A stretch of DNA of 64,000 bases from positions 47,221 through 111,220 of IMG/VR virus record IMGVR_UViG_3300047554_000255; one strand, 5' to 3'. Made by a program: the position numbers and the translations under genes. Origin of the DNA: a virus. The notes under the pieces were generated by a model that searched no databases, had not been told where the DNA came from, and saw only the letters and a program-made list of their open reading frames with translations. Shown here piece by piece: positions 1-64,000 of this stretch. Within the stretch, counting starts at the first letter, position 1; every line of letters begins with the position of its first letter.

Positions 1-3000
1 TTCGCATTTGGACTTAATAGATTAATAAAATGTCTCTTAACATCAGCAATGATCTCAGATGTATACTTCTTTTGTCCAATAGCAAAACTATCTTTTGATA
101 TCTCTTCTTGTTCGTTAAGATACTTAACAATAAACTGAGGGAAGAAACGTGTTACGTAACGTAAGTCAGCAATCTCACCACTGTTAGAACTTAATGACAT
201 AAGTAACTTAGCTGGCGCCATTGAGGCACTATTCAAGTTAAATACGTTAAGGTTCTTATTCTTTGCGTTGTCTAATGATTCGTTAAGAGTAGCAGAAGCA
301 TTCTGAGTCTTTGATCTTGTTAATGTCTTACCCGTAGCATCGCTCTTAAATGTAGTATTACCTTCTGCAGTTAGATAGCTAAGATTTACAATCTCACCGC
401 TATCTTTCTTAATGTTAATACCAGCAGAAAAACCAACAGTCTTTTTGTCTTGATGTTCAGCAAGGAATGATAATAGCTGAGCAAAGATACCTGTACCTAG
501 TTTACCACTTCTATTATCTAAGAACGTATTAATCTGAGTATTGTAATCAAACGGTAAGAAGTTAACTGGTAATGTTGCAATACCTTCTTTATAGAATAAC
601 TCTTTCTCATCGTTGTAATCAGACAAGTCAATAGATGACGTAATCTTATCAAACGTTGTTGGGTGAGTAAGTACTGACCAGTGTATATCTTTATACATCT
701 CAAACAACTGCTCTTCTGATAAAGACTTTGGATCAAAGTTTTTAAAATCGCTAATAGACGACTCGTAAGCAACTGGCTCAATAGATTCAATCTGTGACTT
801 CTGTGCTTTTATCTTATCGTTTATAGCAGTTAACTCAGCAGCTCTTTGACTCTTGATCTTATACTTTGTTTGATTAAGCTTCTTACGCTCCGTACCATTA
901 GCTACTTCATTATAAACAGCAGATCTCTTCTCATACAAACCATCAAGAATACGTTGCTTTTGCTCACGCTCTTTCTCACCTAGATTCTTATAACCTAAAC
1001 GAGCTCTATACTTTTCAATACTTTCATTAAGCTTTGCGATCTCGAACTGTTGCTCACTATTAAGAAGCTTTGCTAAATCACCATCTACTTTTTCTAACTC
1101 TTCTTTGTACTTGTTCTTTATAGCTTCTTTCTCTTTTGTAAGCTCATCTATTAACTTAGATGCAGAATCCTTGTAAGTATACTTAGGATTAGATAGATAT
1201 GCGTATAACTTATCAACGTCAAAGTCAGAACCCATTTGTGCTGTAATACCATCAGGAACAATAATAGTGTTCTCCATATATGATGGTAAGAAACCAGCAA
1301 CTTCAATAGGAAGCATTGATGAGTGTAGCTGATTTGGAATACGTGCACCAATAAGTTGTAATAACTTTCTTGGAATACGTGTACTATCAAGAATCAATCT
1401 ACCGTTCTCATCTTTTGTAGCAAAATCTTTTATGTTTATAAGCTTTCCGTTCTCATCCTTTAAGAACTGAGACATGAATACTTGTGCTGCTTGTACTTCA
1501 CCTTTCTTTACCTTCCCACCTTTAGCTACAGTATCAGCTTCTTTTCTGATATACTGTAATCCTTTTGATGCATCATACACTTCTGTATAAACAATCTCAC
1601 TCTTTAGCTTATCAGATAACTCACCCTCTTTAATCTTTGTACCAACTGCAGATACTTGTACTAATGATGTACCAGTAAGCTTTAGCTTCACTACTTTACT
1701 AAAGATAGATGTAAGTAATCCTTCGAACTTAGAGCTGTTTGATAATAGATATACAGGTATAACTAACTTACCGTCTTTGTTTGTTGCAATAGAACGGATA
1801 TCGTTTATACTTAAGTTACGAGAAACTGCTTCTTCTTTTAATAAGTTAGCAAGACTTCTCTCACTCTTGAAAGAAACATACTCATCAGTTATTGAAACAC
1901 CTATTCTATCAAGAAGCTCTTCAGCATTGCCTTCAAATAAAGCAACACGAATCTGTTCTTTCAATCCTTTTAACTGAGCTGCAGTAAGTTTCTTACCTGC
2001 AAACATAAAGTCAAGAACATTATCAAGACCTTCGAATAACTGACGGTCCATCTGACTAACAACGTTAATCATCTCTTTTTGATGAGGAATCTCTTGTTGT
2101 GTACGAAGACCTTCTCTTGAAAGAGTCTGCACGTTAGAAGAGAACTCAGCTTCAGATGGCTCAATAAAGTTACCATTATCATCAAACACTTCTAGTGTCG
2201 ATATTGGAGCACCTGTTTTTGTTGCCGTCTTAAATGCAGCAGAACCAACGTTGTTTTTCTCCATGAATACACGAAGCTTATCCATCTCTGAATCGCGTGT
2301 GTTATCTGGAATAAGAGGATATGCTGAAGACTTAACGTAGTTAATCTCATTAAAACCATCAGTCTCAGAGTTAGAAGAGTGTACAGGCTTTGTTGGCTGT
2401 AATACAAAACCTAACTCAATATCAGATAAAGAGTAATCAAAGGTTTTCTTCTTACGAGCTTCTGCTATCTTATCAGAAATACTCTCATAAATATCTAAAG
2501 GTATTCTACCCTCAGACATCATACGATTAATATGCTCTTGTAATGTAACAAACTCCTGAGCATCCGTTGTTTCAATCTTGCTAAACTGATCGTTAGACTT
2601 AATCACGTCTTTTAACGTAATCATCTTGTATAAAGATACATCAACAATCTTTCCCTTTGTGCTTTGCCAAGTTGTGGTACCCTGAGAACCAGGAGCAATA
2701 AACATAGCAGCACGTTTTGAGAACTCATCAACTGTACTTAGTACTGTACCGTTAAGAACATCGTTTATAATATTACGTTTGCTCTGCTCTTCTGGTGTCA
2801 TCTCAGTTGATACATTGTATGACAATAACTGATTAACAGTCATTGACTCACCAAATACCTCTTTGATTTGATCAGCACTAACAAGCTTTGATTCTTTATA
2901 GAACAAAGCCATATCAGCACCTAATACTTGAGTAGTATTGATTTGAGCTCTAAGAACATTATACTTTAAATCTGCAATAGCAAAGATCGCTTTACTTGAA

Positions 3001-5405
3001 TCTTGTAGCTGTGAAAGCTGATTCATGTAAACATTATTAAAGAAAGGAAAGTAATAAGATGTCTGCACTCTATTTGTCGCTGGATCAATACTAGTTGGTC
3101 CTTTTGATATAATGTTTTTACGCAACAAGTTAGACAACTCTTTTATAACGTCATCTTTTATTGACTCACCAATAAGATCTTTTAAGTATTGAGCATCTTC
3201 TATAGATGGTTCAACTCCTTGATAGATCTTTGTTCTGATCATGTTAAGCTTTGCATCAGAACGATTGTTTAATACTGGGAATAAAAAGAACATCTTACTA
3301 GCTGTTTCAAAGTTAGCAATGTTCAGCTTTTCTTTCTTAGTATAGTTAGCATACGCAATCATACGATCTATCTCAGCTTTTGCTAGATCATATAACTTAT
3401 TCTTGAATGCGTCTTTAAACTGGAATGAATCTCTAACGGTTGGCTTAGTCTTGAAGAAAGCAAAATCAGTTGATGGATCAAGACTATCTTTTGTTATCTG
3501 TATTACCGGAGCAGTTGTCTTATCCGATAAAGTAAACATATTATAGTAACCAGTCTTAGCAAAGTTATTCTGATGCTTTAAATATGTATCAAGAATCAAC
3601 TCTCTTGGCGATTGGTTCTTCTTAACCTTACCAATCTCTCCTTTCTTATCTTCTTTTATACTATCTGAATACGATATTGCATAAACAAATGATTCGTTAT
3701 CAGTCTTCTCGTCTTCAAGCAAACGTCTAACTACTTCTGAACTTTTACTATAAGCTCTTTTACTTAATACCTCTAAGAAACTCTTTGTCTTTAGCTTCTT
3801 CTTTACTGTTTCTAAGTAAGAAGGTTGTACATAAGCATAGATGTTTTTGTTCTCACCATTCTGATAGCTACCAGTTTGATAGATATCTGAGTGTAGATCA
3901 TAGTAAAGACTTGCAAGTATATTAAATACACGCTCGTGAACAATAGGGTTGTTCTTGTCTTCGTAGTTTGCTGACTCAGTTGTTGTATCAATATCAGCTG
4001 TTAACGTATTAAGAATATTATCAACAACATTACCTGTTGCAAGTAAATCAGAGAAGCTCTTTGCTTTAAAGGTTTTGAACTTGTTTGCTTTTAATGCTGC
4101 TCCAACATGTTTCATGTAAGCATCATCAACAGGAATATTCATTGAAGTAAGTAACTCTTTAAAGAACTCTTGTTTCTTTGTTAAGTTATTACCAGATCTA
4201 ATCTCTAAGTACTTCTCTTTCAATGACTTAGCTAACTCAGTGTTTATAACTAAGTTGCCAAACTTATTCTTGTTAACAAGCTTTGATACTTTTTGTAACT
4301 CTAACCAATCGTTTTTTATTTGTCTAACAACACTATTACGATTAGAGCTAATAACCTTAACACTTACACCACCTTCTTTAACTTTCTCCCAAAGCAACAT
4401 AGTATGATCTGTGTATGCTTTGTTTATTACAGTAAGTACTTCGTTTAGTAACTGAACATTCTTTGATGCTTGTAACTCACCTAACTTCTTGTGAACGTTT
4501 AATAGGTATGGCTTAACTTGAGCTTTCTCTAAAATAGCTTCTTGTAAAGACTCATAAGTAACATGTTGTAATCCTGCACCTAATACAAGTAAGTCTTCAA
4601 ATACTTGATCGTAAGGCACGAAATCAGCAAGACCTAATAGATTAGCCTTGTCACTCTTAATACTTGAAAATAACAGCTTTACACGAGTCGTAGCTGTATC
4701 CTTTGGGTTCATCTGGAATGAACGTGAATCAGAAAAGCTTTCATTTACAGAAGGGTCTTCAACATCAACATCGTCTTCACCAAATAACTCACCTGCATCA
4801 GCAAGTAAGCTCTCATAATATTCGTTTGTTAAACCAAAGTCTTGGATCTCGTTTTCAGATGTAACCTTTAGTCCTAAACGATTAAGCTTAATGATAACTT
4901 GCTCTGTGAACTTATCGAAGTTCTCATCATCAGTAACGTTATCTAGCAACTCTCCAAGATAAGAGAATTCCTTGTAGTTAAGAATACCAAGCTCAGGTAT
5001 CTTAGAAAGCATATCTTCTGTTGCTGATTCTTTTAAAGCATTATATGCTTCTTCTGAAGTAGCAATATTCTCAGTAAAGTACTTAACCTTTAAAGCTGTG
5101 TTCTTTAACTTACTCTTTATATCAGCAAATAAAACACGAGATGATTTCTCATACGTACCACCTGGCTTTAACAAACCAAGCTCATCAACGAACTGTGAAA
5201 AGATCGCGTTCGTTATTGACTGCTCTTGTACAAGATTAAATAAGTTGATGTTAACAAAGCGATCTTCAACAGCTTGTTTTACAAGATCTAATAATTGTTC
5301 ATCAGACAAACCTTCATTACCTGGTAGAGTAGCAGCACTCTTTAGAATCTGCTTAACCTCTACTTCTGAAAACTCTGATCCGCTAATGTTATATAAACAT
5401 GCCAT
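1..5405 (-). CDS. Giant RNA-polymerase-like protein, left-truncated by the window
   Basis: An open frame of at least 1801 residues starts at the ATG at 5403-5405, one base after the stop of the upstream gene, and runs off the left edge. Residues 1355-1361 read RIPNQLH, and residues 1394-1398 read DFDVD inside SDFDVDKLY. This order and spacing (39 residues from Arg to the first Asp) match the second double-psi beta-barrel of multisubunit RNA polymerase beta' chains, where RxPxLHR is followed about 35 residues later by NADFDGD with the Mg-binding Asp triad. Here the Gly of the triad is Val. A Lys-rich segment KLKLTGTSLVQVSAVG at about 1240-1255 could hold the lysines of the first barrel, which is a guess. 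The gene is the last of the structural series in this window, the place where crAss-like phages keep their virion-packaged polymerase. I infer a virion RNA polymerase, transcribing early genes after ejection. The residue triad is seen; activity and packaging are inferred. Confidence 0.72.
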   Translation of the reverse strand, partial: MACLYNISGSEFSEVEVKQILKSAATLPGNEGLSDEQLLDLVKQAVEDRFVNINLFNLVQEQSITNAIFSQFVDELGLLKPGGTYEKSSRVLFADIKSKLKNTALKVKYFTENIATSEEAYNALKESATEDMLSKIPELGILNYKEFSYLGELLDNVTDDENFDKFTEQVIIKLNRLGLKVTSENEIQDFGLTNEYYESLLADAGELFGEDDVDVEDPSVNESFSDSRSFQMNPKDTATTRVKLLFSSIKSDKANLLGLADFVPYDQVFEDLLVLGAGLQHVTYESLQEAILEKAQVKPYLLNVHKKLGELQASKNVQLLNEVLTVINKAYTDHTMLLWEKVKEGGVSVKVISSNRNSVVRQIKNDWLELQKVSKLVNKNKFGNLVINTELAKSLKEKYLEIRSGNNLTKKQEFFKELLTSMNIPVDDAYMKHVGAALKANKFKTFKAKSFSDLLATGNVVDNILNTLTADIDTTTESANYEDKNNPIVHERVFNILASLYYDLHSDIYQTGSYQNGENKNIYAYVQPSYLETVKKKLKTKSFLEVLSKRAYSKSSEVVRRLLEDEKTDNESFVYAISYSDSIKEDKKGEIGKVKKNQSPRELILDTYLKHQNNFAKTGYYNMFTLSDKTTAPVIQITKDSLDPSTDFAFFKTKPTVRDSFQFKDAFKNKLYDLAKAEIDRMIAYANYTKKEKLNIANFETASKMFFLFPVLNNRSDAKLNMIRTKIYQGVEPSIEDAQYLKDLIGESIKDDVIKELSNLLRKNIISKGPTSIDPATNRVQTSYYFPFFNNVYMNQLSQLQDSSKAIFAIADLKYNVLRAQINTTQVLGADMALFYKESKLVSADQIKEVFGESMTVNQLLSYNVSTEMTPEEQSKRNIINDVLNGTVLSTVDEFSKRAAMFIAPGSQGTTTWQSTKGKIVDVSLYKMITLKDVIKSNDQFSKIETTDAQEFVTLQEHINRMMSEGRIPLDIYESISDKIAEARKKKTFDYSLSDIELGFVLQPTKPVHSSNSETDGFNEINYVKSSAYPLIPDNTRDSEMDKLRVFMEKNNVGSAAFKTATKTGAPISTLEVFDDNGNFIEPSEAEFSSNVQTLSREGLRTQQEIPHQKEMINVVSQMDRQLFEGLDNVLDFMFAGKKLTAAQLKGLKEQIRVALFEGNAEELLDRIGVSITDEYVSFKSERSLANLLKEEAVSRNLSINDIRSIATNKDGKLVIPVYLLSNSSKFEGLLTSIFSKVVKLKLTGTSLVQVSAVGTKIKEGELSDKLKSEIVYTEVYDASKGLQYIRKEADTVAKGGKVKKGEVQAAQVFMSQFLKDENGKLINIKDFATKDENGRLILDSTRIPRKLLQLIGARIPNQLHSSMLPIEVAGFLPSYMENTIIVPDGITAQMGSDFDVDKLYAYLSNPKYTYKDSASKLIDELTKEKEAIKNKYKEELEKVDGDLAKLLNSEQQFEIAKLNESIEKYRARLGYKNLGEKEREQKQRILDGLYEKRSAVYNEVANGTERKKLNQTKYKIKSQRAAELTAINDKIKAQKSQIESIEPVAYESSISDFKNFDPKSLSEEQLFEMYKDIHWSVLTHPTTFDKITSSIDLSDYNDEKELFYKEGIATLPVNFLPFDYNTQINTFLDNRSGKLGTGIFAQLLSFLAEHQDKKTVGFSAGINIKKDSGEIVNLSYLTAEGNTTFKSDATGKTLTRSKTQNASATLNESLDNAKNKNLNVFNLNSASMAPAKLLMSLSSNSGEIADLRYVTRFFPQFIVKYLNEQEEISKDSFAIGQKKYTSEIIADVKRHFINLLSPNA

Positions 5406-5406
5406 A

Positions 5407-8400
5407 TTAGTTACACTTCTTGTTAAGTTTATTCTCGTTCTCTAGTTTCTTAGTAGTAGTTGCTATTGACTTCAACTCATCATCGTTACCTTTGATTAGA
5501 TCTTTGTTAACTGTTTGGTTAGTACCAAACTGTTGTCCAAAGTCCATATCCATGAACTTAGCCAATGCTTCTTCTTGAGATAAAGGTGCTTGTGATTTAG
5601 ATGTATCCGTTACATTAATATACGCAGAATCATTGACTTTAGCCTCCTCTTCAGCAATTAACATAGTGTATCTTGCATCAATCTCTTTTGCTTTTTCTTC
5701 GTAGTATTTTACTTGCTCAGGTAATGCATTAATTGCTTCTTCTGCAGTATCATACTCATCAATAGTAGAACCATCTGTATCATCAATAATCTCATTACCA
5801 TTAAGAACTGGTTTACGAACCAACTCTAGTTCTTTTGCTTGCTTTTCTTTTAACTTACTAATAGCATCAGATGTAGATAAAGTAGGAGCTATAGGAGCAG
5901 GAGCTTTTGGTGCAACTTCAGGTTTAGTACCTGATGATGGAGTCTCTGAATCTATATTACCAAATACAACAACAGGGTTAGAGAAGTGTACTAACTCATC
6001 AGCATCTGTATTAGCTTCATCGTAAGGACGTCCTTCTTCTAATGTAGTCTCAAGTGTTTGTAACATATATTCGTTATACGTCATAGGCTGTGATTGCTCT
6101 AAAGCACCAGTATCAGGATTGATAGTAAGATCAGTCATTAACTTATCATTACCAATACCTGCTGATTGCTCAGTACCAAAGCGTATACTGTATCTTAAGT
6201 TTGCTGCAATATCGTAAAACTTATTGATTTTTTCTTCTGATATCTCATCTAAGTTTCCGATAATAAGACTATCTTTCTTCTTATCACCTGTGTTTACTTG
6301 CCATATTGATAAGTATCCTTTTGGTGTAATGTTAAAGTGAACCTTACCTTGACTTATTGGATTGTATGCTTTTGAGCTAGTATGAGTAATATAATCATTA
6401 ACATACTTGCTTAAACGTGCAAAGTCAGCAGTCTCTCCGTCAATAAACTCAATACCATAAGCTTTGTACACAGCTTGGATAATAGCAAGATCACTATCTT
6501 TACCATTCTTTCCTGCTGCTACATCAACGTTATAGTTATGAAACGCTCTCCATGAACCAAGAATAAAATCAATATGTCCGTCTTTTAATACAGGAACTGT
6601 AACAAGAGAAGCAAGACGCTTACCTGTTGGAGTTGGTATTATAGCAACTGGCCATCCATTAGCTTTACCGTCAGTAATAATGTTTGGTACATAAAGATTA
6701 CTCTCAGAGTACTTATCAGTAACATGTACTTTACCTTGCTTGATAATAGCAACTTGAGTATTCTTACTTAAAGCTTGCTTCAATGGTTTCTTTGAACCGT
6801 CAGTTCTTAGTACACCAACTGACTTTGCTATTACAGTACTTGTAAATACAGTTGCTTTATCTTTATTAAAGCCGTTGAACAATGCTTTTCTATGATCAAG
6901 AATAGCTTGACGTTGAATAGCAAGGTTATCAATAACGGTACCGTCAGGTGTAACAATACGTTCTTTTGTGTGAGCTAATACTCCTGAGTCAGAATATCTA
7001 GCTGTAACAAACTTAACTGTTGGTAAGTATCCAAGCTTTATCTTTTTACCATTATGCATAGTATAGATAGCAACTGGGAAGTCATCAATAGCTTCTTGTT
7101 TTATTTTACCGTCAGCATCAAAGAAGTCTTCTTTCTTACGCTTTGTGATACCAGTTTGTTGAACGTAATCATAATCATCAAAGTCAGCAATGTTAGAATC
7201 AATCTCAAACATTAAAGGAGTACCTTCTTGTATACGAGATGTTCCTAAGATTAATGGATAAGACTCATTACCGTCAGTACGCTTTAATCTACGTACACCT
7301 TTTTTATCTGTATATACTACAAAGTTATCAGATGCATTGTTAATCTTTGATCCAGAGTTGATTGGAGTTCTTGAATCTTCCTCAACAGATGTATCAGGAT
7401 TTGTACCATCAACATAATCAATATCAACATTATCCGTAGTATACTCAAGAGCATCAAGATCAACATCTTCTTCTTGAGCTTCTTTTGCTTTCTGTACTTC
7501 TTTCTTCTGAGCTTCAGTAACCGTAGCTACTGGAGTGACCATTGTTTTTGCTTTTGGATTAGAAGATACAGTAATAGCATTGTTTGTAAGGAAATCAGCT
7601 AACTGCTTATCTGTAAGCTCATACTCTGATTCATTACCATGTTGTACCCAAACTCTATCTTTACCAACAGAAACAATTTTGACTACTATCTCTGAACCAT
7701 CAGTTGGTACTATATAATTACCAAGAACAAACTTAACTCCGTTTACTTCAAGACTATTGTTAGGATTAGCTTCATATTCTTCTTGCTCAGGATCAAGTTG
7801 TTCTTCATCAACAACTACTGGAGTCTCAGTTGGAGCTTCAGCAACTACTGGAGGTTGTTCAACTTGAACAGCTTCTTCTGGAGTTACTGGTACTGGTTGA
7901 TCTTCAGTTGATACTTCTAGTGTTGGTTCAACCTCTGTAGGCTCTGCTACTTCAGTTGGAATATTATTAGATGACTTAGCACCTGTATAAGTAAACTCAA
8001 CATCAGTGTAGTTCTCTTTTGAAGGATGAGCAATATTAAACGCTATATCTTTATTATTAACACCGTAGTTTAAAAGAATCTCTCTACCTTTTGTGCTAAA
8101 TCCAACAAAAGCAGCAGGGTTCATAACCCCCATACCCTCTTCAGATATCTCTAGTTGTGACTTAATTACTTGGATATAACCTTCTTTTAAATCTGCAAGA
8201 AGAGCTTCAACATTTATAGTTCCTCCTTCTGGTGCATTTGCTGCATCTTCAACATCTTCTGTTAAGTCAGATGTATCAGCATCAGTAACGTTCTCTCCAT
8301 CTTCTGGTGCTACAGCTCCTGTAAGAGCATCTGTAAATGATTTAGTAGCCTCATCCTTTGCTTCTTTTGCTAACTGCTCTTGTACTACTTTCTTTGCAGC

Positions 8401-11076
8401 CTTCATACGATTAGCTAAAGCAACAATACTTGTTGGATCTGCTAGGAAGTTATAAGCATTAAGATGTTCTTCAGAGTCATTGTTTAACTGGATGTACTCT
8501 AATAGATCTTCGTAAGTCTCATCAATATCTGTATTAGATAAAAGAGCAGTGTTTAAACCAGCTTCTTCAGTCTTATAGTTAATGAATCTCTTGTAAGCAT
8601 CTTTTGCATAACGTTGCTCACGCTTAGACATGTTAGTCTCATCGCGATTAGATAACTTCTCCCATGAGTCTAACCACTTTGCAATAGCTTGTAGTTGACG
8701 CTCTTTATACTTAAGAGTTTGTGCCTCTTCAGGAGTACGCTTCTTTACTTGTTTAAGGTTGTCTATCTCCTTTATAAGAAGATCCATCTCACCAAGCATC
8801 TTAGCTTGAGAACCTAATACTTTATATGCAGCAGAAGCGGCTCCTCCAAGGTTAGGATTAGCAGCAGCTCTTGTGTATAAGTTATTTGCTCTTTCAATAG
8901 CAGACTTTGCTTTGAATGAGTTTGTTGCAAGCATCTCAATATAATCATCAAGAACACTCTTTAACATCTGAGCATCTTTCTGACCTTGACTACCTTCAGC
9001 GTATAAATCTGGTTGGATTAAATCGCCATACTTTTCGTTTAACGTTTCCCATGTTTTGTTAAACGTTTCAACATCATCAGCAATCTTGTTAAAGTATTCC
9101 TTAACAGACTTAGCACTATCAACTGTTGGATCTAAGCCGTATGCTTCTTTTGCATCCTCAACACTAAATGATTCTCCTTGACCTCTAATAGTATCAATCA
9201 AAGCAGAAACCATACCTGCTTTCTTTGCAGCTGAAACAGCTTTTGCAAATGCAGTATCTCTTGAGTTGTAGTAAGTATACTTATCTTTATTACCAACAGC
9301 TTCCTGCATTGTAGCAGCAGCCTTATTTTGAACCTTAAAGTTTGCTATCTCATCTTTTAATACAGCATAAGGATTCTTGTAGAACTCGTTTATCGCAGCA
9401 ACAGTAGCAGCCTTATCTTTCTTTATCTCTTCTCTCTGCTTATCAGTGGTCATCATACGTTCTTGTACTTTGCCCATTGTAAAGTTGATTGGAGATAATA
9501 ATCGACCAGTAACAGCACCCATCAAGAATGTCTTCATTCCTTGAGTATCTGCTAATGGATTCTGAACACTACTCATGATAGCATCAGTCTTACCAGAGTA
9601 TCCTTTCTTACCATGATATAAGTCATAGTAATAATCCTGAAGACCCTTGTTAGAACCTTCTTGGAATAACTCTTGTAAACCTTCTGATGTCTCCCACTTG
9701 AATAAGTTCTTTCCAAGAAACTTACTTACTTGCCATGCTGCTTCCTTTTTACCAAAGTCAGTAGCAATCTCTTTTGCTGCACCAAGAGCTCCTAATGAAC
9801 CAACTTGATATACTTTAGTCAGTTCTTTATCAGCAACCTTACCTGATACCTTTAATACGTCATCAGCATATTGTCCAACATTCTTGAATAATCTACGCTC
9901 AGCATTAAAGTGACCAAGCATGTTATCAAACTGGAATCTATTAAGAGCAAATAGCATACCAAAGTTAACGTTGAAGTTATCTGAGGATGCATCTTTTGAT
10001 ACTCTATCAATACGCTCTAAATCTTCACCAACTGGTAACTCACCTGTTCTTTCAAGATGCTGTTCTGTTAAACGATCTTTAAGTTCTTTGTATGTACCAG
10101 CTGCTTCAAAAATGGCTTCTGAGCGAGCCATGTTAGCTTCACTTAACGTTCTTCTAAACCCACCAAAGGTTAACGCTGCAATCTGAGCAGCACCTGCACC
10201 ATTCTTACCAGCAACAACTGCTTTCTCAATAGCGTTTGTAGTAGATCCAATAGGATTAAACTTCTGGAAACCTTTCCATATAGTCTTTGCTAATCCTTCT
10301 TGTTTATAAATATCTCCAAGTGATTTGTTTAATCTTGCAAACTCTTCAACGTCTTGAAGCTTATCAACCCCTTTCATGAATCGCATTCCAAGCTTTGTAG
10401 CTGAGAATAAACTAGATGCACCAAAGGTTAATAACTCTTCTGATAAAGCTTGAGCAATCGCACCAACTGCAAAACCTGAGTTCTGAACAAGATCACCAAA
10501 GAATTGCTTGTTAAACACAGACTTCTCTGAATCAGCACTTCTAAAGATAGCGTACTTATTCATTACATCTTCTTGCATCTTTGCCATCTGATACATCTCT
10601 GTTTCATCTGGTTGTAGCTTTGATGCATCAAAAGAAGTCATTGCATCAGCAAGTCTTCCCCAACCTTTCCATCCTTCAAGGAATGTATTAGAAGCTAGAC
10701 GACCTGCACCTGCAAAAGCATTACCCATTGTATCACCCCAAGTTTGTCTTGACGCATACAACTCTTCATTATTTCTTCTAGGATCAAAACCGAGCTCAGC
10801 AGAGTATGATGAGTTAGTATATCTATCTAACTGTGTCTGCTCAGGATTAAAGTTTATTGGCTGCATTTGAGTGGACAAAGAAGGTCCACCTGCCAATGCT
10901 CCTGATAAAAAAGAAGCCGTAGGATCAGCAGTAGATGAGCTAACTAGTTGTTGTGCTTGTTCTTGACCACGTTGCTCAAAAGGATCGATAAAATCTAACA
11001 GCTTTGGCTCTAAGTCTGGTGTTTTAATATCAGGACCTCCAAGGCTATTATTGAGCGAGTTTAATATAGACTCCAT
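5407..11076 (-). CDS. 1889-aa putative internal (cargo/ejection) virion protein
   Basis: This long protein has no catalytic motif I recognise. The N-terminal 150 residues (NNEELYASRQTWGDTMGNAF region) and the following helical part, with hydrophobic stretches such as FAVGAIAQALSEELLTFGAS near residues 200-220, resemble large uncharacterised proteins encoded next to the polymerase in crAss-like phages. Residues of about 930-1120 form an acidic, Pro/Glu/Val-rich linker. A mainly beta-rich portion follows, then a charged coiled C-terminus ending in KKCN. It sits between a 1010-aa protein, three bases upstream, and the polymerase-like gene, whose ATG begins one base after this stop, so the three are probably translated together. 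I infer an internal protein ejected with the genome; a polymerase partner subunit is another option. Function is not established. Confidence 0.6.
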   Translation of the reverse strand: MESILNSLNNSLGGPDIKTPDLEPKLLDFIDPFEQRGQEQAQQLVSSSTADPTASFLSGALAGGPSLSTQMQPINFNPEQTQLDRYTNSSYSAELGFDPRRNNEELYASRQTWGDTMGNAFAGAGRLASNTFLEGWKGWGRLADAMTSFDASKLQPDETEMYQMAKMQEDVMNKYAIFRSADSEKSVFNKQFFGDLVQNSGFAVGAIAQALSEELLTFGASSLFSATKLGMRFMKGVDKLQDVEEFARLNKSLGDIYKQEGLAKTIWKGFQKFNPIGSTTNAIEKAVVAGKNGAGAAQIAALTFGGFRRTLSEANMARSEAIFEAAGTYKELKDRLTEQHLERTGELPVGEDLERIDRVSKDASSDNFNVNFGMLFALNRFQFDNMLGHFNAERRLFKNVGQYADDVLKVSGKVADKELTKVYQVGSLGALGAAKEIATDFGKKEAAWQVSKFLGKNLFKWETSEGLQELFQEGSNKGLQDYYYDLYHGKKGYSGKTDAIMSSVQNPLADTQGMKTFLMGAVTGRLLSPINFTMGKVQERMMTTDKQREEIKKDKAATVAAINEFYKNPYAVLKDEIANFKVQNKAAATMQEAVGNKDKYTYYNSRDTAFAKAVSAAKKAGMVSALIDTIRGQGESFSVEDAKEAYGLDPTVDSAKSVKEYFNKIADDVETFNKTWETLNEKYGDLIQPDLYAEGSQGQKDAQMLKSVLDDYIEMLATNSFKAKSAIERANNLYTRAAANPNLGGAASAAYKVLGSQAKMLGEMDLLIKEIDNLKQVKKRTPEEAQTLKYKERQLQAIAKWLDSWEKLSNRDETNMSKREQRYAKDAYKRFINYKTEEAGLNTALLSNTDIDETYEDLLEYIQLNNDSEEHLNAYNFLADPTSIVALANRMKAAKKVVQEQLAKEAKDEATKSFTDALTGAVAPEDGENVTDADTSDLTEDVEDAANAPEGGTINVEALLADLKEGYIQVIKSQLEISEEGMGVMNPAAFVGFSTKGREILLNYGVNNKDIAFNIAHPSKENYTDVEFTYTGAKSSNNIPTEVAEPTEVEPTLEVSTEDQPVPVTPEEAVQVEQPPVVAEAPTETPVVVDEEQLDPEQEEYEANPNNSLEVNGVKFVLGNYIVPTDGSEIVVKIVSVGKDRVWVQHGNESEYELTDKQLADFLTNNAITVSSNPKAKTMVTPVATVTEAQKKEVQKAKEAQEEDVDLDALEYTTDNVDIDYVDGTNPDTSVEEDSRTPINSGSKINNASDNFVVYTDKKGVRRLKRTDGNESYPLILGTSRIQEGTPLMFEIDSNIADFDDYDYVQQTGITKRKKEDFFDADGKIKQEAIDDFPVAIYTMHNGKKIKLGYLPTVKFVTARYSDSGVLAHTKERIVTPDGTVIDNLAIQRQAILDHRKALFNGFNKDKATVFTSTVIAKSVGVLRTDGSKKPLKQALSKNTQVAIIKQGKVHVTDKYSESNLYVPNIITDGKANGWPVAIIPTPTGKRLASLVTVPVLKDGHIDFILGSWRAFHNYNVDVAAGKNGKDSDLAIIQAVYKAYGIEFIDGETADFARLSKYVNDYITHTSSKAYNPISQGKVHFNITPKGYLSIWQVNTGDKKKDSLIIGNLDEISEEKINKFYDIAANLRYSIRFGTEQSAGIGNDKLMTDLTINPDTGALEQSQPMTYNEYMLQTLETTLEEGRPYDEANTDADELVHFSNPVVVFGNIDSETPSSGTKPEVAPKAPAPIAPTLSTSDAISKLKEKQAKELELVRKPVLNGNEIIDDTDGSTIDEYDTAEEAINALPEQVKYYEEKAKEIDARYTMLIAEEEAKVNDSAYINVTDTSKSQAPLSQEEALAKFMDMDFGQQFGTNQTVNKDLIKGNDDELKSIATTTKKLENENKLNKKCN

Positions 11077-11079
11077 CTA

Positions 11080-14000
11080 TTACTGGTTATTTAATAAATC
11101 TCCTAATGTAACATTACTTTGTTGCTTTGGTGCAGCAGCAATTCTAAAATCTCTTAACCGCTTGTAGTTTTCTATTTTTTGCTTTTGAATATACTGATAC
11201 AACTCTTCAGGAGCCATTTGAGCATATGATATGTTTTGCCAACTACCCTCAACAAACTCATTCTCCCCAGCAATAATTGTTTTACCATCTGGACCAACTT
11301 CCTGTCTTAAGTTTTTTTGATCTATCTTAATCATTACACCATCTCCAGTTGAGTTTTGTTTAAGGATGTATTTAAAACCACCTACTTCATCCATTTGATT
11401 GCTCTTTAGAATCTCACCTTGAGTAAGAACCTTTGAGATATAACCAGCTTCTTGAACAGATGGTGCATTCTTTAACTTAATACCATTAGCAAGGTTTACT
11501 TCAATACCTAAGCGACCAATAGCAGCAATCGACTTTTCATCTAATATACCACTACCTGACTTACTCTCTTCTTTTAAAAGCTCTTGCTTATACCCAATGA
11601 TTACAGAAGGATTACCGTTTTTACCTATTGTTGTATAATCAACACGACCTAATGCATTACCACCATCTCTTGCTGTTGTATTAAAGAAGGTGATAACTTT
11701 TTCTCTATCAGCACCAAGTTGTACTAAAGCATCAATGTTAGCAACACCGCCATTACCATCAGCTTGTTCAAAGTTACTACCAGCTAAAGCTTCAGTAACT
11801 AATAACTGACCCTTATCTAAAGTATCACGCTTACCATCTGATGTATAAGTAGTAACCATACCTACTTTACCTAATCTATCAATATAGTATTTAGCGTTCG
11901 GTACAATCTCAGACTGAACAGATTTATACAAGGGAGCTAGTTTTGCAAAGTCATAATCATCTTTAAACTTTGAAATATAACCGCTAACATTATACTCCTC
12001 ACCAGTACTTTTTGATACTACATACTGTCTTCCAGAATGATAGTTTCCTGCTTTATCAGACCATGGTATATCATATTTAACAACACCATCACCTGAATAT
12101 AGCATAGATACTAGATCTTTAGTTGATATCTCCTTAGAACTAATACTATATTTTTTACTTGCAATAGATGTAAGTGTGGAAGGATCTAATACTTTATAAT
12201 TACCAGGAGTTCCTGTTCTAATAGGAGCATACTTATCATTAGCAAGAGCCTTATTAACTAAATCTTTTTGCTCTTTACTCTGTAAGCCCCATTCATTTAT
12301 AGCATCTCTTGATTGCTCTAACTCATTATATATATCTAACTCGTTATCAGTAGCTTTACCACTCTTGTACTTCTCACTATACTTATTATACATCCAAGAT
12401 GTAATTGCATTAACTACACGAGTTGGTCCAGAAGCATAGTCATACTTAGCATCAGCAGGTATAATACCTTTTTCTTTTAGCTTTGTAAAAACCTCATCTT
12501 TGTATTTAGTTTTTGCAGAAGCAGGAGTAACACCATCAGCTGCACGTAATGACTTAACAAAATCAGTAGGTAATATACCTTGTAAATCTGCGTCTTTCTC
12601 TATAGCACTAAAGATACTGTTATATGCTGAGTAACGCTGCTTTGTAACATTATCAACATATACTTCATAAGCATTAGCTTTTGTGATCTGAGCTTGAGTA
12701 TTGATACCAGTAACCATTGGTGTATCAAACTGAGTCTTTCCTTTTCCTTCTGGAGTAGTATCTTGACCGTTTAATGTAGCATTATTACTACCACCTCCAA
12801 AACTAATCTGTGGACTACCATCAGGACCAACACCAAGAATAGCTTTACCTGTCCCACTAAAAGGATATTCTCCTCTTGCAACAGCTTTTGTAAACTCAAA
12901 CTGTGCTTTCTTAAGATCAAGATCTTCAAGCTTTACTCTTAAATCATCAGTTGCAAAAAAAGCATCGTTCTTCTTAACATCTTGTTTAATATTAGAAGCT
13001 AATGCATTTGCTATATCGTTAATCTTCTTCATCTTACCATACTGGGTAAAATAAACAGGACCGTTTGCTGTAACACCTCTAAGATTAGAATCGTAGTTTT
13101 TATCAATATCTGTTAAACGTTCATCATAATCTGAGATCTGTTTGCCATATTGTTTTTTAGCTTCTTCTAGTTCCCTATACTTCTGCATTAAAGCTGCAGA
13201 GTTATTCGGAGTTACTTTAGTTTTCTTAAGCTCTTCTAACTGTGAATCAATACCAGCAATGTTTGCGGTAAGTTCTACTTTACCACTCTCATAAGTCTTT
13301 CTTGTATCTGCAAGATAATCTTTACCGATCATCTGTTTTGCTTCTATCTCAGATACTCCAAACTGATTCATCTTCTCTTTTACAGAACGCTCATGAGCAA
13401 CTGTCATCTCCATTCGTAGATAGTCATCATACTCTGGCTTCCAGTTAGCTTGCATAAAGTTCTTGTAAGATTGTAATGACTTAACACCATTTGTTGTGGT
13501 TACAATCTGTGGACCAGATGCATCAACTGTTTGTATTTCAAATCCATACTCCTTACGTAGTTTTTCCATATCCCCAGCAATATTCTGAGCTCTAATAAAA
13601 CGACGCTGTTGTACTTTTGCAAAGTCTTCTTCAGTTCTATTTGCTGTACGTAAAGGATCTAAACCGTTCTGAATATACTGAATAGCAGTATCACTATACG
13701 TAGCTCTAATCTTTTCGTCTGTTGAATCTCTTGCAGCAAATGCTTTACTTATTTCAGACTGAGCTTGTTTAGTATAAGCCATGTCTTTTAACATAAACTT
13801 ATCTTGCCAGAATGGAGCAAATACAGACTGAGCCTCATCAACGTTTCTACCTTCAGATAAATCCATACTAGATATATCTTTAAGACGTTGCTGTGCTTGC
13901 TGTAAGTATTGAGTTCTTAAGACTTCGTTATTCTGATTAGTTAATGGAGCATTGACAATAGAATCGTTTGCAGCTTTTATTTGATTAAAGCCTTGCTCAT

Positions 14001-14112
14001 ACATAGCTGACCTCCGTTGTAACAACGTGCCTATTGCTCCAAAGTCTGGAGTAAATAAAGGAAGAGGAGCTATTGCGTTATTCCCTGAAGGATATGGATT
14101 TACTGATGCCAT
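11080..14112 (-). CDS. 1010-aa putative internal virion protein
   Basis: The N-terminal 150 residues are rich in Gln and Asn and look helical, with a stretch containing SMDLSEGRNVDEAQSVFAPF followed by a region on Asp, Lys and Thr that I recognise from large virion proteins of Bacteroidota phages. The middle (about residues 290-430) contains predicted coiled coil. The rest is mixed alpha/beta without recognised enzyme motifs. The ATG at 14112 lies only two bases downstream of a promoter-like motif, so its mRNA may have almost no leader. The stop is three bases before the next ATG at 11076. Context suggests a cargo or tail-internal protein; no direct functional evidence is present. Confidence 0.6.
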   Translation of the reverse strand: MASVNPYPSGNNAIAPLPLFTPDFGAIGTLLQRRSAMYEQGFNQIKAANDSIVNAPLTNQNNEVLRTQYLQQAQQRLKDISSMDLSEGRNVDEAQSVFAPFWQDKFMLKDMAYTKQAQSEISKAFAARDSTDEKIRATYSDTAIQYIQNGLDPLRTANRTEEDFAKVQQRRFIRAQNIAGDMEKLRKEYGFEIQTVDASGPQIVTTTNGVKSLQSYKNFMQANWKPEYDDYLRMEMTVAHERSVKEKMNQFGVSEIEAKQMIGKDYLADTRKTYESGKVELTANIAGIDSQLEELKKTKVTPNNSAALMQKYRELEEAKKQYGKQISDYDERLTDIDKNYDSNLRGVTANGPVYFTQYGKMKKINDIANALASNIKQDVKKNDAFFATDDLRVKLEDLDLKKAQFEFTKAVARGEYPFSGTGKAILGVGPDGSPQISFGGGSNNATLNGQDTTPEGKGKTQFDTPMVTGINTQAQITKANAYEVYVDNVTKQRYSAYNSIFSAIEKDADLQGILPTDFVKSLRAADGVTPASAKTKYKDEVFTKLKEKGIIPADAKYDYASGPTRVVNAITSWMYNKYSEKYKSGKATDNELDIYNELEQSRDAINEWGLQSKEQKDLVNKALANDKYAPIRTGTPGNYKVLDPSTLTSIASKKYSISSKEISTKDLVSMLYSGDGVVKYDIPWSDKAGNYHSGRQYVVSKSTGEEYNVSGYISKFKDDYDFAKLAPLYKSVQSEIVPNAKYYIDRLGKVGMVTTYTSDGKRDTLDKGQLLVTEALAGSNFEQADGNGGVANIDALVQLGADREKVITFFNTTARDGGNALGRVDYTTIGKNGNPSVIIGYKQELLKEESKSGSGILDEKSIAAIGRLGIEVNLANGIKLKNAPSVQEAGYISKVLTQGEILKSNQMDEVGGFKYILKQNSTGDGVMIKIDQKNLRQEVGPDGKTIIAGENEFVEGSWQNISYAQMAPEELYQYIQKQKIENYKRLRDFRIAAAPKQQSNVTLGDLLNNQ

Positions 14113-14113
14113 A

Positions 14114-14130
14114 GTACATTAATAATATAC
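14114..14130 (-). promoter_or_regulatory. Promoter-like motif, nearly abutting its gene
   Basis: The minus strand reads GTATATTATTAATGTAC and is followed after one base by the ATG of the 1010-aa gene. It matches the motif found before at least six other genes here. A start site about 7 bases past the TATTAT core would give a leaderless or nearly leaderless transcript. Confidence 0.5.
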
Positions 14131-14157
14131 ACAAAAATATGTTAAGTTTAAACTTAA
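14131..14157 (-). terminator. Candidate weak terminator (perfect palindrome plus T-run)
   Basis: The 16-base palindrome TTAAGTTTAAACTTAA at 14142-14157 follows the stop of the 1048-aa gene. On the minus strand it is followed by ACATATTTTTGTG. The stem is A/T-only, so it may be inefficient and allow read-through into the next gene. Confidence 0.4.
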
Positions 14158-14168
14158 ACTTATTGGGT

Positions 14169-17100
14169 TTAACGTTGCCCGAACATTGCTAAGAATGGAT
14201 TAACAGCACCCATCATACTTGCTACTTGCTTGTCTGGATACCCATCGTAGTTACTATCTGTTGTAGTTCTAGTTGATTTACCAGATAACTGTGATTCTGC
14301 CCACTTCTCAGCCATTGCTTGAGGCATACCTAATGTTTTAGTTGCATAAGCTAACAAATCAGGATATGTATTCATACCTGCAGCAGAACTACCAGTTGTT
14401 GAGTTAAAAGGATTCTTACCACCTTTAAATGTAGATCTACCAGTAATAGGATCCATTGCAAAGTATGGATTAGATCTATTAACCATATCAAGCATAGCTC
14501 TATTCATAAATGCATTCTGATATGCAGCTAATGTTTGCTTATCAGCAGCATCTCTCATTGAGAAGTTCTCTAAGTTATACTTATTAACCATCTCACCTAA
14601 CATATTAGCAGCTTGTGCTCTTTGTGCTAAGTTTTGATTCTCAAGGGCAGTGTTTGTAGCATTAACTTGATTAGCAATACCAACGTTCTGCATGTTTGTT
14701 GCAGCACCAATATTTGATATAGCTTCTAGTTGCTTACCTGCTATTTGACTAGCTCCTGCAAGATTAGCTTGTGGTCTACCAAATGTACGTAAGCCTTGGT
14801 TCTGCATGTTTGCTTGTTCAGCAACTGCAGCATACTGTCTTGTAGGATCAGCAAATGCAGCTTCTTGTTTTACATAATCAGGAGCTTGAACAAACGGAGT
14901 CATTGTTGGAACACCAGCTCTTGTAAATAAAGATTGTAGCATTGCTAACTTATCTGGTGTCATATAAGAAAATCTATCAGCAGATTGCTTTTTAGCTACT
15001 TGTTTTACTGAAGCTTGCTTAGCTGCTACTGGTGCTGTTTCTTCAGGTCCCATTTGAGCTTCGTCATCACCTGTCCAATAAGATACAGGTTTTGTTTGTC
15101 CAATAACTGGTTGTTGAATATTAACTGGAAGACCTGGCTTCTTTAAAGGAAGCTTATTATAAGGAGTTAATGAAGGAGTACTATACGTTAACTCACCAAA
15201 CTTATCATCTGTAGCAAGAGGAGAAAGACCCGCTGCTATCAACTGTGGATTAACATACTCTTGGAAAGCTCTTGTAGCACCAGGTATTCTTGGATCCCAT
15301 GTTGGAGCGTTTTGGAAGAACTCTGGGAATCTTTGCTTAAAGTCTGCTTGATGTGCAGCATCCCACCAGTTCTCTTCTCCGTATACACCAGCTTTAGTTT
15401 TTGATTGCATTACAGGAACTGATCCTGGAGTACGTGCGTTCAACGGCATGCCAACATTATAGTTTGGCATCAATGAACTAAGAGTAGCTTGATCTTGTGG
15501 AGAATAAACTGGAACTCTCTGTACTTGACCTGCTGTTTGATATTCAACAAGACCACCATCTTCTTTTGCAAAGTTTCTAGCAAAGTTAGCTTTCTTAACC
15601 ATCTCTGGTGAATACTCATCTTTATTTGCTAAGATGTGTGCAGCAGCTTCTTGAGTGCTCATACCCATGCGTGTAGCTTGAGCTTTGAATGTACCTTTCT
15701 TTGATGGATCTAAATGAATACCACCATAAGCCATATTAGATGTAATCTTTTCTTGAACGTAATCTGGTAAAGCTTTGAAGCCTGGATTATTAATACCACC
15801 TTCTTGATACCATGCATTACCTGAGAATGTTGAACCACCACGCTTTTGATACTCCATAGCTTCAGGTGATTGTTCCATACCTTGCGGTTCTTGCATTCCT
15901 TGTAACTGTTCTGCAATCTCTGGAGGTAAAGCCATCATAGCAGCTTGAGGGATACCTTGAGGGAACCCTTTCTTTGCTTCTTGAGCTAACGCTAACTGGG
16001 CAAGCTTTAACTTGTTGTTGTTCATCATCATCTCAGCAGTACGTTTCTGATACTGATCTGCATTTGGATCTGCTAAGATAGCTTTATATTTGTTTATTTC
16101 ATACTGTTTAGCTAAATCAGCAGGAGTATATCCTTTGCTTGAACCAACAGATTTACCAAACTGAGCTAAAGCTTGACCTTTTAACTTCATGCTTTTTGTA
16201 TCAGAATAGATAAATGTACCTGGTTGTAAGTTTAATGGAGTACCACCTTGCGAGTGACGCTTACCGCCAATCTTTGAGTGTTCCATCTCACCATCGTTAT
16301 CTAAGTCACCATACGCAGTTTCACCACGTTCAGCTTCTAAGTTTGCCATATCTCTTGGTACAGCTTGTAAGGTATCTTTAACAACATATGGATCTGGTTG
16401 ACCCATCTCATTATCAATAACACGAGAACCAAGATCTAAACCAAGACCAGATTGTCCACCGTAAGCCATCATCTCACCGCCTTCTTCTCTACCAAAGATA
16501 TTCTGTGGCATATAGAAAGGACGCTTTGAATCCCAACCATCACCCATCTGATCACCAGGTATTCTGTTACGAGTCCAGTTTGGCATATTAGTAACTACAG
16601 GTGTTTGCTTCTTACCTTTTTTTGCAGGTAAGTTTGGATAAAATACAGGACCTTGGATTATTGATTCCCAAACAGATGGAGCATCATCCCAACCATCTCC
16701 ATAGTTTGCAGCACCAACAAAAGGTTGTGGGATATATCTAATACCGCTTGCAGGAAGTGGTCCTTGATCTTCCCAAGAATTATCAGGTGCTGCTGGTAAC
16801 GTAGAACGTTTGCTTTTTTTGACTGGTGCTTTACCCCAGCTATCATCATTATTAGTAGCAGGTGCAATATTACCAGGAGCTCCAAAAGGTTGAGGTATAT
16901 ATCTCATACCACTAGCAGGAGAAGGCATTGGTGTATTCCAAGAAGGATCTGTTGCTGTTGGCAAGCCAGATCTTTTATTTTTGGATTGAGGAGCTGCTTG
17001 TTCTTTTAATAAAGAAGATAAGTCTTTTTGATTTTTAAGCATCTCAAGCATCTGAAGATTTTGCTCTGCCGTACCCTTATAGTTTTTAATCCCAAGGTTC

Positions 17101-17315
17101 TGAGCTATCTTCTTGCGAGATTGGTAGTCAGCATTAGCTGCTTGACCATGAGCCGCTAAATAGTCATACACCGAAGGATTAGCTATTGCTTTTGGATATG
17201 CAGATTCAATACCTGCTGCTTGAGCCAATAGCTCTTCTTGAGTAAACATCGGCTGACCACCAGCTTGATACTGACGTGGCTGATTAAGCGTAACTCTTAC
17301 TTTATACTTCTTCAT
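14169..17315 (-). CDS. 1048-aa GG-motif structural protein
   Basis: No enzyme domain is recognised. Two Pro-rich repeats of about 55 residues (around 113-160 and 167-214) share SG-[MI]-RYIPQPF. Around residues 335-380 lies an acidic DLDNDGEME segment followed by GGKRHSQGGTPLNLQPG, a module I have seen in large phage structural proteins. Residues near 500-530 contain NNPGFKALPDYVQEKI followed by a GG, which is repeated almost verbatim in the next upstream protein. Short aromatic-x-GG-Gln motifs (YQAGGQ, MAYGGQ, YQTAGQ) are scattered through the chain. The C-terminal part is Ala/Gln/Asn-rich and probably helical. It lies between the wall-hydrolase protein and the putative cargo genes, so a tail or internal virion component is likely. 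Starts at 17315, downstream of a promoter-like motif. Confidence 0.6.
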   Translation of the reverse strand: MKKYKVRVTLNQPRQYQAGGQPMFTQEELLAQAAGIESAYPKAIANPSVYDYLAAHGQAANADYQSRKKIAQNLGIKNYKGTAEQNLQMLEMLKNQKDLSSLLKEQAAPQSKNKRSGLPTATDPSWNTPMPSPASGMRYIPQPFGAPGNIAPATNNDDSWGKAPVKKSKRSTLPAAPDNSWEDQGPLPASGIRYIPQPFVGAANYGDGWDDAPSVWESIIQGPVFYPNLPAKKGKKQTPVVTNMPNWTRNRIPGDQMGDGWDSKRPFYMPQNIFGREEGGEMMAYGGQSGLGLDLGSRVIDNEMGQPDPYVVKDTLQAVPRDMANLEAERGETAYGDLDNDGEMEHSKIGGKRHSQGGTPLNLQPGTFIYSDTKSMKLKGQALAQFGKSVGSSKGYTPADLAKQYEINKYKAILADPNADQYQKRTAEMMMNNNKLKLAQLALAQEAKKGFPQGIPQAAMMALPPEIAEQLQGMQEPQGMEQSPEAMEYQKRGGSTFSGNAWYQEGGINNPGFKALPDYVQEKITSNMAYGGIHLDPSKKGTFKAQATRMGMSTQEAAAHILANKDEYSPEMVKKANFARNFAKEDGGLVEYQTAGQVQRVPVYSPQDQATLSSLMPNYNVGMPLNARTPGSVPVMQSKTKAGVYGEENWWDAAHQADFKQRFPEFFQNAPTWDPRIPGATRAFQEYVNPQLIAAGLSPLATDDKFGELTYSTPSLTPYNKLPLKKPGLPVNIQQPVIGQTKPVSYWTGDDEAQMGPEETAPVAAKQASVKQVAKKQSADRFSYMTPDKLAMLQSLFTRAGVPTMTPFVQAPDYVKQEAAFADPTRQYAAVAEQANMQNQGLRTFGRPQANLAGASQIAGKQLEAISNIGAATNMQNVGIANQVNATNTALENQNLAQRAQAANMLGEMVNKYNLENFSMRDAADKQTLAAYQNAFMNRAMLDMVNRSNPYFAMDPITGRSTFKGGKNPFNSTTGSSAAGMNTYPDLLAYATKTLGMPQAMAEKWAESQLSGKSTRTTTDSNYDGYPDKQVASMMGAVNPFLAMFGQR

Positions 17316-17327
17316 AATAATATAGTA

Positions 17328-17344
17328 TCTACTCTATAATTTAC
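17328..17344 (-). promoter_or_regulatory. Promoter-like motif
   Basis: The minus strand reads GTAAATTATAGAGTAGA, 13 bases before the start of the 1048-aa gene. It differs at few positions from the motifs at 27721-27736 and 33485-33502. Confidence 0.5.
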
Positions 17345-17345
17345 T

Positions 17346-17374
17346 AAAATATTGCTAGTTTAACAAGCTAAACT
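17346..17374 (-). terminator. Candidate weak terminator
   Basis: The minus strand carries AGTTTA-GCTTGT-TAAACT at 17357-17374 after the stop of the 1183-aa gene, then AGCAATATTTTAG. The sequence from the stop (TAAACCC...AAGTTTA) is similar to that after the next gene, near 14168, so the pair looks like a duplicated 3' end. Confidence 0.35.
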
Positions 17375-17382
17375 TCAAGGGT

Positions 17383-20300
17383 TTAACAGAACTCTACTTT
17401 ACCACCCATAGCTTTAATCTGCTGTATCTCTTCCATAGTAAGTTCCATCTCACCGCCAAACTGTGATTTACTAAGTGCTTTCTTATAACTGTTTAGGTTC
17501 TTATTAAAGTTTTGACCCCATGTCATTCTATTACCATAGTCTGCTCTTGGGATTTGATTCATTACAGTCATATCTCCTTTTGCTGCTCTTGAAGCAAACT
17601 CAGGATAGTACCATGCACCTAAAGCGTAGACACCATAGTTCTTAATATGATCAACAGCAAGTGATCTAGCAGCTTGATACTCAACTTGTGGATCTTTATC
17701 AAAGGCTGCTTTAAACGCATTAAACGTTGGGAAGGCATCATTAAACTGATCTTTCTTGTAAATCTGCTTAAGAGTACCATCAGTGATTTGGAATGTACCT
17801 GAAGCACTAGCTCTCTTACCACCATCTCCAATAAGTTTAGTACGCATACCAACTTTTGATTGTCCTTTCTTTGAACCAGATTCTGTACCAGCAATAGCTT
17901 CAAGCATCTTATCTGGATCTAATTCTAAACCAGCAACATCAGCAGCAGGTGTTACGTTATATGATTCAGGACTTGCAGGTGTTGCCACTTCAGGGGATTT
18001 TGTTGCTGGCATATCAAAAGCAGCATAGTTTAAATCTGGTGTAAGATTAGGAACCATTGTTGGTGCCATACCTAAAGCAACATCAAGACTTGTTAAACCA
18101 CCATCAGCAAAGAAACCAGGAACACTCATTTGATCTGGTTTGTATAAACCATATGAGCTTGGTCCTTGAGAGTAATCTCCACGATTCATTATTGAATCAT
18201 ACTGTTGATTCCATGTAGCATTCTGAGAACGTAACATCTGACGGTTTGCTTCTTCTCTTTTTGCTTGTGCATTAAGATTAGCTCCACCAATAAATGTGTT
18301 AAGTGCAAAGAAAGGATTAAGCATAGGATTAGACTTCTGCTGTTTTTTTTGATCAGTTGTTGTAGCAGTAGCTGCTGTATTCTCTTTTAATATCTTACTC
18401 TTCATCTGACCTGCAATACCTGCCCCTTCTTGAGATACTGCATCATATACACCAAATGGATTTGTATCAGATGGCATTTGTGCTTGAGCATCAGCTGCTT
18501 CTTGTGCTGGATTAAGATTAGGGAAGAATGGGTTTTGTTTACCAACTTGTGCTTTTAATAAACCACCTTTCTTTTTATAAGCTAAGCGTTGTACCATCTC
18601 GTTATAAGCAGTACCACCTTGTTGCTTTATAAACTTAGCTTTGAAGTCATTAAACGCATCTGCTACAGAACCAGTAACACTATTAAAAGTACTAGCTGCT
18701 CTATCCATAAGACCAGGCTCACCCATTGCATTAACAACGTTATACTTTGATATACCAGGTAAAGCAATACCATCTTTTGGATCATCAATAACATAGAATG
18801 CAGGATGATCTTTACTTGATGCTGTACCATGATACATCATACCGTCGCCAAAATAACCAATATGTTCATGACCAGCATTATTGCCAGCATACAGCATGCG
18901 GTTAGCATAGTCTCTACTATCATTAGCTTCAGCCGTAGTTTTAGCCATCTTACCATCAAAGTTATCTTTACGATTAAGACCAACTAATACACCAGATAGT
19001 TGTTTAACTTCTTCTGGAAACCCATAACTTCTTGGATTATGTAACGGTTTACCTGCCTCTAGTTCTTCTTTATACCCTGGGTTAACGTATAGTTCAGGAA
19101 TGTTACCTCTATATCCCCAAGCATTATTTCTACCAAAGTCATATCCTTTTGCATCGCCAATCTGTCTTGCAATATCAGCACATCCTTTCGCGGTACAAAC
19201 AAACTTAGAACCAGGATACATCTTGTTTAGCTCTTCAGCTTTTGCAATACCTTCAGCATCTAATGCGTTATAACCATACTCTGATAGATCAATGTATCCT
19301 TTCTTTGGTTTAATAACTTGACCAGCTGTTTGATACTTCTGCATGCCACCATACTTTAACTCTGACATCTCTAAGAACTTCTGTTGATTGTAAGCTACGT
19401 CATCACGTCTAAAATCAGACATCATCTGCTTAGCAATCTCAGCACGGTTTTGTGGATCTCTTACTTGTGATAAGATATCAGCAATACCTTCTACCATCTC
19501 GCGTTCATTACGTGTCTGACCACCTTCAGCAAATGGTAAAAACTTATTACCTGGTAGTTGCTGTATTGCTTGATAAGCATCTGAGCCTCTACCAGCTGTT
19601 CCAATAGCATCAATAGTTTTTGAAAGAGTTGCATTCTTTGGTAAAGCATTATATAATACTTTATCTAAGCCTTTATATTTTTTAAGATGAATACCCGCTT
19701 TAGTTAACTTTCCTAGTTTTCCTAATAAAGGTAAAGCTCCAGCTATTTCAATACCTGTTTCATACCACTTAGAGTTTGGATCTACTGCGGAACGATATAC
19801 ATCATCCCAAGAAGTAATTCCTGTTGGGTCAAATACCTCTGCAATATTTTCAAGAGTAGAATCAGTCTGACCTCCATCTTGCCAAGTAGCTCTAGCAAAA
19901 GCTCTGAAGTAAGGATTAGCATCTAAGTTCTTTTTATGACGTGCATAGAAAGCTGCTTTACGTTCTGGATCTTTTGGATGTTGTCCTAACTTAGAATCAC
20001 CAAAGTATTTAACTGTACCATCTGGACCAGTTACTTTGTGTGTCTTACCTTTTCTATCAGAGCTTCTTGTAACAGTATAACCACCGCTACCAAACTCAGG
20101 CATATATCCACCAAAGCTCATCTCTGATAATATCTTATGTTGAACATAGTCAGGCAGTGCTTGAAAACCAGGATTGTTTGTACCACCCTGACCCATAACT
20201 TCCATACCATATTGACCTTTTCTCCAGCCTCCACCATGTGACTTATACCACTTAGCAGCAAATCCATTAGCATAAGCAGATGGATATACATCATACTTAG

Positions 20301-20934
20301 CTTTAGCTGCTGCCTTAGCTCTTGACCATAATGCTGGGTTAGTAGGAACGTTTCCGCCTTTTGCCATTAGTTCTGTTGGGTAATCGTAGTTATAATCCAT
20401 TATATCTCCACCGTATTGTTTTCTTCTATGTTGATAGTTAATACGCTCACTAGAAGTTTTTGATCTCTTAAACTTTTCACGTTCAGCACTTGATAACTCA
20501 CTTGCTGTTTTTGGTGTATCTTCACTTACTCTTTTTGAAGGACGACATGCTGGATAACCTGCTCTGCTTTCACCTTCTTGTCTACCGCAAGGTTTACCAG
20601 TCTTAACATCAACCCACTTCTCTGCAAACCATCTATCTAATCCACCGTGCTGACCACCCTTAGCCATCTCAGCATATTCATCCATAAAAGGATACTCCAT
20701 AACACTACTAGCACCAGGATAAGAATATTGCTGATTAGGATACATCATCTGAGGTTGTCCAACATTAGGAACACCTAACACAGGATAGCTAACACCATCC
20801 ATCGTAATGTTATTAGAAGGGATGTTTGTTACCTCACCAGGATGTTGCCATTGATTCTTTGGAACCTTTGGCTTACTTGGTTTTTTGTTTAGATCCTTTG
20901 TAATCTGTGTTAATAATGATCTGTTAAAACTCAT
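17383..20934 (-). CDS. 1183-aa multidomain virion protein with two candidate peptidoglycan hydrolase domains
   Basis: Several modules are visible. Residues 98-145 (GLDRWFAEKWVDV, CGRQ, YPACRPSKRVS) fit the DUF5872 pattern. Residues 202-238 hold a W-x-RAKAAAKAKYDVYPSAYA motif. Residues 292-351 (GPDGTVKYFGDSKLGQHPKD, then RKAAFYARHKKN and FRAFARATW) form a basic DUF5754-like module. Around 575-705, KGCADIAR (Cys585) and HEHIGYFGDGMMYHG (His691) match the catalytic Cys and His motifs of NlpC/P60 peptidases. Around 1003-1155, IAGTESG (Glu1018) and ASGTFQIT resemble a lysozyme-like/lytic transglycosylase domain. Many GG motifs separate the modules. The stop overlaps nothing; the start overlaps the upstream gene stop by four bases (ATGA). 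I infer a tail-associated protein that opens the cell wall during entry. The domains are pattern matches and unproven. Confidence 0.65.
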   Translation of the reverse strand: MSFNRSLLTQITKDLNKKPSKPKVPKNQWQHPGEVTNIPSNNITMDGVSYPVLGVPNVGQPQMMYPNQQYSYPGASSVMEYPFMDEYAEMAKGGQHGGLDRWFAEKWVDVKTGKPCGRQEGESRAGYPACRPSKRVSEDTPKTASELSSAEREKFKRSKTSSERINYQHRRKQYGGDIMDYNYDYPTELMAKGGNVPTNPALWSRAKAAAKAKYDVYPSAYANGFAAKWYKSHGGGWRKGQYGMEVMGQGGTNNPGFQALPDYVQHKILSEMSFGGYMPEFGSGGYTVTRSSDRKGKTHKVTGPDGTVKYFGDSKLGQHPKDPERKAAFYARHKKNLDANPYFRAFARATWQDGGQTDSTLENIAEVFDPTGITSWDDVYRSAVDPNSKWYETGIEIAGALPLLGKLGKLTKAGIHLKKYKGLDKVLYNALPKNATLSKTIDAIGTAGRGSDAYQAIQQLPGNKFLPFAEGGQTRNEREMVEGIADILSQVRDPQNRAEIAKQMMSDFRRDDVAYNQQKFLEMSELKYGGMQKYQTAGQVIKPKKGYIDLSEYGYNALDAEGIAKAEELNKMYPGSKFVCTAKGCADIARQIGDAKGYDFGRNNAWGYRGNIPELYVNPGYKEELEAGKPLHNPRSYGFPEEVKQLSGVLVGLNRKDNFDGKMAKTTAEANDSRDYANRMLYAGNNAGHEHIGYFGDGMMYHGTASSKDHPAFYVIDDPKDGIALPGISKYNVVNAMGEPGLMDRAASTFNSVTGSVADAFNDFKAKFIKQQGGTAYNEMVQRLAYKKKGGLLKAQVGKQNPFFPNLNPAQEAADAQAQMPSDTNPFGVYDAVSQEGAGIAGQMKSKILKENTAATATTTDQKKQQKSNPMLNPFFALNTFIGGANLNAQAKREEANRQMLRSQNATWNQQYDSIMNRGDYSQGPSSYGLYKPDQMSVPGFFADGGLTSLDVALGMAPTMVPNLTPDLNYAAFDMPATKSPEVATPASPESYNVTPAADVAGLELDPDKMLEAIAGTESGSKKGQSKVGMRTKLIGDGGKRASASGTFQITDGTLKQIYKKDQFNDAFPTFNAFKAAFDKDPQVEYQAARSLAVDHIKNYGVYALGAWYYPEFASRAAKGDMTVMNQIPRADYGNRMTWGQNFNKNLNSYKKALSKSQFGGEMELTMEEIQQIKAMGGKVEFC

Positions 20935-23900
20935 CGTTGACTGATTTGTAGCTTAGTGCTTATTATCTTGAATAACATTTTGGTTGAACCACTCTTTATC
21001 TTACGTAAGAATACACGGTTTGCATAGTGTCTAAACTTCTTACGCTCAATCTCTGACTTCTTATAGTCAACATACTTTGGATTAAGAGCTCTTGTATATC
21101 CGTTTGACGATACATTAAACATAGGAACCTCGTTACCAACAAACTCACCTCTGTTCTTTGTAATATCCCAGAACTGGTTAAAGCGGTACTTGTTCTCTTC
21201 TTTTGAATAGTTGATCTTTATGCTATCAGATTGAACCATTGGATATAGTAACAAGCTTATAGGATCATCCTTTCTCTTTAAGTTAAGGTCTAAGTAACCT
21301 GATACTTGTTCTGAATTATATACTAAAGCTCTATCAAAGTTATCATCAAGAAGATGGAACTTATCATTACCATCATTTAGATACTTAAAGCACTCAAGAA
21401 TGTACTCAACGTTCTTAACAGTAGCTACATTAACACCTGTTGATGCTACATACTCTACTTCAAATGGATAATCAACACCATAGAAGTTACAGTATAAGTC
21501 AGTTCTGCTGTTATGTCTCCATACACCTTTATCTTGTACAGTCAAGAATGAACTTCTTGCTGGAATAATAAAGTTAGGATGCCAGTCATGGATTGATATA
21601 AACTGTTCGTTCTTAACATCATAACTCATTGTCCAAGATGCATTCTCAAAATGTAATGGATCTCCAAGAGTTACAGCAGTCTTTGTTTGTTTAACAACGC
21701 CATTATCAATAAACTCTTCTCCTAGTGTGTAGAATCCATTTATTGTGTCGTACTTAAGATCTTTGTTTATTGGCTTGTAATCCTTTTTAGTAATGTATAA
21801 GATCTCATTAGTATTATCATAGGACATGTTACAACCAACACCAATAAGAGGATTATCGTAGTGAGCAAAGTTTGGAAAAGCTTTGAGCAACTGTGAAGGA
21901 AGATACTTAGCAAACCACCACTTGTTGCCGTTTCTTGAGATTTCTTTATACTGTCCCGCATACTGGAATATTTTACCTTGTTCCTGAGATACCCAGAATA
22001 CACCAGCTGGTATACCAACAATAGCATACTTACTCTGACATGAGCCATATTGGTACTCATCATCAGTATTCATAATGTTTCTCATTGGTTGGTTAAATAA
22101 ACCTCCATCTCCAACGGTAATCTTGATACCTGCATCTGTTTGTAGTGAGTCAACACCTTGAATCATTATTGGTGATTCATTCTCTAACATAATAAGGGCT
22201 CCTGTGTGACCAACAGACTTTAAAGCTGTTACTCTACCACTCATATCAATGTAGTTGTTAGGTAAGAAACGCACCCAGTTATCTTGCATTTGCTCTTGCT
22301 CTTGTGGAAGAGAATACATAATTCTGTTTGGTGAGTAACTATAACATTGCTCAGCTACTTTTGGATCGTAGCTACGAGGCTGCATTGATCCCCAACTAAC
22401 ATAGTTGTTGTATAACTTAGATACACTAAGAGAGTAATCATACTTGTAGTAGTTACCCTTCTTCATAATGTCTGATCTAAACATTGATGTAAGATCAGTA
22501 TACTTATCCGGATCGTAGTGACGCTTATCAGGAGTCTCATCCCAATCGCGATATGCTAAGTTTACTTCTGACTCTACAAAGAAGTCTCTAACCCCATTAC
22601 AGAATAAGTAGAAGTGCCCTCTGTTAACATAAGAATCAACCTCATGTCTATCGTCAAGGTGTGAGAACGCTGTTGTACCATCTGTTACTAAACGTTTTGC
22701 ATCTGTATTCTCTAACCAATATCTTGGGTAAGCAACAGACATTCTTGCACGATAGTCATATAACAACTCATCTTGTTGATCATACAACCAATCATGGAAG
22801 AATAAGAACGGATTCTTTTCTGTGTAACGACCAATGTAAATATCTCCACCAAATAATACATCAGTTGAATAAACCTTTGTTTTATCTGGTTGAGTTTGAT
22901 ATACACATGTATATACAGGAACTTGCTTGATAGATTCTAGCTGACCATACTGAGATGGAAACGCTGATTTAATGGCACCGTAGTATCCTGAGATCGCAGA
23001 TTTAACCGTTGTATTAAGATCAGTCTGTAACTGTGTCTTTGTGTTTCTACTAGTGTCAACTATTTTTGGAGCATCAAACTCACGAGTTGTATTAACTAAT
23101 ACATACTTACCTCTATGCAAGTTATTGATTCTATACTCATTGTAAGACTGTAAGTTGTCTCCGATATAGAAAGCATCAGCTACTTTTCTACGAGCATTAT
23201 CAACACCTGTGTTAATACTGTAGTTGCTATAGAATCCATGTGAGTCATACTGTGTTGCAAACTGACGCTTTGGTATCATGCTTGCAACAACGTTTATTAC
23301 CTTTTCACTGTATTGATCTTTTAATAACTTAGCAGCATAGATTAAAGCAACAACGTTTGCTGTATAGATAGCAAGGTTTGCAACATAAGCAGCAATTGAT
23401 ATAGCAGTTGTTACAGCACCTGTAGCACCAAAAGCATCTGAAGCAGCAGCAGGAGGAGCTGGAGTTGGAACACCGCCACCTAAAGAGAACTCGAACGGCT
23501 CACCTTCTGTACCGCCAAACTTAATAGTTTTCGCCGCATTCGTAAGGAGATTAGTTGCAATAAGAGTACTAAGTAGATTATCAATAGTTCCTTTTGCAGC
23601 TTCACTTAAAAGCTTAAACTGTGGGTGTTTGTATACATACTTGAAAGATCCTTCAGATGTACCATATACTTCACTATAAACCTTAAGTTCAGATGCTGAA
23701 AGATATGGTTTAGAGAATGATGTATCAGGACTATGGAAAGAGAACATGTCTTTTCTATATTCCTTAAGACCATCTTCTAAACGATTGTTTCTTGCACCAC
23801 GATCAATAAAGCTCTTGTTTGACGTTAAGAAAAGATCTTCTCTTAAGTCATTGTATGGATAGTTCTGATACAAACCTTTTACTCCTGGTTGATCAGGCAT

Positions 23901-25529
23901 ATCATGTTGACGCATGTTGTTTAATAAACCCTTTGCAACAACAGTCTTATTACCTTCTCTTGAACCTCTAAGGATCTCATATCCAATAATATCATTTAAT
24001 GGATTACCAGCATTATCTACTGGTACAGAGATATTCTCAAACTTAACTCCAAGAATACGTATCTTATCACCACCTTGTGACTGATGATATACTTGTTCAG
24101 CTAATGAGTTATCAGGAAACTTATGATGTCTAATCTTTTCTCCACATAAGTTACCCCAAATCTCTGGTTTATTATCTGGATAAATCTCTGTAGATTCCCA
24201 GAAACCCATCTCTCCTTCAGCAATAACAACACCACCGTCTGCACGTGGTGTATTAGGAACAGATAAAACCTCAGCTGTGTTCTTTACTTTCCATACTTCG
24301 GGTGAATCATCTCCTTCAATAGCACTTGCATCTGCAGAGAATAAGTAATTACGCTCATCTGTACGAGGAGCTCTACCAGGAATATGGTATGATGCTGACT
24401 TATCACCTGTATTGTATATCCATCTGATAAAGAAAGCATACTGCTCATCTCTCATGTATCCTGTATTGTTACCACCTTTTAAGTAATAGTTTGCAGGATA
24501 CTCAACACTTGCCCACTTAGTTTGGATCTTATTAGCTAATGGTTGATAATTAAAGTCAAACTTACTTTGTATACCAACTCTAACAAGATAGTTGTTTAAT
24601 CTAAATGTTGCATCAGATGATTCAATCGCTGGAGTTACTAATGGAATAAGTTCAAGTGGTACTGTAATAAGATCTGGTTCAACAGAATCAATATACACAC
24701 GGTTCTGATTAACTGAGTATATACCTAATCTTTTGGCCGTAGTTTGATTATTTACTACTGAGATGAGTACTAACTCAAACTCATCAAAATCTTGGTCTGT
24801 ATTCGAGATATCAACGGTTAAACTACCCCCTTCTCCATCATGATCAAACAAACCTTGTACTTCAGATACAACAAGATAGTCAGTAACACGAATACTATTG
24901 ATTGAATAAGCAATCGCTACTTGATAAGAACCATTACGTAATGTACCAGCAGCTTTACCTTTCTCAATATTAACACATGGTATAGTTAAGATTTGAGCAA
25001 GACGCATCTGCTCAACGTCAAGAACTCCTGTTGATTGTTCAATGTAGCACTCGCCTTGCTTTACTTTCTTTGTAACATAAGGAACATTATCAAGATCTAA
25101 TACACGAGATGGATTACGACGACCATCATCAAAGTATACTTTATATCCGCAATCAAATCCTTTACGAGATGCTCCTGTGATAAGATTGTTCTTATGAAAG
25201 TTTAACCCACGGTCATTAACAACAGTCTTGTATGTTCCAAGGTTAGCATCAAAGATACCAATCTCAGAATCAACGTTGTCAGTTGTAAATAAAGCCCATG
25301 TACCATCTGTAATAGGTATAGAACCAATAAGTGTATATGGTAAGTCAACTGTATGTAGGTTAGCTGGCTCATTACCAAGAACACCAACTTGCCCATCATG
25401 TGAGTTGTTGACAGCGTTTCGTGCATGCAACCATACGCCTTCACCAACGAAGGTTTCGTTAAGGTCTTTCATCATACCTTTTGAGAAGGTATTGATTACA
25501 CTAGCGTTATCTTTTGGTGATGTTGCCAT
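20931..25529 (-). CDS. Tail hub / tail stabilisation (nozzle) protein, 1532 aa
   Basis: The N-terminus (FSKGMMKDLNET, VWLHARNAVNNSHDGQVG) and the C-terminal third (WHPNFIIPARSSFL, YPFEVEYV, NQFWDITKNRGEF, RKKFRHYANRVFLRK) match what I know as the phage stabilisation protein of crAss-like and related Bacteroidota podoviruses, which forms the tail nozzle. The chain is beta-rich as expected for propeller-like folds. One Ala-rich hydrophobic region with the helical segment AISIAAYVANLAIYTANVVA near residue 750 could contact a membrane. Its ATG shares a base with the TAA of the preceding gene, and its stop overlaps the next start, so it is translationally coupled on both sides. Function as tail tip is by family resemblance; no enzymatic motif is seen. 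Confidence 0.75.
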   Translation of the reverse strand: MATSPKDNASVINTFSKGMMKDLNETFVGEGVWLHARNAVNNSHDGQVGVLGNEPANLHTVDLPYTLIGSIPITDGTWALFTTDNVDSEIGIFDANLGTYKTVVNDRGLNFHKNNLITGASRKGFDCGYKVYFDDGRRNPSRVLDLDNVPYVTKKVKQGECYIEQSTGVLDVEQMRLAQILTIPCVNIEKGKAAGTLRNGSYQVAIAYSINSIRVTDYLVVSEVQGLFDHDGEGGSLTVDISNTDQDFDEFELVLISVVNNQTTAKRLGIYSVNQNRVYIDSVEPDLITVPLELIPLVTPAIESSDATFRLNNYLVRVGIQSKFDFNYQPLANKIQTKWASVEYPANYYLKGGNNTGYMRDEQYAFFIRWIYNTGDKSASYHIPGRAPRTDERNYLFSADASAIEGDDSPEVWKVKNTAEVLSVPNTPRADGGVVIAEGEMGFWESTEIYPDNKPEIWGNLCGEKIRHHKFPDNSLAEQVYHQSQGGDKIRILGVKFENISVPVDNAGNPLNDIIGYEILRGSREGNKTVVAKGLLNNMRQHDMPDQPGVKGLYQNYPYNDLREDLFLTSNKSFIDRGARNNRLEDGLKEYRKDMFSFHSPDTSFSKPYLSASELKVYSEVYGTSEGSFKYVYKHPQFKLLSEAAKGTIDNLLSTLIATNLLTNAAKTIKFGGTEGEPFEFSLGGGVPTPAPPAAASDAFGATGAVTTAISIAAYVANLAIYTANVVALIYAAKLLKDQYSEKVINVVASMIPKRQFATQYDSHGFYSNYSINTGVDNARRKVADAFYIGDNLQSYNEYRINNLHRGKYVLVNTTREFDAPKIVDTSRNTKTQLQTDLNTTVKSAISGYYGAIKSAFPSQYGQLESIKQVPVYTCVYQTQPDKTKVYSTDVLFGGDIYIGRYTEKNPFLFFHDWLYDQQDELLYDYRARMSVAYPRYWLENTDAKRLVTDGTTAFSHLDDRHEVDSYVNRGHFYLFCNGVRDFFVESEVNLAYRDWDETPDKRHYDPDKYTDLTSMFRSDIMKKGNYYKYDYSLSVSKLYNNYVSWGSMQPRSYDPKVAEQCYSYSPNRIMYSLPQEQEQMQDNWVRFLPNNYIDMSGRVTALKSVGHTGALIMLENESPIMIQGVDSLQTDAGIKITVGDGGLFNQPMRNIMNTDDEYQYGSCQSKYAIVGIPAGVFWVSQEQGKIFQYAGQYKEISRNGNKWWFAKYLPSQLLKAFPNFAHYDNPLIGVGCNMSYDNTNEILYITKKDYKPINKDLKYDTINGFYTLGEEFIDNGVVKQTKTAVTLGDPLHFENASWTMSYDVKNEQFISIHDWHPNFIIPARSSFLTVQDKGVWRHNSRTDLYCNFYGVDYPFEVEYVASTGVNVATVKNVEYILECFKYLNDGNDKFHLLDDNFDRALVYNSEQVSGYLDLNLKRKDDPISLLLYPMVQSDSIKINYSKEENKYRFNQFWDITKNRGEFVGNEVPMFNVSSNGYTRALNPKYVDYKKSEIERKKFRHYANRVFLRKIKSGSTKMLFKIISTKLQISQR

Positions 25530-26440
25530 TACTTAAAGGTAGTATTTGAAGCTGAACTAAACATTGCATAGTATCTATTGTATTGAGCTTTTCTGTTCTT
25601 AGCCCATAGATCATGCATCTCCTGGAAGTTAGGAGTATTAACTATCGATAAAGCGTTATTTCTTGCAGCTCTATACAACGGTTCAATAAGTTGAATCTGA
25701 TTAGTAACGGTATTCTCACCGTTCATAAACAAGTTTTCAAGAATACGTTTCTTTAAAGCATACTCATAGTATTCGTTAATCATTGGATGATCAAGAACTA
25801 ATAAGTTACCATCTTCGTCTTCTAATGATCCTTCGTAGTTTATGTAGATCTTACCCTCTGTTAGATTAGTATGAATAAAACCATTCTTGATCTCTGCTCT
25901 CCAAGCTGTGCTATCTCCTGCAAGCCCCATACTTTGAGCGTAACGAGATAAAAACTTACTTGGGTTCATATGTACTCTTTCGAAGTGATCGTAGATTCTA
26001 ACCTCGTTTCTGATCTTCTCAACAAGTATTACCTCTCCACAGTTGTCACCATTTTGTTGAGTTGATGTAGTATATGTATTACTACATCCACAAACAGTAG
26101 CTTCAGAACCACATGATGCACAAACACTAGGGTCAACAACAAGACTCAACTCTTCTGTTTGACGACCTGCCATTACAGGAGTCTTTACTTTATACTGACC
26201 TAACAACATTGCATTGTTAAGCACATAGAAGTCAAGAGGTAAGCGAGCTTTTCCTTTTGTAATCTCAAGCACTGTCTCTTTTGTCTTATTGATACGAAGA
26301 CCAAGATCATAAGAAACACGTTGAGCAACTTTGATAAGATCAGCTGGCTCGATCATCCCCTCAAGATTATACATACGAAAGTCAGATGACACGGATGCCA
26401 TCAACTCGTCAAAGGTGCGATATTGTAAGTCAGTATTCAT
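25529..26440 (-). CDS. Probable tail ring/tubular protein with a Cys cluster, 303 aa
   Basis: It lies directly before the tail hub and overlaps it by one base (TAATG). Size and position fit the ring or tubular proteins that join portal and nozzle in podoviruses, and the N-terminal segment FDELMASVSSDFRMYNLEG and the region ending AQRVSYDLGLRINKT resemble crAss-like ring proteins. An unusual insertion at residues 107-134 carries Cys107, Cys110, Cys117, Cys119 and Cys134 (CASCGSEATVCGC), which could bind a metal. The stop of the upstream 225-aa gene coincides with this start at 26440. The role is inferred from context and length. Confidence 0.6.
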   Translation of the reverse strand: MNTDLQYRTFDELMASVSSDFRMYNLEGMIEPADLIKVAQRVSYDLGLRINKTKETVLEITKGKARLPLDFYVLNNAMLLGQYKVKTPVMAGRQTEELSLVVDPSVCASCGSEATVCGCSNTYTTSTQQNGDNCGEVILVEKIRNEVRIYDHFERVHMNPSKFLSRYAQSMGLAGDSTAWRAEIKNGFIHTNLTEGKIYINYEGSLEDEDGNLLVLDHPMINEYYEYALKKRILENLFMNGENTVTNQIQLIEPLYRAARNNALSIVNTPNFQEMHDLWAKNRKAQYNRYYAMFSSASNTTFK

Positions 26441-27117
26441 TATCTAAAGTTGCTTTGTTTATCAGCAGATACATCAGATGGTATCTGTAAAGTTATACCG
26501 AAGTCTTTCATTACGTTTGACTCAATCTCACCATGTAAGAAGTCAGGAACGTTAAACGGTTCTAGTTGTCTGAAGTTGCAGTCATCAGAAGGATCACAGT
26601 TCCAACATCCAACACTATCTTCAAAAGCGGCTTCAATCTTTACAGCATCCCAATCAAGATCTGGAAAGTATAAGTAGTCATTCAAGAACCAGAAGTACTT
26701 TGTTTTATTATACTTATAGTTCTTCTGCTTTGCAATATTCAAGAACGTTCCTGGAGTTGTTGCTTGTAATGATTCACTGCCGTCAATAGATGTTATTGAA
26801 CGAATCAATGGTCCCCAGTATCCTTGCATGAATGCAGGTATCTTTGCTTTTGTGCGTCTAAAGGTAAGACCAGATTTAATACCTGTACACTGTGCCTCAA
26901 CACGATCAATCTCAACAAGCTCAACATAGTCGAGTGTTTGAAAGATAGAAGAGAAAGACATAATCTTATTCTTTCCGTCTTCACGCTTCATTAACCACTT
27001 AGCATGTTTACTAATAAGACTATAAATAAAACGATCAGTTAAAAAGGCGTCTGATTTGACAGCCTTTAACTGATTACGTACTCGTGAGATAACTTCTCCA
27101 ATAGTGGTTCTTGCCAT
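26440..27117 (-). CDS. Probable tail ring/connector protein, 225 aa
   Basis: The N-terminus ARTTIGEVISRVRNQLKAV is helical, followed by a mixed alpha/beta body with a Trp/Tyr-rich middle (KTKYFWFLNDYLYFPD). CWNCDPSDDC near residue 173 has three closely spaced Cys. The C-terminus (LQIPSDVSADKQSNFR) resembles the end of ring or connector proteins of crAss-like phages. It is tightly packed between a 194-aa protein (7-base gap) and the 303-aa ring candidate. I infer a neck or tail-tube component. Confidence 0.55.
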   Translation of the reverse strand: MARTTIGEVISRVRNQLKAVKSDAFLTDRFIYSLISKHAKWLMKREDGKNKIMSFSSIFQTLDYVELVEIDRVEAQCTGIKSGLTFRRTKAKIPAFMQGYWGPLIRSITSIDGSESLQATTPGTFLNIAKQKNYKYNKTKYFWFLNDYLYFPDLDWDAVKIEAAFEDSVGCWNCDPSDDCNFRQLEPFNVPDFLHGEIESNVMKDFGITLQIPSDVSADKQSNFR

Positions 27118-27124
27118 GATTGTA

Positions 27125-27709
27125 TTAATCTAAGTCGAACTCATCATAGTTAATGAGGTCTTCAGCTGTTTTCTTATCTTGTAGATCCTTTCGATTTGAT
27201 ATACGAAACATTCTAGAGACCTGTTGAAAGTTATCGACCACGGGATACTTCTTCCACTCAATCGGATAAGTCTTTGCAACAGTACGTTTAAAGTCTCGGA
27301 CACCAGTAAAGCCCCACATGTGATGAAACTTAAACCTATACTTGACTTCAAAGTTGGTATAGAAGATCTTTGCTACGAACTGATCTGACTCCCAGTTTTG
27401 TCTTTGTACTTTGACACCATAGATAGCAGACTTCTGATAGTCAGTATTATCTGTAACCTTTCGTTTACATGTACCAATGAATAAATAACCAAGATGTTCT
27501 GGTAGTTCTACCCCATCTCTATTATCTATAACTGTTTCCCAGAGCTTGCCGTTTATTGCAATAACGATCTCTTTATACTCTTGGTATGTTAAAGAACGAT
27601 ACTTTGGATTCTTCTGTAAGAAGTTTCTGTAAGTATCCTGACTAAGTATGTTTAGTTTCTTTGGACGATACCGAGGAGCGTTTAAATCTGGTTGTTTATA
27701 TACCTTCAT
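27125..27709 (-). CDS. Conserved phage protein with DNRDGVELPE motif, 194 aa
   Basis: This protein contains DNRDGVELPEHLGYLFIGTC around residues 62-81, KIFYTNFEVKYRFK around 114-127 and a basic Tyr-rich C-terminal half. I recall homologous conserved proteins of unknown function in crAss-like and other Bacteroidota phages, usually close to the ring and hub genes. It begins the tail block after an intergenic gap with a promoter-like motif. It could be a tail-assembly factor or a small structural protein; no enzyme motif is visible. Confidence 0.6.
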   Translation of the reverse strand: MKVYKQPDLNAPRYRPKKLNILSQDTYRNFLQKNPKYRSLTYQEYKEIVIAINGKLWETVIDNRDGVELPEHLGYLFIGTCKRKVTDNTDYQKSAIYGVKVQRQNWESDQFVAKIFYTNFEVKYRFKFHHMWGFTGVRDFKRTVAKTYPIEWKKYPVVDNFQQVSRMFRISNRKDLQDKKTAEDLINYDEFDLD

Positions 27710-27720
27710 ATAGAGGCTCT

Positions 27721-27736
27721 TCTACTAATAATTTAC
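27721..27736 (-). promoter_or_regulatory. Promoter-like motif
   Basis: The minus strand reads GTAAATTATTAGTAGA, preceded by a T-run (GATTTTTT), 12 bases before the start of the 194-aa gene. It belongs to the recurring motif set of this window. Confidence 0.5.
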
Positions 27737-27755
27737 AAAAAATCTGCCAAGTTTC

Positions 27756-29030
27756 CTATGAAAACATGATGTTCCCTTCAAGTATACGTTCTGTATACTT
27801 CTCAACAATCTCATAACTACAACCTGGTCTGTTAGGTCCAAAGTTTGTTCCTATCCACTTACTGCCTCCAAATAAAGACAATACGTTACGGTATCTGAAT
27901 CCATAAGCTCCTTGACTAGCTGACATATGAAGATCTCCTTTAACTAAAGATACGTAGGATGTATCTGGATCAATCTTATTATACATCAAATACTTACGTA
28001 AGTAATTCTCAACCTTATCGTTTAGATGTAATGGTAAACCATGCTTCATATCAGCATCATCTTTACCATGAGTAAACATAAAACAATGATCTCCATACTG
28101 TACATGTTCAATAAATCTCTGAAAGATCTTTGTACTTACTTGTGGATACTTTGTATTTACATATATCTCTAAAGCTCTATTAACCATATAGTCGAAGTCA
28201 CCACCATGGTTTGAGTTAGCATTCTGATAAACGTGATAGTTGTTTGCTACATCTGATGCAATCACTGAGTCTATAAACTCTTTTTCTGCTTCAACTGCTA
28301 CTTCAAATGCTTCGCGGTTATTCATATTCTGAGGAAGTTTGTGACCACCTCTAGTTGTATAACCATCAAGACCATCCATCTTATCTCCCAAATCGATAAT
28401 GAATACGTCCTCGAACTTGCCGAATATACTTTTCTGATAATGTATTTCATGTAATACTTCTGCTAAACGTTTTTTGTATACCGTTTTATCATATGAGTTT
28501 GCATACATAGCAACCCCACCAACATATGCAGCGATATGTCTGTCAGATAAATAAACAAATAATGCTTTTTGATTTGATATCGTTGGATAGAGAGTGACAG
28601 GTTTAAAGTTTTTGTCTTGGAATACTCTCGCGATTATGTGCTCTGCGTCTTCTATTGATAAGTCGCCGTCTTTTTTCTTTACTACTAATGCTGATACTAA
28701 CCAGCCGTTTTTCTTTTGTTTGTTCCAGAATCGATTAAGCTCCCACTTTGATAAATCGATCTTTAATACTCTAATGATCTCTTCTGCTGATTGAGGTTGT
28801 TCTGTTGTAGTACCTGTTATCTTTGCAGTACCATCCTTTACGTTCTCTTCAATCTCAATATCGTAAGCTAAGTCAGGGGCATCTGGATTGAACTTCTGGT
28901 CTAAAAGGACTTGTCGTTTTAACTTCTTGTATTGTAGAAGTGATAGTCCTAGTTTGTCAGCACAATAGGCATTACTCTTCTTCCAGGTAATGCTCTGTGC
29001 TACTAATTCATTGATTGATTTAGTACTCAT
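27756..29030 (-). CDS. Calcineurin-like metallophosphoesterase, 424 aa
   Basis: The five metal-binding blocks of the superfamily appear in order: D163-R-H165, G215-D-K-M-D219, S-N274-H275, H321 and G365-D-L-H368. Such enzymes hydrolyse phosphomonoesters or phosphodiesters, including nucleic acids, with two metal ions. The first 45 residues look like a helix-turn-helix (WKKSNAYCADKLGLSLLQYKK), which suggests DNA binding, and residues 85-150 form a separate domain. The gene lies alone between a strong terminator and the tail block, with its own A/C-rich leader. A nuclease in DNA processing is plausible, but a virion role cannot be excluded. The fold call is strong, the substrate unknown. Confidence 0.75.
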   Translation of the reverse strand: MSTKSINELVAQSITWKKSNAYCADKLGLSLLQYKKLKRQVLLDQKFNPDAPDLAYDIEIEENVKDGTAKITGTTTEQPQSAEEIIRVLKIDLSKWELNRFWNKQKKNGWLVSALVVKKKDGDLSIEDAEHIIARVFQDKNFKPVTLYPTISNQKALFVYLSDRHIAAYVGGVAMYANSYDKTVYKKRLAEVLHEIHYQKSIFGKFEDVFIIDLGDKMDGLDGYTTRGGHKLPQNMNNREAFEVAVEAEKEFIDSVIASDVANNYHVYQNANSNHGGDFDYMVNRALEIYVNTKYPQVSTKIFQRFIEHVQYGDHCFMFTHGKDDADMKHGLPLHLNDKVENYLRKYLMYNKIDPDTSYVSLVKGDLHMSASQGAYGFRYRNVLSLFGGSKWIGTNFGPNRPGCSYEIVEKYTERILEGNIMFS

Positions 29031-29114
29031 AAGTTACTGTTTTGTTGTTAGTTACACTTATGGAAGATAAAACTGCTAAAAATATTCCATACTTCCAAGC
29101 TTTTGTTAGTTTAA

Positions 29115-29152
29115 TACAAAATAAAGACCCCCGCCATTTCTAGCAAGGGGTC
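29115..29152 (-). terminator. Rho-independent terminator
   Basis: On the minus strand GACCCC pairs with GGGGTC (29126-29152), extended by a wobble and an inner GC pair, and is followed by TTTATTTTG. It closes the fibre/adhesin transcription unit, 42 bases after the last stop. Confidence 0.85.
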
Positions 29153-29193
29153 CCGTTTGTCAGAAGAAAACCAACAAAACTTCAGACAATGTC

Positions 29194-30156
29194 TTATGAA
29201 CCAGGTGATGTATCCGATATAGGAAGAGTAATGCTCTTTGTTATACCTGGTGATGTTAATGTCAATAAAAAGTTTTCGACTCCTTCTGTTGTTACATCGT
29301 TTACGAATGTAAAGACCTTTGAAGCTGTACCATTATTAACTGTGAATGTTCCTGTTAATCCTGCAGAACCAACTGATAAGTCAGCAGACTGAATACCAGT
29401 CACCTCATAGTTAATGTTTGTTCCGTTAGATACGTTTGTTGTTGTTAATACAACAGTAATCGTTTGACCTTCAGCTCCTACGTTTGTTTGTGTACCGTAG
29501 ATATAAGCTTTAAGATCGTATGTTGGAGTTAGTGTACCGCCACCAACTGCACATCCTAATGTTACTTGCCAGCTATCTGTGATTGTTGCATGTCCAGCAT
29601 GCTCAACAACAAGATAAAAGAAGCGACCATCGCCTGATGCTTTCGGAAACGTTAATGTTCCTGAAATGTCTGTATTCAAAGAAGATCCCCAAGGACCAGC
29701 GTAATCTGCAACACCAACCCAGTTTGAGTTAGCAACTATATTATTATCTGAGTTATATACAGTAAATCTATTTGGTGTATCGTTTGCTATATAGTTTAAA
29801 GATATACTTGTTGATGATGAGTTGTCAACATCAATAAGTTCTTTTGGATAGATATAAAAGCTAGGAGATAACTTACTTCTAACAAGTATGTTTGAACACT
29901 TAGTTGATGATAGTGCAGGTACTGACCATAGTGTTGAAGAACTATAATCATTGTTACCACAACTGTTCTCTATAGTACCTTCAACTGCAACACACATTGG
30001 GATGTTTGGTAATACTACTGGTGAACTTGTATAGGTGCCAGCAATAATATAGTTTGCACTACCAACGTTTCTCCAACGTACTCTGTATCCGTTTGCAGGA
30101 GCAGGAGTAGATGGGTTAAAGTTAATCGTTATAGTTCTAGTAACAGGGCAAGCCAT
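29194..30156 (-). CDS. Fibronectin/Calx-beta-like surface protein, about 320 aa
   Basis: The ATG at 30156 follows the upstream stop by two bases (TAATTATG); a TTG nine bases further upstream is less likely. An N-terminal Ig/fibronectin-like domain (GYRVRWRNVGSANYI) shares its pattern with the two genes upstream. The C-terminal domain, with NYEVTGIQSADLSVGSAGL and FVNDVTTEGVENFLLTL, resembles Calx-beta domains and is clearly related to the C-terminal half of the next upstream protein. Such beta modules decorate phage tails or capsids and bind surface sugars. A strong terminator follows. I infer an accessory adhesin. Confidence 0.6.
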   Translation of the reverse strand: MACPVTRTITINFNPSTPAPANGYRVRWRNVGSANYIIAGTYTSSPVVLPNIPMCVAVEGTIENSCGNNDYSSSTLWSVPALSSTKCSNILVRSKLSPSFYIYPKELIDVDNSSSTSISLNYIANDTPNRFTVYNSDNNIVANSNWVGVADYAGPWGSSLNTDISGTLTFPKASGDGRFFYLVVEHAGHATITDSWQVTLGCAVGGGTLTPTYDLKAYIYGTQTNVGAEGQTITVVLTTTNVSNGTNINYEVTGIQSADLSVGSAGLTGTFTVNNGTASKVFTFVNDVTTEGVENFLLTLTSPGITKSITLPISDTSPGS

Positions 30157-30158
30157 AA

Positions 30159-31151
30159 TTAACAAGTAGGAGTTGTAGGGCAGAATACTAAACCTGCAGT
30201 ATTACTAACTGCACAGTTAAAGGTAATATCTTCAGGAACACAGTTTGCTTGACCACAATCAACAACATCGTACTTAGTATAATCTAAGTATGCCGTTGCT
30301 TGTCCAGCTGGAATAGTAATCGTTTGAGTATATACAGGATCAACACCGCCCCAACACTGATTATACGTAAATCGTAGTACTACATCTGTTGATGATGTTC
30401 TGGTAGTGTTTATACCGTTTTGATCTTTTATAGTTGCACGTACTCTGTTTGTGATTCTATTATAACTTGTTGATGGATTAGTACCAGTACACTCCTGTTG
30501 ACTATCGTTTAACCATCCATCTTCTACAAGAATACATGTAGGTACAGGAGTTGGTTGACTACCGCCTGAGATAGATGTATCAACAATAGTACAAGAAACA
30601 CTTGCACTTAAACCATCAAGTGATAACGTAAAGGTTTCGTTACCTTCTGTTGTTAAGTCAGCAGCAATAGCAAAAGACTTAGTATCACTATGCCCTGTAT
30701 TCTCAATAACAAAGTTTCCAGCAAGTGGTGCAGATCCTGGACCTAAATCAGCAAGCTGTAAACCAGTTACTGTATAAGGTACTTGAGTATTGTATGCAAC
30801 ATTCTCTGTTACAAGTTTTACTAATATAACAGATCCTTCGTTTGCAGTAGTAATAGGATAACCATTACCATCTGTAATACTTAATGTATAACCTGGAGAA
30901 CCTGGCGTTGGAGGTGTTACTTGACTACCTGTTGTAAAATTAGTTTTTGCACCTGTTGTACCTGCACAATCAACTTGAATATAACCTTCGTATTGAGCTG
31001 TTGGATCAACACCAGTAATAACAGCTGGACTAGAAAAGATATTTGCAGGTAAGAAACTATAAGAAGAATCTGTAGTTTTCTTATAAGCTACCTTATATCC
31101 TAGCACTGGTACAGTACCGTTAATAATAAAGTTGACTGTTAATGTTGCCAT
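30159..31151 (-). CDS. Fibronectin/Calx-beta-like surface protein, 330 aa
   Basis: An N-terminal Ig/FN3-like domain (LGYKVAYKKTTDSSY, YEGYIQVDC) is followed by a Calx-beta-like domain (PYTVTGLQLADLGPGSAPLA, DLTTEGNETFTLSL) and a Cys-rich C-terminal domain. The first two domains are paralogous to the neighbouring 29194-30156 gene. The ATG overlaps the stop of the 87-aa gene (TAATG). Probably part of a fibre or head-decoration cluster that arose by tandem duplication. Confidence 0.6.
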   Translation of the reverse strand: MATLTVNFIINGTVPVLGYKVAYKKTTDSSYSFLPANIFSSPAVITGVDPTAQYEGYIQVDCAGTTGAKTNFTTGSQVTPPTPGSPGYTLSITDGNGYPITTANEGSVILVKLVTENVAYNTQVPYTVTGLQLADLGPGSAPLAGNFVIENTGHSDTKSFAIAADLTTEGNETFTLSLDGLSASVSCTIVDTSISGGSQPTPVPTCILVEDGWLNDSQQECTGTNPSTSYNRITNRVRATIKDQNGINTTRTSSTDVVLRFTYNQCWGGVDPVYTQTITIPAGQATAYLDYTKYDVVDCGQANCVPEDITFNCAVSNTAGLVFCPTTPTC

Positions 31152-31414
31152 TAGTAAGTATTACCAGCTGAGATTGAACTAAAAGGAGTTGGGTTTGTGT
31201 AAGTTGTTACACCATTCGTAACACAGATACCCTCAATTGTACCCTCGTATAAAACTGTATTATCGTTTATAGGGATTGTAATAACGTTTCCTGCACCAGT
31301 ATGGATGTATTCTGTGTAACCAGTTGTCCCTACTTTTCTATACCGTATACGTAAACCTCCTGAAAAGTTAGAAGGTGACGTAGTTAATGATATAGTTAAG
31401 AATCCGTTAGCCAT
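31151..31414 (-). CDS. Single Ig/FN3-like domain protein, 87 aa
   Basis: The whole chain corresponds to the N-terminal domain of the two downstream proteins: GLRIRYRKVGTTGY in place of GYRVRWRNVGSANY, and VLYEGTIEGIC in place of YEGYIQVDC. It is either a free-standing module or a remnant of a longer paralogue. It starts two bases after the FN3 gene at 31417 ends, in the same operon. Confidence 0.55.
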   Translation of the reverse strand: MANGFLTISLTTSPSNFSGGLRIRYRKVGTTGYTEYIHTGAGNVITIPINDNTVLYEGTIEGICVTNGVTTYTNPTPFSSISAGNTY

Positions 31415-31416
31415 TA

Positions 31417-31935
31417 TTAAGCAGCTTTTGTTGTTACGCTAATAGTTACTGAAGAACAGTTAGTACCACCTGCACTAACACTAGCTACTTTAAAGTAATA
31501 AGTTGTAGCTGCGGTTAATCCAGTAATCTCTTTTGTTGATAATCCAGTAACGACTACATCAGTCCATGTAGAAGCTGATGATGTTTTGTATTGTAATGTT
31601 AAGCTAGTTGTATCAGCAGCTGTATTCCATGCAACAGTAATTGCACTAGCTGTAATAACAGTTGAGCGTAACTTAGTTACACACTTTAATGTTGGGCTAA
31701 TACACTCTGGAGCAGTAATACCAACAATAAGCTTTTGCAAGATCTCATCTAAACGTTCTCCGTTTGTAATCTTTGCTTCTAAGATATTATCTCCTGAGTA
31801 TTTAACACAACCAAGTAATGCTAACTCTTCGCATGGTTCTCCATCAACACAAGCAGTTGTTATTGCTGGTACTGGAGGACAACCTGCACATGGGTTGCAA
31901 TTAGATAAAGGCAAAGATGAATCGCTGCAGCTCAT
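31417..31935 (-). CDS. Cys-rich N-terminus plus fibronectin type III domain, 172 aa
   Basis: The first 50 residues are rich in Cys and Pro (CNPCAGCPPVPAITTACVDG). The last 90 residues form a standard FN3 domain: AITVAWNTAADTTSLTLQYK, then EITGLTAATTYYFKVASVSAG. FN3 modules occur on many tailed phage virions and probably aid weak carbohydrate binding. It is packed 12 bases downstream of the 501-aa gene. Confidence 0.6.
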   Translation of the reverse strand: MSCSDSSLPLSNCNPCAGCPPVPAITTACVDGEPCEELALLGCVKYSGDNILEAKITNGERLDEILQKLIVGITAPECISPTLKCVTKLRSTVITASAITVAWNTAADTTSLTLQYKTSSASTWTDVVVTGLSTKEITGLTAATTYYFKVASVSAGGTNCSSVTISVTTKAA

Positions 31936-31947
31936 AGTTTAGTGGTA

Positions 31948-33453
31948 TTAAGATACTGTTGGTGTTCCTGCAATCGTTGGAGGTAATCCGCAAGTTGTAG
32001 AACCAGTGTCAGTGTTTAAAGTAGTATATGGAGCAGATGGACAAACTACAGGAGCTAGGCTACCAATAGTTGTTGTTGCTCTAACTTTGTATGCAGTTCC
32101 TTGTAACAAGTTAGTGAATACGTCAGATACAATTGCTTGTGGGTTAGTAAAGGTCTTTGTTGAAAGAACAACATCACCACTTGATAATAATTCGATCTTG
32201 TATACTGCGTTGTCGTTAATAGGAGGAGCAAACGAGAATGCCATTGTTGTTGCTCCTGGAACTACAGTTAATGTAGGGCAAGAGTTTGTAGCACTATCAG
32301 ATCCTTTTGTAATAGTCTTGTTACACTGAACACCAGAGTTTGTCAATGATGAAGCAAGTGTAAACGTTAACTTAGTAGCTAAGTTCAACGGTGTTCCAGA
32401 TAACTGAATCACAAGTGGGTTAGCAGAGTTAACAACACCAATAACGTCAACGTAGATTGGGTGTGAGTTACCAAGAGCATCTGTAATAGTTAACTTAGAT
32501 CCTTTTGAATCTGTGTTAGTCCATCCAGTAGGTACAGAGCTGTAACCACTAAAGAACAAGTTAACCGCAGTACCATTGTTAATCATTGCAGGAGCAAAGT
32601 CAACAATAACGTTTGCACAATCTGGCTTGATCAAGTCTTTTATGTTATTGAATGCTGTACGTAAATCAATAAGAGTAACCCATAAGTTAGAGATAGTATC
32701 TGCAACTGTACTAACTGTTGGTTTCCAACCAGTTAAAGCAGACATAGTACCTGTAACAGATAATGCAGGAGAAGTACTTAATGAACTTGGTTGTAATCCA
32801 GCAGCAGCTGTTATCGCTGAGTTAGTACCTAATGCTGTACGAATACCACAAACCTGAGCTTGTAGATTTAATAAAGCATCGCTAATAGATTGTGTAGTAG
32901 TTGTACCACCACAAGTTAAAGTAACTTGACCCTCTGTAGCTGAGTTTCCTAATACTGCTTGTTCTAATACAGTAATACGATTACCGTAAGAACTAAGAGT
33001 TGAAGTATGTGCACTAACAGTACCATCAATAGTACAAACCTTAAGCCCAATAAGACGTGTATATTCAGTATGCTGTTTTGTTGTTATTGGATCTCCATTA
33101 CTATCTGTTGTTCTGAAACATTGTGCAATAGTAATAAGAGGATCTTCAACAGTTGGTCCAGCACCAATATCATTAATAAGATCTTCTAAGGTACACGTTT
33201 TTGTAATCAAAAGAGTTAAGATGTTCTCGATTGATTTATCTGTAACGTTAACGCTTGTTAAACAAGACAAGTCAACGTCTAAGTTTTGATTACCTGAGTT
33301 ACAGATAAAATCTGCAAGCTTGTATATAACAGATGATACAGTGTCTCCTGTGCATAAACTTAAACATGGTAAGGCAGGACCTTGCCAAATAACGCAGTTT
33401 GATGATACTGGAGAGCACCCTTGATCTGCTGTATTAGAACGTGTGGGTAGCAT
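31948..33453 (-). CDS. Structural/adhesin protein, 501 aa, with a C-terminal FN3-like domain
   Basis: The N-terminus CSPVSSNCVIWQGPALPCLS and LCTGDTVSSVIYKLADFICN is a signature I have seen in virion proteins of Bacteroidota phages. The middle is Ser/Thr-rich beta sequence with a heptad-like helical region (ALLNLQAQVCGIRTALG). The C-terminal 110 residues resemble an FN3 domain (YKIELLSSGDVVLSTKTF, LLQGTAYKVRATTTIG). It starts the FN3/Calx-beta cluster and has its own promoter-like motif 32 bases upstream. Probably a fibre or a baseplate-attached protein. Confidence 0.55.
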   Translation of the reverse strand: MLPTRSNTADQGCSPVSSNCVIWQGPALPCLSLCTGDTVSSVIYKLADFICNSGNQNLDVDLSCLTSVNVTDKSIENILTLLITKTCTLEDLINDIGAGPTVEDPLITIAQCFRTTDSNGDPITTKQHTEYTRLIGLKVCTIDGTVSAHTSTLSSYGNRITVLEQAVLGNSATEGQVTLTCGGTTTTQSISDALLNLQAQVCGIRTALGTNSAITAAAGLQPSSLSTSPALSVTGTMSALTGWKPTVSTVADTISNLWVTLIDLRTAFNNIKDLIKPDCANVIVDFAPAMINNGTAVNLFFSGYSSVPTGWTNTDSKGSKLTITDALGNSHPIYVDVIGVVNSANPLVIQLSGTPLNLATKLTFTLASSLTNSGVQCNKTITKGSDSATNSCPTLTVVPGATTMAFSFAPPINDNAVYKIELLSSGDVVLSTKTFTNPQAIVSDVFTNLLQGTAYKVRATTTIGSLAPVVCPSAPYTTLNTDTGSTTCGLPPTIAGTPTVS

Positions 33454-33484
33454 AGGGCTTAATATTAGTGTCTGGATTACTTCA

Positions 33485-33502
33485 GTCTACATTATAATAT
33501 AC
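33485..33502 (-). promoter_or_regulatory. Promoter-like motif
   Basis: The minus strand reads GTATATTATAATGTAGAC, located between the terminator of the 171-aa gene and the start of the 501-aa gene. It is nearly identical to the motif at 34141-34158. Confidence 0.6.
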
Positions 33503-33520
33503 TTAAATCTGAGGTACTTT

Positions 33521-33563
33521 ACAAATAAAAACAAAGAAGCCATGAATAATATACTCATGGCTT
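33521..33563 (-). terminator. Rho-independent terminator
   Basis: On the minus strand AAGCCATGA pairs perfectly with TCATGGCTT (33537-33563) over a nine-base loop GTATATTAT, followed by CTTTGTTTTTATTTG. It closes the single-gene 171-aa unit. The loop sequence resembles the core of the promoter-like motif. Confidence 0.85.
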
Positions 33564-33597
33564 ACTTATACTATATGAGGAATAATAAGGGTTAGAA

Positions 33598-34113
33598 TTA
33601 CTCAACTGATGCAGTTGGCTTTTCCTCTTTTTTTGTCTTCAAGAGTTTGAAGAGCACGGGGTAGGACTCGTCTGTTTTAAAATCAAACGCGGCAATCGTA
33701 AATGGATAGTGAGAAACATCTTTTGTTTCACTGAATAACTTATTCATCTCTTCGTTGAACTCAACAAACTTAGGGTTGAACTGCTTTAACTCTTTACCGT
33801 CTTCTCCTAACTTTGGTTGACCTTCCTCGTCAAGAACTGGAATAGTCATTGGTAAGTTGTATCCACCTTTATCATCAGCTTCACCAAGCTTCGTGATTAA
33901 CTCCTCACGTAACTTATCAACTGTCTTTTTGTGAGCAGCGATGGTGTCTGATAAATCAGTTAACCAGTAACGGTGAACCATTGATAAAGGATGACCAAGA
34001 ACTCCTTTTGTAACTTTCTCACCAGTCTGTTGATCGACTTGTCCGTTGATCTCTGACTCAAGTAAGTAAATCTCCCCAATGCTTAGGGTAGTAACTAGAT
34101 TGTTTTTTGACAT
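33598..34113 (-). CDS. Conserved hypothetical protein, 171 aa
   Basis: A soluble, charged protein without known motif. The N-terminal part (VTTLSIGEIYLLESEINGQV) is followed by a helical, coiled-coil-prone region (AHKKTVDKLREELITKLG) and an acidic loop. It forms its own transcription unit, with a promoter-like motif and an AACCAAAT leader upstream and a strong terminator downstream, so it may be expressed at a different level from its fibre neighbours. It could be a fibre-assembly chaperone or a small virion protein; nothing seen decides this. Confidence 0.55.
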   Translation of the reverse strand: MSKNNLVTTLSIGEIYLLESEINGQVDQQTGEKVTKGVLGHPLSMVHRYWLTDLSDTIAAHKKTVDKLREELITKLGEADDKGGYNLPMTIPVLDEEGQPKLGEDGKELKQFNPKFVEFNEEMNKLFSETKDVSHYPFTIAAFDFKTDESYPVLFKLLKTKKEEKPTASVE

Positions 34114-34140
34114 GATGGTTGTATTTGGTTTGTAAATATA

Positions 34141-34158
34141 TACTACATTATAATATAC
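34141..34158 (-). promoter_or_regulatory. Promoter-like motif
   Basis: The minus strand reads GTATATTATAATGTAGTA in the 60-base gap before the 171-aa gene, 27 bases before its ATG. Confidence 0.6.
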
Positions 34159-34173
34159 CTATAATCTGGCAGA

Positions 34174-36471
34174 CTAGCAAGGCCCCAGCTCATTAGGTGT
34201 TGAGTAACTGTATGATACGCTTGTTCCTTCTTTGAAACAGATTGTCAAGAATGAACCATCTGATATAGCATCTGATTGTAAATGGTTGCTGCAATCAGTC
34301 CACTCAATGTAATCAGTTAAGCCAAATCCGTTATAGTTATCCATTCTCCATGAGATACAAGCAGGTGGAGGAGTGTAGCAGCCATTGCTTACTGAGTTGT
34401 ATTCAATAACTCTAACACCACAACTTGTTGAAGAACAAGGATTTTGTTGAGCTTGGTTAATAACCCAGTTAGGACCTTGACAGTATGCATTACCAGTATC
34501 CTGACAGTTAGATGTATAGTTACAAGAAACACCTGTTGGTTGACCACCCACATAAACTTTATTCCCTGCTTGATTCTCAACATAGTATTGACCATTTGTT
34601 GATGAGCAACTGTTTGTGTCTTTATAAACAGGAGCGTTATAGCATTCGTAACAGCTTGTATAATTCTGATAAGTAAATATTGGTGCAGTGTTTCCAGCAC
34701 ATGGATCATAACATCCGTTTGCAACAGAGTTATACTCAATAACACGAACACCACAACCAGCAGAAGAACAAGGGTTAGCTTGATACTGATTGATAACCCA
34801 GTTTGATCCTTGGCAATAAGCTGATCCTGTATCTTGACAGTTAGATGTTGTTGATGGATATGGATTAGATGGATTATTCATTAACCATGTACCATTCAAT
34901 AAATAGATATATGGTCCACCATAACAAGTGTTACTATTCTGGTATACTGGTGTTTGATTAACAGTACCATTACTACAAGTATGATATGTACCTATTTGAT
35001 CTCCTTGTGTCTGTAAAGTTGATTGTCCACAACATCCACCACAATCTGCTGAGTTATATTGATAAACAGCTCCCTGTCTTGTTTGTCCGTTTGTTGATGA
35101 ACAAGGACCAGCTATATCTGTCTGAACATAATACTTGTCACATGTACCATAGCAATCATACGTGCCATTATTCTGCCAATTAGGAACATCGTCACAACAG
35201 TTATAAGAGGTTGTGCGTTGGATTGATCCATTATAAGCTGGAGGAACTGTACACTGAGTTGTTGTACCACCAACATATGTATAGACAGCACCATTTGATG
35301 GTAACACATATCTATTATTTATACCAAGAGGTACAATAGTTGTAAACGCATAATCAGAAGGACTACAACCGATTAACTCATAATACGTTACTGATGGTAT
35401 TGTAGTATAAGAACTTGTGTTTGTTGTACTTGCTGTAAACGTACCGCTAGTAATTGCTGCAGATACAGTATGATCAGCTGTACCAGAAGTAGCGTAGAAG
35501 AATAACGTATAGTTAAAACCAGAACTAATAGGCTTCTTTAATGTGACACTAATATTACCACCACTTTGATTTTGTTGATATGTATCTAAAGTATAATAGT
35601 CACTGGTAGGTGCTGGGCATAGTTGATCGTCATAAAGTATTTTTTCAAACGCATCTAGGTATAAACCAGCTGGTAAATCAACAGTTAAGGTGCCACCAAT
35701 AACTTTGCAACCAGTATTTGTAACATTAACTATATAACGTTTTACTGTAGTACAACCAGCAATCGCTTCTTGATCTGTTGTAATACTAATACCAAGAGTT
35801 GTTGGACTTATAGTAAATGTTTTTGCTGCTTCAACAGTAACTAAACCATCACAGCCTAAACCAGAAAAACTAGCTGTATTTGTATAAGTTGCTCCACCAC
35901 CTGTTACTCTTGCATTAAACGCTACAGTATATGTATGACCATTACCAATAGGTTTTGCAAATGCAATATCAATATGAGCAGAGTCTAATGCTACAACTAC
36001 ATAGTAATCAGATGTTGGTAAGGGCCAATCATTAGCACCAGGACCAATAGCTTTACCATCATAGTAGACATATCTAAATGATGTAATCTCAATACCAGCA
36101 GGAACGTAGTTAAGAAATCTTGGTGAACCACCAGACTTTTGTGTTGCAGCTCCAGCACCAATCTGAAACTTATAAACAAACTCATCAGTACAATCTGGTG
36201 TTATTACTTCACCGTTTATAGGAGACACAATAGTCTGTGTCATTGTAGGAACAAACTCATCACAAGCAATAGCAACTAGATCTTGAAATCTAGGGCATCT
36301 ATTATCTGTATAAGTAGAAAAGGGACTAACTGTTGTATCAACTGTATAGTAAGTATTAACCTCTCCCTTTGTAACACACTTGTTATTTATAGGAGGATTA
36401 GTACCTGCTTTTACAGGAAAACCCATTGTGCTGAGTTCTTCGAATGTTACAAGAGCATCATTAACCTTCAT
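34174..36471 (-). CDS. Cys-rich repeat surface protein, 765 aa
   Basis: The N-terminal half contains two or three beta domains like those of DUF11-type surface proteins (VTNTGCKVIGGTLTVDLPAG). The C-terminal half is an array of Cys/Asn/Tyr-rich units such as CSSTNGQTRQG and YQNSNTCYGG. Two copies of a block of about 47 residues, NCQDTG-x-AYCQG-x-NWVINQ ... GVRVIEYNSV-x-NGCY, are nearly identical. Repeats of this style are known to me from tail proteins of Bacteroidota phages. Many Cys suggest disulphide or metal stabilisation outside the cell. It ends in TAG and is followed by the promoter of the 171-aa gene. I infer a receptor-binding or tail-decoration protein. Confidence 0.6.
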   Translation of the reverse strand: MKVNDALVTFEELSTMGFPVKAGTNPPINNKCVTKGEVNTYYTVDTTVSPFSTYTDNRCPRFQDLVAIACDEFVPTMTQTIVSPINGEVITPDCTDEFVYKFQIGAGAATQKSGGSPRFLNYVPAGIEITSFRYVYYDGKAIGPGANDWPLPTSDYYVVVALDSAHIDIAFAKPIGNGHTYTVAFNARVTGGGATYTNTASFSGLGCDGLVTVEAAKTFTISPTTLGISITTDQEAIAGCTTVKRYIVNVTNTGCKVIGGTLTVDLPAGLYLDAFEKILYDDQLCPAPTSDYYTLDTYQQNQSGGNISVTLKKPISSGFNYTLFFYATSGTADHTVSAAITSGTFTASTTNTSSYTTIPSVTYYELIGCSPSDYAFTTIVPLGINNRYVLPSNGAVYTYVGGTTTQCTVPPAYNGSIQRTTSYNCCDDVPNWQNNGTYDCYGTCDKYYVQTDIAGPCSSTNGQTRQGAVYQYNSADCGGCCGQSTLQTQGDQIGTYHTCSNGTVNQTPVYQNSNTCYGGPYIYLLNGTWLMNNPSNPYPSTTSNCQDTGSAYCQGSNWVINQYQANPCSSAGCGVRVIEYNSVANGCYDPCAGNTAPIFTYQNYTSCYECYNAPVYKDTNSCSSTNGQYYVENQAGNKVYVGGQPTGVSCNYTSNCQDTGNAYCQGPNWVINQAQQNPCSSTSCGVRVIEYNSVSNGCYTPPPACISWRMDNYNGFGLTDYIEWTDCSNHLQSDAISDGSFLTICFKEGTSVSYSYSTPNELGPC
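34372..34842 (-). repeat. Two near-identical Cys-rich coding repeats
   Basis: Copies at about 34699-34842 and 34372-34509 encode NCQDTG...NGCY blocks differing at a handful of residues, separated by other Cys-rich units. Confidence 0.7.
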
Positions 36472-36474
36472 GTA

Positions 36475-38226
36475 TTACTTAAGCTTTTCTTGTAGTTCCT
36501 GAACTGCTTTTAAAAGTATTGCAATAGTTGATGGGATATCCATCGTGTCGTGATTAACTGTTGCCAGTTCTGCTGGAGTATCATCTGCTATAAATCCTAT
36601 ATGTTTTACTGTAGGATCAGCTTTATACGCAAAGTTTACAATCTTAGTCTTGTTGATAATATCTAAGGCAGATGATGTAAAGTCAGTGATATCAGTCTTC
36701 TTTGCTCTTGATGATGTTTGGTAGAATGCTCCTGCATATAAGTTGTTACCACTAACATAGATATTAGGGTTTGTAAATGCAGCTGTTTCTGTACCGTTTG
36801 ATATAACAAGAGCATTATTGGTTGCTGGAAAAATAGCATCAAAACCAGTACCAGCAGGTCCTGTATCACCAGTATCCCCTTTGTCACCCTTATCACCTTT
36901 AATACCTTGTGGTATTGTAAAGTCAAATATTGCAGCTGCATTTGTACCACTGTTTGTTATTGCAGCAGCACTTCCAGCGGCACCTGTGGTAACAGTTCCT
37001 AAACTAATAGTAGCAGCTGTTCCTGTATCACCTTTAGCTCCTTTTGGAATAGTAAAGTTGAATATAGCTGCAGCTGTTGTACCAGAGTTTGTAATAGCAA
37101 CATCTGTACCAGCATCCCCAGTTGTTACAGTACCAAGAGCAATAGTTGCAGCAGCACCATTATTACCCGTGTCACCTTTATCACCTTTTGCTCCAGTATC
37201 ACCTTTAACGCCTGCAATACCTTGATCTCCTTTATCTCCCTTAACACCTTGAATACCCTGTGGTCCTTGCGGTCCAACAATGTTACCAACGTTTTCCCAT
37301 GCACCAGCAGATGCACTCCATACATATAAGTCACCATTAGGACTTGTAACAATATATGCATCACCTTGTGTGTTACCAGATGCAGGTAAAGAAGCAACGT
37401 CTGCAACAGTACCAAGTAAAGTTAATCCTGTACCTGATGCACCGACGGGACCAGGTATACCTTGAACACCTTGTGCACCATCATTACCTTTATCCCCTTG
37501 AGGACCTCTTGGACCCGCAGGTCCTTGTATACCTGTTTCTCCCTTATCACCCTTGTCTCCTTTTGGTCCTTGTAAACCAGTAGCTCCTTGTGGTCCAACA
37601 GGCCCAACAGGACCTTGTGGCCCCATAGCACCTTCTGCACCAGAACATCCTGGAATACCTTGTAATCCTTGAGGACCAGTAGCACCAGTTGCACCTGTAT
37701 TACCACGGTCTCCTTTGTCTCCTTTAAGTCCTTGTGGACCTTGAGGACCAACAGGACCTGGAACTGTACTAGCTGCACCAGTATCACCTTTTGGACCAGT
37801 AGGACCTGTTAATCCAATAGGACCTTGTGGACCAGTTAAACCTGTATCTCCCTTTAATCCTTGCGGACCAGCTGGACCAGTATTACCTGCGGGACCTTGA
37901 CCACCGACAATTGTACCCTTTACTACCCATGAGTCACTTTCTTTTCTATAGAAAGTACCTGACGTAGTAATAAGGTACATGTCGTTGTTCAAACCAAATG
38001 AGTCTAGTGGAGCCGTTGTGCCTGTATACCACTTACTTCCTGTACCAACATTGTATGTTGACAATATATCTCTAACCCAAGCTGTTGTAGGAACAGTATT
38101 TGAGTCATCAAGTACAGATGGAGTATGGGCTTTTATAAACTTTGTAACAGTAAGGTTACCTGGTAATACTATATCACCATTGCAATCTTTCTTTATAAAG
38201 TCTTTTAGGTTTAACGGCTTATTCAT
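36475..38226 (-). CDS. Collagen-like tail fibre with C-terminal S74-like domain, 583 aa
   Basis: I start at the ATG at 38226; a TTG six bases upstream is in frame. The N-terminal 110 residues include VPTTAWVRD, a motif shared with the two large fibres. Gly-x-y collagen repeats fill about residues 109-266 and 318-358, with shorter tracts later. Between them a 45-residue unit ([19 protein letters not shown]...FTIP-G) is duplicated. The C-terminus ([22 protein letters not shown], helical [14 protein letters not shown]) resembles the Peptidase_S74 intramolecular chaperone, but the position of the catalytic Ser before R-x-K holds Thr, so it may not self-cleave. Predicted trimeric fibre. Confidence 0.75.
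36904..37149 (-). repeat. Tandem duplication of a 45-residue fibre unit
   Basis: Two copies encode ATI-x-LGTVTTG-x-AG and AITNSGT-x-AAAIF-x-FTIP-G, separated by a Gly-Asp-Thr collagen-type linker. Confidence 0.7.
37429..37902 (-). repeat. Collagen-like Gly-x-y coding repeat, main tract
   Basis: About 50 consecutive Gly-x-y triplets such as [14 protein letters not shown], in the collagen-like fibre gene. A second tract lies at about 37153-37275. Confidence 0.85.
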
Positions 38227-38236
38227 TATCAACTAG

Positions 38237-38253
38237 GGTATACTATAAGATAC
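38237..38253 (-). promoter_or_regulatory. Possible diverged promoter-like motif
   Basis: The minus strand reads GTATCTTATAGTATACC, 10 bases before the collagen-like fibre start. It matches the common motif only partly. Confidence 0.3.
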
Positions 38254-38260
38254 TTATTTA

Positions 38261-38692
38261 TTAGCAGTCAACTACGTTCTCTGCTCCAAATAAACCAACT
38301 AACTTAGCTTTTAAGTGTGAGTATCCAAATGCAAAGATATCAACACCTTCCGCAGAAGATAAGTCTGGTACTGAAACTGTAATGGTTTCAACACGGTCAG
38401 GTAGTTGATTACCATCAGCATCTAAACCTACTGTTGGATAACTCATTGTACGCTCTTCTTGCTTAGTAAGTTGAACGTAGATTGTATCACCAATCTGCTG
38501 GTTACGAGCTTGTGATCCAGCCAATGTAGGCATGTTTGGTGTTGATGGAGTTGCATCTGCTTCTGATTGAAAGATCTCAATGTGGAATGATGCCGAACCA
38601 TACTTGTTTAACTGATAGTTAGCAATACGTACATACGCTTCTGCTGTAATACCTTTGTCTGTCCCAATCTGGGTAGTAATCTTTAATGCCAT
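38261..38692 (-). CDS. Small virion-associated protein, 143 aa, paralogue of the upstream gene
   Basis: It begins MALKITTQIGTDKGITAEAY and is related along its length to the 139-aa gene immediately upstream (MAFKINTPIGTDAGII). Both end in a region with FGYSHLKAKLVGLFGAENVV or its equivalent. No known motif. Position between large fibres suggests a fibre-attachment or adaptor role. Confidence 0.55.
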   Translation of the reverse strand: MALKITTQIGTDKGITAEAYVRIANYQLNKYGSASFHIEIFQSEADATPSTPNMPTLAGSQARNQQIGDTIYVQLTKQEERTMSYPTVGLDADGNQLPDRVETITVSVPDLSSAEGVDIFAFGYSHLKAKLVGLFGAENVVDC

Positions 38693-38704
38693 AATATATT
38701 TTGT

Positions 38705-39124
38705 TTAAACTGTTTCAATGTTTTCTTCTCCGTATAATGATGCTAGTTTTTCACCTAGCTTTTCGTATCCTACTTCAAAGATAGTCTTTGTTTCAAATAC
38801 TGACAAGTCAGATACTTTCTTATAGAAGGTTTCTTCCATCTCTGTATCAACTCCATCAACTTGTTTAGTGATAGTCTTTGTATAAGCAATACGATTGGTC
38901 ATCTTTAGATCTAATGATATACCAATCTCTTTTGACTGTAGTTTGTTAGGATGAATAGTAGGAATATACGCTGTATCGTAGGTAGTTGCATCTTTATCTT
39001 TAAAGATATCAATAATGAATACTATATCTCCGTTTTTGTTAATATTGTATCCGCCAATACGAACGTAAGCTCCTGTAATAATCCCAGCATCAGTGCCTAT
39101 GGGAGTGTTAATCTTAAATGCCAT
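38705..39124 (-). CDS. Small virion-associated protein, 139 aa, paralogue of the downstream gene
   Basis: Shares N-terminal IGTD-x-GI, YVRI and C-terminal EVGYEKLGEKLASLYGEENI with the next gene, so the pair is a tandem duplication. The start follows the large-fibre stop by four bases. Function unknown; fibre connector is a guess from context. Confidence 0.55.
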   Translation of the reverse strand: MAFKINTPIGTDAGIITGAYVRIGGYNINKNGDIVFIIDIFKDKDATTYDTAYIPTIHPNKLQSKEIGISLDLKMTNRIAYTKTITKQVDGVDTEMEETFYKKVSDLSVFETKTIFEVGYEKLGEKLASLYGEENIETV

Positions 39125-39128
39125 ATGT

Positions 39129-42100
39129 TTAGTTGTTAGTTAATTGTTCTACTAATGCTTCTAGTCTTGTAATCTTTATGTTTTGTTCTTTTATAGCTTC
39201 TGCTAATACTGATACAATTTGAGCATATTCTACGTTGTACTCATCAATCTCTTCTGCATATCTAACTGCTTCAGGTAATACTTGTTCTAGTTCTTGAGCA
39301 ATAAACCCAACTCTCTTACTTTTAGCTTCATCACTAATATAGTTAAAGTATACACCTCTCATGTTAAGTACTTTATCTAAAGCTCCAGTAATACTTGATA
39401 TGTTTTCTTTTGCTCTTCTATCAGACCAAGTAGTCCATCCATATTGAGACGAACCATATTTAACACAACGGAAACCATCACCTGAATATGTATTATCCGT
39501 TCCTATACCCCAACAGTTATTACCTCTATTAAAGAAAAGTTGCCAAGCCCAGTCATCGTTATTATAAAACCCAAAATTACCTGAGCTATCTTGCATAAGA
39601 ATAACTCTATAGTTATTCATTATTGCATATCCTGCGTGACCTCCTGTATTTGTTCCATAAGTAGCTATTGTTCCATACGATGTATTATATCCAGCTGCCC
39701 TAATCCCTTGACCTTGATTATCCTGATACCATCCTGTATTTCCTCCTGATGAATAAACCCAACCGTCGGAATAAAGATACTCACCTTGAACCTTTCTTGC
39801 TGACTGAAAAGAACCATCATTATTACACCAAGCTCCCCATCCATCTGAACTATTTAAAAATCCAATACGATTGGAATTACAGTGAATGCGCCTTTGTGTT
39901 TCATCTGTATCCCCCATCCATATATTACTAGATGTCTGCCCATATCCTACAATAAGATTACCGTGAATATGAGTAGTTTTTGAGCCATCTATTCTAAGTG
40001 CCCAGTTTCTATCAGAAGTTAATATACCAACTTGATTACCAGTATCAGCATATATATATCCTCTAGCAACAGCATCAGATGTAGTTAATCTCAATCCGAT
40101 ATTACTTGTTCCTGACCTTAAAAAAATATCATTCGCATTTTCAGGATATATATGCCAACCAGTGTTAGACCAGTATATACCATTGTTGTTAGTATGGTTT
40201 CTAAACCAGCCACCTGTTGTATATATATCATTTGACCTAAAAGAACCTGTTGCAGTCGCTATACCTTCATAATCTACTCTAAATCTAACTTCTGGTAAAT
40301 CAGAACCTGCACCAGATGTACCTGTTCCAGATTTAATAGCCACAACAAAATCCGAGCGTTCTGAACCTGGGGTATCTCTATAGTATCCGCCTAACCATAT
40401 ATGAGGAGCAACATCATATGCTGTACTCCCACTATAGTTCATAAGACCGTTAATTGCAATACCTGCATAAAATAATCCAGCTCCTGTTCTTGTACTATAT
40501 GGTCCTAAAACAATATTATGACAGTTACCATTTATTACTGATTCACCATTAGTCCAAGAAGAAATTCTTAATCTACCCCCAGCATTGTTAGCTGCTTGTA
40601 CTTGACCATTACTTAAATTTACTCGATAAGCTCTAGTCTGACCATCTCCATCAAAAAAATAAGTCCTATCATTATTATCGTAAAAGATAGTTCCATACAT
40701 AGCTCCACCAGACTCAATGTAGTTTGGAGCATACATATAGGTACCTGCAATAATACCATCTCTAGCTTTTATATTTCCTGATATTGCTGCCAAGAATGAG
40801 CCATTTTCCATTACTAGCAAACCGTGCGTATTTAGGTTGCCAGCGACACCTCCTGCATTAGGATGTGACCAAGCTAAACCATATAAACTTCCAGTAGAAG
40901 AACCATTTAATGGGAGCTTATAAGCATCCCCCATAGCAAAAATACCTTGATAAACAGTTGATGAATAAGCTCCTACTATTGTAGAACCATAGTTATTATT
41001 AAGATATAGATGCTGATTAATAAAAACATTATCACCCGCATCCCATCGTAGATTCCATCCTCCATTCTGTGATTGATGCGAGCCTCTACCTAGTCTCCAA
41101 TCGTTTGTACCAAAGTTATTCATTAACCCCCAGTATTGTCCGCCATTATTCATAGCAAAACCACCGTTGTTGTTGTACCCATTTGCAACAAATGAATACC
41201 CGGCATTTACAGATGTGGTTCCAGTTAATGTGCCTCCCGATAAAGGAAGAGCGTACGATGAATAATTAGCAGAAGACAACATAGTTAACCAGTTGCCCCA
41301 ACTGCCTGAATAACCTTGTCTGAAATACAATGTACCATTACCAGATGTGCCGTAAGTACCCTGTAATTGCCACATAGTATCCGACGCTGCCATATGAAGC
41401 AATGGAGCGTATGTTACAGCAGCACCAGAACCGTTTTCATTCCTAAGTACGCAAGAATACCCTCTGCTAAGACTAACGGTGCCTGTTCCGAGGAAATCTG
41501 CATTCAAGCCAGCTACTGTTTGCCCTCCAATATTTCCTGCATCAATTACATCATAAAACGTACTACCGCTTCTTCTTTGCTTAAATACTCCTTCAGCCCA
41601 TCCGTTACCATTTGAATTAAGATAAATAGAACCGTTAGTAATTAATCTATAACTAGTATTAATATCTTGACCTATACCTATATAATCTGCATAGATTCCA
41701 TTTACACGAGATGTGCTTGCAAAGTTTCCGTAATAACCAGTGTCATTTATATCATAAAATATTGGAGCCCGCATATCGCCTGCGGCATAAACTGTAGAGG
41801 CAGAATATATATACCCATTATAGTTAGATATCATTGCAGCAATATTGCTGCCAGCAATATATCCTGTCCAACCAGATGGCATAGCTATACCAGAGCTGCC
41901 ACCCATAAACATTAATTCTGCACCAACAGTAGTATAACTTCCAATAGTTTGACCAGATTGACTTCCTCTATTAAACCAAAATAACCCCCATTGTTTTGCG
42001 TTTTCTTTCCATAGCCAGTTATTATTTTCCGATGCATTAGATTCAAGTATAACTGCTCCATCTGTGTTGTTTACAATAGAGCCAGTCATTGTTCCTCCTG

Positions 42101-42800
42101 ACAAAGGAAGCGCGTAAGAAGTTAAAGCAGATGATGTAATATAACCAGAAGGATTACTAGAGTTATAAGGAGTATAACCTAAAGCACCAGTAACCATACC
42201 AGATGTAATACCTGTTATATAGCCACTTGGATTTGATGAATTATATGGAGTGTAACCAAGTGCGCCAGTAACCATTGCACTTGTAATTCCGCTAATATAT
42301 CCACTTGGATTTGTTGCATTGTAAGGAGTAAAACCTAATGCACCTGTTACATCACCTGAAGTTAATGTAATAGCTCCAGTTCTAGTATTAAACGATGTAA
42401 CACCTGATGCAATAGTCCAAGCTCTATCAGCACTTAAATCATAAGCAGTGCCGTTGATAGTTATTGTTCTTGACTGAGGTACTTTAGTCCCTATTGATGT
42501 AGTAATAGTAGTAGCAAAGTTTGGATCATTACCCAAAGCTGTTGCTAACTCGTTTAATGTATTAAGAGTAGTAGGTGCTGATGCAACAAGGTCTGCTATT
42601 GCAGTTTCAACAGATGAAGCTGTAGCGTAAGATAAAGACCCTACATACGCACGTATCCAAGCAGTAGTGGCAACTTTTGTTGAGTTGTCAGTACTATCTG
42701 GTGTAGGCAATGATAAACCAGCTGGAAGCGTTACTGCTCCAGTAGTATGATCATATTGAAATATGTTAAGTATATGGGAGGTCTTCCTTTGTTTGTTCAT
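39129..42800 (-). CDS. Large tail fibre with C-terminal S74 chaperone, 1223 aa
   Basis: The N-terminal motif DSTDNSTKVATTAWIRAYVG matches an attachment/trimerisation motif also seen in the other fibres. Residues 72-229 contain a segment shared with the 1248-aa fibre, plus three 26-residue TGALGYTPYN-type repeats. The middle is a long Gly/Asn/Trp/Tyr-rich beta region typical of distal fibre shafts. The C-terminus (WSDRRAKENISSI, GFIAQELEQVLPEAV, coiled AEAIKEQNIKITRLEALVEQ) is a Peptidase_S74 domain with the Ser-Asp...Lys dyad pattern, which helps trimer folding and then cleaves itself. Probably the main or alternative receptor-binding fibre. Confidence 0.82.
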   Translation of the reverse strand: MNKQRKTSHILNIFQYDHTTGAVTLPAGLSLPTPDSTDNSTKVATTAWIRAYVGSLSYATASSVETAIADLVASAPTTLNTLNELATALGNDPNFATTITTSIGTKVPQSRTITINGTAYDLSADRAWTIASGVTSFNTRTGAITLTSGDVTGALGFTPYNATNPSGYISGITSAMVTGALGYTPYNSSNPSGYITGITSGMVTGALGYTPYNSSNPSGYITSSALTSYALPLSGGTMTGSIVNNTDGAVILESNASENNNWLWKENAKQWGLFWFNRGSQSGQTIGSYTTVGAELMFMGGSSGIAMPSGWTGYIAGSNIAAMISNYNGYIYSASTVYAAGDMRAPIFYDINDTGYYGNFASTSRVNGIYADYIGIGQDINTSYRLITNGSIYLNSNGNGWAEGVFKQRRSGSTFYDVIDAGNIGGQTVAGLNADFLGTGTVSLSRGYSCVLRNENGSGAAVTYAPLLHMAASDTMWQLQGTYGTSGNGTLYFRQGYSGSWGNWLTMLSSANYSSYALPLSGGTLTGTTSVNAGYSFVANGYNNNGGFAMNNGGQYWGLMNNFGTNDWRLGRGSHQSQNGGWNLRWDAGDNVFINQHLYLNNNYGSTIVGAYSSTVYQGIFAMGDAYKLPLNGSSTGSLYGLAWSHPNAGGVAGNLNTHGLLVMENGSFLAAISGNIKARDGIIAGTYMYAPNYIESGGAMYGTIFYDNNDRTYFFDGDGQTRAYRVNLSNGQVQAANNAGGRLRISSWTNGESVINGNCHNIVLGPYSTRTGAGLFYAGIAINGLMNYSGSTAYDVAPHIWLGGYYRDTPGSERSDFVVAIKSGTGTSGAGSDLPEVRFRVDYEGIATATGSFRSNDIYTTGGWFRNHTNNNGIYWSNTGWHIYPENANDIFLRSGTSNIGLRLTTSDAVARGYIYADTGNQVGILTSDRNWALRIDGSKTTHIHGNLIVGYGQTSSNIWMGDTDETQRRIHCNSNRIGFLNSSDGWGAWCNNDGSFQSARKVQGEYLYSDGWVYSSGGNTGWYQDNQGQGIRAAGYNTSYGTIATYGTNTGGHAGYAIMNNYRVILMQDSSGNFGFYNNDDWAWQLFFNRGNNCWGIGTDNTYSGDGFRCVKYGSSQYGWTTWSDRRAKENISSITGALDKVLNMRGVYFNYISDEAKSKRVGFIAQELEQVLPEAVRYAEEIDEYNVEYAQIVSVLAEAIKEQNIKITRLEALVEQLTNN
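42114..42347 (-). repeat. Three 26-residue coding repeats in the fibre
   Basis: Residues 152-229 of the fibre consist of three units of TGALG-[FY]-TPYN-x-x-NPSGYI plus a short helix-like tail, period 78 bases. Confidence 0.8.
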
Positions 42801-42856
42801 AACCTACTCTTATCTATTTATGTAATCTTATTTTTATACTATGCGTATAGTACAAG

Positions 42857-43204
42857 TTAACTAAAAACTTCCCAGTCATCAAGAACATAGTTGTAAATAT
42901 ATTCTTGTCCATCATCTGGTTTTGGAGGATATGACCATAAACAAGTCTCCTCATCAAATGTAAATCTAGGACTAGGTTGTGGAAAATAAAAGGCATCTCT
43001 TACTCTATCATAAAACATACCAACACCAGCAAAGTTCTTTCTTAGTGGTGTTCCTCCTAATCTATGTTGTCCTCCGTAAGTATTGTAAGATGTTTGTATC
43101 CATCTTGAGGGATCTCCTACAGCACCTGAGTCAATAAAATCTTGTTCAGCAACTATTACGTTAACAACTATATCATCTTTATCTACTAATGCAAAATGTG
43201 ACAT
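42857..43204 (-). CDS. Small protein of a family common in marine phages, 115 aa
   Basis: The pattern MSHFALVDKDDIVVNVIVAE, WIQTSYNTYGG, RKNFAGVGMFYDRVRDAFY and TCLWSYP matches a family that I know from cyanophages and other marine phages, where it sits among tail-fibre genes; its function is unproven. It lies between the polyglycine adhesin (one base gap) and the next large fibre. A tail-fibre accessory or receptor-adaptor role is likely. The resemblance hints at an aquatic origin or transfer from aquatic phages. Confidence 0.65.
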   Translation of the reverse strand: MSHFALVDKDDIVVNVIVAEQDFIDSGAVGDPSRWIQTSYNTYGGQHRLGGTPLRKNFAGVGMFYDRVRDAFYFPQPSPRFTFDEETCLWSYPPKPDDGQEYIYNYVLDDWEVFS

Positions 43205-43205
43205 A

Positions 43206-44171
43206 TTATAATAAGTATCTTATTAAAACTATTCCTGATCCACCTGAGCCACCTGTGTTATTTCCCTGAGTTCCTCCTCCTCCACCACCAGTATTTGCTC
43301 CACCATTACCAGGTGTTAAGCCAGGTACACCACCATTACCTCCACCACCAACACCACCTAATACTGTACCGTAGCAAGTTCCGTAGTAGTTATTTGTTCC
43401 AGGTTCACCACCACCTCCTCCTCCACCTGCATAATAGGTAGAGCTACCGTTTAACCAAGTATGTGATTTTCCTGGACCACCATTACCTCCTCTACGTCCA
43501 TATGGACTACAAGTATAACCAACAGAACCAGCACCATTGGCTCCACCGCCACCACCACCTCCGTGTTGTACACCATCAGTTGCTTCACCACCAGCACCGC
43601 CACCGTTTCCTCCTTGACTACCATAACCTCCCCAGCTCCAGTTTGAGTGACCACCACCGCAACCACCATTTGCTTGAGCCTGAGCCTGGTTTTGATATGG
43701 ACCATAGATAGCTGATCTACCACCACCTTCGGCAGTTACACTTGCACCACCACCACTAACAGTTGTATCACTACCTTTTGTATCAACTCCTCCACCACTA
43801 CCAATAACAATTGTAACGTTACCACTAATGGTTGGATTAGAAGCAACCCAGCCGCCGCCTCCTCCGCCACCACCTGATTGAGTGCTACCATTACCACCCC
43901 CACCTCCGCCAGCAACAGCAATAATCTCCATTGCCTTTGTTCCATTAACAGTTAATGTACCGGAAGATGTAAATACGTGTACCCGATATCCTGCGTAATC
44001 TGTTACTGATCCACCACTTGCACTAAATGAAGAGTATCCATAGAACTCACTCATAGCATCAGGTGTACCTTTACCTGCTGCAGCACTAAGTGTTCTTAGC
44101 GAGTATGAACCAGATCCTAACTCAGCTCTGATTTGATTAATACTAATAGCTCCTGATGATTGTAACGGCAT
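43206..44171 (-). CDS. Polyglycine-rich tail adhesin, 321 aa
   Basis: The N-terminal 50 residues (SGAISINQIRAELGSGSYSL ... AMSEFYGYS) match a small attachment module widely found in phage tail proteins. From about residue 85 the chain consists of Gly-rich runs (AGGGGGGNG, SGGSGGSGIV) interleaved with short loops rich in Tyr, Asn, Ser and Thr. This layout resembles the gp38-type adhesin of T-even-like phages, where polyglycine II helices support variable receptor-binding loops. It lies directly after a long S74 fibre, as gp38 follows gp37. I infer a fibre-tip adhesin. Confidence 0.7.
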   Translation of the reverse strand: MPLQSSGAISINQIRAELGSGSYSLRTLSAAAGKGTPDAMSEFYGYSSFSASGGSVTDYAGYRVHVFTSSGTLTVNGTKAMEIIAVAGGGGGGNGSTQSGGGGGGGGWVASNPTISGNVTIVIGSGGGVDTKGSDTTVSGGGASVTAEGGGRSAIYGPYQNQAQAQANGGCGGGHSNWSWGGYGSQGGNGGGAGGEATDGVQHGGGGGGGANGAGSVGYTCSPYGRRGGNGGPGKSHTWLNGSSTYYAGGGGGGGEPGTNNYYGTCYGTVLGGVGGGGNGGVPGLTPGNGGANTGGGGGGTQGNNTGGSGGSGIVLIRYLL

Positions 44172-44172
44172 C

Positions 44173-47100
44173 TTAGAATCCTTTCATTGTTTTTACAATA
44201 GCAACTAACTCATCTATCTGAGCTTTTTGTTCTGTGATTTGAGCTTGTTGTTCTTTTATACCTTCTATAAGTAAAGGTACTATTCGTTCATATTTAATAG
44301 TAAGATAGTTTTCACCACTACGACTAATACCGTTACCATCTTGATCATGACCATCTAAATCAAAAGGGGCAATCGTAACTACTTCTGGTAAAACATTCTT
44401 TACTTCTTGTGCAATAAGACCTACATGAATCTTATTAGGATTTTCTTTTAATAGTTCTTGTCCTAGACCGTTATGTTTATAAGTATAACCAGTTAGTGTT
44501 AATATTTTAGCTACTGCATTCTCTATAGGATTTAGCTCATGCTTTAATCTTCCATCTGAGTAATATGCTGTAATATCACCTGTAGCATAAATCCTTCCGC
44601 TACCATAATTGCCACCTGAAGCTTGAAAACCAATTAATGAGGAGCCGTTAATAATCTGATGATGCCAAGTTGCACTGTCTGCACAGTTCCATAAAGGTCC
44701 ATATGACTCAGTTAATCTAACACCTGTAGTATTATCAAAAGAAGCTCCTGATCCACCTAAAACTAAAGCAGAACCACCAATTAGGTTATAACCCCCTCCT
44801 GCAGTACTATATATTCTATATGCTGTTACACCTCCACTTTCTACAGTTAATCTTTCAGAACCACCACCGTAAATAGAAGTTTTAGTTATGTTACTACTAC
44901 CACCTAAAATAAATCTGGTACCGCTTTGGTATCTCATTACCTCTGCTTTATTTGGACCAGAATACATAAACATGGCATGGTCGCGATTATTAGCTGCACT
45001 ACCTAATATTAATTGATCATCTTGACCTGATTGAGCAACGTGTAATGCAGCTTCTGGAGATGCAATCCCAAATCCGATTCTACCATTTGCTAAAAATGTA
45101 GCTTTTACTGAATACGTTGTTCCATCATATGAACCTATGGTTTGTCTTCCTGCTCCTGCATATCCACCTACACCATAAGGGAAGTAAACAGAATGTTCAT
45201 AAGCATTACCTCCCATATCTGTTCCTAATCCCATCCATGCATCAGGATTAGCATCTAGACCATATGTTTGGATTCTAACTCCACCTGTTCCACCTCTAAC
45301 TTCTAGTCCTGGTGTATTACTTGCAGTCCCCTTATAAGCTCGTACAAATCCACCACTAGTAATACTAGTACTAAATCTACCTGTACCGTTTACATCAAAT
45401 CTATAACCTGAATCTGTTGTTGTTCCAACCAGTACATTACCTCCTGGAGCAAAACACATTGCCTCAATATTTCCACTTTCATCTTTAATGGTTAATCTAC
45501 CACCTGTTGATGTTGCACCTCCATATATGCCCCAAAACCTAGCGGCCCCTTCAAAATAAATAACTCCATTAGCCCCTGTACTTTTTAGTCTAATTGTCTG
45601 GTCTGAGGAACCGAGTATATCTATCTTATATATTGGGGCATTATTACCTAAACCGAGGTTACCTGCATTTGTAATACGTGCTCCTTCAGTAAAGCTAGAC
45701 GTTGTGCTTTTACCAAATGTAATACCACCTGTAGATGTACCTGATGCCCCAGAATGTATTCTTAACTCGGAATCTTGAACTTGTATACCATATCTATCAC
45801 CACTACCTGTAGTTGTATGATAAAAGTCAATCTTATTACCTGTAACATTTGAAAAAGCTAATAATCCAGTTAATGTTCCTCCGCCTATTGGTAATGCATA
45901 AGAACTAACATTGGCAGCATGAAGTACAGTATTACCATTCCATGTTATACCTGTTCTAGTAATTCGCGCTACTTCTGCATAGTTTCCTGTTTGTGCTGTT
46001 TTAAAAAACCATCCTGTAGTATCGTTAGCTTCTGCATATTCTACTAAACAAGTTTGGTGACCAGCTGTAAATGTAGGAGATGCATCAGTACCACCAATCA
46101 TTGCTCTAAAAACAATTAAGTGGTTGCTATTATCATAACCTGAAAATATACCATAAGTATTTACACCACCTGTCCTAGCAATAATTCTAGCATTAGTTAC
46201 GGTTAATGTATTATTAATTGATACAGCATCACTTGTAACAGCTCCTCTAGATGTTACACTAGCTAATGTATCAGTCTCTGTATAAGAACTTATATAACCG
46301 TTTGGATTCGTACTATTATAAGGAGTATATCCTAACGCTCCTGTAACATCTCCTGACGTTAAGGTGATTGCACCAGTTCGTGTATTAAAGCTCGTTACAC
46401 CCGCAGCAATGGACCAAGATCTATCTGCTGAAAGATCATAGGCTGTACCATTGATTGTAATAGTTCTAGTCTGTGGTACTTTTGTACCAATACTAGTTGC
46501 TATTGTTGTTGCAAAGTTAGGATCATTACCTAATGCAGTTGCAAGTTCATTAAGAGTATCAAGTGTTGTTGGAGCAGAAGCTACTAAGTTTGATATTGCA
46601 GTGTTTACATATCCTTGTGTAGCATAAGAGTTCGCTATTAGATATGCGCTAACGCGAGCATCTGTATAATAAAGATTTGTACCTTCAACAATATTTGTTG
46701 TTGATGCAGCAATCTTAGTCCATAAACCAGTTGATGCGACATACTTAATCATGTCACCATCTGATGCATTTTTTACAGAAAGATCGTGTAGCTCATCTAA
46801 CTCAAAACCGTTTTGTACTTTGACAAAGATCTCACCATTGTTGGATTGTACACGTGTAACAACACCAATAAATACTAAGTGAGCAGGAGCTGTTGGTTTA
46901 TTAGCTAAACCAAAGATAAGATTGCCGTTTATACCTAACCATACTGGATCCCCAGCATTAGCAGTTGATGTATCTAAACCAGCAAGTAAACCTTCTGTTA
47001 CAACGAATACTTCGTCATTTGCTGCACCACCAGTCTTTAGAAGACCTAGTGTCTTTGATGATGTACCTTCTGAAGCATTAGATGCTTTTGATACAATCAT

Positions 47101-47919
47101 GTTTGTACCAGAGCCACCTGTAGAGCCAGATACATAAACAGCTGTACCAGCAGTCATTGCAACACTAAGTTTTACATAATGCTGTACCTGACTAGTATAG
47201 TTATCTATCCAAGTTGTATCATAACTAGTTGCACTTGCTTTTGCAAGAATCTGACCAGCTAAACCATTTGCAGGAACAAGACCTTGATAGTTGGGAATAT
47301 TAAATACGCCTGTAAGATTATCATACGTTGCTGCACCAGATACTCCAGTTGTTGTTAAAGAGATTGCAGTGCGAACTCTTGCTGGAGTATAATAAAGATT
47401 AACTGTACCTTCTGGAAGACTATCAGTAGTAGCAACAGAACCTTCGCCAATAGGAGATGTAATAATAACATCAATAATATCACCAGCTATTGCAGGATCA
47501 GCTAAGGTAACAGTACTTCCGTTTGTTGCAGTTGTTTGTCCTGGTGATAGATATACACCATTAAGAAAGACATCGATAAGCCCAGGAGTATATCCGTTTG
47601 CAATAGTGAATATACTTTGACCTTCTGTTGCAGTAAATGTCTGAGTTGACTTTAAAGATACTGATCCGCCTGATACTGATAGAACACCAGTAAGTGCATC
47701 GATAGCTAAACCTGTACCTACTTTTATACCACCAAGAACGGTAGAAGAAGCAATAGGTAATGTGTATGGTTGCACAAATGATCTTACCCATGCAGTTGTT
47801 GCAAAGTTAGTAGAGTTATCATTTGATGCTGGAGTCTGACCTGTTGCACTACTGTTGAATACAGCAGCACCATCAACAATCAGACCAGCTTTAGCTAGTA
47901 TGTCAGACAAAAATCTCAT
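44173..47919 (-). CDS. Large tail fibre with C-terminal S74 chaperone, 1248 aa
   Basis: The N-terminus (MRFLSDILAKAGLIVDGAAV, NSTNFATTAWVRSFV) and the repeated NLYYT-x-ARV motifs (about 170-180 and 415) resemble fibre proteins of aquatic phages. Residues of about 440-530 repeat the segment seen in the 1223-aa fibre (APTTLDTLNELATALGNDPN, SFNTRTGAITLTSGDVTGAL). The distal part is beta-rich with GARITNAGNLGLGNNAP-type turns. The C-terminal S74 domain carries YYSDGRLKHEL (Ser-Asp...Lys), HVGLIAQEVKNVLPEVV and a terminal coiled coil. The next gene, the polyglycine adhesin, starts just after its stop. Probable receptor-binding fibre. Confidence 0.82.
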   Translation of the reverse strand: MRFLSDILAKAGLIVDGAAVFNSSATGQTPASNDNSTNFATTAWVRSFVQPYTLPIASSTVLGGIKVGTGLAIDALTGVLSVSGGSVSLKSTQTFTATEGQSIFTIANGYTPGLIDVFLNGVYLSPGQTTATNGSTVTLADPAIAGDIIDVIITSPIGEGSVATTDSLPEGTVNLYYTPARVRTAISLTTTGVSGAATYDNLTGVFNIPNYQGLVPANGLAGQILAKASATSYDTTWIDNYTSQVQHYVKLSVAMTAGTAVYVSGSTGGSGTNMIVSKASNASEGTSSKTLGLLKTGGAANDEVFVVTEGLLAGLDTSTANAGDPVWLGINGNLIFGLANKPTAPAHLVFIGVVTRVQSNNGEIFVKVQNGFELDELHDLSVKNASDGDMIKYVASTGLWTKIAASTTNIVEGTNLYYTDARVSAYLIANSYATQGYVNTAISNLVASAPTTLDTLNELATALGNDPNFATTIATSIGTKVPQTRTITINGTAYDLSADRSWSIAAGVTSFNTRTGAITLTSGDVTGALGYTPYNSTNPNGYISSYTETDTLASVTSRGAVTSDAVSINNTLTVTNARIIARTGGVNTYGIFSGYDNSNHLIVFRAMIGGTDASPTFTAGHQTCLVEYAEANDTTGWFFKTAQTGNYAEVARITRTGITWNGNTVLHAANVSSYALPIGGGTLTGLLAFSNVTGNKIDFYHTTTGSGDRYGIQVQDSELRIHSGASGTSTGGITFGKSTTSSFTEGARITNAGNLGLGNNAPIYKIDILGSSDQTIRLKSTGANGVIYFEGAARFWGIYGGATSTGGRLTIKDESGNIEAMCFAPGGNVLVGTTTDSGYRFDVNGTGRFSTSITSGGFVRAYKGTASNTPGLEVRGGTGGVRIQTYGLDANPDAWMGLGTDMGGNAYEHSVYFPYGVGGYAGAGRQTIGSYDGTTYSVKATFLANGRIGFGIASPEAALHVAQSGQDDQLILGSAANNRDHAMFMYSGPNKAEVMRYQSGTRFILGGSSNITKTSIYGGGSERLTVESGGVTAYRIYSTAGGGYNLIGGSALVLGGSGASFDNTTGVRLTESYGPLWNCADSATWHHQIINGSSLIGFQASGGNYGSGRIYATGDITAYYSDGRLKHELNPIENAVAKILTLTGYTYKHNGLGQELLKENPNKIHVGLIAQEVKNVLPEVVTIAPFDLDGHDQDGNGISRSGENYLTIKYERIVPLLIEGIKEQQAQITEQKAQIDELVAIVKTMKGF

Positions 47920-47927
47920 TAAGTATA

Positions 47928-49034
47928 TTATTTCTTGATAACTACACGATACGCATTAGAAGCTGGAGCAACTGCAAAGTTTACAGTAACAACACTTGTT
48001 GATGTTAATACAACATCAGTAATAACTTCTTCGTATGTAGCATTATCATATATTGCAACAATAACGTCTCTTGTACCCAATCCATGAGTCAAAGCAAATG
48101 AAGTGCTTGTTGTATCTCCAACGTTTGCTGCATATCCTCCTGTACGGTTATCTAATAAAGTCTTTAGCTTTAAAGGAGTAACAATACGTTGATCATCTGT
48201 ACCAGCATCTGTTTCAGCTTGTGTCGCAATCTCAGCTAAACCTAAAGCTGATTCAGTCGCTTGATCACGGTTAACCTCTAACTGGATCCAATCTGCTGCA
48301 GATGATGTTGAAGCAGAATTAGTTTTAGCAATAATAACATCACCAATATTAAAAGCAACTCCTCCTGTTGTACCAGCAGTAGTTACATACCAGTAGTCAC
48401 CAGCTTTTGTACCAGCAACTGGAGCGGAACCAACAGGAAAAGATCCTGATGAAGCATCCCAACCACCTTCTAAGTTTCCTAGTCCTCCAATGGTGCTATC
48501 AATATAGCTTTTAATTGCAGCAGAAGTTGCAAGCGATGTGCTAGTTGCATTATCTAAATCATCAACAACTGTTACTTCTTCTACATTACCCGTAGCACCT
48601 GACATGTTACCTAGAACACGTAGATTTGCTATCTGAGCAATCTTATCGAGTGTAACAGCATTACCGTTAATCTTAACTGTTGTTACTGCACTATTAGCTA
48701 ATTTACCTGTTGTGATACCAAGGTCTTTAACACGAAGAGCATCGTTATCGATCTCGATAGTTGCATTGTCAACGTTGATATCAAGCGTAATGACATCTCC
48801 ATTAGCTGAAGTCGTTGCAGTTAAACCAGCACCTCCTAAAACGTCTTGAATGTCACCTGACATATCAACCCAAGTAGTACCATCCCAGAAGAACATTCTA
48901 AGAACACTTGGAGTAGTATCAAAATAGATCTGACCAACAACAGGATTTGCTATTGGACCAGCGTTATTGTGTACTGCAACGTTTAGTATCTGATTTTTTA
49001 CAAGATCCAGATTGGTTAAAAACTTCTTTGCCAT
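47928..49034 (-). CDS. Tail fibre/appendage protein, 368 aa
   Basis: The N-terminus (MAKKFLTNLDLVKNQILNVA) is shared with the 175-aa protein upstream. The middle contains an ILDxxKI-like region (NGNAVTLDKIAQIANLRVLG) and an aquatic-phage-like segment AGDYWYVTTAGT. The C-terminal 70 residues (ALTHGLGTRDVIVAIYDN, ITDVVLTSTSVVTVNF) form a beta domain related to the ends of the two upstream proteins. I infer a proximal fibre or fibre-attachment protein; it immediately precedes the 1248-aa fibre. Confidence 0.65.
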   Translation of the reverse strand: MAKKFLTNLDLVKNQILNVAVHNNAGPIANPVVGQIYFDTTPSVLRMFFWDGTTWVDMSGDIQDVLGGAGLTATTSANGDVITLDINVDNATIEIDNDALRVKDLGITTGKLANSAVTTVKINGNAVTLDKIAQIANLRVLGNMSGATGNVEEVTVVDDLDNATSTSLATSAAIKSYIDSTIGGLGNLEGGWDASSGSFPVGSAPVAGTKAGDYWYVTTAGTTGGVAFNIGDVIIAKTNSASTSSAADWIQLEVNRDQATESALGLAEIATQAETDAGTDDQRIVTPLKLKTLLDNRTGGYAANVGDTTSTSFALTHGLGTRDVIVAIYDNATYEEVITDVVLTSTSVVTVNFAVAPASNAYRVVIKK

Positions 49035-49042
49035 GATTAATA

Positions 49043-49570
49043 TTAGTTAAGGTAAGCTTCACCACTAAAGGCAGCTGTAAATCTTATTGTTAATGAGTTT
49101 AAGTCAGTATATGAAACATCTCCAATGACTTCTGTCTTTGTTGCGTCAACAACTGTAACAGAAGGATAACAGTTTAAGTCATGGATAATATTCCATTCTG
49201 TTGCTGCAACAGCTTGAACATGTATGTGCTTAAACTTTATAGAACTAGATACCGCAGTATTATCTCTCTTTGTTATAGTTAGAAGTAAGTTCTCATTATT
49301 AGAACTAAGACTAACACTTGCAATAGTTGAGTTATAAGCTTGTGCAAGCATTGATAACTCTGCATCTGTAAGACCTATTCGTTGCCAAGCATTGCCATCC
49401 CAACCATAAAAACTAGCTACTGTTGTATCGTAAACTACAATACCTTTATCATTAGAGTTATAACCATTACCAAGAGTAGTTCTTTCTGCTGTTGTTACAG
49501 GATGTAACCTAGCATTAAGTAACTGATTCTTGTTAAGATCAATGTCGTAATAATATACTGAAGCACCCAT
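49043..49570 (-). CDS. Tail appendage protein, 175 aa
   Basis: The N-terminus DIDLNKNQLLNARLHPVT parallels the downstream 368-aa protein. The C-terminus WNIIHDLNCYPSVTVVDATK ... IRFTAAFSGEAYLN is homologous to the end of the upstream 199-aa protein. Start and upstream stop share a base. Likely part of a graded set of fibre-attachment proteins. Confidence 0.6.
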   Translation of the reverse strand: MGASVYYYDIDLNKNQLLNARLHPVTTAERTTLGNGYNSNDKGIVVYDTTVASFYGWDGNAWQRIGLTDAELSMLAQAYNSTIASVSLSSNNENLLLTITKRDNTAVSSSIKFKHIHVQAVAATEWNIIHDLNCYPSVTVVDATKTEVIGDVSYTDLNSLTIRFTAAFSGEAYLN

Positions 49571-50169
49571 TATGATAAGTAAGCTTTACCAGCTACTGGA
49601 GTATTAAAGTTAATACGTAAGTTGTTACTGTCAACGATTTCAATAATACCTTGGATATCATTACCGTTAAGATCTTCTGCAAATACGTTTGGTGTAATAC
49701 CCATATTATGCTGAATAACCCACTGAGTTGACGGAGTCTCTTGTGTAAACAAGAAAGATGTATTGTTATTGATTGTAATGCATGGATTCAAGTTTATTCT
49801 TGTTACTGCACCGTTTGCATTAACCTGAATAATGTTTTGTTGTCCATTACTATACTCATAGAATACACCAAGATTATCTGGGCTACGAGGGTTACTATAT
49901 TGATATCCTAAAGCTTCGTTATCGAATAATAACTCAGAGTCATACATACCAGTTGGTAACCAAGTCTTATACTGGATATTCTCCTCACTTAATGCACCAG
50001 CATCATCATTTGCTTGCCAATCAACAATAGCTTTTTTGATCTCTGCCATCAAGATATAATCATCAGGAATAGCTTTACCTAATCCATAACGAGATCTACG
50101 AAACTTGCTAAATACGCTAGTTGCATAGTTCTTGTATATCTCAACTTTTTTTGGCAGTAAGTTCTTCAT
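49570..50169 (-). CDS. Tail appendage protein, 199 aa
   Basis: The N-terminal half is helical and basic (KKVEIYKNYATSVFSKFRRS), ending near YKTWLPTGMYDSELL. The C-terminal domain QWVIQHNMGITPNVFAEDLN ... INFNTPVAGKAYLS pairs with the ends of the two downstream proteins. The basic helical start may anchor it to the virion, which is inference. It starts one base after the Cys-rich mini-protein ends. Confidence 0.6.
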   Translation of the reverse strand: MKNLLPKKVEIYKNYATSVFSKFRRSRYGLGKAIPDDYILMAEIKKAIVDWQANDDAGALSEENIQYKTWLPTGMYDSELLFDNEALGYQYSNPRSPDNLGVFYEYSNGQQNIIQVNANGAVTRINLNPCITINNNTSFLFTQETPSTQWVIQHNMGITPNVFAEDLNGNDIQGIIEIVDSNNLRINFNTPVAGKAYLS

Positions 50170-50170
50170 C

Positions 50171-50332
50171 TTAGTTTTTGTTTGCCTGAGTATTTCTGAT
50201 CAAGTGTAACTGTTGTTCGTAAGTACCAATACAGTTTGTGCAAGCTTGTGCTCCATTTGAAGCTGTTCTTTGCTGACAACCACATGTAATTACGGTACCA
50301 CAGTTAGGGCAGGTAGTTTGGTTTTGTGACAT
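50171..50332 (-). CDS. 53-aa Cys-rich (zinc-ribbon-like) mini-protein
   Basis: The ATG at 50332 opens a 53-codon frame ending in TAA at 50171. It contains CPNCG (Cys8, Cys11), CGC (Cys17, Cys19) and CTNC (Cys31, Cys34), an arrangement suited to bind one or two zinc ions. An AACCAAC leader precedes the ATG and the gene fits exactly between its neighbours, both supporting that it is real. Role unknown; small ribbon proteins of this kind recur in Bacteroidota phage structural clusters. Confidence 0.75.
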   Translation of the reverse strand: MSQNQTTCPNCGTVITCGCQQRTASNGAQACTNCIGTYEQQLHLIRNTQANKN

Positions 50333-50354
50333 AATATTGTTGGTTTAGTTAATA

Positions 50355-50909
50355 TTAGCAGTACTGACCGTATGTTTCTGAGTATGCATTAAGCTTTTTC
50401 TGTGCATAGATTAATAACTCCATGCCTTCATCTGCTTGATGGCAATACTCAACCTTTACTTTTGCAGCATCAATATAGTTCTTTATTGTCTGTAACTGAC
50501 CAAACTTTTCTTTTACGTCAGCATCAGGTTCAGAACCATTGATCTCAAGCTTGCAAAGCTCGTTATAATACTTGTTTAATGTTTGAGTAACACGAAGATG
50601 ATTATATTCAGAATATACTTTATCGTTTGGAGCAACTGAGTAACGAATCACATAGATACCGTCAGGAATGCACTGCAAGCTATCCCCACATCCAGTCTTT
50701 TGTAAACCTAATGAACATGCATTAAGAACGATGTTATAGTAAGGTAACACCTCAATGTTAACTGGTAAGTTAAATCCTGGAGATGTAATCTGTAGTGTGC
50801 CACACTCTTTGTCTAAACCTTCACCATACGTACTGGTGTCAAAGATCCTTAATACTTTGCAGTTATTTGTATCAGGAGTCTCAAGGCTTAACTGATGTTT
50901 GATAGCCAT
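50355..50909 (-). CDS. Conserved phage protein, 184 aa
   Basis: The sequence has LRIFDTSTYGEGLDKECGTL, FNLPVNIEVLPYYNIVLNAC, IPDGIYVIRYSVAPNDKVYS and EYNHLRVTQTLNKYYNELC, with a helical C-terminal half (AAKVKVEYCH, GMELLIYAQKKLNAY). I recall this pattern as a conserved family of unknown function in Bacteroidota phages. The N-terminal part looks beta-rich. It heads a transcription unit after a strong terminator and promoter-like motif. A head-tail joining or appendage role is possible. Confidence 0.6.
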   Translation of the reverse strand: MAIKHQLSLETPDTNNCKVLRIFDTSTYGEGLDKECGTLQITSPGFNLPVNIEVLPYYNIVLNACSLGLQKTGCGDSLQCIPDGIYVIRYSVAPNDKVYSEYNHLRVTQTLNKYYNELCKLEINGSEPDADVKEKFGQLQTIKNYIDAAKVKVEYCHQADEGMELLIYAQKKLNAYSETYGQYC

Positions 50910-50947
50910 AAACTTCTATTGTTTTGAATAAGATGATCGTAGTTGTA

Positions 50948-50963
50948 CTCAATAATAATATAC
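50948..50963 (-). promoter_or_regulatory. Promoter-like motif
   Basis: The minus strand reads GTATATTATTATTGAG between a terminator and the 184-aa gene, 38 bases before its ATG. Confidence 0.55.
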
Positions 50964-50982
50964 TAAAAATCAAGCACAAACA

Positions 50983-51019
50983 CAAAAAAGAAAGGGCAGG
51001 CACCGCAAAGTACCTACCC
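50983..51019 (-). terminator. Strong Rho-independent terminator
   Basis: On the minus strand GGGTAGGTAC pairs with GTGCCTGCCC (50994-51019, two wobbles) over a six-base loop, followed by TTTCTTTTTTGTG. It ends the unit of the 382-aa virion protein. Confidence 0.9.
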
Positions 51020-51042
51020 TCGTCTTCTTTATTTCTATCTGA

Positions 51043-52191
51043 TTAGATAGTCTCTAACGCGATCGCTTGACCAGCTGCAACAGCAGAGTTAACAATGAAA
51101 TCAGTTAAAGCAGTTGTAGTAGTTCCAGCAGGAACGTTGATAACAACTAAATACTGATCGTTGTCAAATGTGCTAGATGGGTTGTTGAAACGAGGTACGT
51201 TGTGTAATACCATTACTTGATCGTACAATCCGTTACGGTTGATAGTAGCTAAACCTGGGTTAGCTTCGATCTCACGCATACGTAATGAATCAACATGTCC
51301 ACCATCTGGATAAGCTTCTTGACGGTAACGACCGTCTAAGATCATCTCACGCAATACAGTCTCACCAACACCTGATGCTTGACGAGCAGCTTGTGTTTCA
51401 GCAGAAGTAATTCCGTTTACTGCACATGGCTCACCTGAATCATCAACAAATGAAGTGTAGATTTGCAATGGAGCAAGATCGTAATTATCAGTTGGAGTGA
51501 AAGTAGCATCACCAAACTTAGTATCAACATAAGCAACAGTGATAACTAACTTAGCAACATCAGAAGATGTAGCAGCAACACCAGCAAATGAATCATAAGC
51601 TGAAGGAGCAACAGTAGCACCAGTAGTATCTTTAACAGCAACAGAGATAAACTTACCTAAGTAAGGAGACTCGTTTACTTGTTTAGCCCAAGCGATAGCA
51701 ACTTTAGTTGGATCGATTACAGCTGGAGTAGAACCAGCAGCACATCCTGTAAAAGCATCTAAAGTCTTGTAGATGTTGTGAGATAAGAAACGTAATGCAG
51801 GAGAACCTTTCAAATCAACACGTAAGCGGTAAGTAGCATCTTCTAATACATTAGAGATAGATACTTCAACTACTTGATTTTGAGCAGTCTTAGAAGCAAC
51901 TTTAAATACACGAGAGATGTACTTTGGGTTGATAGTCTTTGACTTAACAGACTCTTGGTATCCACCGTGAACTGGACCAATCTTATCAGCTGTAAAATAA
52001 GATCCTTGAGCGATGATAAATGGAGCTGTACCAGCAGCAGATAACGCAGCATAAGAAGATGCGTTAAATACGCCTAACTGACCTGCAGTTAAAGCTGCAG
52101 TAGTTCCTGTTGACGCTAAAGAAACCGCACCGTTTGCGACACCATTAGCACCTACCAAGAACGCTTTTTTGAATGCATTAGGAAAATACAT
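51043..52191 (-). CDS. Probable abundant virion protein, 382 aa
   Basis: The sequence is Ala/Thr/Val-rich and beta-like, without enzyme motifs. VKSKTINPKYISRVFKV, ATYRLRVDLKGSPALRFLSH, REMILDGRYRQEAYPDGGHV and the C-terminal QVMVLHNVPRFNNPSSTFDN suggest a compact structural protein. It resembles a conserved structural protein family of large Bacteroidota phages. Its strong terminator and its GC-richer codon choice compared with the neighbouring fibre genes, judged by eye, suggest high expression. Capsid auxiliary, decoration or tail component are options; I cannot choose. Confidence 0.6.
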   Translation of the reverse strand: MYFPNAFKKAFLVGANGVANGAVSLASTGTTAALTAGQLGVFNASSYAALSAAGTAPFIIAQGSYFTADKIGPVHGGYQESVKSKTINPKYISRVFKVASKTAQNQVVEVSISNVLEDATYRLRVDLKGSPALRFLSHNIYKTLDAFTGCAAGSTPAVIDPTKVAIAWAKQVNESPYLGKFISVAVKDTTGATVAPSAYDSFAGVAATSSDVAKLVITVAYVDTKFGDATFTPTDNYDLAPLQIYTSFVDDSGEPCAVNGITSAETQAARQASGVGETVLREMILDGRYRQEAYPDGGHVDSLRMREIEANPGLATINRNGLYDQVMVLHNVPRFNNPSSTFDNDQYLVVINVPAGTTTTALTDFIVNSAVAAGQAIALETI

Positions 52192-52227
52192 AGTTAATTG
52201 TGTTTATGGGTTATAGATAAATAAAAA

Positions 52228-52647
52228 CTATTTTAAGAACAGTAACTTATACTTGATACTGTTAAGGGTTGACTTAATCATATCTAAGTCGTTTACTATT
52301 TCACTGTAAGGCATCATGCCTTGTAAAGATGTAACCATCTGGTATACATCTCTAATATAAGATAACGCTTCTTGCACACTATTCAAAGGACGTGGTGCAT
52401 TATCTTCATACGTTAACAACTTCTCTGCAGCTCCTTGGAATCCTTCAGCTAGTGCATCAGCATGTCCTGGTAAAGCATCATATAACTCGTTAAGAGCTTT
52501 ATGAGATGAGAATGAACCTAAGTCTTTTACCTTTAGGTGTAGTTTATGGAAGCTAGTTGCTGCATTCATTAACTCGCTAACACAAGCAGCTGTCTTTGCT
52601 TCTAAAGATCCTCCACTATAACTAGCAGGGCGTTGTAATTTCTGCAT
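52228..52647 (-). CDS. Dps-like ferritin-fold protein, 139 aa
   Basis: The chain is almost entirely helical. Residues 34-72 read FHKLHLKVKDLGSFSSH, then ALNELYDALPGHADALAEGF. His37, His49, Asp64 and Glu68 have the spacings 12, 15 and 4, identical to the ferroxidase ligands His31, His43, Asp58 and Glu62 of Listeria Dps. It also fits my memory of DUF5856, a phage-associated family of this length. Dps proteins store iron and protect DNA from peroxide. Here the gene lies among head and connector genes, 9 bases after the 233-aa gene, so a virion or assembly role is also possible. The fold call is good; iron binding is inferred. Confidence 0.7.
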   Translation of the reverse strand: MQKLQRPASYSGGSLEAKTAACVSELMNAATSFHKLHLKVKDLGSFSSHKALNELYDALPGHADALAEGFQGAAEKLLTYEDNAPRPLNSVQEALSYIRDVYQMVTSLQGMMPYSEIVNDLDMIKSTLNSIKYKLLFLK

Positions 52648-52656
52648 AATATTTTA

Positions 52657-53358
52657 TTAACTGTTTCTACCTGCGTTTTGAACCTCTCTTTGGTATTGAT
52701 TCATTGACTCTATATCACCAGCTAAGATTGCAGCAGCCTCATCACACAAGATCTCAGCAACATCATCTTTAAACTCACATGTCACATCATACTGAATAAC
52801 AGTATTAGTCTCAATATCTATAGATCCTTTAAACTTAATAGCTCTTGGTTTTCTATAGTAAGTAAGCTTTGGGGCTTCAATATTAAACTCACCGTTTGTA
52901 TAGATCTTAATCTTGTTACTCATGATGGTACAAAAAGTCTCTCCCCAATCAAATGATGGAGACTTAAAGTTATCTGATAACAACTCATCAGCATTAGCTT
53001 CTTCAGCTAAATACACTGACATGATTCTACTTGGGCAACATGATGTAATAGCTCTTGTGCTAATACGAGTAAAGTGCATGTAATCAACTGGAATATCAGA
53101 TGTCTCAAAGTATAGATCTCTCTCAATACCACTAAGATTAACCTCCTCTAACAATATCTGCAAATCATCAACAATATTAGATGACTGCTCAGGCATTAAT
53201 GCTCTTGGTGTTAGACCATGAATAACTCGTCTTGTCCACTCAAGTTGCGCTTTATTAAAAGCCTCTTGAATCTGCCAACTTTCGATGTTGTCATAATCAA
53301 AACTAGCTAACTTGTTCAGACGTTGCTTAATCTTAAGCTGTATAAGTTTGTTATCCAT
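52657..53358 (-). CDS. Head-tail connector/adaptor candidate, 233 aa
   Basis: The N-terminal helical part (LIQLKIKQRLNKLASFDYDN, WQIQEAFNKAQLEW) is followed by a beta-rich centre with ISTRAITSCCPSRIMSVYLA and SFDWGETFCTIMSNKIKIYT, and by a helical end (CEFKDDVAEILCDEAAAILA, MNQYQREVQNAG). This pattern is familiar from structural clusters of large Bacteroidota phages. Helix-rich proteins of this size after the capsid gene are commonly connector or head-completion proteins. A terminator separates it from the 338-aa gene. Confidence 0.55.
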   Translation of the reverse strand: MDNKLIQLKIKQRLNKLASFDYDNIESWQIQEAFNKAQLEWTRRVIHGLTPRALMPEQSSNIVDDLQILLEEVNLSGIERDLYFETSDIPVDYMHFTRISTRAITSCCPSRIMSVYLAEEANADELLSDNFKSPSFDWGETFCTIMSNKIKIYTNGEFNIEAPKLTYYRKPRAIKFKGSIDIETNTVIQYDVTCEFKDDVAEILCDEAAAILAGDIESMNQYQREVQNAGRNS

Positions 53359-53365
53359 AATCTTT

Positions 53366-53406
53366 AAAAAGACCTAGGAGCAGATCTTACGGGATGCAAC
53401 CTAGGT
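53366..53406 (-). terminator. Rho-independent terminator with a large loop
   Basis: On the minus strand ACCTAGG pairs with CCTAGGT (53372-53406) over a 21-base loop, followed by CTTTTTAAAG. It lies between the 338-aa and 233-aa genes. Confidence 0.65.
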
Positions 53407-53417
53407 ACTGTTATTTT

Positions 53418-54434
53418 TTACTGTTGCCAGTATTTCTCAACACGTTCTGTTAAGTCTCTTAAGATCTCTTCATTCAAAGGATTCTTTAAGAACTCAACAC
53501 AATCAGATGGAGTACGTCCTAACATTGTCGATGTTGACATATGATAGATAAAACCATCAGCTTTTGTTGCAATCATCTTGTAGTATGTTGAATCTTTAAC
53601 GATTGCACGTAACTTCAATGACTCCATGTCAAGAGCAGATACTTCAATGAAGCGTTCTGCTGTTTTACGCTTATTCTTATCAACATACTCTCCGTTGATA
53701 TATTTATCCATGTTGTCATAGATAATGTCTGTAGGAGTAGATTTGCGGTACTGAGCAGAGTTTACGTCAAGCACTTTTGCAACGTAGAACAACTTGTTGG
53801 TATTCTTATTAAATAACTTATCAAGTTCAGATAACGCTTTGTTACGTAACTTCTTAACCTCTGTGTTTGTCGAAGCAGTCTCTTCTAACTTATCTAAGTA
53901 GAACTTTGGAGGAACTGGTGTTGTTTTTGCATCATCAAGCGACTTTGCAACAATACTAAATCCACCTGCTTCAATAGCATACATACGAATCAAATCGTAA
54001 GGATCTTTATCAGGCTCTAAGAAGAGTGGTTCGTTTCCACATCTAATCTTAATCTTATCCCAAAACTCATCATTGTTAGGTTTTAACAAGATAACTTTAT
54101 TCCAGAAGTCAGGATCTGTAGGATCAATGATGTTTGCAGCTAACTCTTTCTCTAACTGTGAAACAACTTGACGAATCTGCTTGATCTTTGCTTCTGCTTC
54201 TTCAGGATTTAAGTCCTTTATCTCTGGAGCGTATTCGTTCAAACCAGTCTTATACCGTTTGATTCCGTTAATCTCAAGGCATGCAATCGACTCTTCGTGG
54301 AAAGCTCCTTCAAACAAAGTTAAACCGTATTTTTGAAGACCCATGTTATCAACACTAGGATCAAAGTATGGTCTAATAGCAATCGTTGATCGCTTATTTT
54401 GTGGATAACGTTCCACAATAGTTACTGAACTCAT
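53418..54434 (-). CDS. Conserved hypothetical structural-region protein, 338 aa
   Basis: The N-terminal 70 residues are beta-like (IVERYPQNKRSTIAIRPYFD). Residues of about 75-110 form a coiled coil (PEEAEAKIKQIRQVVSQLEK). The rest is mixed, with a helical C-terminus ending in VEKYWQQ. No enzyme motif is seen. The start is preceded by three AACCA repeats. It sits between capsid and connector genes, flanked by hairpins on both sides, so it may be separately regulated. Head-completion or capsid-vertex protein are guesses. Confidence 0.55.
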   Translation of the reverse strand: MSSVTIVERYPQNKRSTIAIRPYFDPSVDNMGLQKYGLTLFEGAFHEESIACLEINGIKRYKTGLNEYAPEIKDLNPEEAEAKIKQIRQVVSQLEKELAANIIDPTDPDFWNKVILLKPNNDEFWDKIKIRCGNEPLFLEPDKDPYDLIRMYAIEAGGFSIVAKSLDDAKTTPVPPKFYLDKLEETASTNTEVKKLRNKALSELDKLFNKNTNKLFYVAKVLDVNSAQYRKSTPTDIIYDNMDKYINGEYVDKNKRKTAERFIEVSALDMESLKLRAIVKDSTYYKMIATKADGFIYHMSTSTMLGRTPSDCVEFLKNPLNEEILRDLTERVEKYWQQ

Positions 54435-54451
54435 GTTTGGTTTGGTTTGGT
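54435..54451 (-). promoter_or_regulatory. A/C-rich translation leader AACCAAACCAAACCAAAC
   Basis: The minus strand has three consecutive AAACC units directly before the ATG, with no Shine-Dalgarno sequence. Similar AACCAA leaders precede five other genes in this window. Confidence 0.5.
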
Positions 54452-54463
54452 TTATAATAAGAC

Positions 54464-54481
54464 TTACTAGACTTCTAGTAA
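54464..54481 (-). other. Perfect 18-base inverted repeat
   Basis: TTACTAGAAGTCTAGTAA on the minus strand can fold into a seven- to eight-pair hairpin between the 74-aa stop and the 338-aa start. It has no clear T-run (next bases GTCTTATT), so it may be a weak terminator or an RNA-stabilising element. Confidence 0.45.
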
Positions 54482-54493
54482 ATATCGTATTTC

Positions 54494-54718
54494 TTAATCG
54501 AATATCAAAGAGTTTAAGCTTCGTTCTGTAAGATCCTCTGGATTCTTACTAGCTCTCAACTCCGCTTTTGCTAAATCTGTTTCAGTAAAGAGCAAACACT
54601 TATGACCGTGGCCATCTTCGTCTTTTACCCATACAGCATAATAAGCATCATTAACGTTAGGGAAGTGTTGCTTCTTGCTATTCTTCACCTTTACTAACTG
54701 TCCTAGTCTAGCTTTCAT
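54494..54718 (-). CDS. Small conserved protein, 74 aa
   Basis: I choose the ATG at 54718, which follows an AAACCAAACCAACACA leader, over an in-frame GTG 90 bases upstream. The product starts MKARLGQLVKVKNSKKQHFP and contains the small beta segment AYYAVWVKDEDGHGHKCLLF, which looks like an SH3-like or barrel domain. It lies behind the terminator of the capsid gene. Function unknown. Confidence 0.6.
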   Translation of the reverse strand: MKARLGQLVKVKNSKKQHFPNVNDAYYAVWVKDEDGHGHKCLLFTETDLAKAELRASKNPEDLTERSLNSLIFD

Positions 54719-54821
54719 TGTGTTGGTTTGGTTTGTAGAACCTGTTGAGAGTTGCAAGCTCTCCGCATGATCAGTACGGTTTGCGTACAACAGGTTGAGG
54801 GGTGACACTTTTGATGTCTAT

Positions 54822-54853
54822 AGTAAAACCTGGAGAGTATTTCATCTCCAGGT
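54822..54853 (-). terminator. Rho-independent terminator after the capsid gene
   Basis: On the minus strand ACCTGGAGA pairs perfectly with TCTCCAGGT (54828-54853) over an eight-base loop, followed by TTTACT. Thirteen bases after the capsid stop. Confidence 0.8.
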
Positions 54854-54865
54854 CTACTAGTACTA

Positions 54866-56485
54866 TTAGAATGATCCGCCAGTAACAGGGTTACGCATCA
54901 CAATCTTCAATACCTTAGTTGGGTCTTTAACCCAGATTGCTGGCATTGTTTGTGACATGAACACACGGTATCCGTTGAACTGTCCAGAAGACTGGAAGCC
55001 TTGAGAACGACCCATGTAATCCATTGTACCGTTTTGGTAGAACCACTTCAATTGATTATCCCAAGATAACTTCAATAAGTAGATGTTATCGTTAGTATTA
55101 TCAGTGATATCAAAGATAACGAAGTTGTAAGAAGATAATGGGAAACCATCGATGATAGGGTTCTCAATATCGTTTGTGTGTACGTTATCAAACGCAGGGT
55201 TCAATACAAACTTAACGTTAGCTAAGAATGGAATAACGTATTGTGTATACGCAAAACCGAAGTTTAAGTCCATTCCTTTACCAGTGATAGCACCAACCTC
55301 AGAAGCATTGATTACTAAGCCAGAGTTGATCGCCTCTTTCTTAATAGCTTCGTTGATTAACTTCATACCACCCATACCTGTTTGAACTACTAATTCACGA
55401 CGAGGATCTGGTCCCTGGAACTCAACCTTACCATTGAAGAAGTTGAAGATCTCAGATTTGAACAAGTCTAAGTTGAATGAACCTTTGTTGTAGATACGCT
55501 TGTAAGAGTTATCTAACTGCTTCCAAAGACCAACTGATAAACGAATATCATCTGGACCATCTTGCTTAACGCGACCACCTTGTCCCCACATTAAGTAAGA
55601 CTCAATGTCAGTAGAGATTTTAGATAAGTGAGCAGCTTCTAAAGTTGTTAAGAATGTACGAGTCAATTGACCTGATTCGTATGCTTTCTTAACATAGTCC
55701 TTACCCATTTTGTTAGCTAAACCTTGTAAGTCAGTAACAGAAGGATCGATAGACTTATCGAATGAACGCCATAACTCAACAACTGGTACAGTACCATCTG
55801 CTTTCATTCCACCTTTCATCATCAAGTCAGCACGAGATGATACAGAGTAGTGAACGTGTGCTTCAGCACCACCAACGTAGTTATAGAACTCACGGAAGCC
55901 AGCAGATACTTGACCTAAGTCAGAGAAACGCTCGCCGTACTCTCCACGTGCAGAACCTTTACGGAAGATCTTTGTTCCTTGCTTAACATACTTGTTGTCT
56001 AAGAACTTCAAGTTGTCGTTGTTTACCAACTGAACTGTATAGATGAAACCGTCACCTGCAGGGATAATATCGTCTGCTGTTACGTACATCTCAGCTCCAT
56101 TGTACTTGTCATAAGTGATGATATCACCGTGACCGAAGATACGCTTGTTCAATTTGATCTTGAACGATTGTCCATCGATACCTTTAGTAGCGTTTCCTGA
56201 TTCAATATCTTCAGTAATGTAAGGAAGATCTTGAGCTACAGGGATTTGCCACTTGTACTCACCGCGAGAGTTATCTACGTTGATAACGTTTTTACCTCCG
56301 AAAGAAGACATCTGATACAAAGGCATTTCTACCTTTTGTGCCATTGCCCACAAATCCACTGGACCTAAGTCCATTGGCTCTGAGCTCTTAAGAAGGTTTG
56401 ATAAGTGGTATGAATCAACGTGAGATGAAGCTGCGTAGCTCGTATCACGCAAAAATATACCATTATTCAAAACTGGAGTTGCCAT
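54866..56485 (-). CDS. Major capsid protein (HK97-fold candidate), 539 aa
   Basis: Position directly after a scaffold-like gene and the portal, length, and an even soluble composition indicate the major capsid protein. The N-terminus has SSHVDSYHLSNLLKSSEPMD. GHGDIITYDKYNGAEMYV and later FVLNPAFDNVHTNDIENPII and GYRVFMSQTMPAIWVKDPTK fit large capsid proteins of Bacteroidota phages. Codon use favours GC-ending choices for several residues, and a clean terminator follows, both expected for a very abundant protein. The HK97 fold is inferred from virus class; no sequence signature proves it. Confidence 0.75.
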   Translation of the reverse strand: MATPVLNNGIFLRDTSYAASSHVDSYHLSNLLKSSEPMDLGPVDLWAMAQKVEMPLYQMSSFGGKNVINVDNSRGEYKWQIPVAQDLPYITEDIESGNATKGIDGQSFKIKLNKRIFGHGDIITYDKYNGAEMYVTADDIIPAGDGFIYTVQLVNNDNLKFLDNKYVKQGTKIFRKGSARGEYGERFSDLGQVSAGFREFYNYVGGAEAHVHYSVSSRADLMMKGGMKADGTVPVVELWRSFDKSIDPSVTDLQGLANKMGKDYVKKAYESGQLTRTFLTTLEAAHLSKISTDIESYLMWGQGGRVKQDGPDDIRLSVGLWKQLDNSYKRIYNKGSFNLDLFKSEIFNFFNGKVEFQGPDPRRELVVQTGMGGMKLINEAIKKEAINSGLVINASEVGAITGKGMDLNFGFAYTQYVIPFLANVKFVLNPAFDNVHTNDIENPIIDGFPLSSYNFVIFDITDNTNDNIYLLKLSWDNQLKWFYQNGTMDYMGRSQGFQSSGQFNGYRVFMSQTMPAIWVKDPTKVLKIVMRNPVTGGSF

Positions 56486-56505
56486 AATGTTTTATTTTTG
56501 TTAAA

Positions 56506-56522
56506 GGGTTATAATATAATCG
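56506..56522 (-). promoter_or_regulatory. Possible promoter for the capsid gene
   Basis: The minus strand reads CGATTATATTATAACCC, sharing the TATATTATAA core of the common motif, 20 bases before the capsid ATG. The 3' half differs (CCC in place of GTAGA). Confidence 0.35.
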
Positions 56523-56528
56523 TTTTGT

Positions 56529-57782
56529 TTAACGCTGGAATATGTTTGTTGGACGAGGAGCTTTTCTTACAGAAGGACGTTTGTCTTCTTCTTCAGCATA
56601 GCTTGATCCAACTTTTCTTGACTGTTCAGTCTTTAACTGACGTACAGTCTGTTCAACGGCTTGGTTCTTTGCATTCTTCGCAATGTTTTGACGGTATGCT
56701 TCAGGATCTGAAAGTAACCACAATGCTTCTGCAACTAACGGGTAGTTTGGCTCAACAAACTGATACTTCTCTAAAAGGTGTCCTAACTGATTCGTTGGAC
56801 GTCCTGATATTGACGGATAGTTTGGTTGTACTAAACCTGCATACAAAGATGCTTGTGTTTTCTTGTCTAACTTAAGACCATTGATCTCAGCTGGACGTAA
56901 AGCTTCAAACACATTCTCCATGTAAGCTTCTGCCGCTTGTTTTTGTTGACGATTACGAGCTTCTTGTTCAGCTAATTGTGACTGAACGATTTCAGCTTGC
57001 ATGCTATCCAACTTAGGTTTAAACTGTTTTGCTTTCTTTTCAAGCACACCTAAGTCTTTCCATGTCGTCAACTCCTCTTCTATTTCTTCTGCATCACCGA
57101 AGTTTGTTGCTTGTAAGTATGAACGAACAATAGACTCTTGATCATTCTCATCTGTAGGATTAAGTTCACGAACTTGTTCTACTTGAGCTAAGGCTTGGAA
57201 TAAACCTTTAAGATCTTGTCCTCCGTCAGCAACATACTTTGCTGCAACTTGTAACTCTTCTGGTAAAGACTCAAAAAACTCTTGAGGAGTATTTGAAGCA
57301 ACTTCGTTCTTTAAGTTATCGATGTTTGCTTGCCATAACTCTTCATAGTCTTTTTCACCTAACGTACCTAAGTAATCATCAAGAGTTTGTTTTGACTCAT
57401 CAAAGTCATCAAACGCAAACATCTCTTTTGACTCAATACGCTTCTTGAAGAAATCAACTAAGCCAGACTTTTCTGTCTTAGGTCGACCACCTTTGTTTGG
57501 TTTCTGATCTTCATTATCTGCTGGCTCTTCACCAAGTTCGTTGAATAAATCATCAACCTTTATAGGTTCGTCTTTTTTACCATCACCGTCAGTCGGTTCA
57601 TCTGATGGTTCATCATCTTTCTTATCAATAAAAGAAAGATCTGTTTTGTCTTGACTAAACATTGATGGCTTTGCAGGCTCGTTAGAAGCAGGTGTAATAA
57701 TACTATCTGCTCCTGGGGCTGATAACCAGCTATCAATATCCAAGTCTACTGTACCAGTAGTTGGTTCGTTATTTGTTGACAT
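56529..57782 (-). CDS. Scaffold-like head assembly protein, 417 aa
   Basis: The first 110 residues are acidic and disordered (KDDEPSDEPTDGDGKKDE). Helical, charged segments follow (LEKKAKQFKPKLDSMQAEIV, QLAEQEARNRQQKQAAEAYM), and the C-terminus is basic (RPSVRKAPRPTNIFQR). This composition and the location between portal and capsid genes are typical of scaffolding proteins, which guide capsid assembly and often bind the shell by a basic end. No protease motif is seen in it. It has the best-defined promoter motif of the window upstream, with an AACCAACC leader. Confidence 0.7.
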   Translation of the reverse strand: MSTNNEPTTGTVDLDIDSWLSAPGADSIITPASNEPAKPSMFSQDKTDLSFIDKKDDEPSDEPTDGDGKKDEPIKVDDLFNELGEEPADNEDQKPNKGGRPKTEKSGLVDFFKKRIESKEMFAFDDFDESKQTLDDYLGTLGEKDYEELWQANIDNLKNEVASNTPQEFFESLPEELQVAAKYVADGGQDLKGLFQALAQVEQVRELNPTDENDQESIVRSYLQATNFGDAEEIEEELTTWKDLGVLEKKAKQFKPKLDSMQAEIVQSQLAEQEARNRQQKQAAEAYMENVFEALRPAEINGLKLDKKTQASLYAGLVQPNYPSISGRPTNQLGHLLEKYQFVEPNYPLVAEALWLLSDPEAYRQNIAKNAKNQAVEQTVRQLKTEQSRKVGSSYAEEEDKRPSVRKAPRPTNIFQR

Positions 57783-57808
57783 ATGTTGGTTGGTTTATTT
57801 TCTGTATC

Positions 57809-57826
57809 TCTACAATAATAATATAC
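57809..57826 (-). promoter_or_regulatory. Promoter-like motif
   Basis: The minus strand reads GTATATTATTATTGTAGA, 26 bases before the ATG of the scaffold-like gene, in the 113-base gap after the portal. Confidence 0.6.
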
Positions 57827-57895
57827 ATAATATTCTCAGATAAACTTCTGATGTGTACTATGTATTTATCTTACCCTAGGATTATATCGCTATGG

Positions 57896-60634
57896 TTAAT
57901 CTTTCTTTTTTGGCTGATCATACTTATTCTTGTTTTCACGTGCTATTTGTAATGCTGTATCCATCTTTTCACGCTCTACGCCTATTTTTTCACGCTCTAA
58001 AGATAACTGATCTTGATTCTTGCGAGTCTTGTTTATTTCTTGCTCACGTTTAAAGCTCATCTGCTCGTTGTATTGATCTTGAGCTCTTATATCTTTTAAA
58101 GCATCTTGATAGTCAGACTGCATGTTTTGATTGATATCAAACCCAGATCCTCTACCAGCAGCATTTATCTCAGCTACTGTGATATCTTTTTGAACCATCT
58201 TATCATCACGTTCAGCTTGAGCTTGAATCTCCATCTGTTTAGCCTTCTCAGCAGCAGCTAGTTGCTCTTGTTGCATTTGCTGTTGAGCTTGTTGCTCTTG
58301 CTGCTTCATTTGAGTAACCTTGTTCTCAGCCTCTTTTAATACTCCAGTTAACTCTGCAATCGATTCAGACTTAATAATGTTTCCTAGGTCATATATCGAA
58401 GCCCCAGTAGTATTATTATTTAAAGCTAACTGCTTTAACTGATCCATTATCTGACGCTGATTAGTCTTTGTTGTGCAGAAGATATTCAACTCACGTAATA
58501 ATAAATCTGTACCGTTCATCTGGAAGTTAACACGCTCATCCGTTGATGTAATGTATTGTAATCTAACAGATGGTTTCTTTGAGTGATAGTACTGAGCTAA
58601 GTCAGTTCTCATCTCATGAACACGTGGCATTAAGTAATCACTATGCTGTGTAAAGTAAACCTCAGTCTGTGCATAAGATGCATTAACAGCTTGTTCAACA
58701 CCTGTTGCAGTTTGTTGGCTAAGTTGTTGACCCATACGCTGAGGATTGATACCAATCGTTTCAAACGCTTGTGTCTTAAAGTAATTAGCCAACTGAATAC
58801 GAGACATCAAACGATTTGTCTGCTCAAGGTTAAGAACTTGATAGTGCTGGAATGATAAAGGATTCTCAGTATTTGTAATCGTTGTATCCAACGGTAACAT
58901 CTGGAAGTTCTTCATTGCAACATATGCTTTCTCAAGGTTGTTCTTACCCCAATCTTCACCCATTGAGTGACGAGGTAGAGCATTCTGATCAAACATAATA
59001 ACTGTTCCTAGTTCATCAACTAAGATGTCTGCTATCTGATTGTTAACAATGTTGTATCCAATCTGATAAGGCTTCATCATATCAACAAGAGATGTTGATC
59101 TTGTGTTTCTATCACCAAATACAGAACCTTCAACTGGTAGCTTACATCCATAAAGAGTTGAGTCACCCTTGAATTGGAATGGAAGACGTGATGGTTTACC
59201 ACCATTCAAGCCCATGTAGATAGGGTTAAGACCACCTGGGTTATTCATTCCCCAGAATGCAGGACGATTAGGTCCAATCTTTATACCTCCCCATGTTTCG
59301 TTAATCCAGATCCAATCAATATGCTCACCAAAGATCAAGTTTTCTTTTGTCTTGTTCTTTACAGTTGATGTATTGTATAGAGGCTTCTCTGTAATCTTGT
59401 AAGACTCATCAACAATATCTTGAATCATCTCGCCTTCTTCAGTAATCTTTACTAAGTGACCAAGCTTACGTTGTGATTTCCAATAGATTGTTGATACACG
59501 TAATAAATGTGTCTTACCAAAGTCAACAGTATCTTCTGAATCTGCTAAGATCCATTCAACGATATCTCCTGTACCAAACTGAGAATCATATACTGATGTA
59601 AACTGACGATATGCTAATGATGGCATTTGTGTATTCCACTCATGAGAGCGAGTACCATCATAGTAAGATCCATCGTTTTGTTGTCCTTGGATAGCGTAAC
59701 CAGCTGCACGAACAGGATATAAAGTCTCAAGAGACTCCATCTGTTCTGCTGTCATCATCCAACCAAACTTATCAATAACATCTGATACAGACATTAAATC
59801 GATCTTACCTACCCAGTTACCTTGTGATACGTAACGAACATCTGGAGATTTATGATAGAAAGTAAGTAATGGGTTCCATAACTCTACTTCATAATCATCT
59901 TCTCTCATCTGGAAGTGCCAGAACTCACGGTCAGTAATTAAGCTATCTCTAAATGCACGTTCTTCAAGCTCTTGCATCTTAAAGCGTTCAACATCAACCA
60001 TCATCTGGTGAGATGCCCATTGCTCAATCATTGAGCGGTAATCCTTTCTGAAGAAGTCTTCAATACCAGGAAGAGTCATTAAGTTCTCTTTACTCAACTG
60101 TTGCTGAGCTTCTTCAGACTCCATATCAACACCCATCTTCGCCATCTCCATACGAATCTTTTCTTCAGCTTGTTGAAGTAAGACACGCTCAACCATCGCA
60201 CGTTTTTCTTCTAACATCTCGTTATGAGAGATATCGTCAACAGCACGGAAAGTTATTTTGTTAACACGCTTTGCAAACTCTGCACATAATACGTTTATAA
60301 CATTTGGGATGATAGGATAAAACTTTAACTCTAAAGCTGTTTGATCCTCTTGAGTTAACATATCAACGATATCAGACATCTCATTACCATCTTCAACGAT
60401 GTAATCAGTCTTGTCAATAATACCTTTTGCAAGCTTATAGTTCTTCATCAATCTACGCGAGTTTCTGCGTAGTTGTTTCATTCCCTGGAACTCAAGCCAG
60501 TCTAAGTTATGAGCTCTCCACTCATCGTCTTTGTCTTTTGCAGGTATAAACTGAATAGGCTGGGTTAACGTACCCATCTTGTTATTTTCAGTCTTCTTAC
60601 CCGCCTTGGCGTCAAGGGCATTTATAATCTGCAT
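57896..60634 (-). CDS. Portal protein, 912 aa
   Basis: The length, the position two genes after the terminase and the general pattern support a portal: an N-terminal helical region (WLEFQGMKQLRRNSRRLMKN), a central mixed wing/clip part with many Trp/Tyr (DREFWHFQMREDDYEVELWN), a stem-like segment, and a long C-terminal coiled, Gln-rich barrel (about residues 770-900, EQQAQQQMQQEQLAAAEKAK). Portals form the dodecameric DNA channel at one capsid vertex and bind the terminase. The chain is longer than most podovirus portals mainly because of the Gln-rich tail. No other role fits the context. Confidence 0.8.
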   Translation of the reverse strand: MQIINALDAKAGKKTENNKMGTLTQPIQFIPAKDKDDEWRAHNLDWLEFQGMKQLRRNSRRLMKNYKLAKGIIDKTDYIVEDGNEMSDIVDMLTQEDQTALELKFYPIIPNVINVLCAEFAKRVNKITFRAVDDISHNEMLEEKRAMVERVLLQQAEEKIRMEMAKMGVDMESEEAQQQLSKENLMTLPGIEDFFRKDYRSMIEQWASHQMMVDVERFKMQELEERAFRDSLITDREFWHFQMREDDYEVELWNPLLTFYHKSPDVRYVSQGNWVGKIDLMSVSDVIDKFGWMMTAEQMESLETLYPVRAAGYAIQGQQNDGSYYDGTRSHEWNTQMPSLAYRQFTSVYDSQFGTGDIVEWILADSEDTVDFGKTHLLRVSTIYWKSQRKLGHLVKITEEGEMIQDIVDESYKITEKPLYNTSTVKNKTKENLIFGEHIDWIWINETWGGIKIGPNRPAFWGMNNPGGLNPIYMGLNGGKPSRLPFQFKGDSTLYGCKLPVEGSVFGDRNTRSTSLVDMMKPYQIGYNIVNNQIADILVDELGTVIMFDQNALPRHSMGEDWGKNNLEKAYVAMKNFQMLPLDTTITNTENPLSFQHYQVLNLEQTNRLMSRIQLANYFKTQAFETIGINPQRMGQQLSQQTATGVEQAVNASYAQTEVYFTQHSDYLMPRVHEMRTDLAQYYHSKKPSVRLQYITSTDERVNFQMNGTDLLLRELNIFCTTKTNQRQIMDQLKQLALNNNTTGASIYDLGNIIKSESIAELTGVLKEAENKVTQMKQQEQQAQQQMQQEQLAAAEKAKQMEIQAQAERDDKMVQKDITVAEINAAGRGSGFDINQNMQSDYQDALKDIRAQDQYNEQMSFKREQEINKTRKNQDQLSLEREKIGVEREKMDTALQIARENKNKYDQPKKKD

Positions 60635-60645
60635 CTTTGAACTGT

Positions 60646-61044
60646 TTATTCTTGTGAATCTACTTTCTGTAGATAATCTTGTAATATCTCGTCTGTTGTC
60701 ATTTTACCACTTAGATCTCCACCATTAATACGTTGAGATAAAGTAGAAACTACACCTGTAGTATCAGTATATGTTACTGATCCAATGCCATTACCATTAC
60801 CAGAAACATATGGACTAGTATTTGGTGCAGTTGTATAATAAAAAGGACTTGTACTTGGTGGAGTAAAAGGACTTCTAACACCTGGTGGGTATTGTATTGA
60901 AGGCTTACTTTGTTCCACTATTTCCTCAGTATTTGATAATAAAAGCAACGCTTCTGTTAGATTGATTGCTTTTTCGTCAATAAGCCTTGATAACAACTCA
61001 ATCTTATCTTTATGCTTTTGCTGCTGACTTGTTAGGTTTTCCAT
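60646..61044 (-). CDS. Small protein with coiled N-terminus and Pro/Thr-rich linker, 132 aa
   Basis: Residues 1-45 are helical (KHKDKIELLSRLIDEKAINL). A Pro/Ser/Thr/Tyr-rich stretch follows (YPPGVRSPFTPPSTSPFYYT), then a short C-terminal helix (TTDEILQDYLQKV). The start lies inside the PhoH-like gene (35-base overlap), the stop 11 bases before the portal start. It may be a small packaging or portal accessory protein; the sequence gives no clear function. Confidence 0.6.
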   Translation of the reverse strand: MENLTSQQQKHKDKIELLSRLIDEKAINLTEALLLLSNTEEIVEQSKPSIQYPPGVRSPFTPPSTSPFYYTTAPNTSPYVSGNGNGIGSVTYTDTTGVVSTLSQRINGGDLSGKMTTDEILQDYLQKVDSQE

Positions 61045-61753
61045 TATTTATAGTTTCCTCTAGTTCTTCGTACTTTAATAACATAGCTTCAACCACAGGA
61101 TGTCTATGGTTTGTCTTTAGGCAAAACGAATCAACATCTTTTACCTTGTTTGCAACAGATAATAAGAACTTAAAGCCACTTTCGTTTCTATACTTTAAGT
61201 CAACCTGTGCTGTATCACCACATATAACCATCTTTGATCTAAGACCTAGTCTGGATATGATCATACTCATGTTTTCGTTTGTACAGTTTTGAGCTTCGTC
61301 AACAATAACAAACGTATCTAAGAATGTACGACCTCTCATAAAAGCAAGTGGTACAATCTCTAACTGATCTTTAAGGACAGAATCTATCTTGTCTTTGTTG
61401 TATAACTGATACAAGTTAGCATAGATAGGTTGCATCCAAGGCTCCATCTTTTCTTTTAAGTCGCCAGGTAAAAAGCCTATCTCTTCTTTTGAGACAGTTG
61501 GTCGTGTTATCACGATCTTCTTTACCTGCTTCTTAAACAACATATCAAGAGCTGCCTGACATGCTAATAAAGTCTTACCACTTCCTGCTGCTCCTGATAA
61601 TACAGTAACTGCATTTGCTAGTATTACTTCTTTTGCTTGCTTCTGCTCCTCATTCAACTGTAGCTGAAAGTTAACTGGACGTTTCTTTTCAGCCTTTTGC
61701 TCTTGGATTGTCTTCGTTATTTCAGCGTGACGCTCCGATCGGTTTTGAGCCAT
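61010..61753 (-). CDS. phoH: PhoH-like ATPase, 247 aa
   Basis: Residues 54-61 form the Walker A motif GAAGSGKT and residues 149-156 the Walker B motif VIVDEAQN. GDTAQVD at 179-185 is the usual third motif of PhoH-type P-loop proteins, and the N-terminal NEEQKQAKEVIL fits the family. PhoH-like proteins occur in many phages and bacteria and are thought to act in RNA metabolism, with ATPase or helicase-like activity. The gene directly follows the large terminase (five bases apart) and overlaps the next small gene, so it is co-expressed with packaging genes, which is less usual than a place among nucleotide-metabolism genes. No PIN nuclease domain is attached. Confidence 0.85.
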   Translation of the reverse strand: MAQNRSERHAEITKTIQEQKAEKKRPVNFQLQLNEEQKQAKEVILANAVTVLSGAAGSGKTLLACQAALDMLFKKQVKKIVITRPTVSKEEIGFLPGDLKEKMEPWMQPIYANLYQLYNKDKIDSVLKDQLEIVPLAFMRGRTFLDTFVIVDEAQNCTNENMSMIISRLGLRSKMVICGDTAQVDLKYRNESGFKFLLSVANKVKDVDSFCLKTNHRHPVVEAMLLKYEELEETINNGKPNKSAAKA

Positions 61754-61758
61754 AAAAC

Positions 61759-63969
61759 TTATTTCATGTTTCTGAATGGGTTTCTCGGCTTACGCATAGT
61801 TGTTGAACTAGCGTTGCCACCTCCAATATGTCTAAAAGGAGATCTCATAGTTAATTTACTCATTTTTTGCGAGTTCTGCAACTTATCGTCCTCGACTTCA
61901 ACACGTTTTGACATACCTCTGTTTGACTCTTGCACCTTAACAAAAGATACTAGAGCACAGAAAGTTACCAGTCTATCGACGTTAAGTCCTGGTTGGTAAG
62001 CTAACATCTCTTTTAGAATCATTGGATCTGGTATTCTTTCAACACCAAATGTTACACTAGTAATATCTCCGTTGTCATTTACCTCTGAATCAATCTCTTC
62101 TTTTACAAACTCAACGCCGTAAGATAGCATATGACTCTTAAAGATGGTACCAGTGTTCTTCCATCCATACTCTTGGAATACAGATTTATTTGCCCCAATA
62201 TCTTTCAAGAATAGTATCATGTCTTTTGGTACAAGATACTTTTGTTTTCTCTTGCTGATCATGTGCTGAATAAAGTGTGAGATGTTATTCTCAACAATAG
62301 TCCATGCATTATAATATTCAATAAGCAGTTCTAATCTTTCGTGTGTTTTATTTATATCATCAAAACGTCCACACCAACTAGCAACAATAGTTCCTGGCTC
62401 TACATAGTTTGTCATTGAACCAGATTGATCGATCTTTGATACCTCAACGGAGTTCTTGTAGATTATTATAGAGCACAATGAATCAGATGTTGTTGTCTTT
62501 CCTTCACCAACGGGGTCAATAGAACCATAGTAAGTGCCCCAAGCTGCATTCTTCATTGGTCTTTCCCAGATACAAACAACTGCTTCTTTATCTTCCGTCT
62601 TCTTTGATATTGGAAACTCCATGATTGGAAGCTTTCTTGATTCTTTTGCTTCTACCTTACCATCAGCATTCCTGAATAAATCAACATACTCAACAGGATA
62701 TTCTTTATCTGCAATGCGTTGTAACTGCTTGGTAATCAAGTGAGTAGGGAACTTTGCTTCTTTTCTTGTTGCAAAAGCCTCTTCAATATTTCTTGGAGAC
62801 TGTGATACTTCAAGCTGATAAGCCTCTGGTTCTAGTTCTCTCTTTGCTTTTTCAAAACGTTTCTCAAGAGCATCAAGAGCTTCTTTAACTAGCGAGTTAC
62901 CATAAGCGTCAATGTATGGTGGCATTGACCACTGCTCTGGAATAAACAAACCTGTCTTACCAATAGTCCCATCCTTATCTATAAGATTAGATTGTACTGC
63001 ATAGAACTCATTTGCTTCTGGATTTAGTACATAGTTCTTTAGAGGTTCGCACTGATCCAAGTCACCGACTGATCCTGCTGCAATAAACTGACCTGTTGTT
63101 ATATCACCAGATCGTAAGGCAGGTCGCATGAAACCGTATGTATCATCCATCTTTGGAGCAATACCAGCCTCTTCATGAAAGAAGTAAACTACAGGACCAC
63201 CGACACCATTTGTTGGGTCTTTTTCGAAAGAGTATGACGTAATCGTTGATTTCAAACCTTTATAAGTATCACGACCGTTTTGACGTACCTTAATACGTTG
63301 TTGCCACGCTCCCACCTTATCAGGTTCATTTGGTCTGTACCAGGCGGTATGCTCGTTAAGAAAGTTTTTGTATTCGTCTAAGAACTTCCATGAACCTTTC
63401 TCGTTTATGTAGTCTTTTAAAGATGCCCCAAGTTTTAATACGGCACCAGATTCAAACCAGTACGTATTTATAAACTTAGCCATGTGATAGTAAGACGATG
63501 CTATCTGACGTTTCTTTAGAATAATAGCATGTCTGTAATGTAACTCAGCAAGATGTTCATACAAGGCCATATGATACTGTGCATCCCTGACCTTTGCAAA
63601 GCCAAACTTCTTTTCTTCTTTATCGTAGATAGGAAGAAAGTTTAACCACATATAGTATTCTCTACATAGATACCATGTAAGGTCTCCTGACTTATAGATA
63701 ACACCATTTCTGCACTTATCTTTTTCTGAATCCCAATAGTAAACAAAGTCTGCTGACTTGAATGGAGCATCACAGTAATATCCGTTCTTGTTGAAGTTCG
63801 TTGCCTGTTCATTAAAGATCTCGCTAGTCTCATTAAACTGATACTCGCCAGGCTCCTTAAAGACAGAAAGGATAAACTCTATATACTCTTCTTTCGTTGA
63901 GAATACAGTAGTTGTCCATTCACCGTCTATCCAAGTAGGGACTTCTTTATATAATGCTTGATTACTCAT
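61759..63969 (-). CDS. Terminase large subunit, 736 aa
   Basis: The two-domain layout fits a packaging motor. In the ATPase part, the adenine/Walker A position reads LKKRQIASSYYHM (151-163), lacking the usual GK(S/T). The Walker B strand VVYFFHEEAG (260-269) ends in Glu-Glu. FIAAGSVG (295-302) resembles coupling motif III. In the nuclease part, SIDPVGEG has Asp485, a following TIVENN has Glu560 and VDRLVTFCALV lies near the end, as in RNase H-like terminase nucleases. The C-terminus is basic. It starts the known packaging block, three bases after the partial upstream frame. The product name is well supported; the degenerate Walker A is notable. Confidence 0.85.
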   Translation of the reverse strand: MSNQALYKEVPTWIDGEWTTTVFSTKEEYIEFILSVFKEPGEYQFNETSEIFNEQATNFNKNGYYCDAPFKSADFVYYWDSEKDKCRNGVIYKSGDLTWYLCREYYMWLNFLPIYDKEEKKFGFAKVRDAQYHMALYEHLAELHYRHAIILKKRQIASSYYHMAKFINTYWFESGAVLKLGASLKDYINEKGSWKFLDEYKNFLNEHTAWYRPNEPDKVGAWQQRIKVRQNGRDTYKGLKSTITSYSFEKDPTNGVGGPVVYFFHEEAGIAPKMDDTYGFMRPALRSGDITTGQFIAAGSVGDLDQCEPLKNYVLNPEANEFYAVQSNLIDKDGTIGKTGLFIPEQWSMPPYIDAYGNSLVKEALDALEKRFEKAKRELEPEAYQLEVSQSPRNIEEAFATRKEAKFPTHLITKQLQRIADKEYPVEYVDLFRNADGKVEAKESRKLPIMEFPISKKTEDKEAVVCIWERPMKNAAWGTYYGSIDPVGEGKTTTSDSLCSIIIYKNSVEVSKIDQSGSMTNYVEPGTIVASWCGRFDDINKTHERLELLIEYYNAWTIVENNISHFIQHMISKRKQKYLVPKDMILFLKDIGANKSVFQEYGWKNTGTIFKSHMLSYGVEFVKEEIDSEVNDNGDITSVTFGVERIPDPMILKEMLAYQPGLNVDRLVTFCALVSFVKVQESNRGMSKRVEVEDDKLQNSQKMSKLTMRSPFRHIGGGNASSTTMRKPRNPFRNMK

Positions 63970-63971
63970 AA

Positions 63972-64000
63972 TTATTGTTCATCAATACCTAACGCATCAA
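63972..64000 (-). CDS. 3' end of an upstream gene (partial)
   Basis: A frame reading ...DALGIDEQ ends in TAA at 63972, three bases before the terminase start region. Such tight spacing is typical of the operon. Only eight to nine codons are inside the window, so no identity can be given; a small terminase subunit is one possibility from position. Confidence 0.45.

Follow-up and report, generated by a model that had tools for sequence, protein, structure and literature searches.

Exchangeable Dps-type and ferritin proteins with a common N-terminal tag occupy one slot among the head genes of crAss-like phages

In a group of crAss-like phages the position between the genes for a ring protein and an auxiliary capsid protein is held by a Dps-type protein, by a ferritin, by both or by none, and the two kinds of protein begin with a common short peptide. 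Phage Dps proteins are already known (PMC8008677); the new part is the slot with its exchangeable, tagged ferritin-type proteins. The window, i.e., the whole stretch of 64,000 nucleotides that was analysed, is part of a 111 kb crAss-like virus record, and its slot contains the Dps-type gene. The explanation we favour, to which we give about an even chance, is that the product is an accessory Dps-type ferroxidase made late together with the virion proteins, docked by its tag, carried by the virion and protective of DNA.

The operon runs in the order portal, scaffold-like protein, major capsid protein, a small protein, g53, ring protein, Dps, g51 and g50 (Table 1). The Dps gene is separated by 9 bp from the ring gene and by 36 bp from g51. 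The initial annotation had assigned it to a capsid operon, and it is indeed found there, between the ring and auxiliary capsid genes and downstream of the major capsid gene. Profiles of g51, the ring protein and g53 gave nothing useful against solved structures, but the fold search with g51 did succeed: its AlphaFold2 model matched chain a of 7qof, i.e., gp36 of 333 residues, with E=5e-13 and probability 1.00. The ring protein also matched phrog_29507 (virion structural), and g53 was found in nearly all relatives having the same operon. Homologues of the auxiliary capsid protein are between about 380 and 670 aa long; their ends are conserved and the middle varies, a pattern to be expected if a surface domain is changing. 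The virion genes of the family also include one for a conserved, small Lys-rich protein of about 80 aa (MAIKKTT...SSVGISI...KAEMRKWEIESAMS; from position 5070 in locus L071, from 4258 in L355, and in similar loci). Leptolyngbya phage Lbo-JY46 (L198) encodes at 11968-13644 a capsid protein of crAss type, which has about 30% identity to that of the window; its head gene order is similar, without a ferritin gene at the slot, and a ring-protein query from the Leptolyngbya phage returned 0 loci.

Table 1. Positions of the Dps-type gene, its predicted ligands and tag, and the neighbouring head genes in the window.
Feature	Position	Strand	Basis
Dps-type (DUF5856) miniferritin, 139 aa	52228..52647	minus	profile, alignment, fold model
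Tag core L4-Q5-R6-P7, then short Ser/Gly linker; predicted disordered	52627..52638	minus	common to slot ferritins
H37, predicted ferroxidase ligand	52537..52539	minus	147/147 homologues; aligned to Dps His
H49, predicted ferroxidase ligand	52501..52503	minus	147/147 homologues
D64, predicted ferroxidase ligand	52456..52458	minus	147/147 homologues
E68, predicted ferroxidase ligand	52444..52446	minus	147/147 homologues
g51, auxiliary capsid protein (phicrAss001 gp36-like), downstream neighbour	51043..52191	minus	fold
Ring/adaptor (tail barrel) protein, upstream neighbour	52657..53358	minus	csAssE-Sib 'ring protein', 28% identity, E=4e-11
g53, conserved operon gene between major capsid and ring genes	53418..54434	minus	conservation
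Major capsid protein	54866..56485	minus	Crass_capsid PF23898, 3e-29; phicrAss001 gp32, 4e-4
Putative scaffold-like protein between portal and capsid genes	56529..57782	minus	position alone; without family match
Portal protein	57896..60634	minus	phrog_6547, 4e-92

The initial annotation had pointed to the arrangement His37-x11-His49-x14-Asp64-x3-Glu68, i.e., the spacing of the Dps iron site. The spacing is exact in the 139-aa reading frame, and in the profile alignments inspected the H-H-D-E of the family falls on the H-H-D-E of solved Dps proteins. The comparison set, drawn from viral contigs and phage records, comprised 147 distinct homologues with identities down to 26% (T4-like phage CC31). 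All four ligands and G72 were invariant in this set, and H34 was kept in 146/147; in HP-NAP a His is likewise found at the H34 position. A lack of conservation in close homologues, which the annotation had named as evidence against an iron site, was thus looked for and not seen. The protein matched the Pfam family DUF5856 of phage Dps-like proteins above the cut-off (E=5e-14) and PHROG 858, a 'starvation-inducible transcriptional regulator' (6e-20), while the match to Ferritin PF00210 was sub-threshold (4e-4). With a profile of 60 homologues, solved Dps proteins were matched, HP-NAP best (8e-6), then CAIP (1e-5) and B. subtilis MrgA (9e-5). The DUF5856 and PHROG 858 matches, the invariance and the match to solved Dps rule out a chance motif. 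There were two departures from the classical sequence. Firstly, the fifth canonical metal residue, an Asp four positions after the second His, is N53 in the window protein and varies between N, Q and G. Secondly, the Trp that follows the first His in classical Dps is replaced by Leu in 144/147 homologues. Judged by profiles and fold model, the protein is a member of a known family, Dps-like or DUF5856, and not a classical Dps. Pairwise dN/dS was dropped as evidence because very distant sequences were mixed in.

The AlphaFold2 monomer is a predicted four-helix bundle with pLDDT 92.3 (helices 15-37, 45-74, 91-111 and 115-137), residues 1-10 having a mean pLDDT of 49. Foldseek returned Dps and ferritin chains with probability 1.00 and TM-score of about 0.7 by query length; Dps proteins were among the best PDB matches, yet with E of only about 1e-3 to 2e-3. 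The short helix in the BC loop of classical Dps is absent from the model, in which residues 75-90 are non-helical. H49 and D64 are placed on one predicted helix, 15 residues apart, a distance that would span roughly 22 Å. The His pair and the acid pair therefore cannot form a single site within the monomer, and could instead make a two-subunit site of the Dps type. In such an assembly the Dps-like fold would pair subunits, with H37 and H49 of one and D64 and E68 of the other binding iron, and the paired site would oxidise Fe2+ with peroxide or oxygen, so that hydroxyl-radical damage is suppressed.

In order to avoid sampling Dps carriers alone, relatives were collected by a capsid-protein search. 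It retrieved Dps loci, loci in which the ring gene directly adjoins the auxiliary capsid gene, and three loci that have a different gene in the slot; in this sample the slot was occupied by Dps in 25 cases, by the other gene in 3, and was empty in 10. The other gene encodes a bacterial-type ferritin (PF00210, 1e-24; solved ferritin 3qz3, 1e-27), and of the 80 loci retrieved by a search with it, about 66 have it in this slot. Taken together, 176 loci had the capsid, g53, ring and auxiliary capsid genes all detected, and their slots held Dps (104), ferritin (56), both (6), nothing (10) or any other gene (0), totals in which the use of Dps and ferritin as queries introduces a bias. On a FastTree phylogeny of 137 phages built from capsid, g53 and ring proteins, slot content changed at least 26 times, versus 47.8 in shuffles, and when well-supported branches alone are counted, the Dps label must still change 18 times and the ferritin label 20 times. 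Slot content can differ between phages whose three proteins are 93-95% identical. The aligned ferroxidase residues E32, E65, H68, E109 and Q142 were kept in 54/54 slot ferritins.

Neither Dps nor ferritin was found elsewhere in nine empty-slot records, several of them 90-125 kb long and some of them fragments; the ferritin search was repeated on four of these, and three positive controls matched. The slot gene is dispensable, as some relatives are without both. A core structural protein is ruled out by the empty slots (10/176) and by the nine records lacking either gene. The initial annotation had also considered a change of the protein into a structural one with four helices. A role in structure or assembly without iron chemistry would agree with the position in a virion operon, with the missing BC helix and with the loss of the classical Trp and Asp, but it would not account for four ligands kept invariant over large divergence, for replacement by a ferritin with an intact ferroxidase site, or for relatives without both genes, and we consider it very improbable. 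Loss of iron function as the main reading is ruled out by the invariant ligands together with the intact ferroxidase residues of the slot ferritins. What stands of the earlier interpretation is an iron-site protein made with the head genes. The predicted ferroxidase function is strongly supported, because the ligands are invariant in the alignments and the gene is replaced by another protein of ferroxidase type.

No close relative of the slot ferritin was found in the phage record collection. The sole cellular relative retrieved with a clear chromosomal context was a Maribacter ferritin with 47% identity, in which the N-terminal tag is not present. A ferritin 66% identical to the slot ferritin, with a different N-terminus, is encoded at 1090-1689 of JACIXZ010000027.1 (L366), a short contig assigned to a Tissierellales MAG and possibly a phage contig.

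The tag was defined as [LI]xR(P/T/N/D/S/E) followed by a variable linker. It was present in 81/92 slot Dps and 40/47 slot ferritins, where shuffles gave means of 5.2 and 4.2, respectively, and in 3/77 non-slot Dps homologues; after dereplication the counts were 45/50 and 29/35. Since the motif is encoded by 40 different codon spellings, the tag is a feature at the protein level. Among the 115 ORFs of the window's genome, a similar start was seen in the Dps and in one other, apparently spurious ORF. At the tandem locus L342 both proteins are tagged (MQKIVRP in the ferritin, MQKIPRP in the Dps), and at tandem loci L020 and L096 the Dps version is LKK. A conserved short terminal peptide is common to the different slot proteins. 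Some sister pairs of Dps and ferritin match strikingly at the tag (L264, MEAKPRMLKRNPES; L305, MEAKPRMLKRPESS), but over all Dps-ferritin pairs the similarity of tags did not follow phage relatedness significantly (Spearman 0.246; permuted mean 0.16, maximum 0.315). Recombination which swaps the body of the gene and keeps the first codons may explain some sister pairs, but neither the double tags of tandem loci nor the long-term conservation.

Dps and ferritin genes were linked to head genes in other places too. In a second crAss-like lineage, with a capsid protein about 39-42% identical to those of human-gut crAss-like phages, the two genes are adjacent between the portal and scaffold/capsid genes (L295, L301, L306-L309; e.g., L307 6962-7920), and their products have a common but different N-terminus, MALDIN/DINK (MALDINK). 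In small podovirus contigs (L104, L111, L113, L116, L084; e.g., L111 3956-4363) a DUF5856 Dps-like gene directly follows the portal gene, apparently an independent placement in a head module. Dps-like domains were recognised by fold within annotated prohead proteases of uncultured Caudovirales phages (BFVD A0A6J7WIS1, A0A6J7WPK9 and A0A6J7XDU5), and these models suggest that other head-linked proteins of ferritin fold exist.

That two non-orthologous cages of one slot bear the same tag, each encoded in its own gene, is best explained if both dock to a common target. According to this explanation the tag, LQRP in the window, would dock the protein through its flexible linker to a single phage target, which is the same for both cages and most likely part of the head or tail during assembly, and the docked protein, carried in or on the virion, would protect packaged or freshly delivered DNA. 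We favour cargo associated with the virion because the operon builds the virion and because phicrAss001 virions have cargo proteins in capsid and tail (PMC10172136). Packaging, one of the options of the initial annotation, remains plausible, with the shared tag as an indirect argument. Several observations count against the favoured explanation as a whole. No Dps is listed among the phicrAss001 cargo identified by mass spectrometry (PMC10172136), and in the crAss-like phage cr106_1 DpsA is encoded near tRNA genes, outside the head operon. The likeness of tags does not track lineages significantly, the BC helix is absent from the model, and the tag, being basic (LKR, LQRP), could instead be a DNA-binding tail.

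DNA binding by the tag is the main rival to docking. The protein would then be a soluble ferroxidase of late infection, outside the virion, which shields both the phage DNA and the host cell against Fenton chemistry. In several Dps proteins, DNA is bound by Lys/Arg tails at the N-terminus. The tag is basic and predicted to be disordered, and most DUF5856 relatives are found outside head modules in T4-like and other phages. A use of Dps by gut phages against oxidative stress has already been proposed (PMC8008677). However, the slot ferritins bear the same tag, the common tag of the second lineage, starting with MALDIN, is non-basic at its core, and the gene is kept in head-operon slots of two crAss-like lineages. 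Ferritins, moreover, are normally without DNA binding. On balance we find this rival rather unlikely. Adsorption by means of an iron-loaded protein on the particle surface, the 'Ferrojan horse' idea, seems to us a very long way from probable. A ferritin-like product was detected by mass spectrometry in a preparation of a Vi01-like phage (PMC10892097), and the slot adjoins tail-ring and auxiliary-capsid genes; against this, TonB- and FeoB-deficient hosts could be infected as usual (PMC10892097), we found nothing that connects the slot protein with fibres, and relatives often do without the gene.

More tentatively, and with less confidence than in the accessory ferroxidase itself, we propose that a family of environmental crAss-like phages may possess a dedicated cargo slot for nanocages of the ferritin superfamily, in which Dps and ferritin can be swapped because a virion component recognises their short targeting peptide at the N-terminus. 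If true, this would be an independent phage counterpart of encapsulin-ferritin systems, with iron detoxification delivered along with the genome. The usual annotation of Dps-like proteins in phages is hypothetical or 'transcriptional regulator', and their genes are treated as isolated and host-derived. A slot reserved for ferritin-type enzymes, which swaps two non-orthologous ones with the same tag, points to selection for handling of iron or peroxide at a defined site of the particle or genome, and suggests that in these crAss-like phages the attachment of an iron-handling protein to particle or genome is deliberate. In the part of the literature covered, no account was found of a slot with ferritin alone, of an exchange between Dps and ferritin or of the common N-terminal tag, and a review of Crassvirales makes no mention of Dps, ferritin or iron (PMC10136315).

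The closest known proteins are phage DUF5856 / PHROG 858 members such as mobD.6 of Enterobacter phage CC31 and rI.-1 of T2, which belong to the same family by profile and have the same invariant H-H-D-E and H34. Unlike the window Dps, proteins of this type are encoded outside the virion operon and are without the [LI]xR tag; no functional test of them was found in the same part of the literature. Bacterial Dps proteins (HP-NAP, MrgA, E. coli Dps) agree with the window protein in ligand spacing and four-helix fold, and some of them (HP-NAP) also have a further His, three positions ahead of the first ligand. The window protein differs from them in being shorter, in having no predicted BC helix, in the Trp to Leu replacement and in the unconserved fifth metal residue. 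Gut-phage enzymes of Dps type (cr106_1 DpsA; 'Gratiaviridae') are likewise phage-encoded proteins of Dps fold, but DpsA of cr106_1 lies among tRNA genes, in contrast to the head-operon position of the window Dps, and neither ferritin exchange nor a common tag has been described for them. The Vi01-like phage proteome includes a ferritin-like product detected with virion proteins (PMC10892097); it comes from a different phage family, its structural assignment is weak, and no tag or exchange was described. The ferritin-like cargo of encapsulins and the internal proteins of phage T4 offer a parallel to the docking proposed here. In both, cargo is directed to an HK97-fold shell by a short peptide at one terminus; the motif and the phage differ from ours. 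The tagged slot raises a testable question, i.e., whether tailed phages carry ferroxidases loaded by a short peptide, and hints at a place outside the encapsulins where ferritin cargo and HK97-fold shells may come together.
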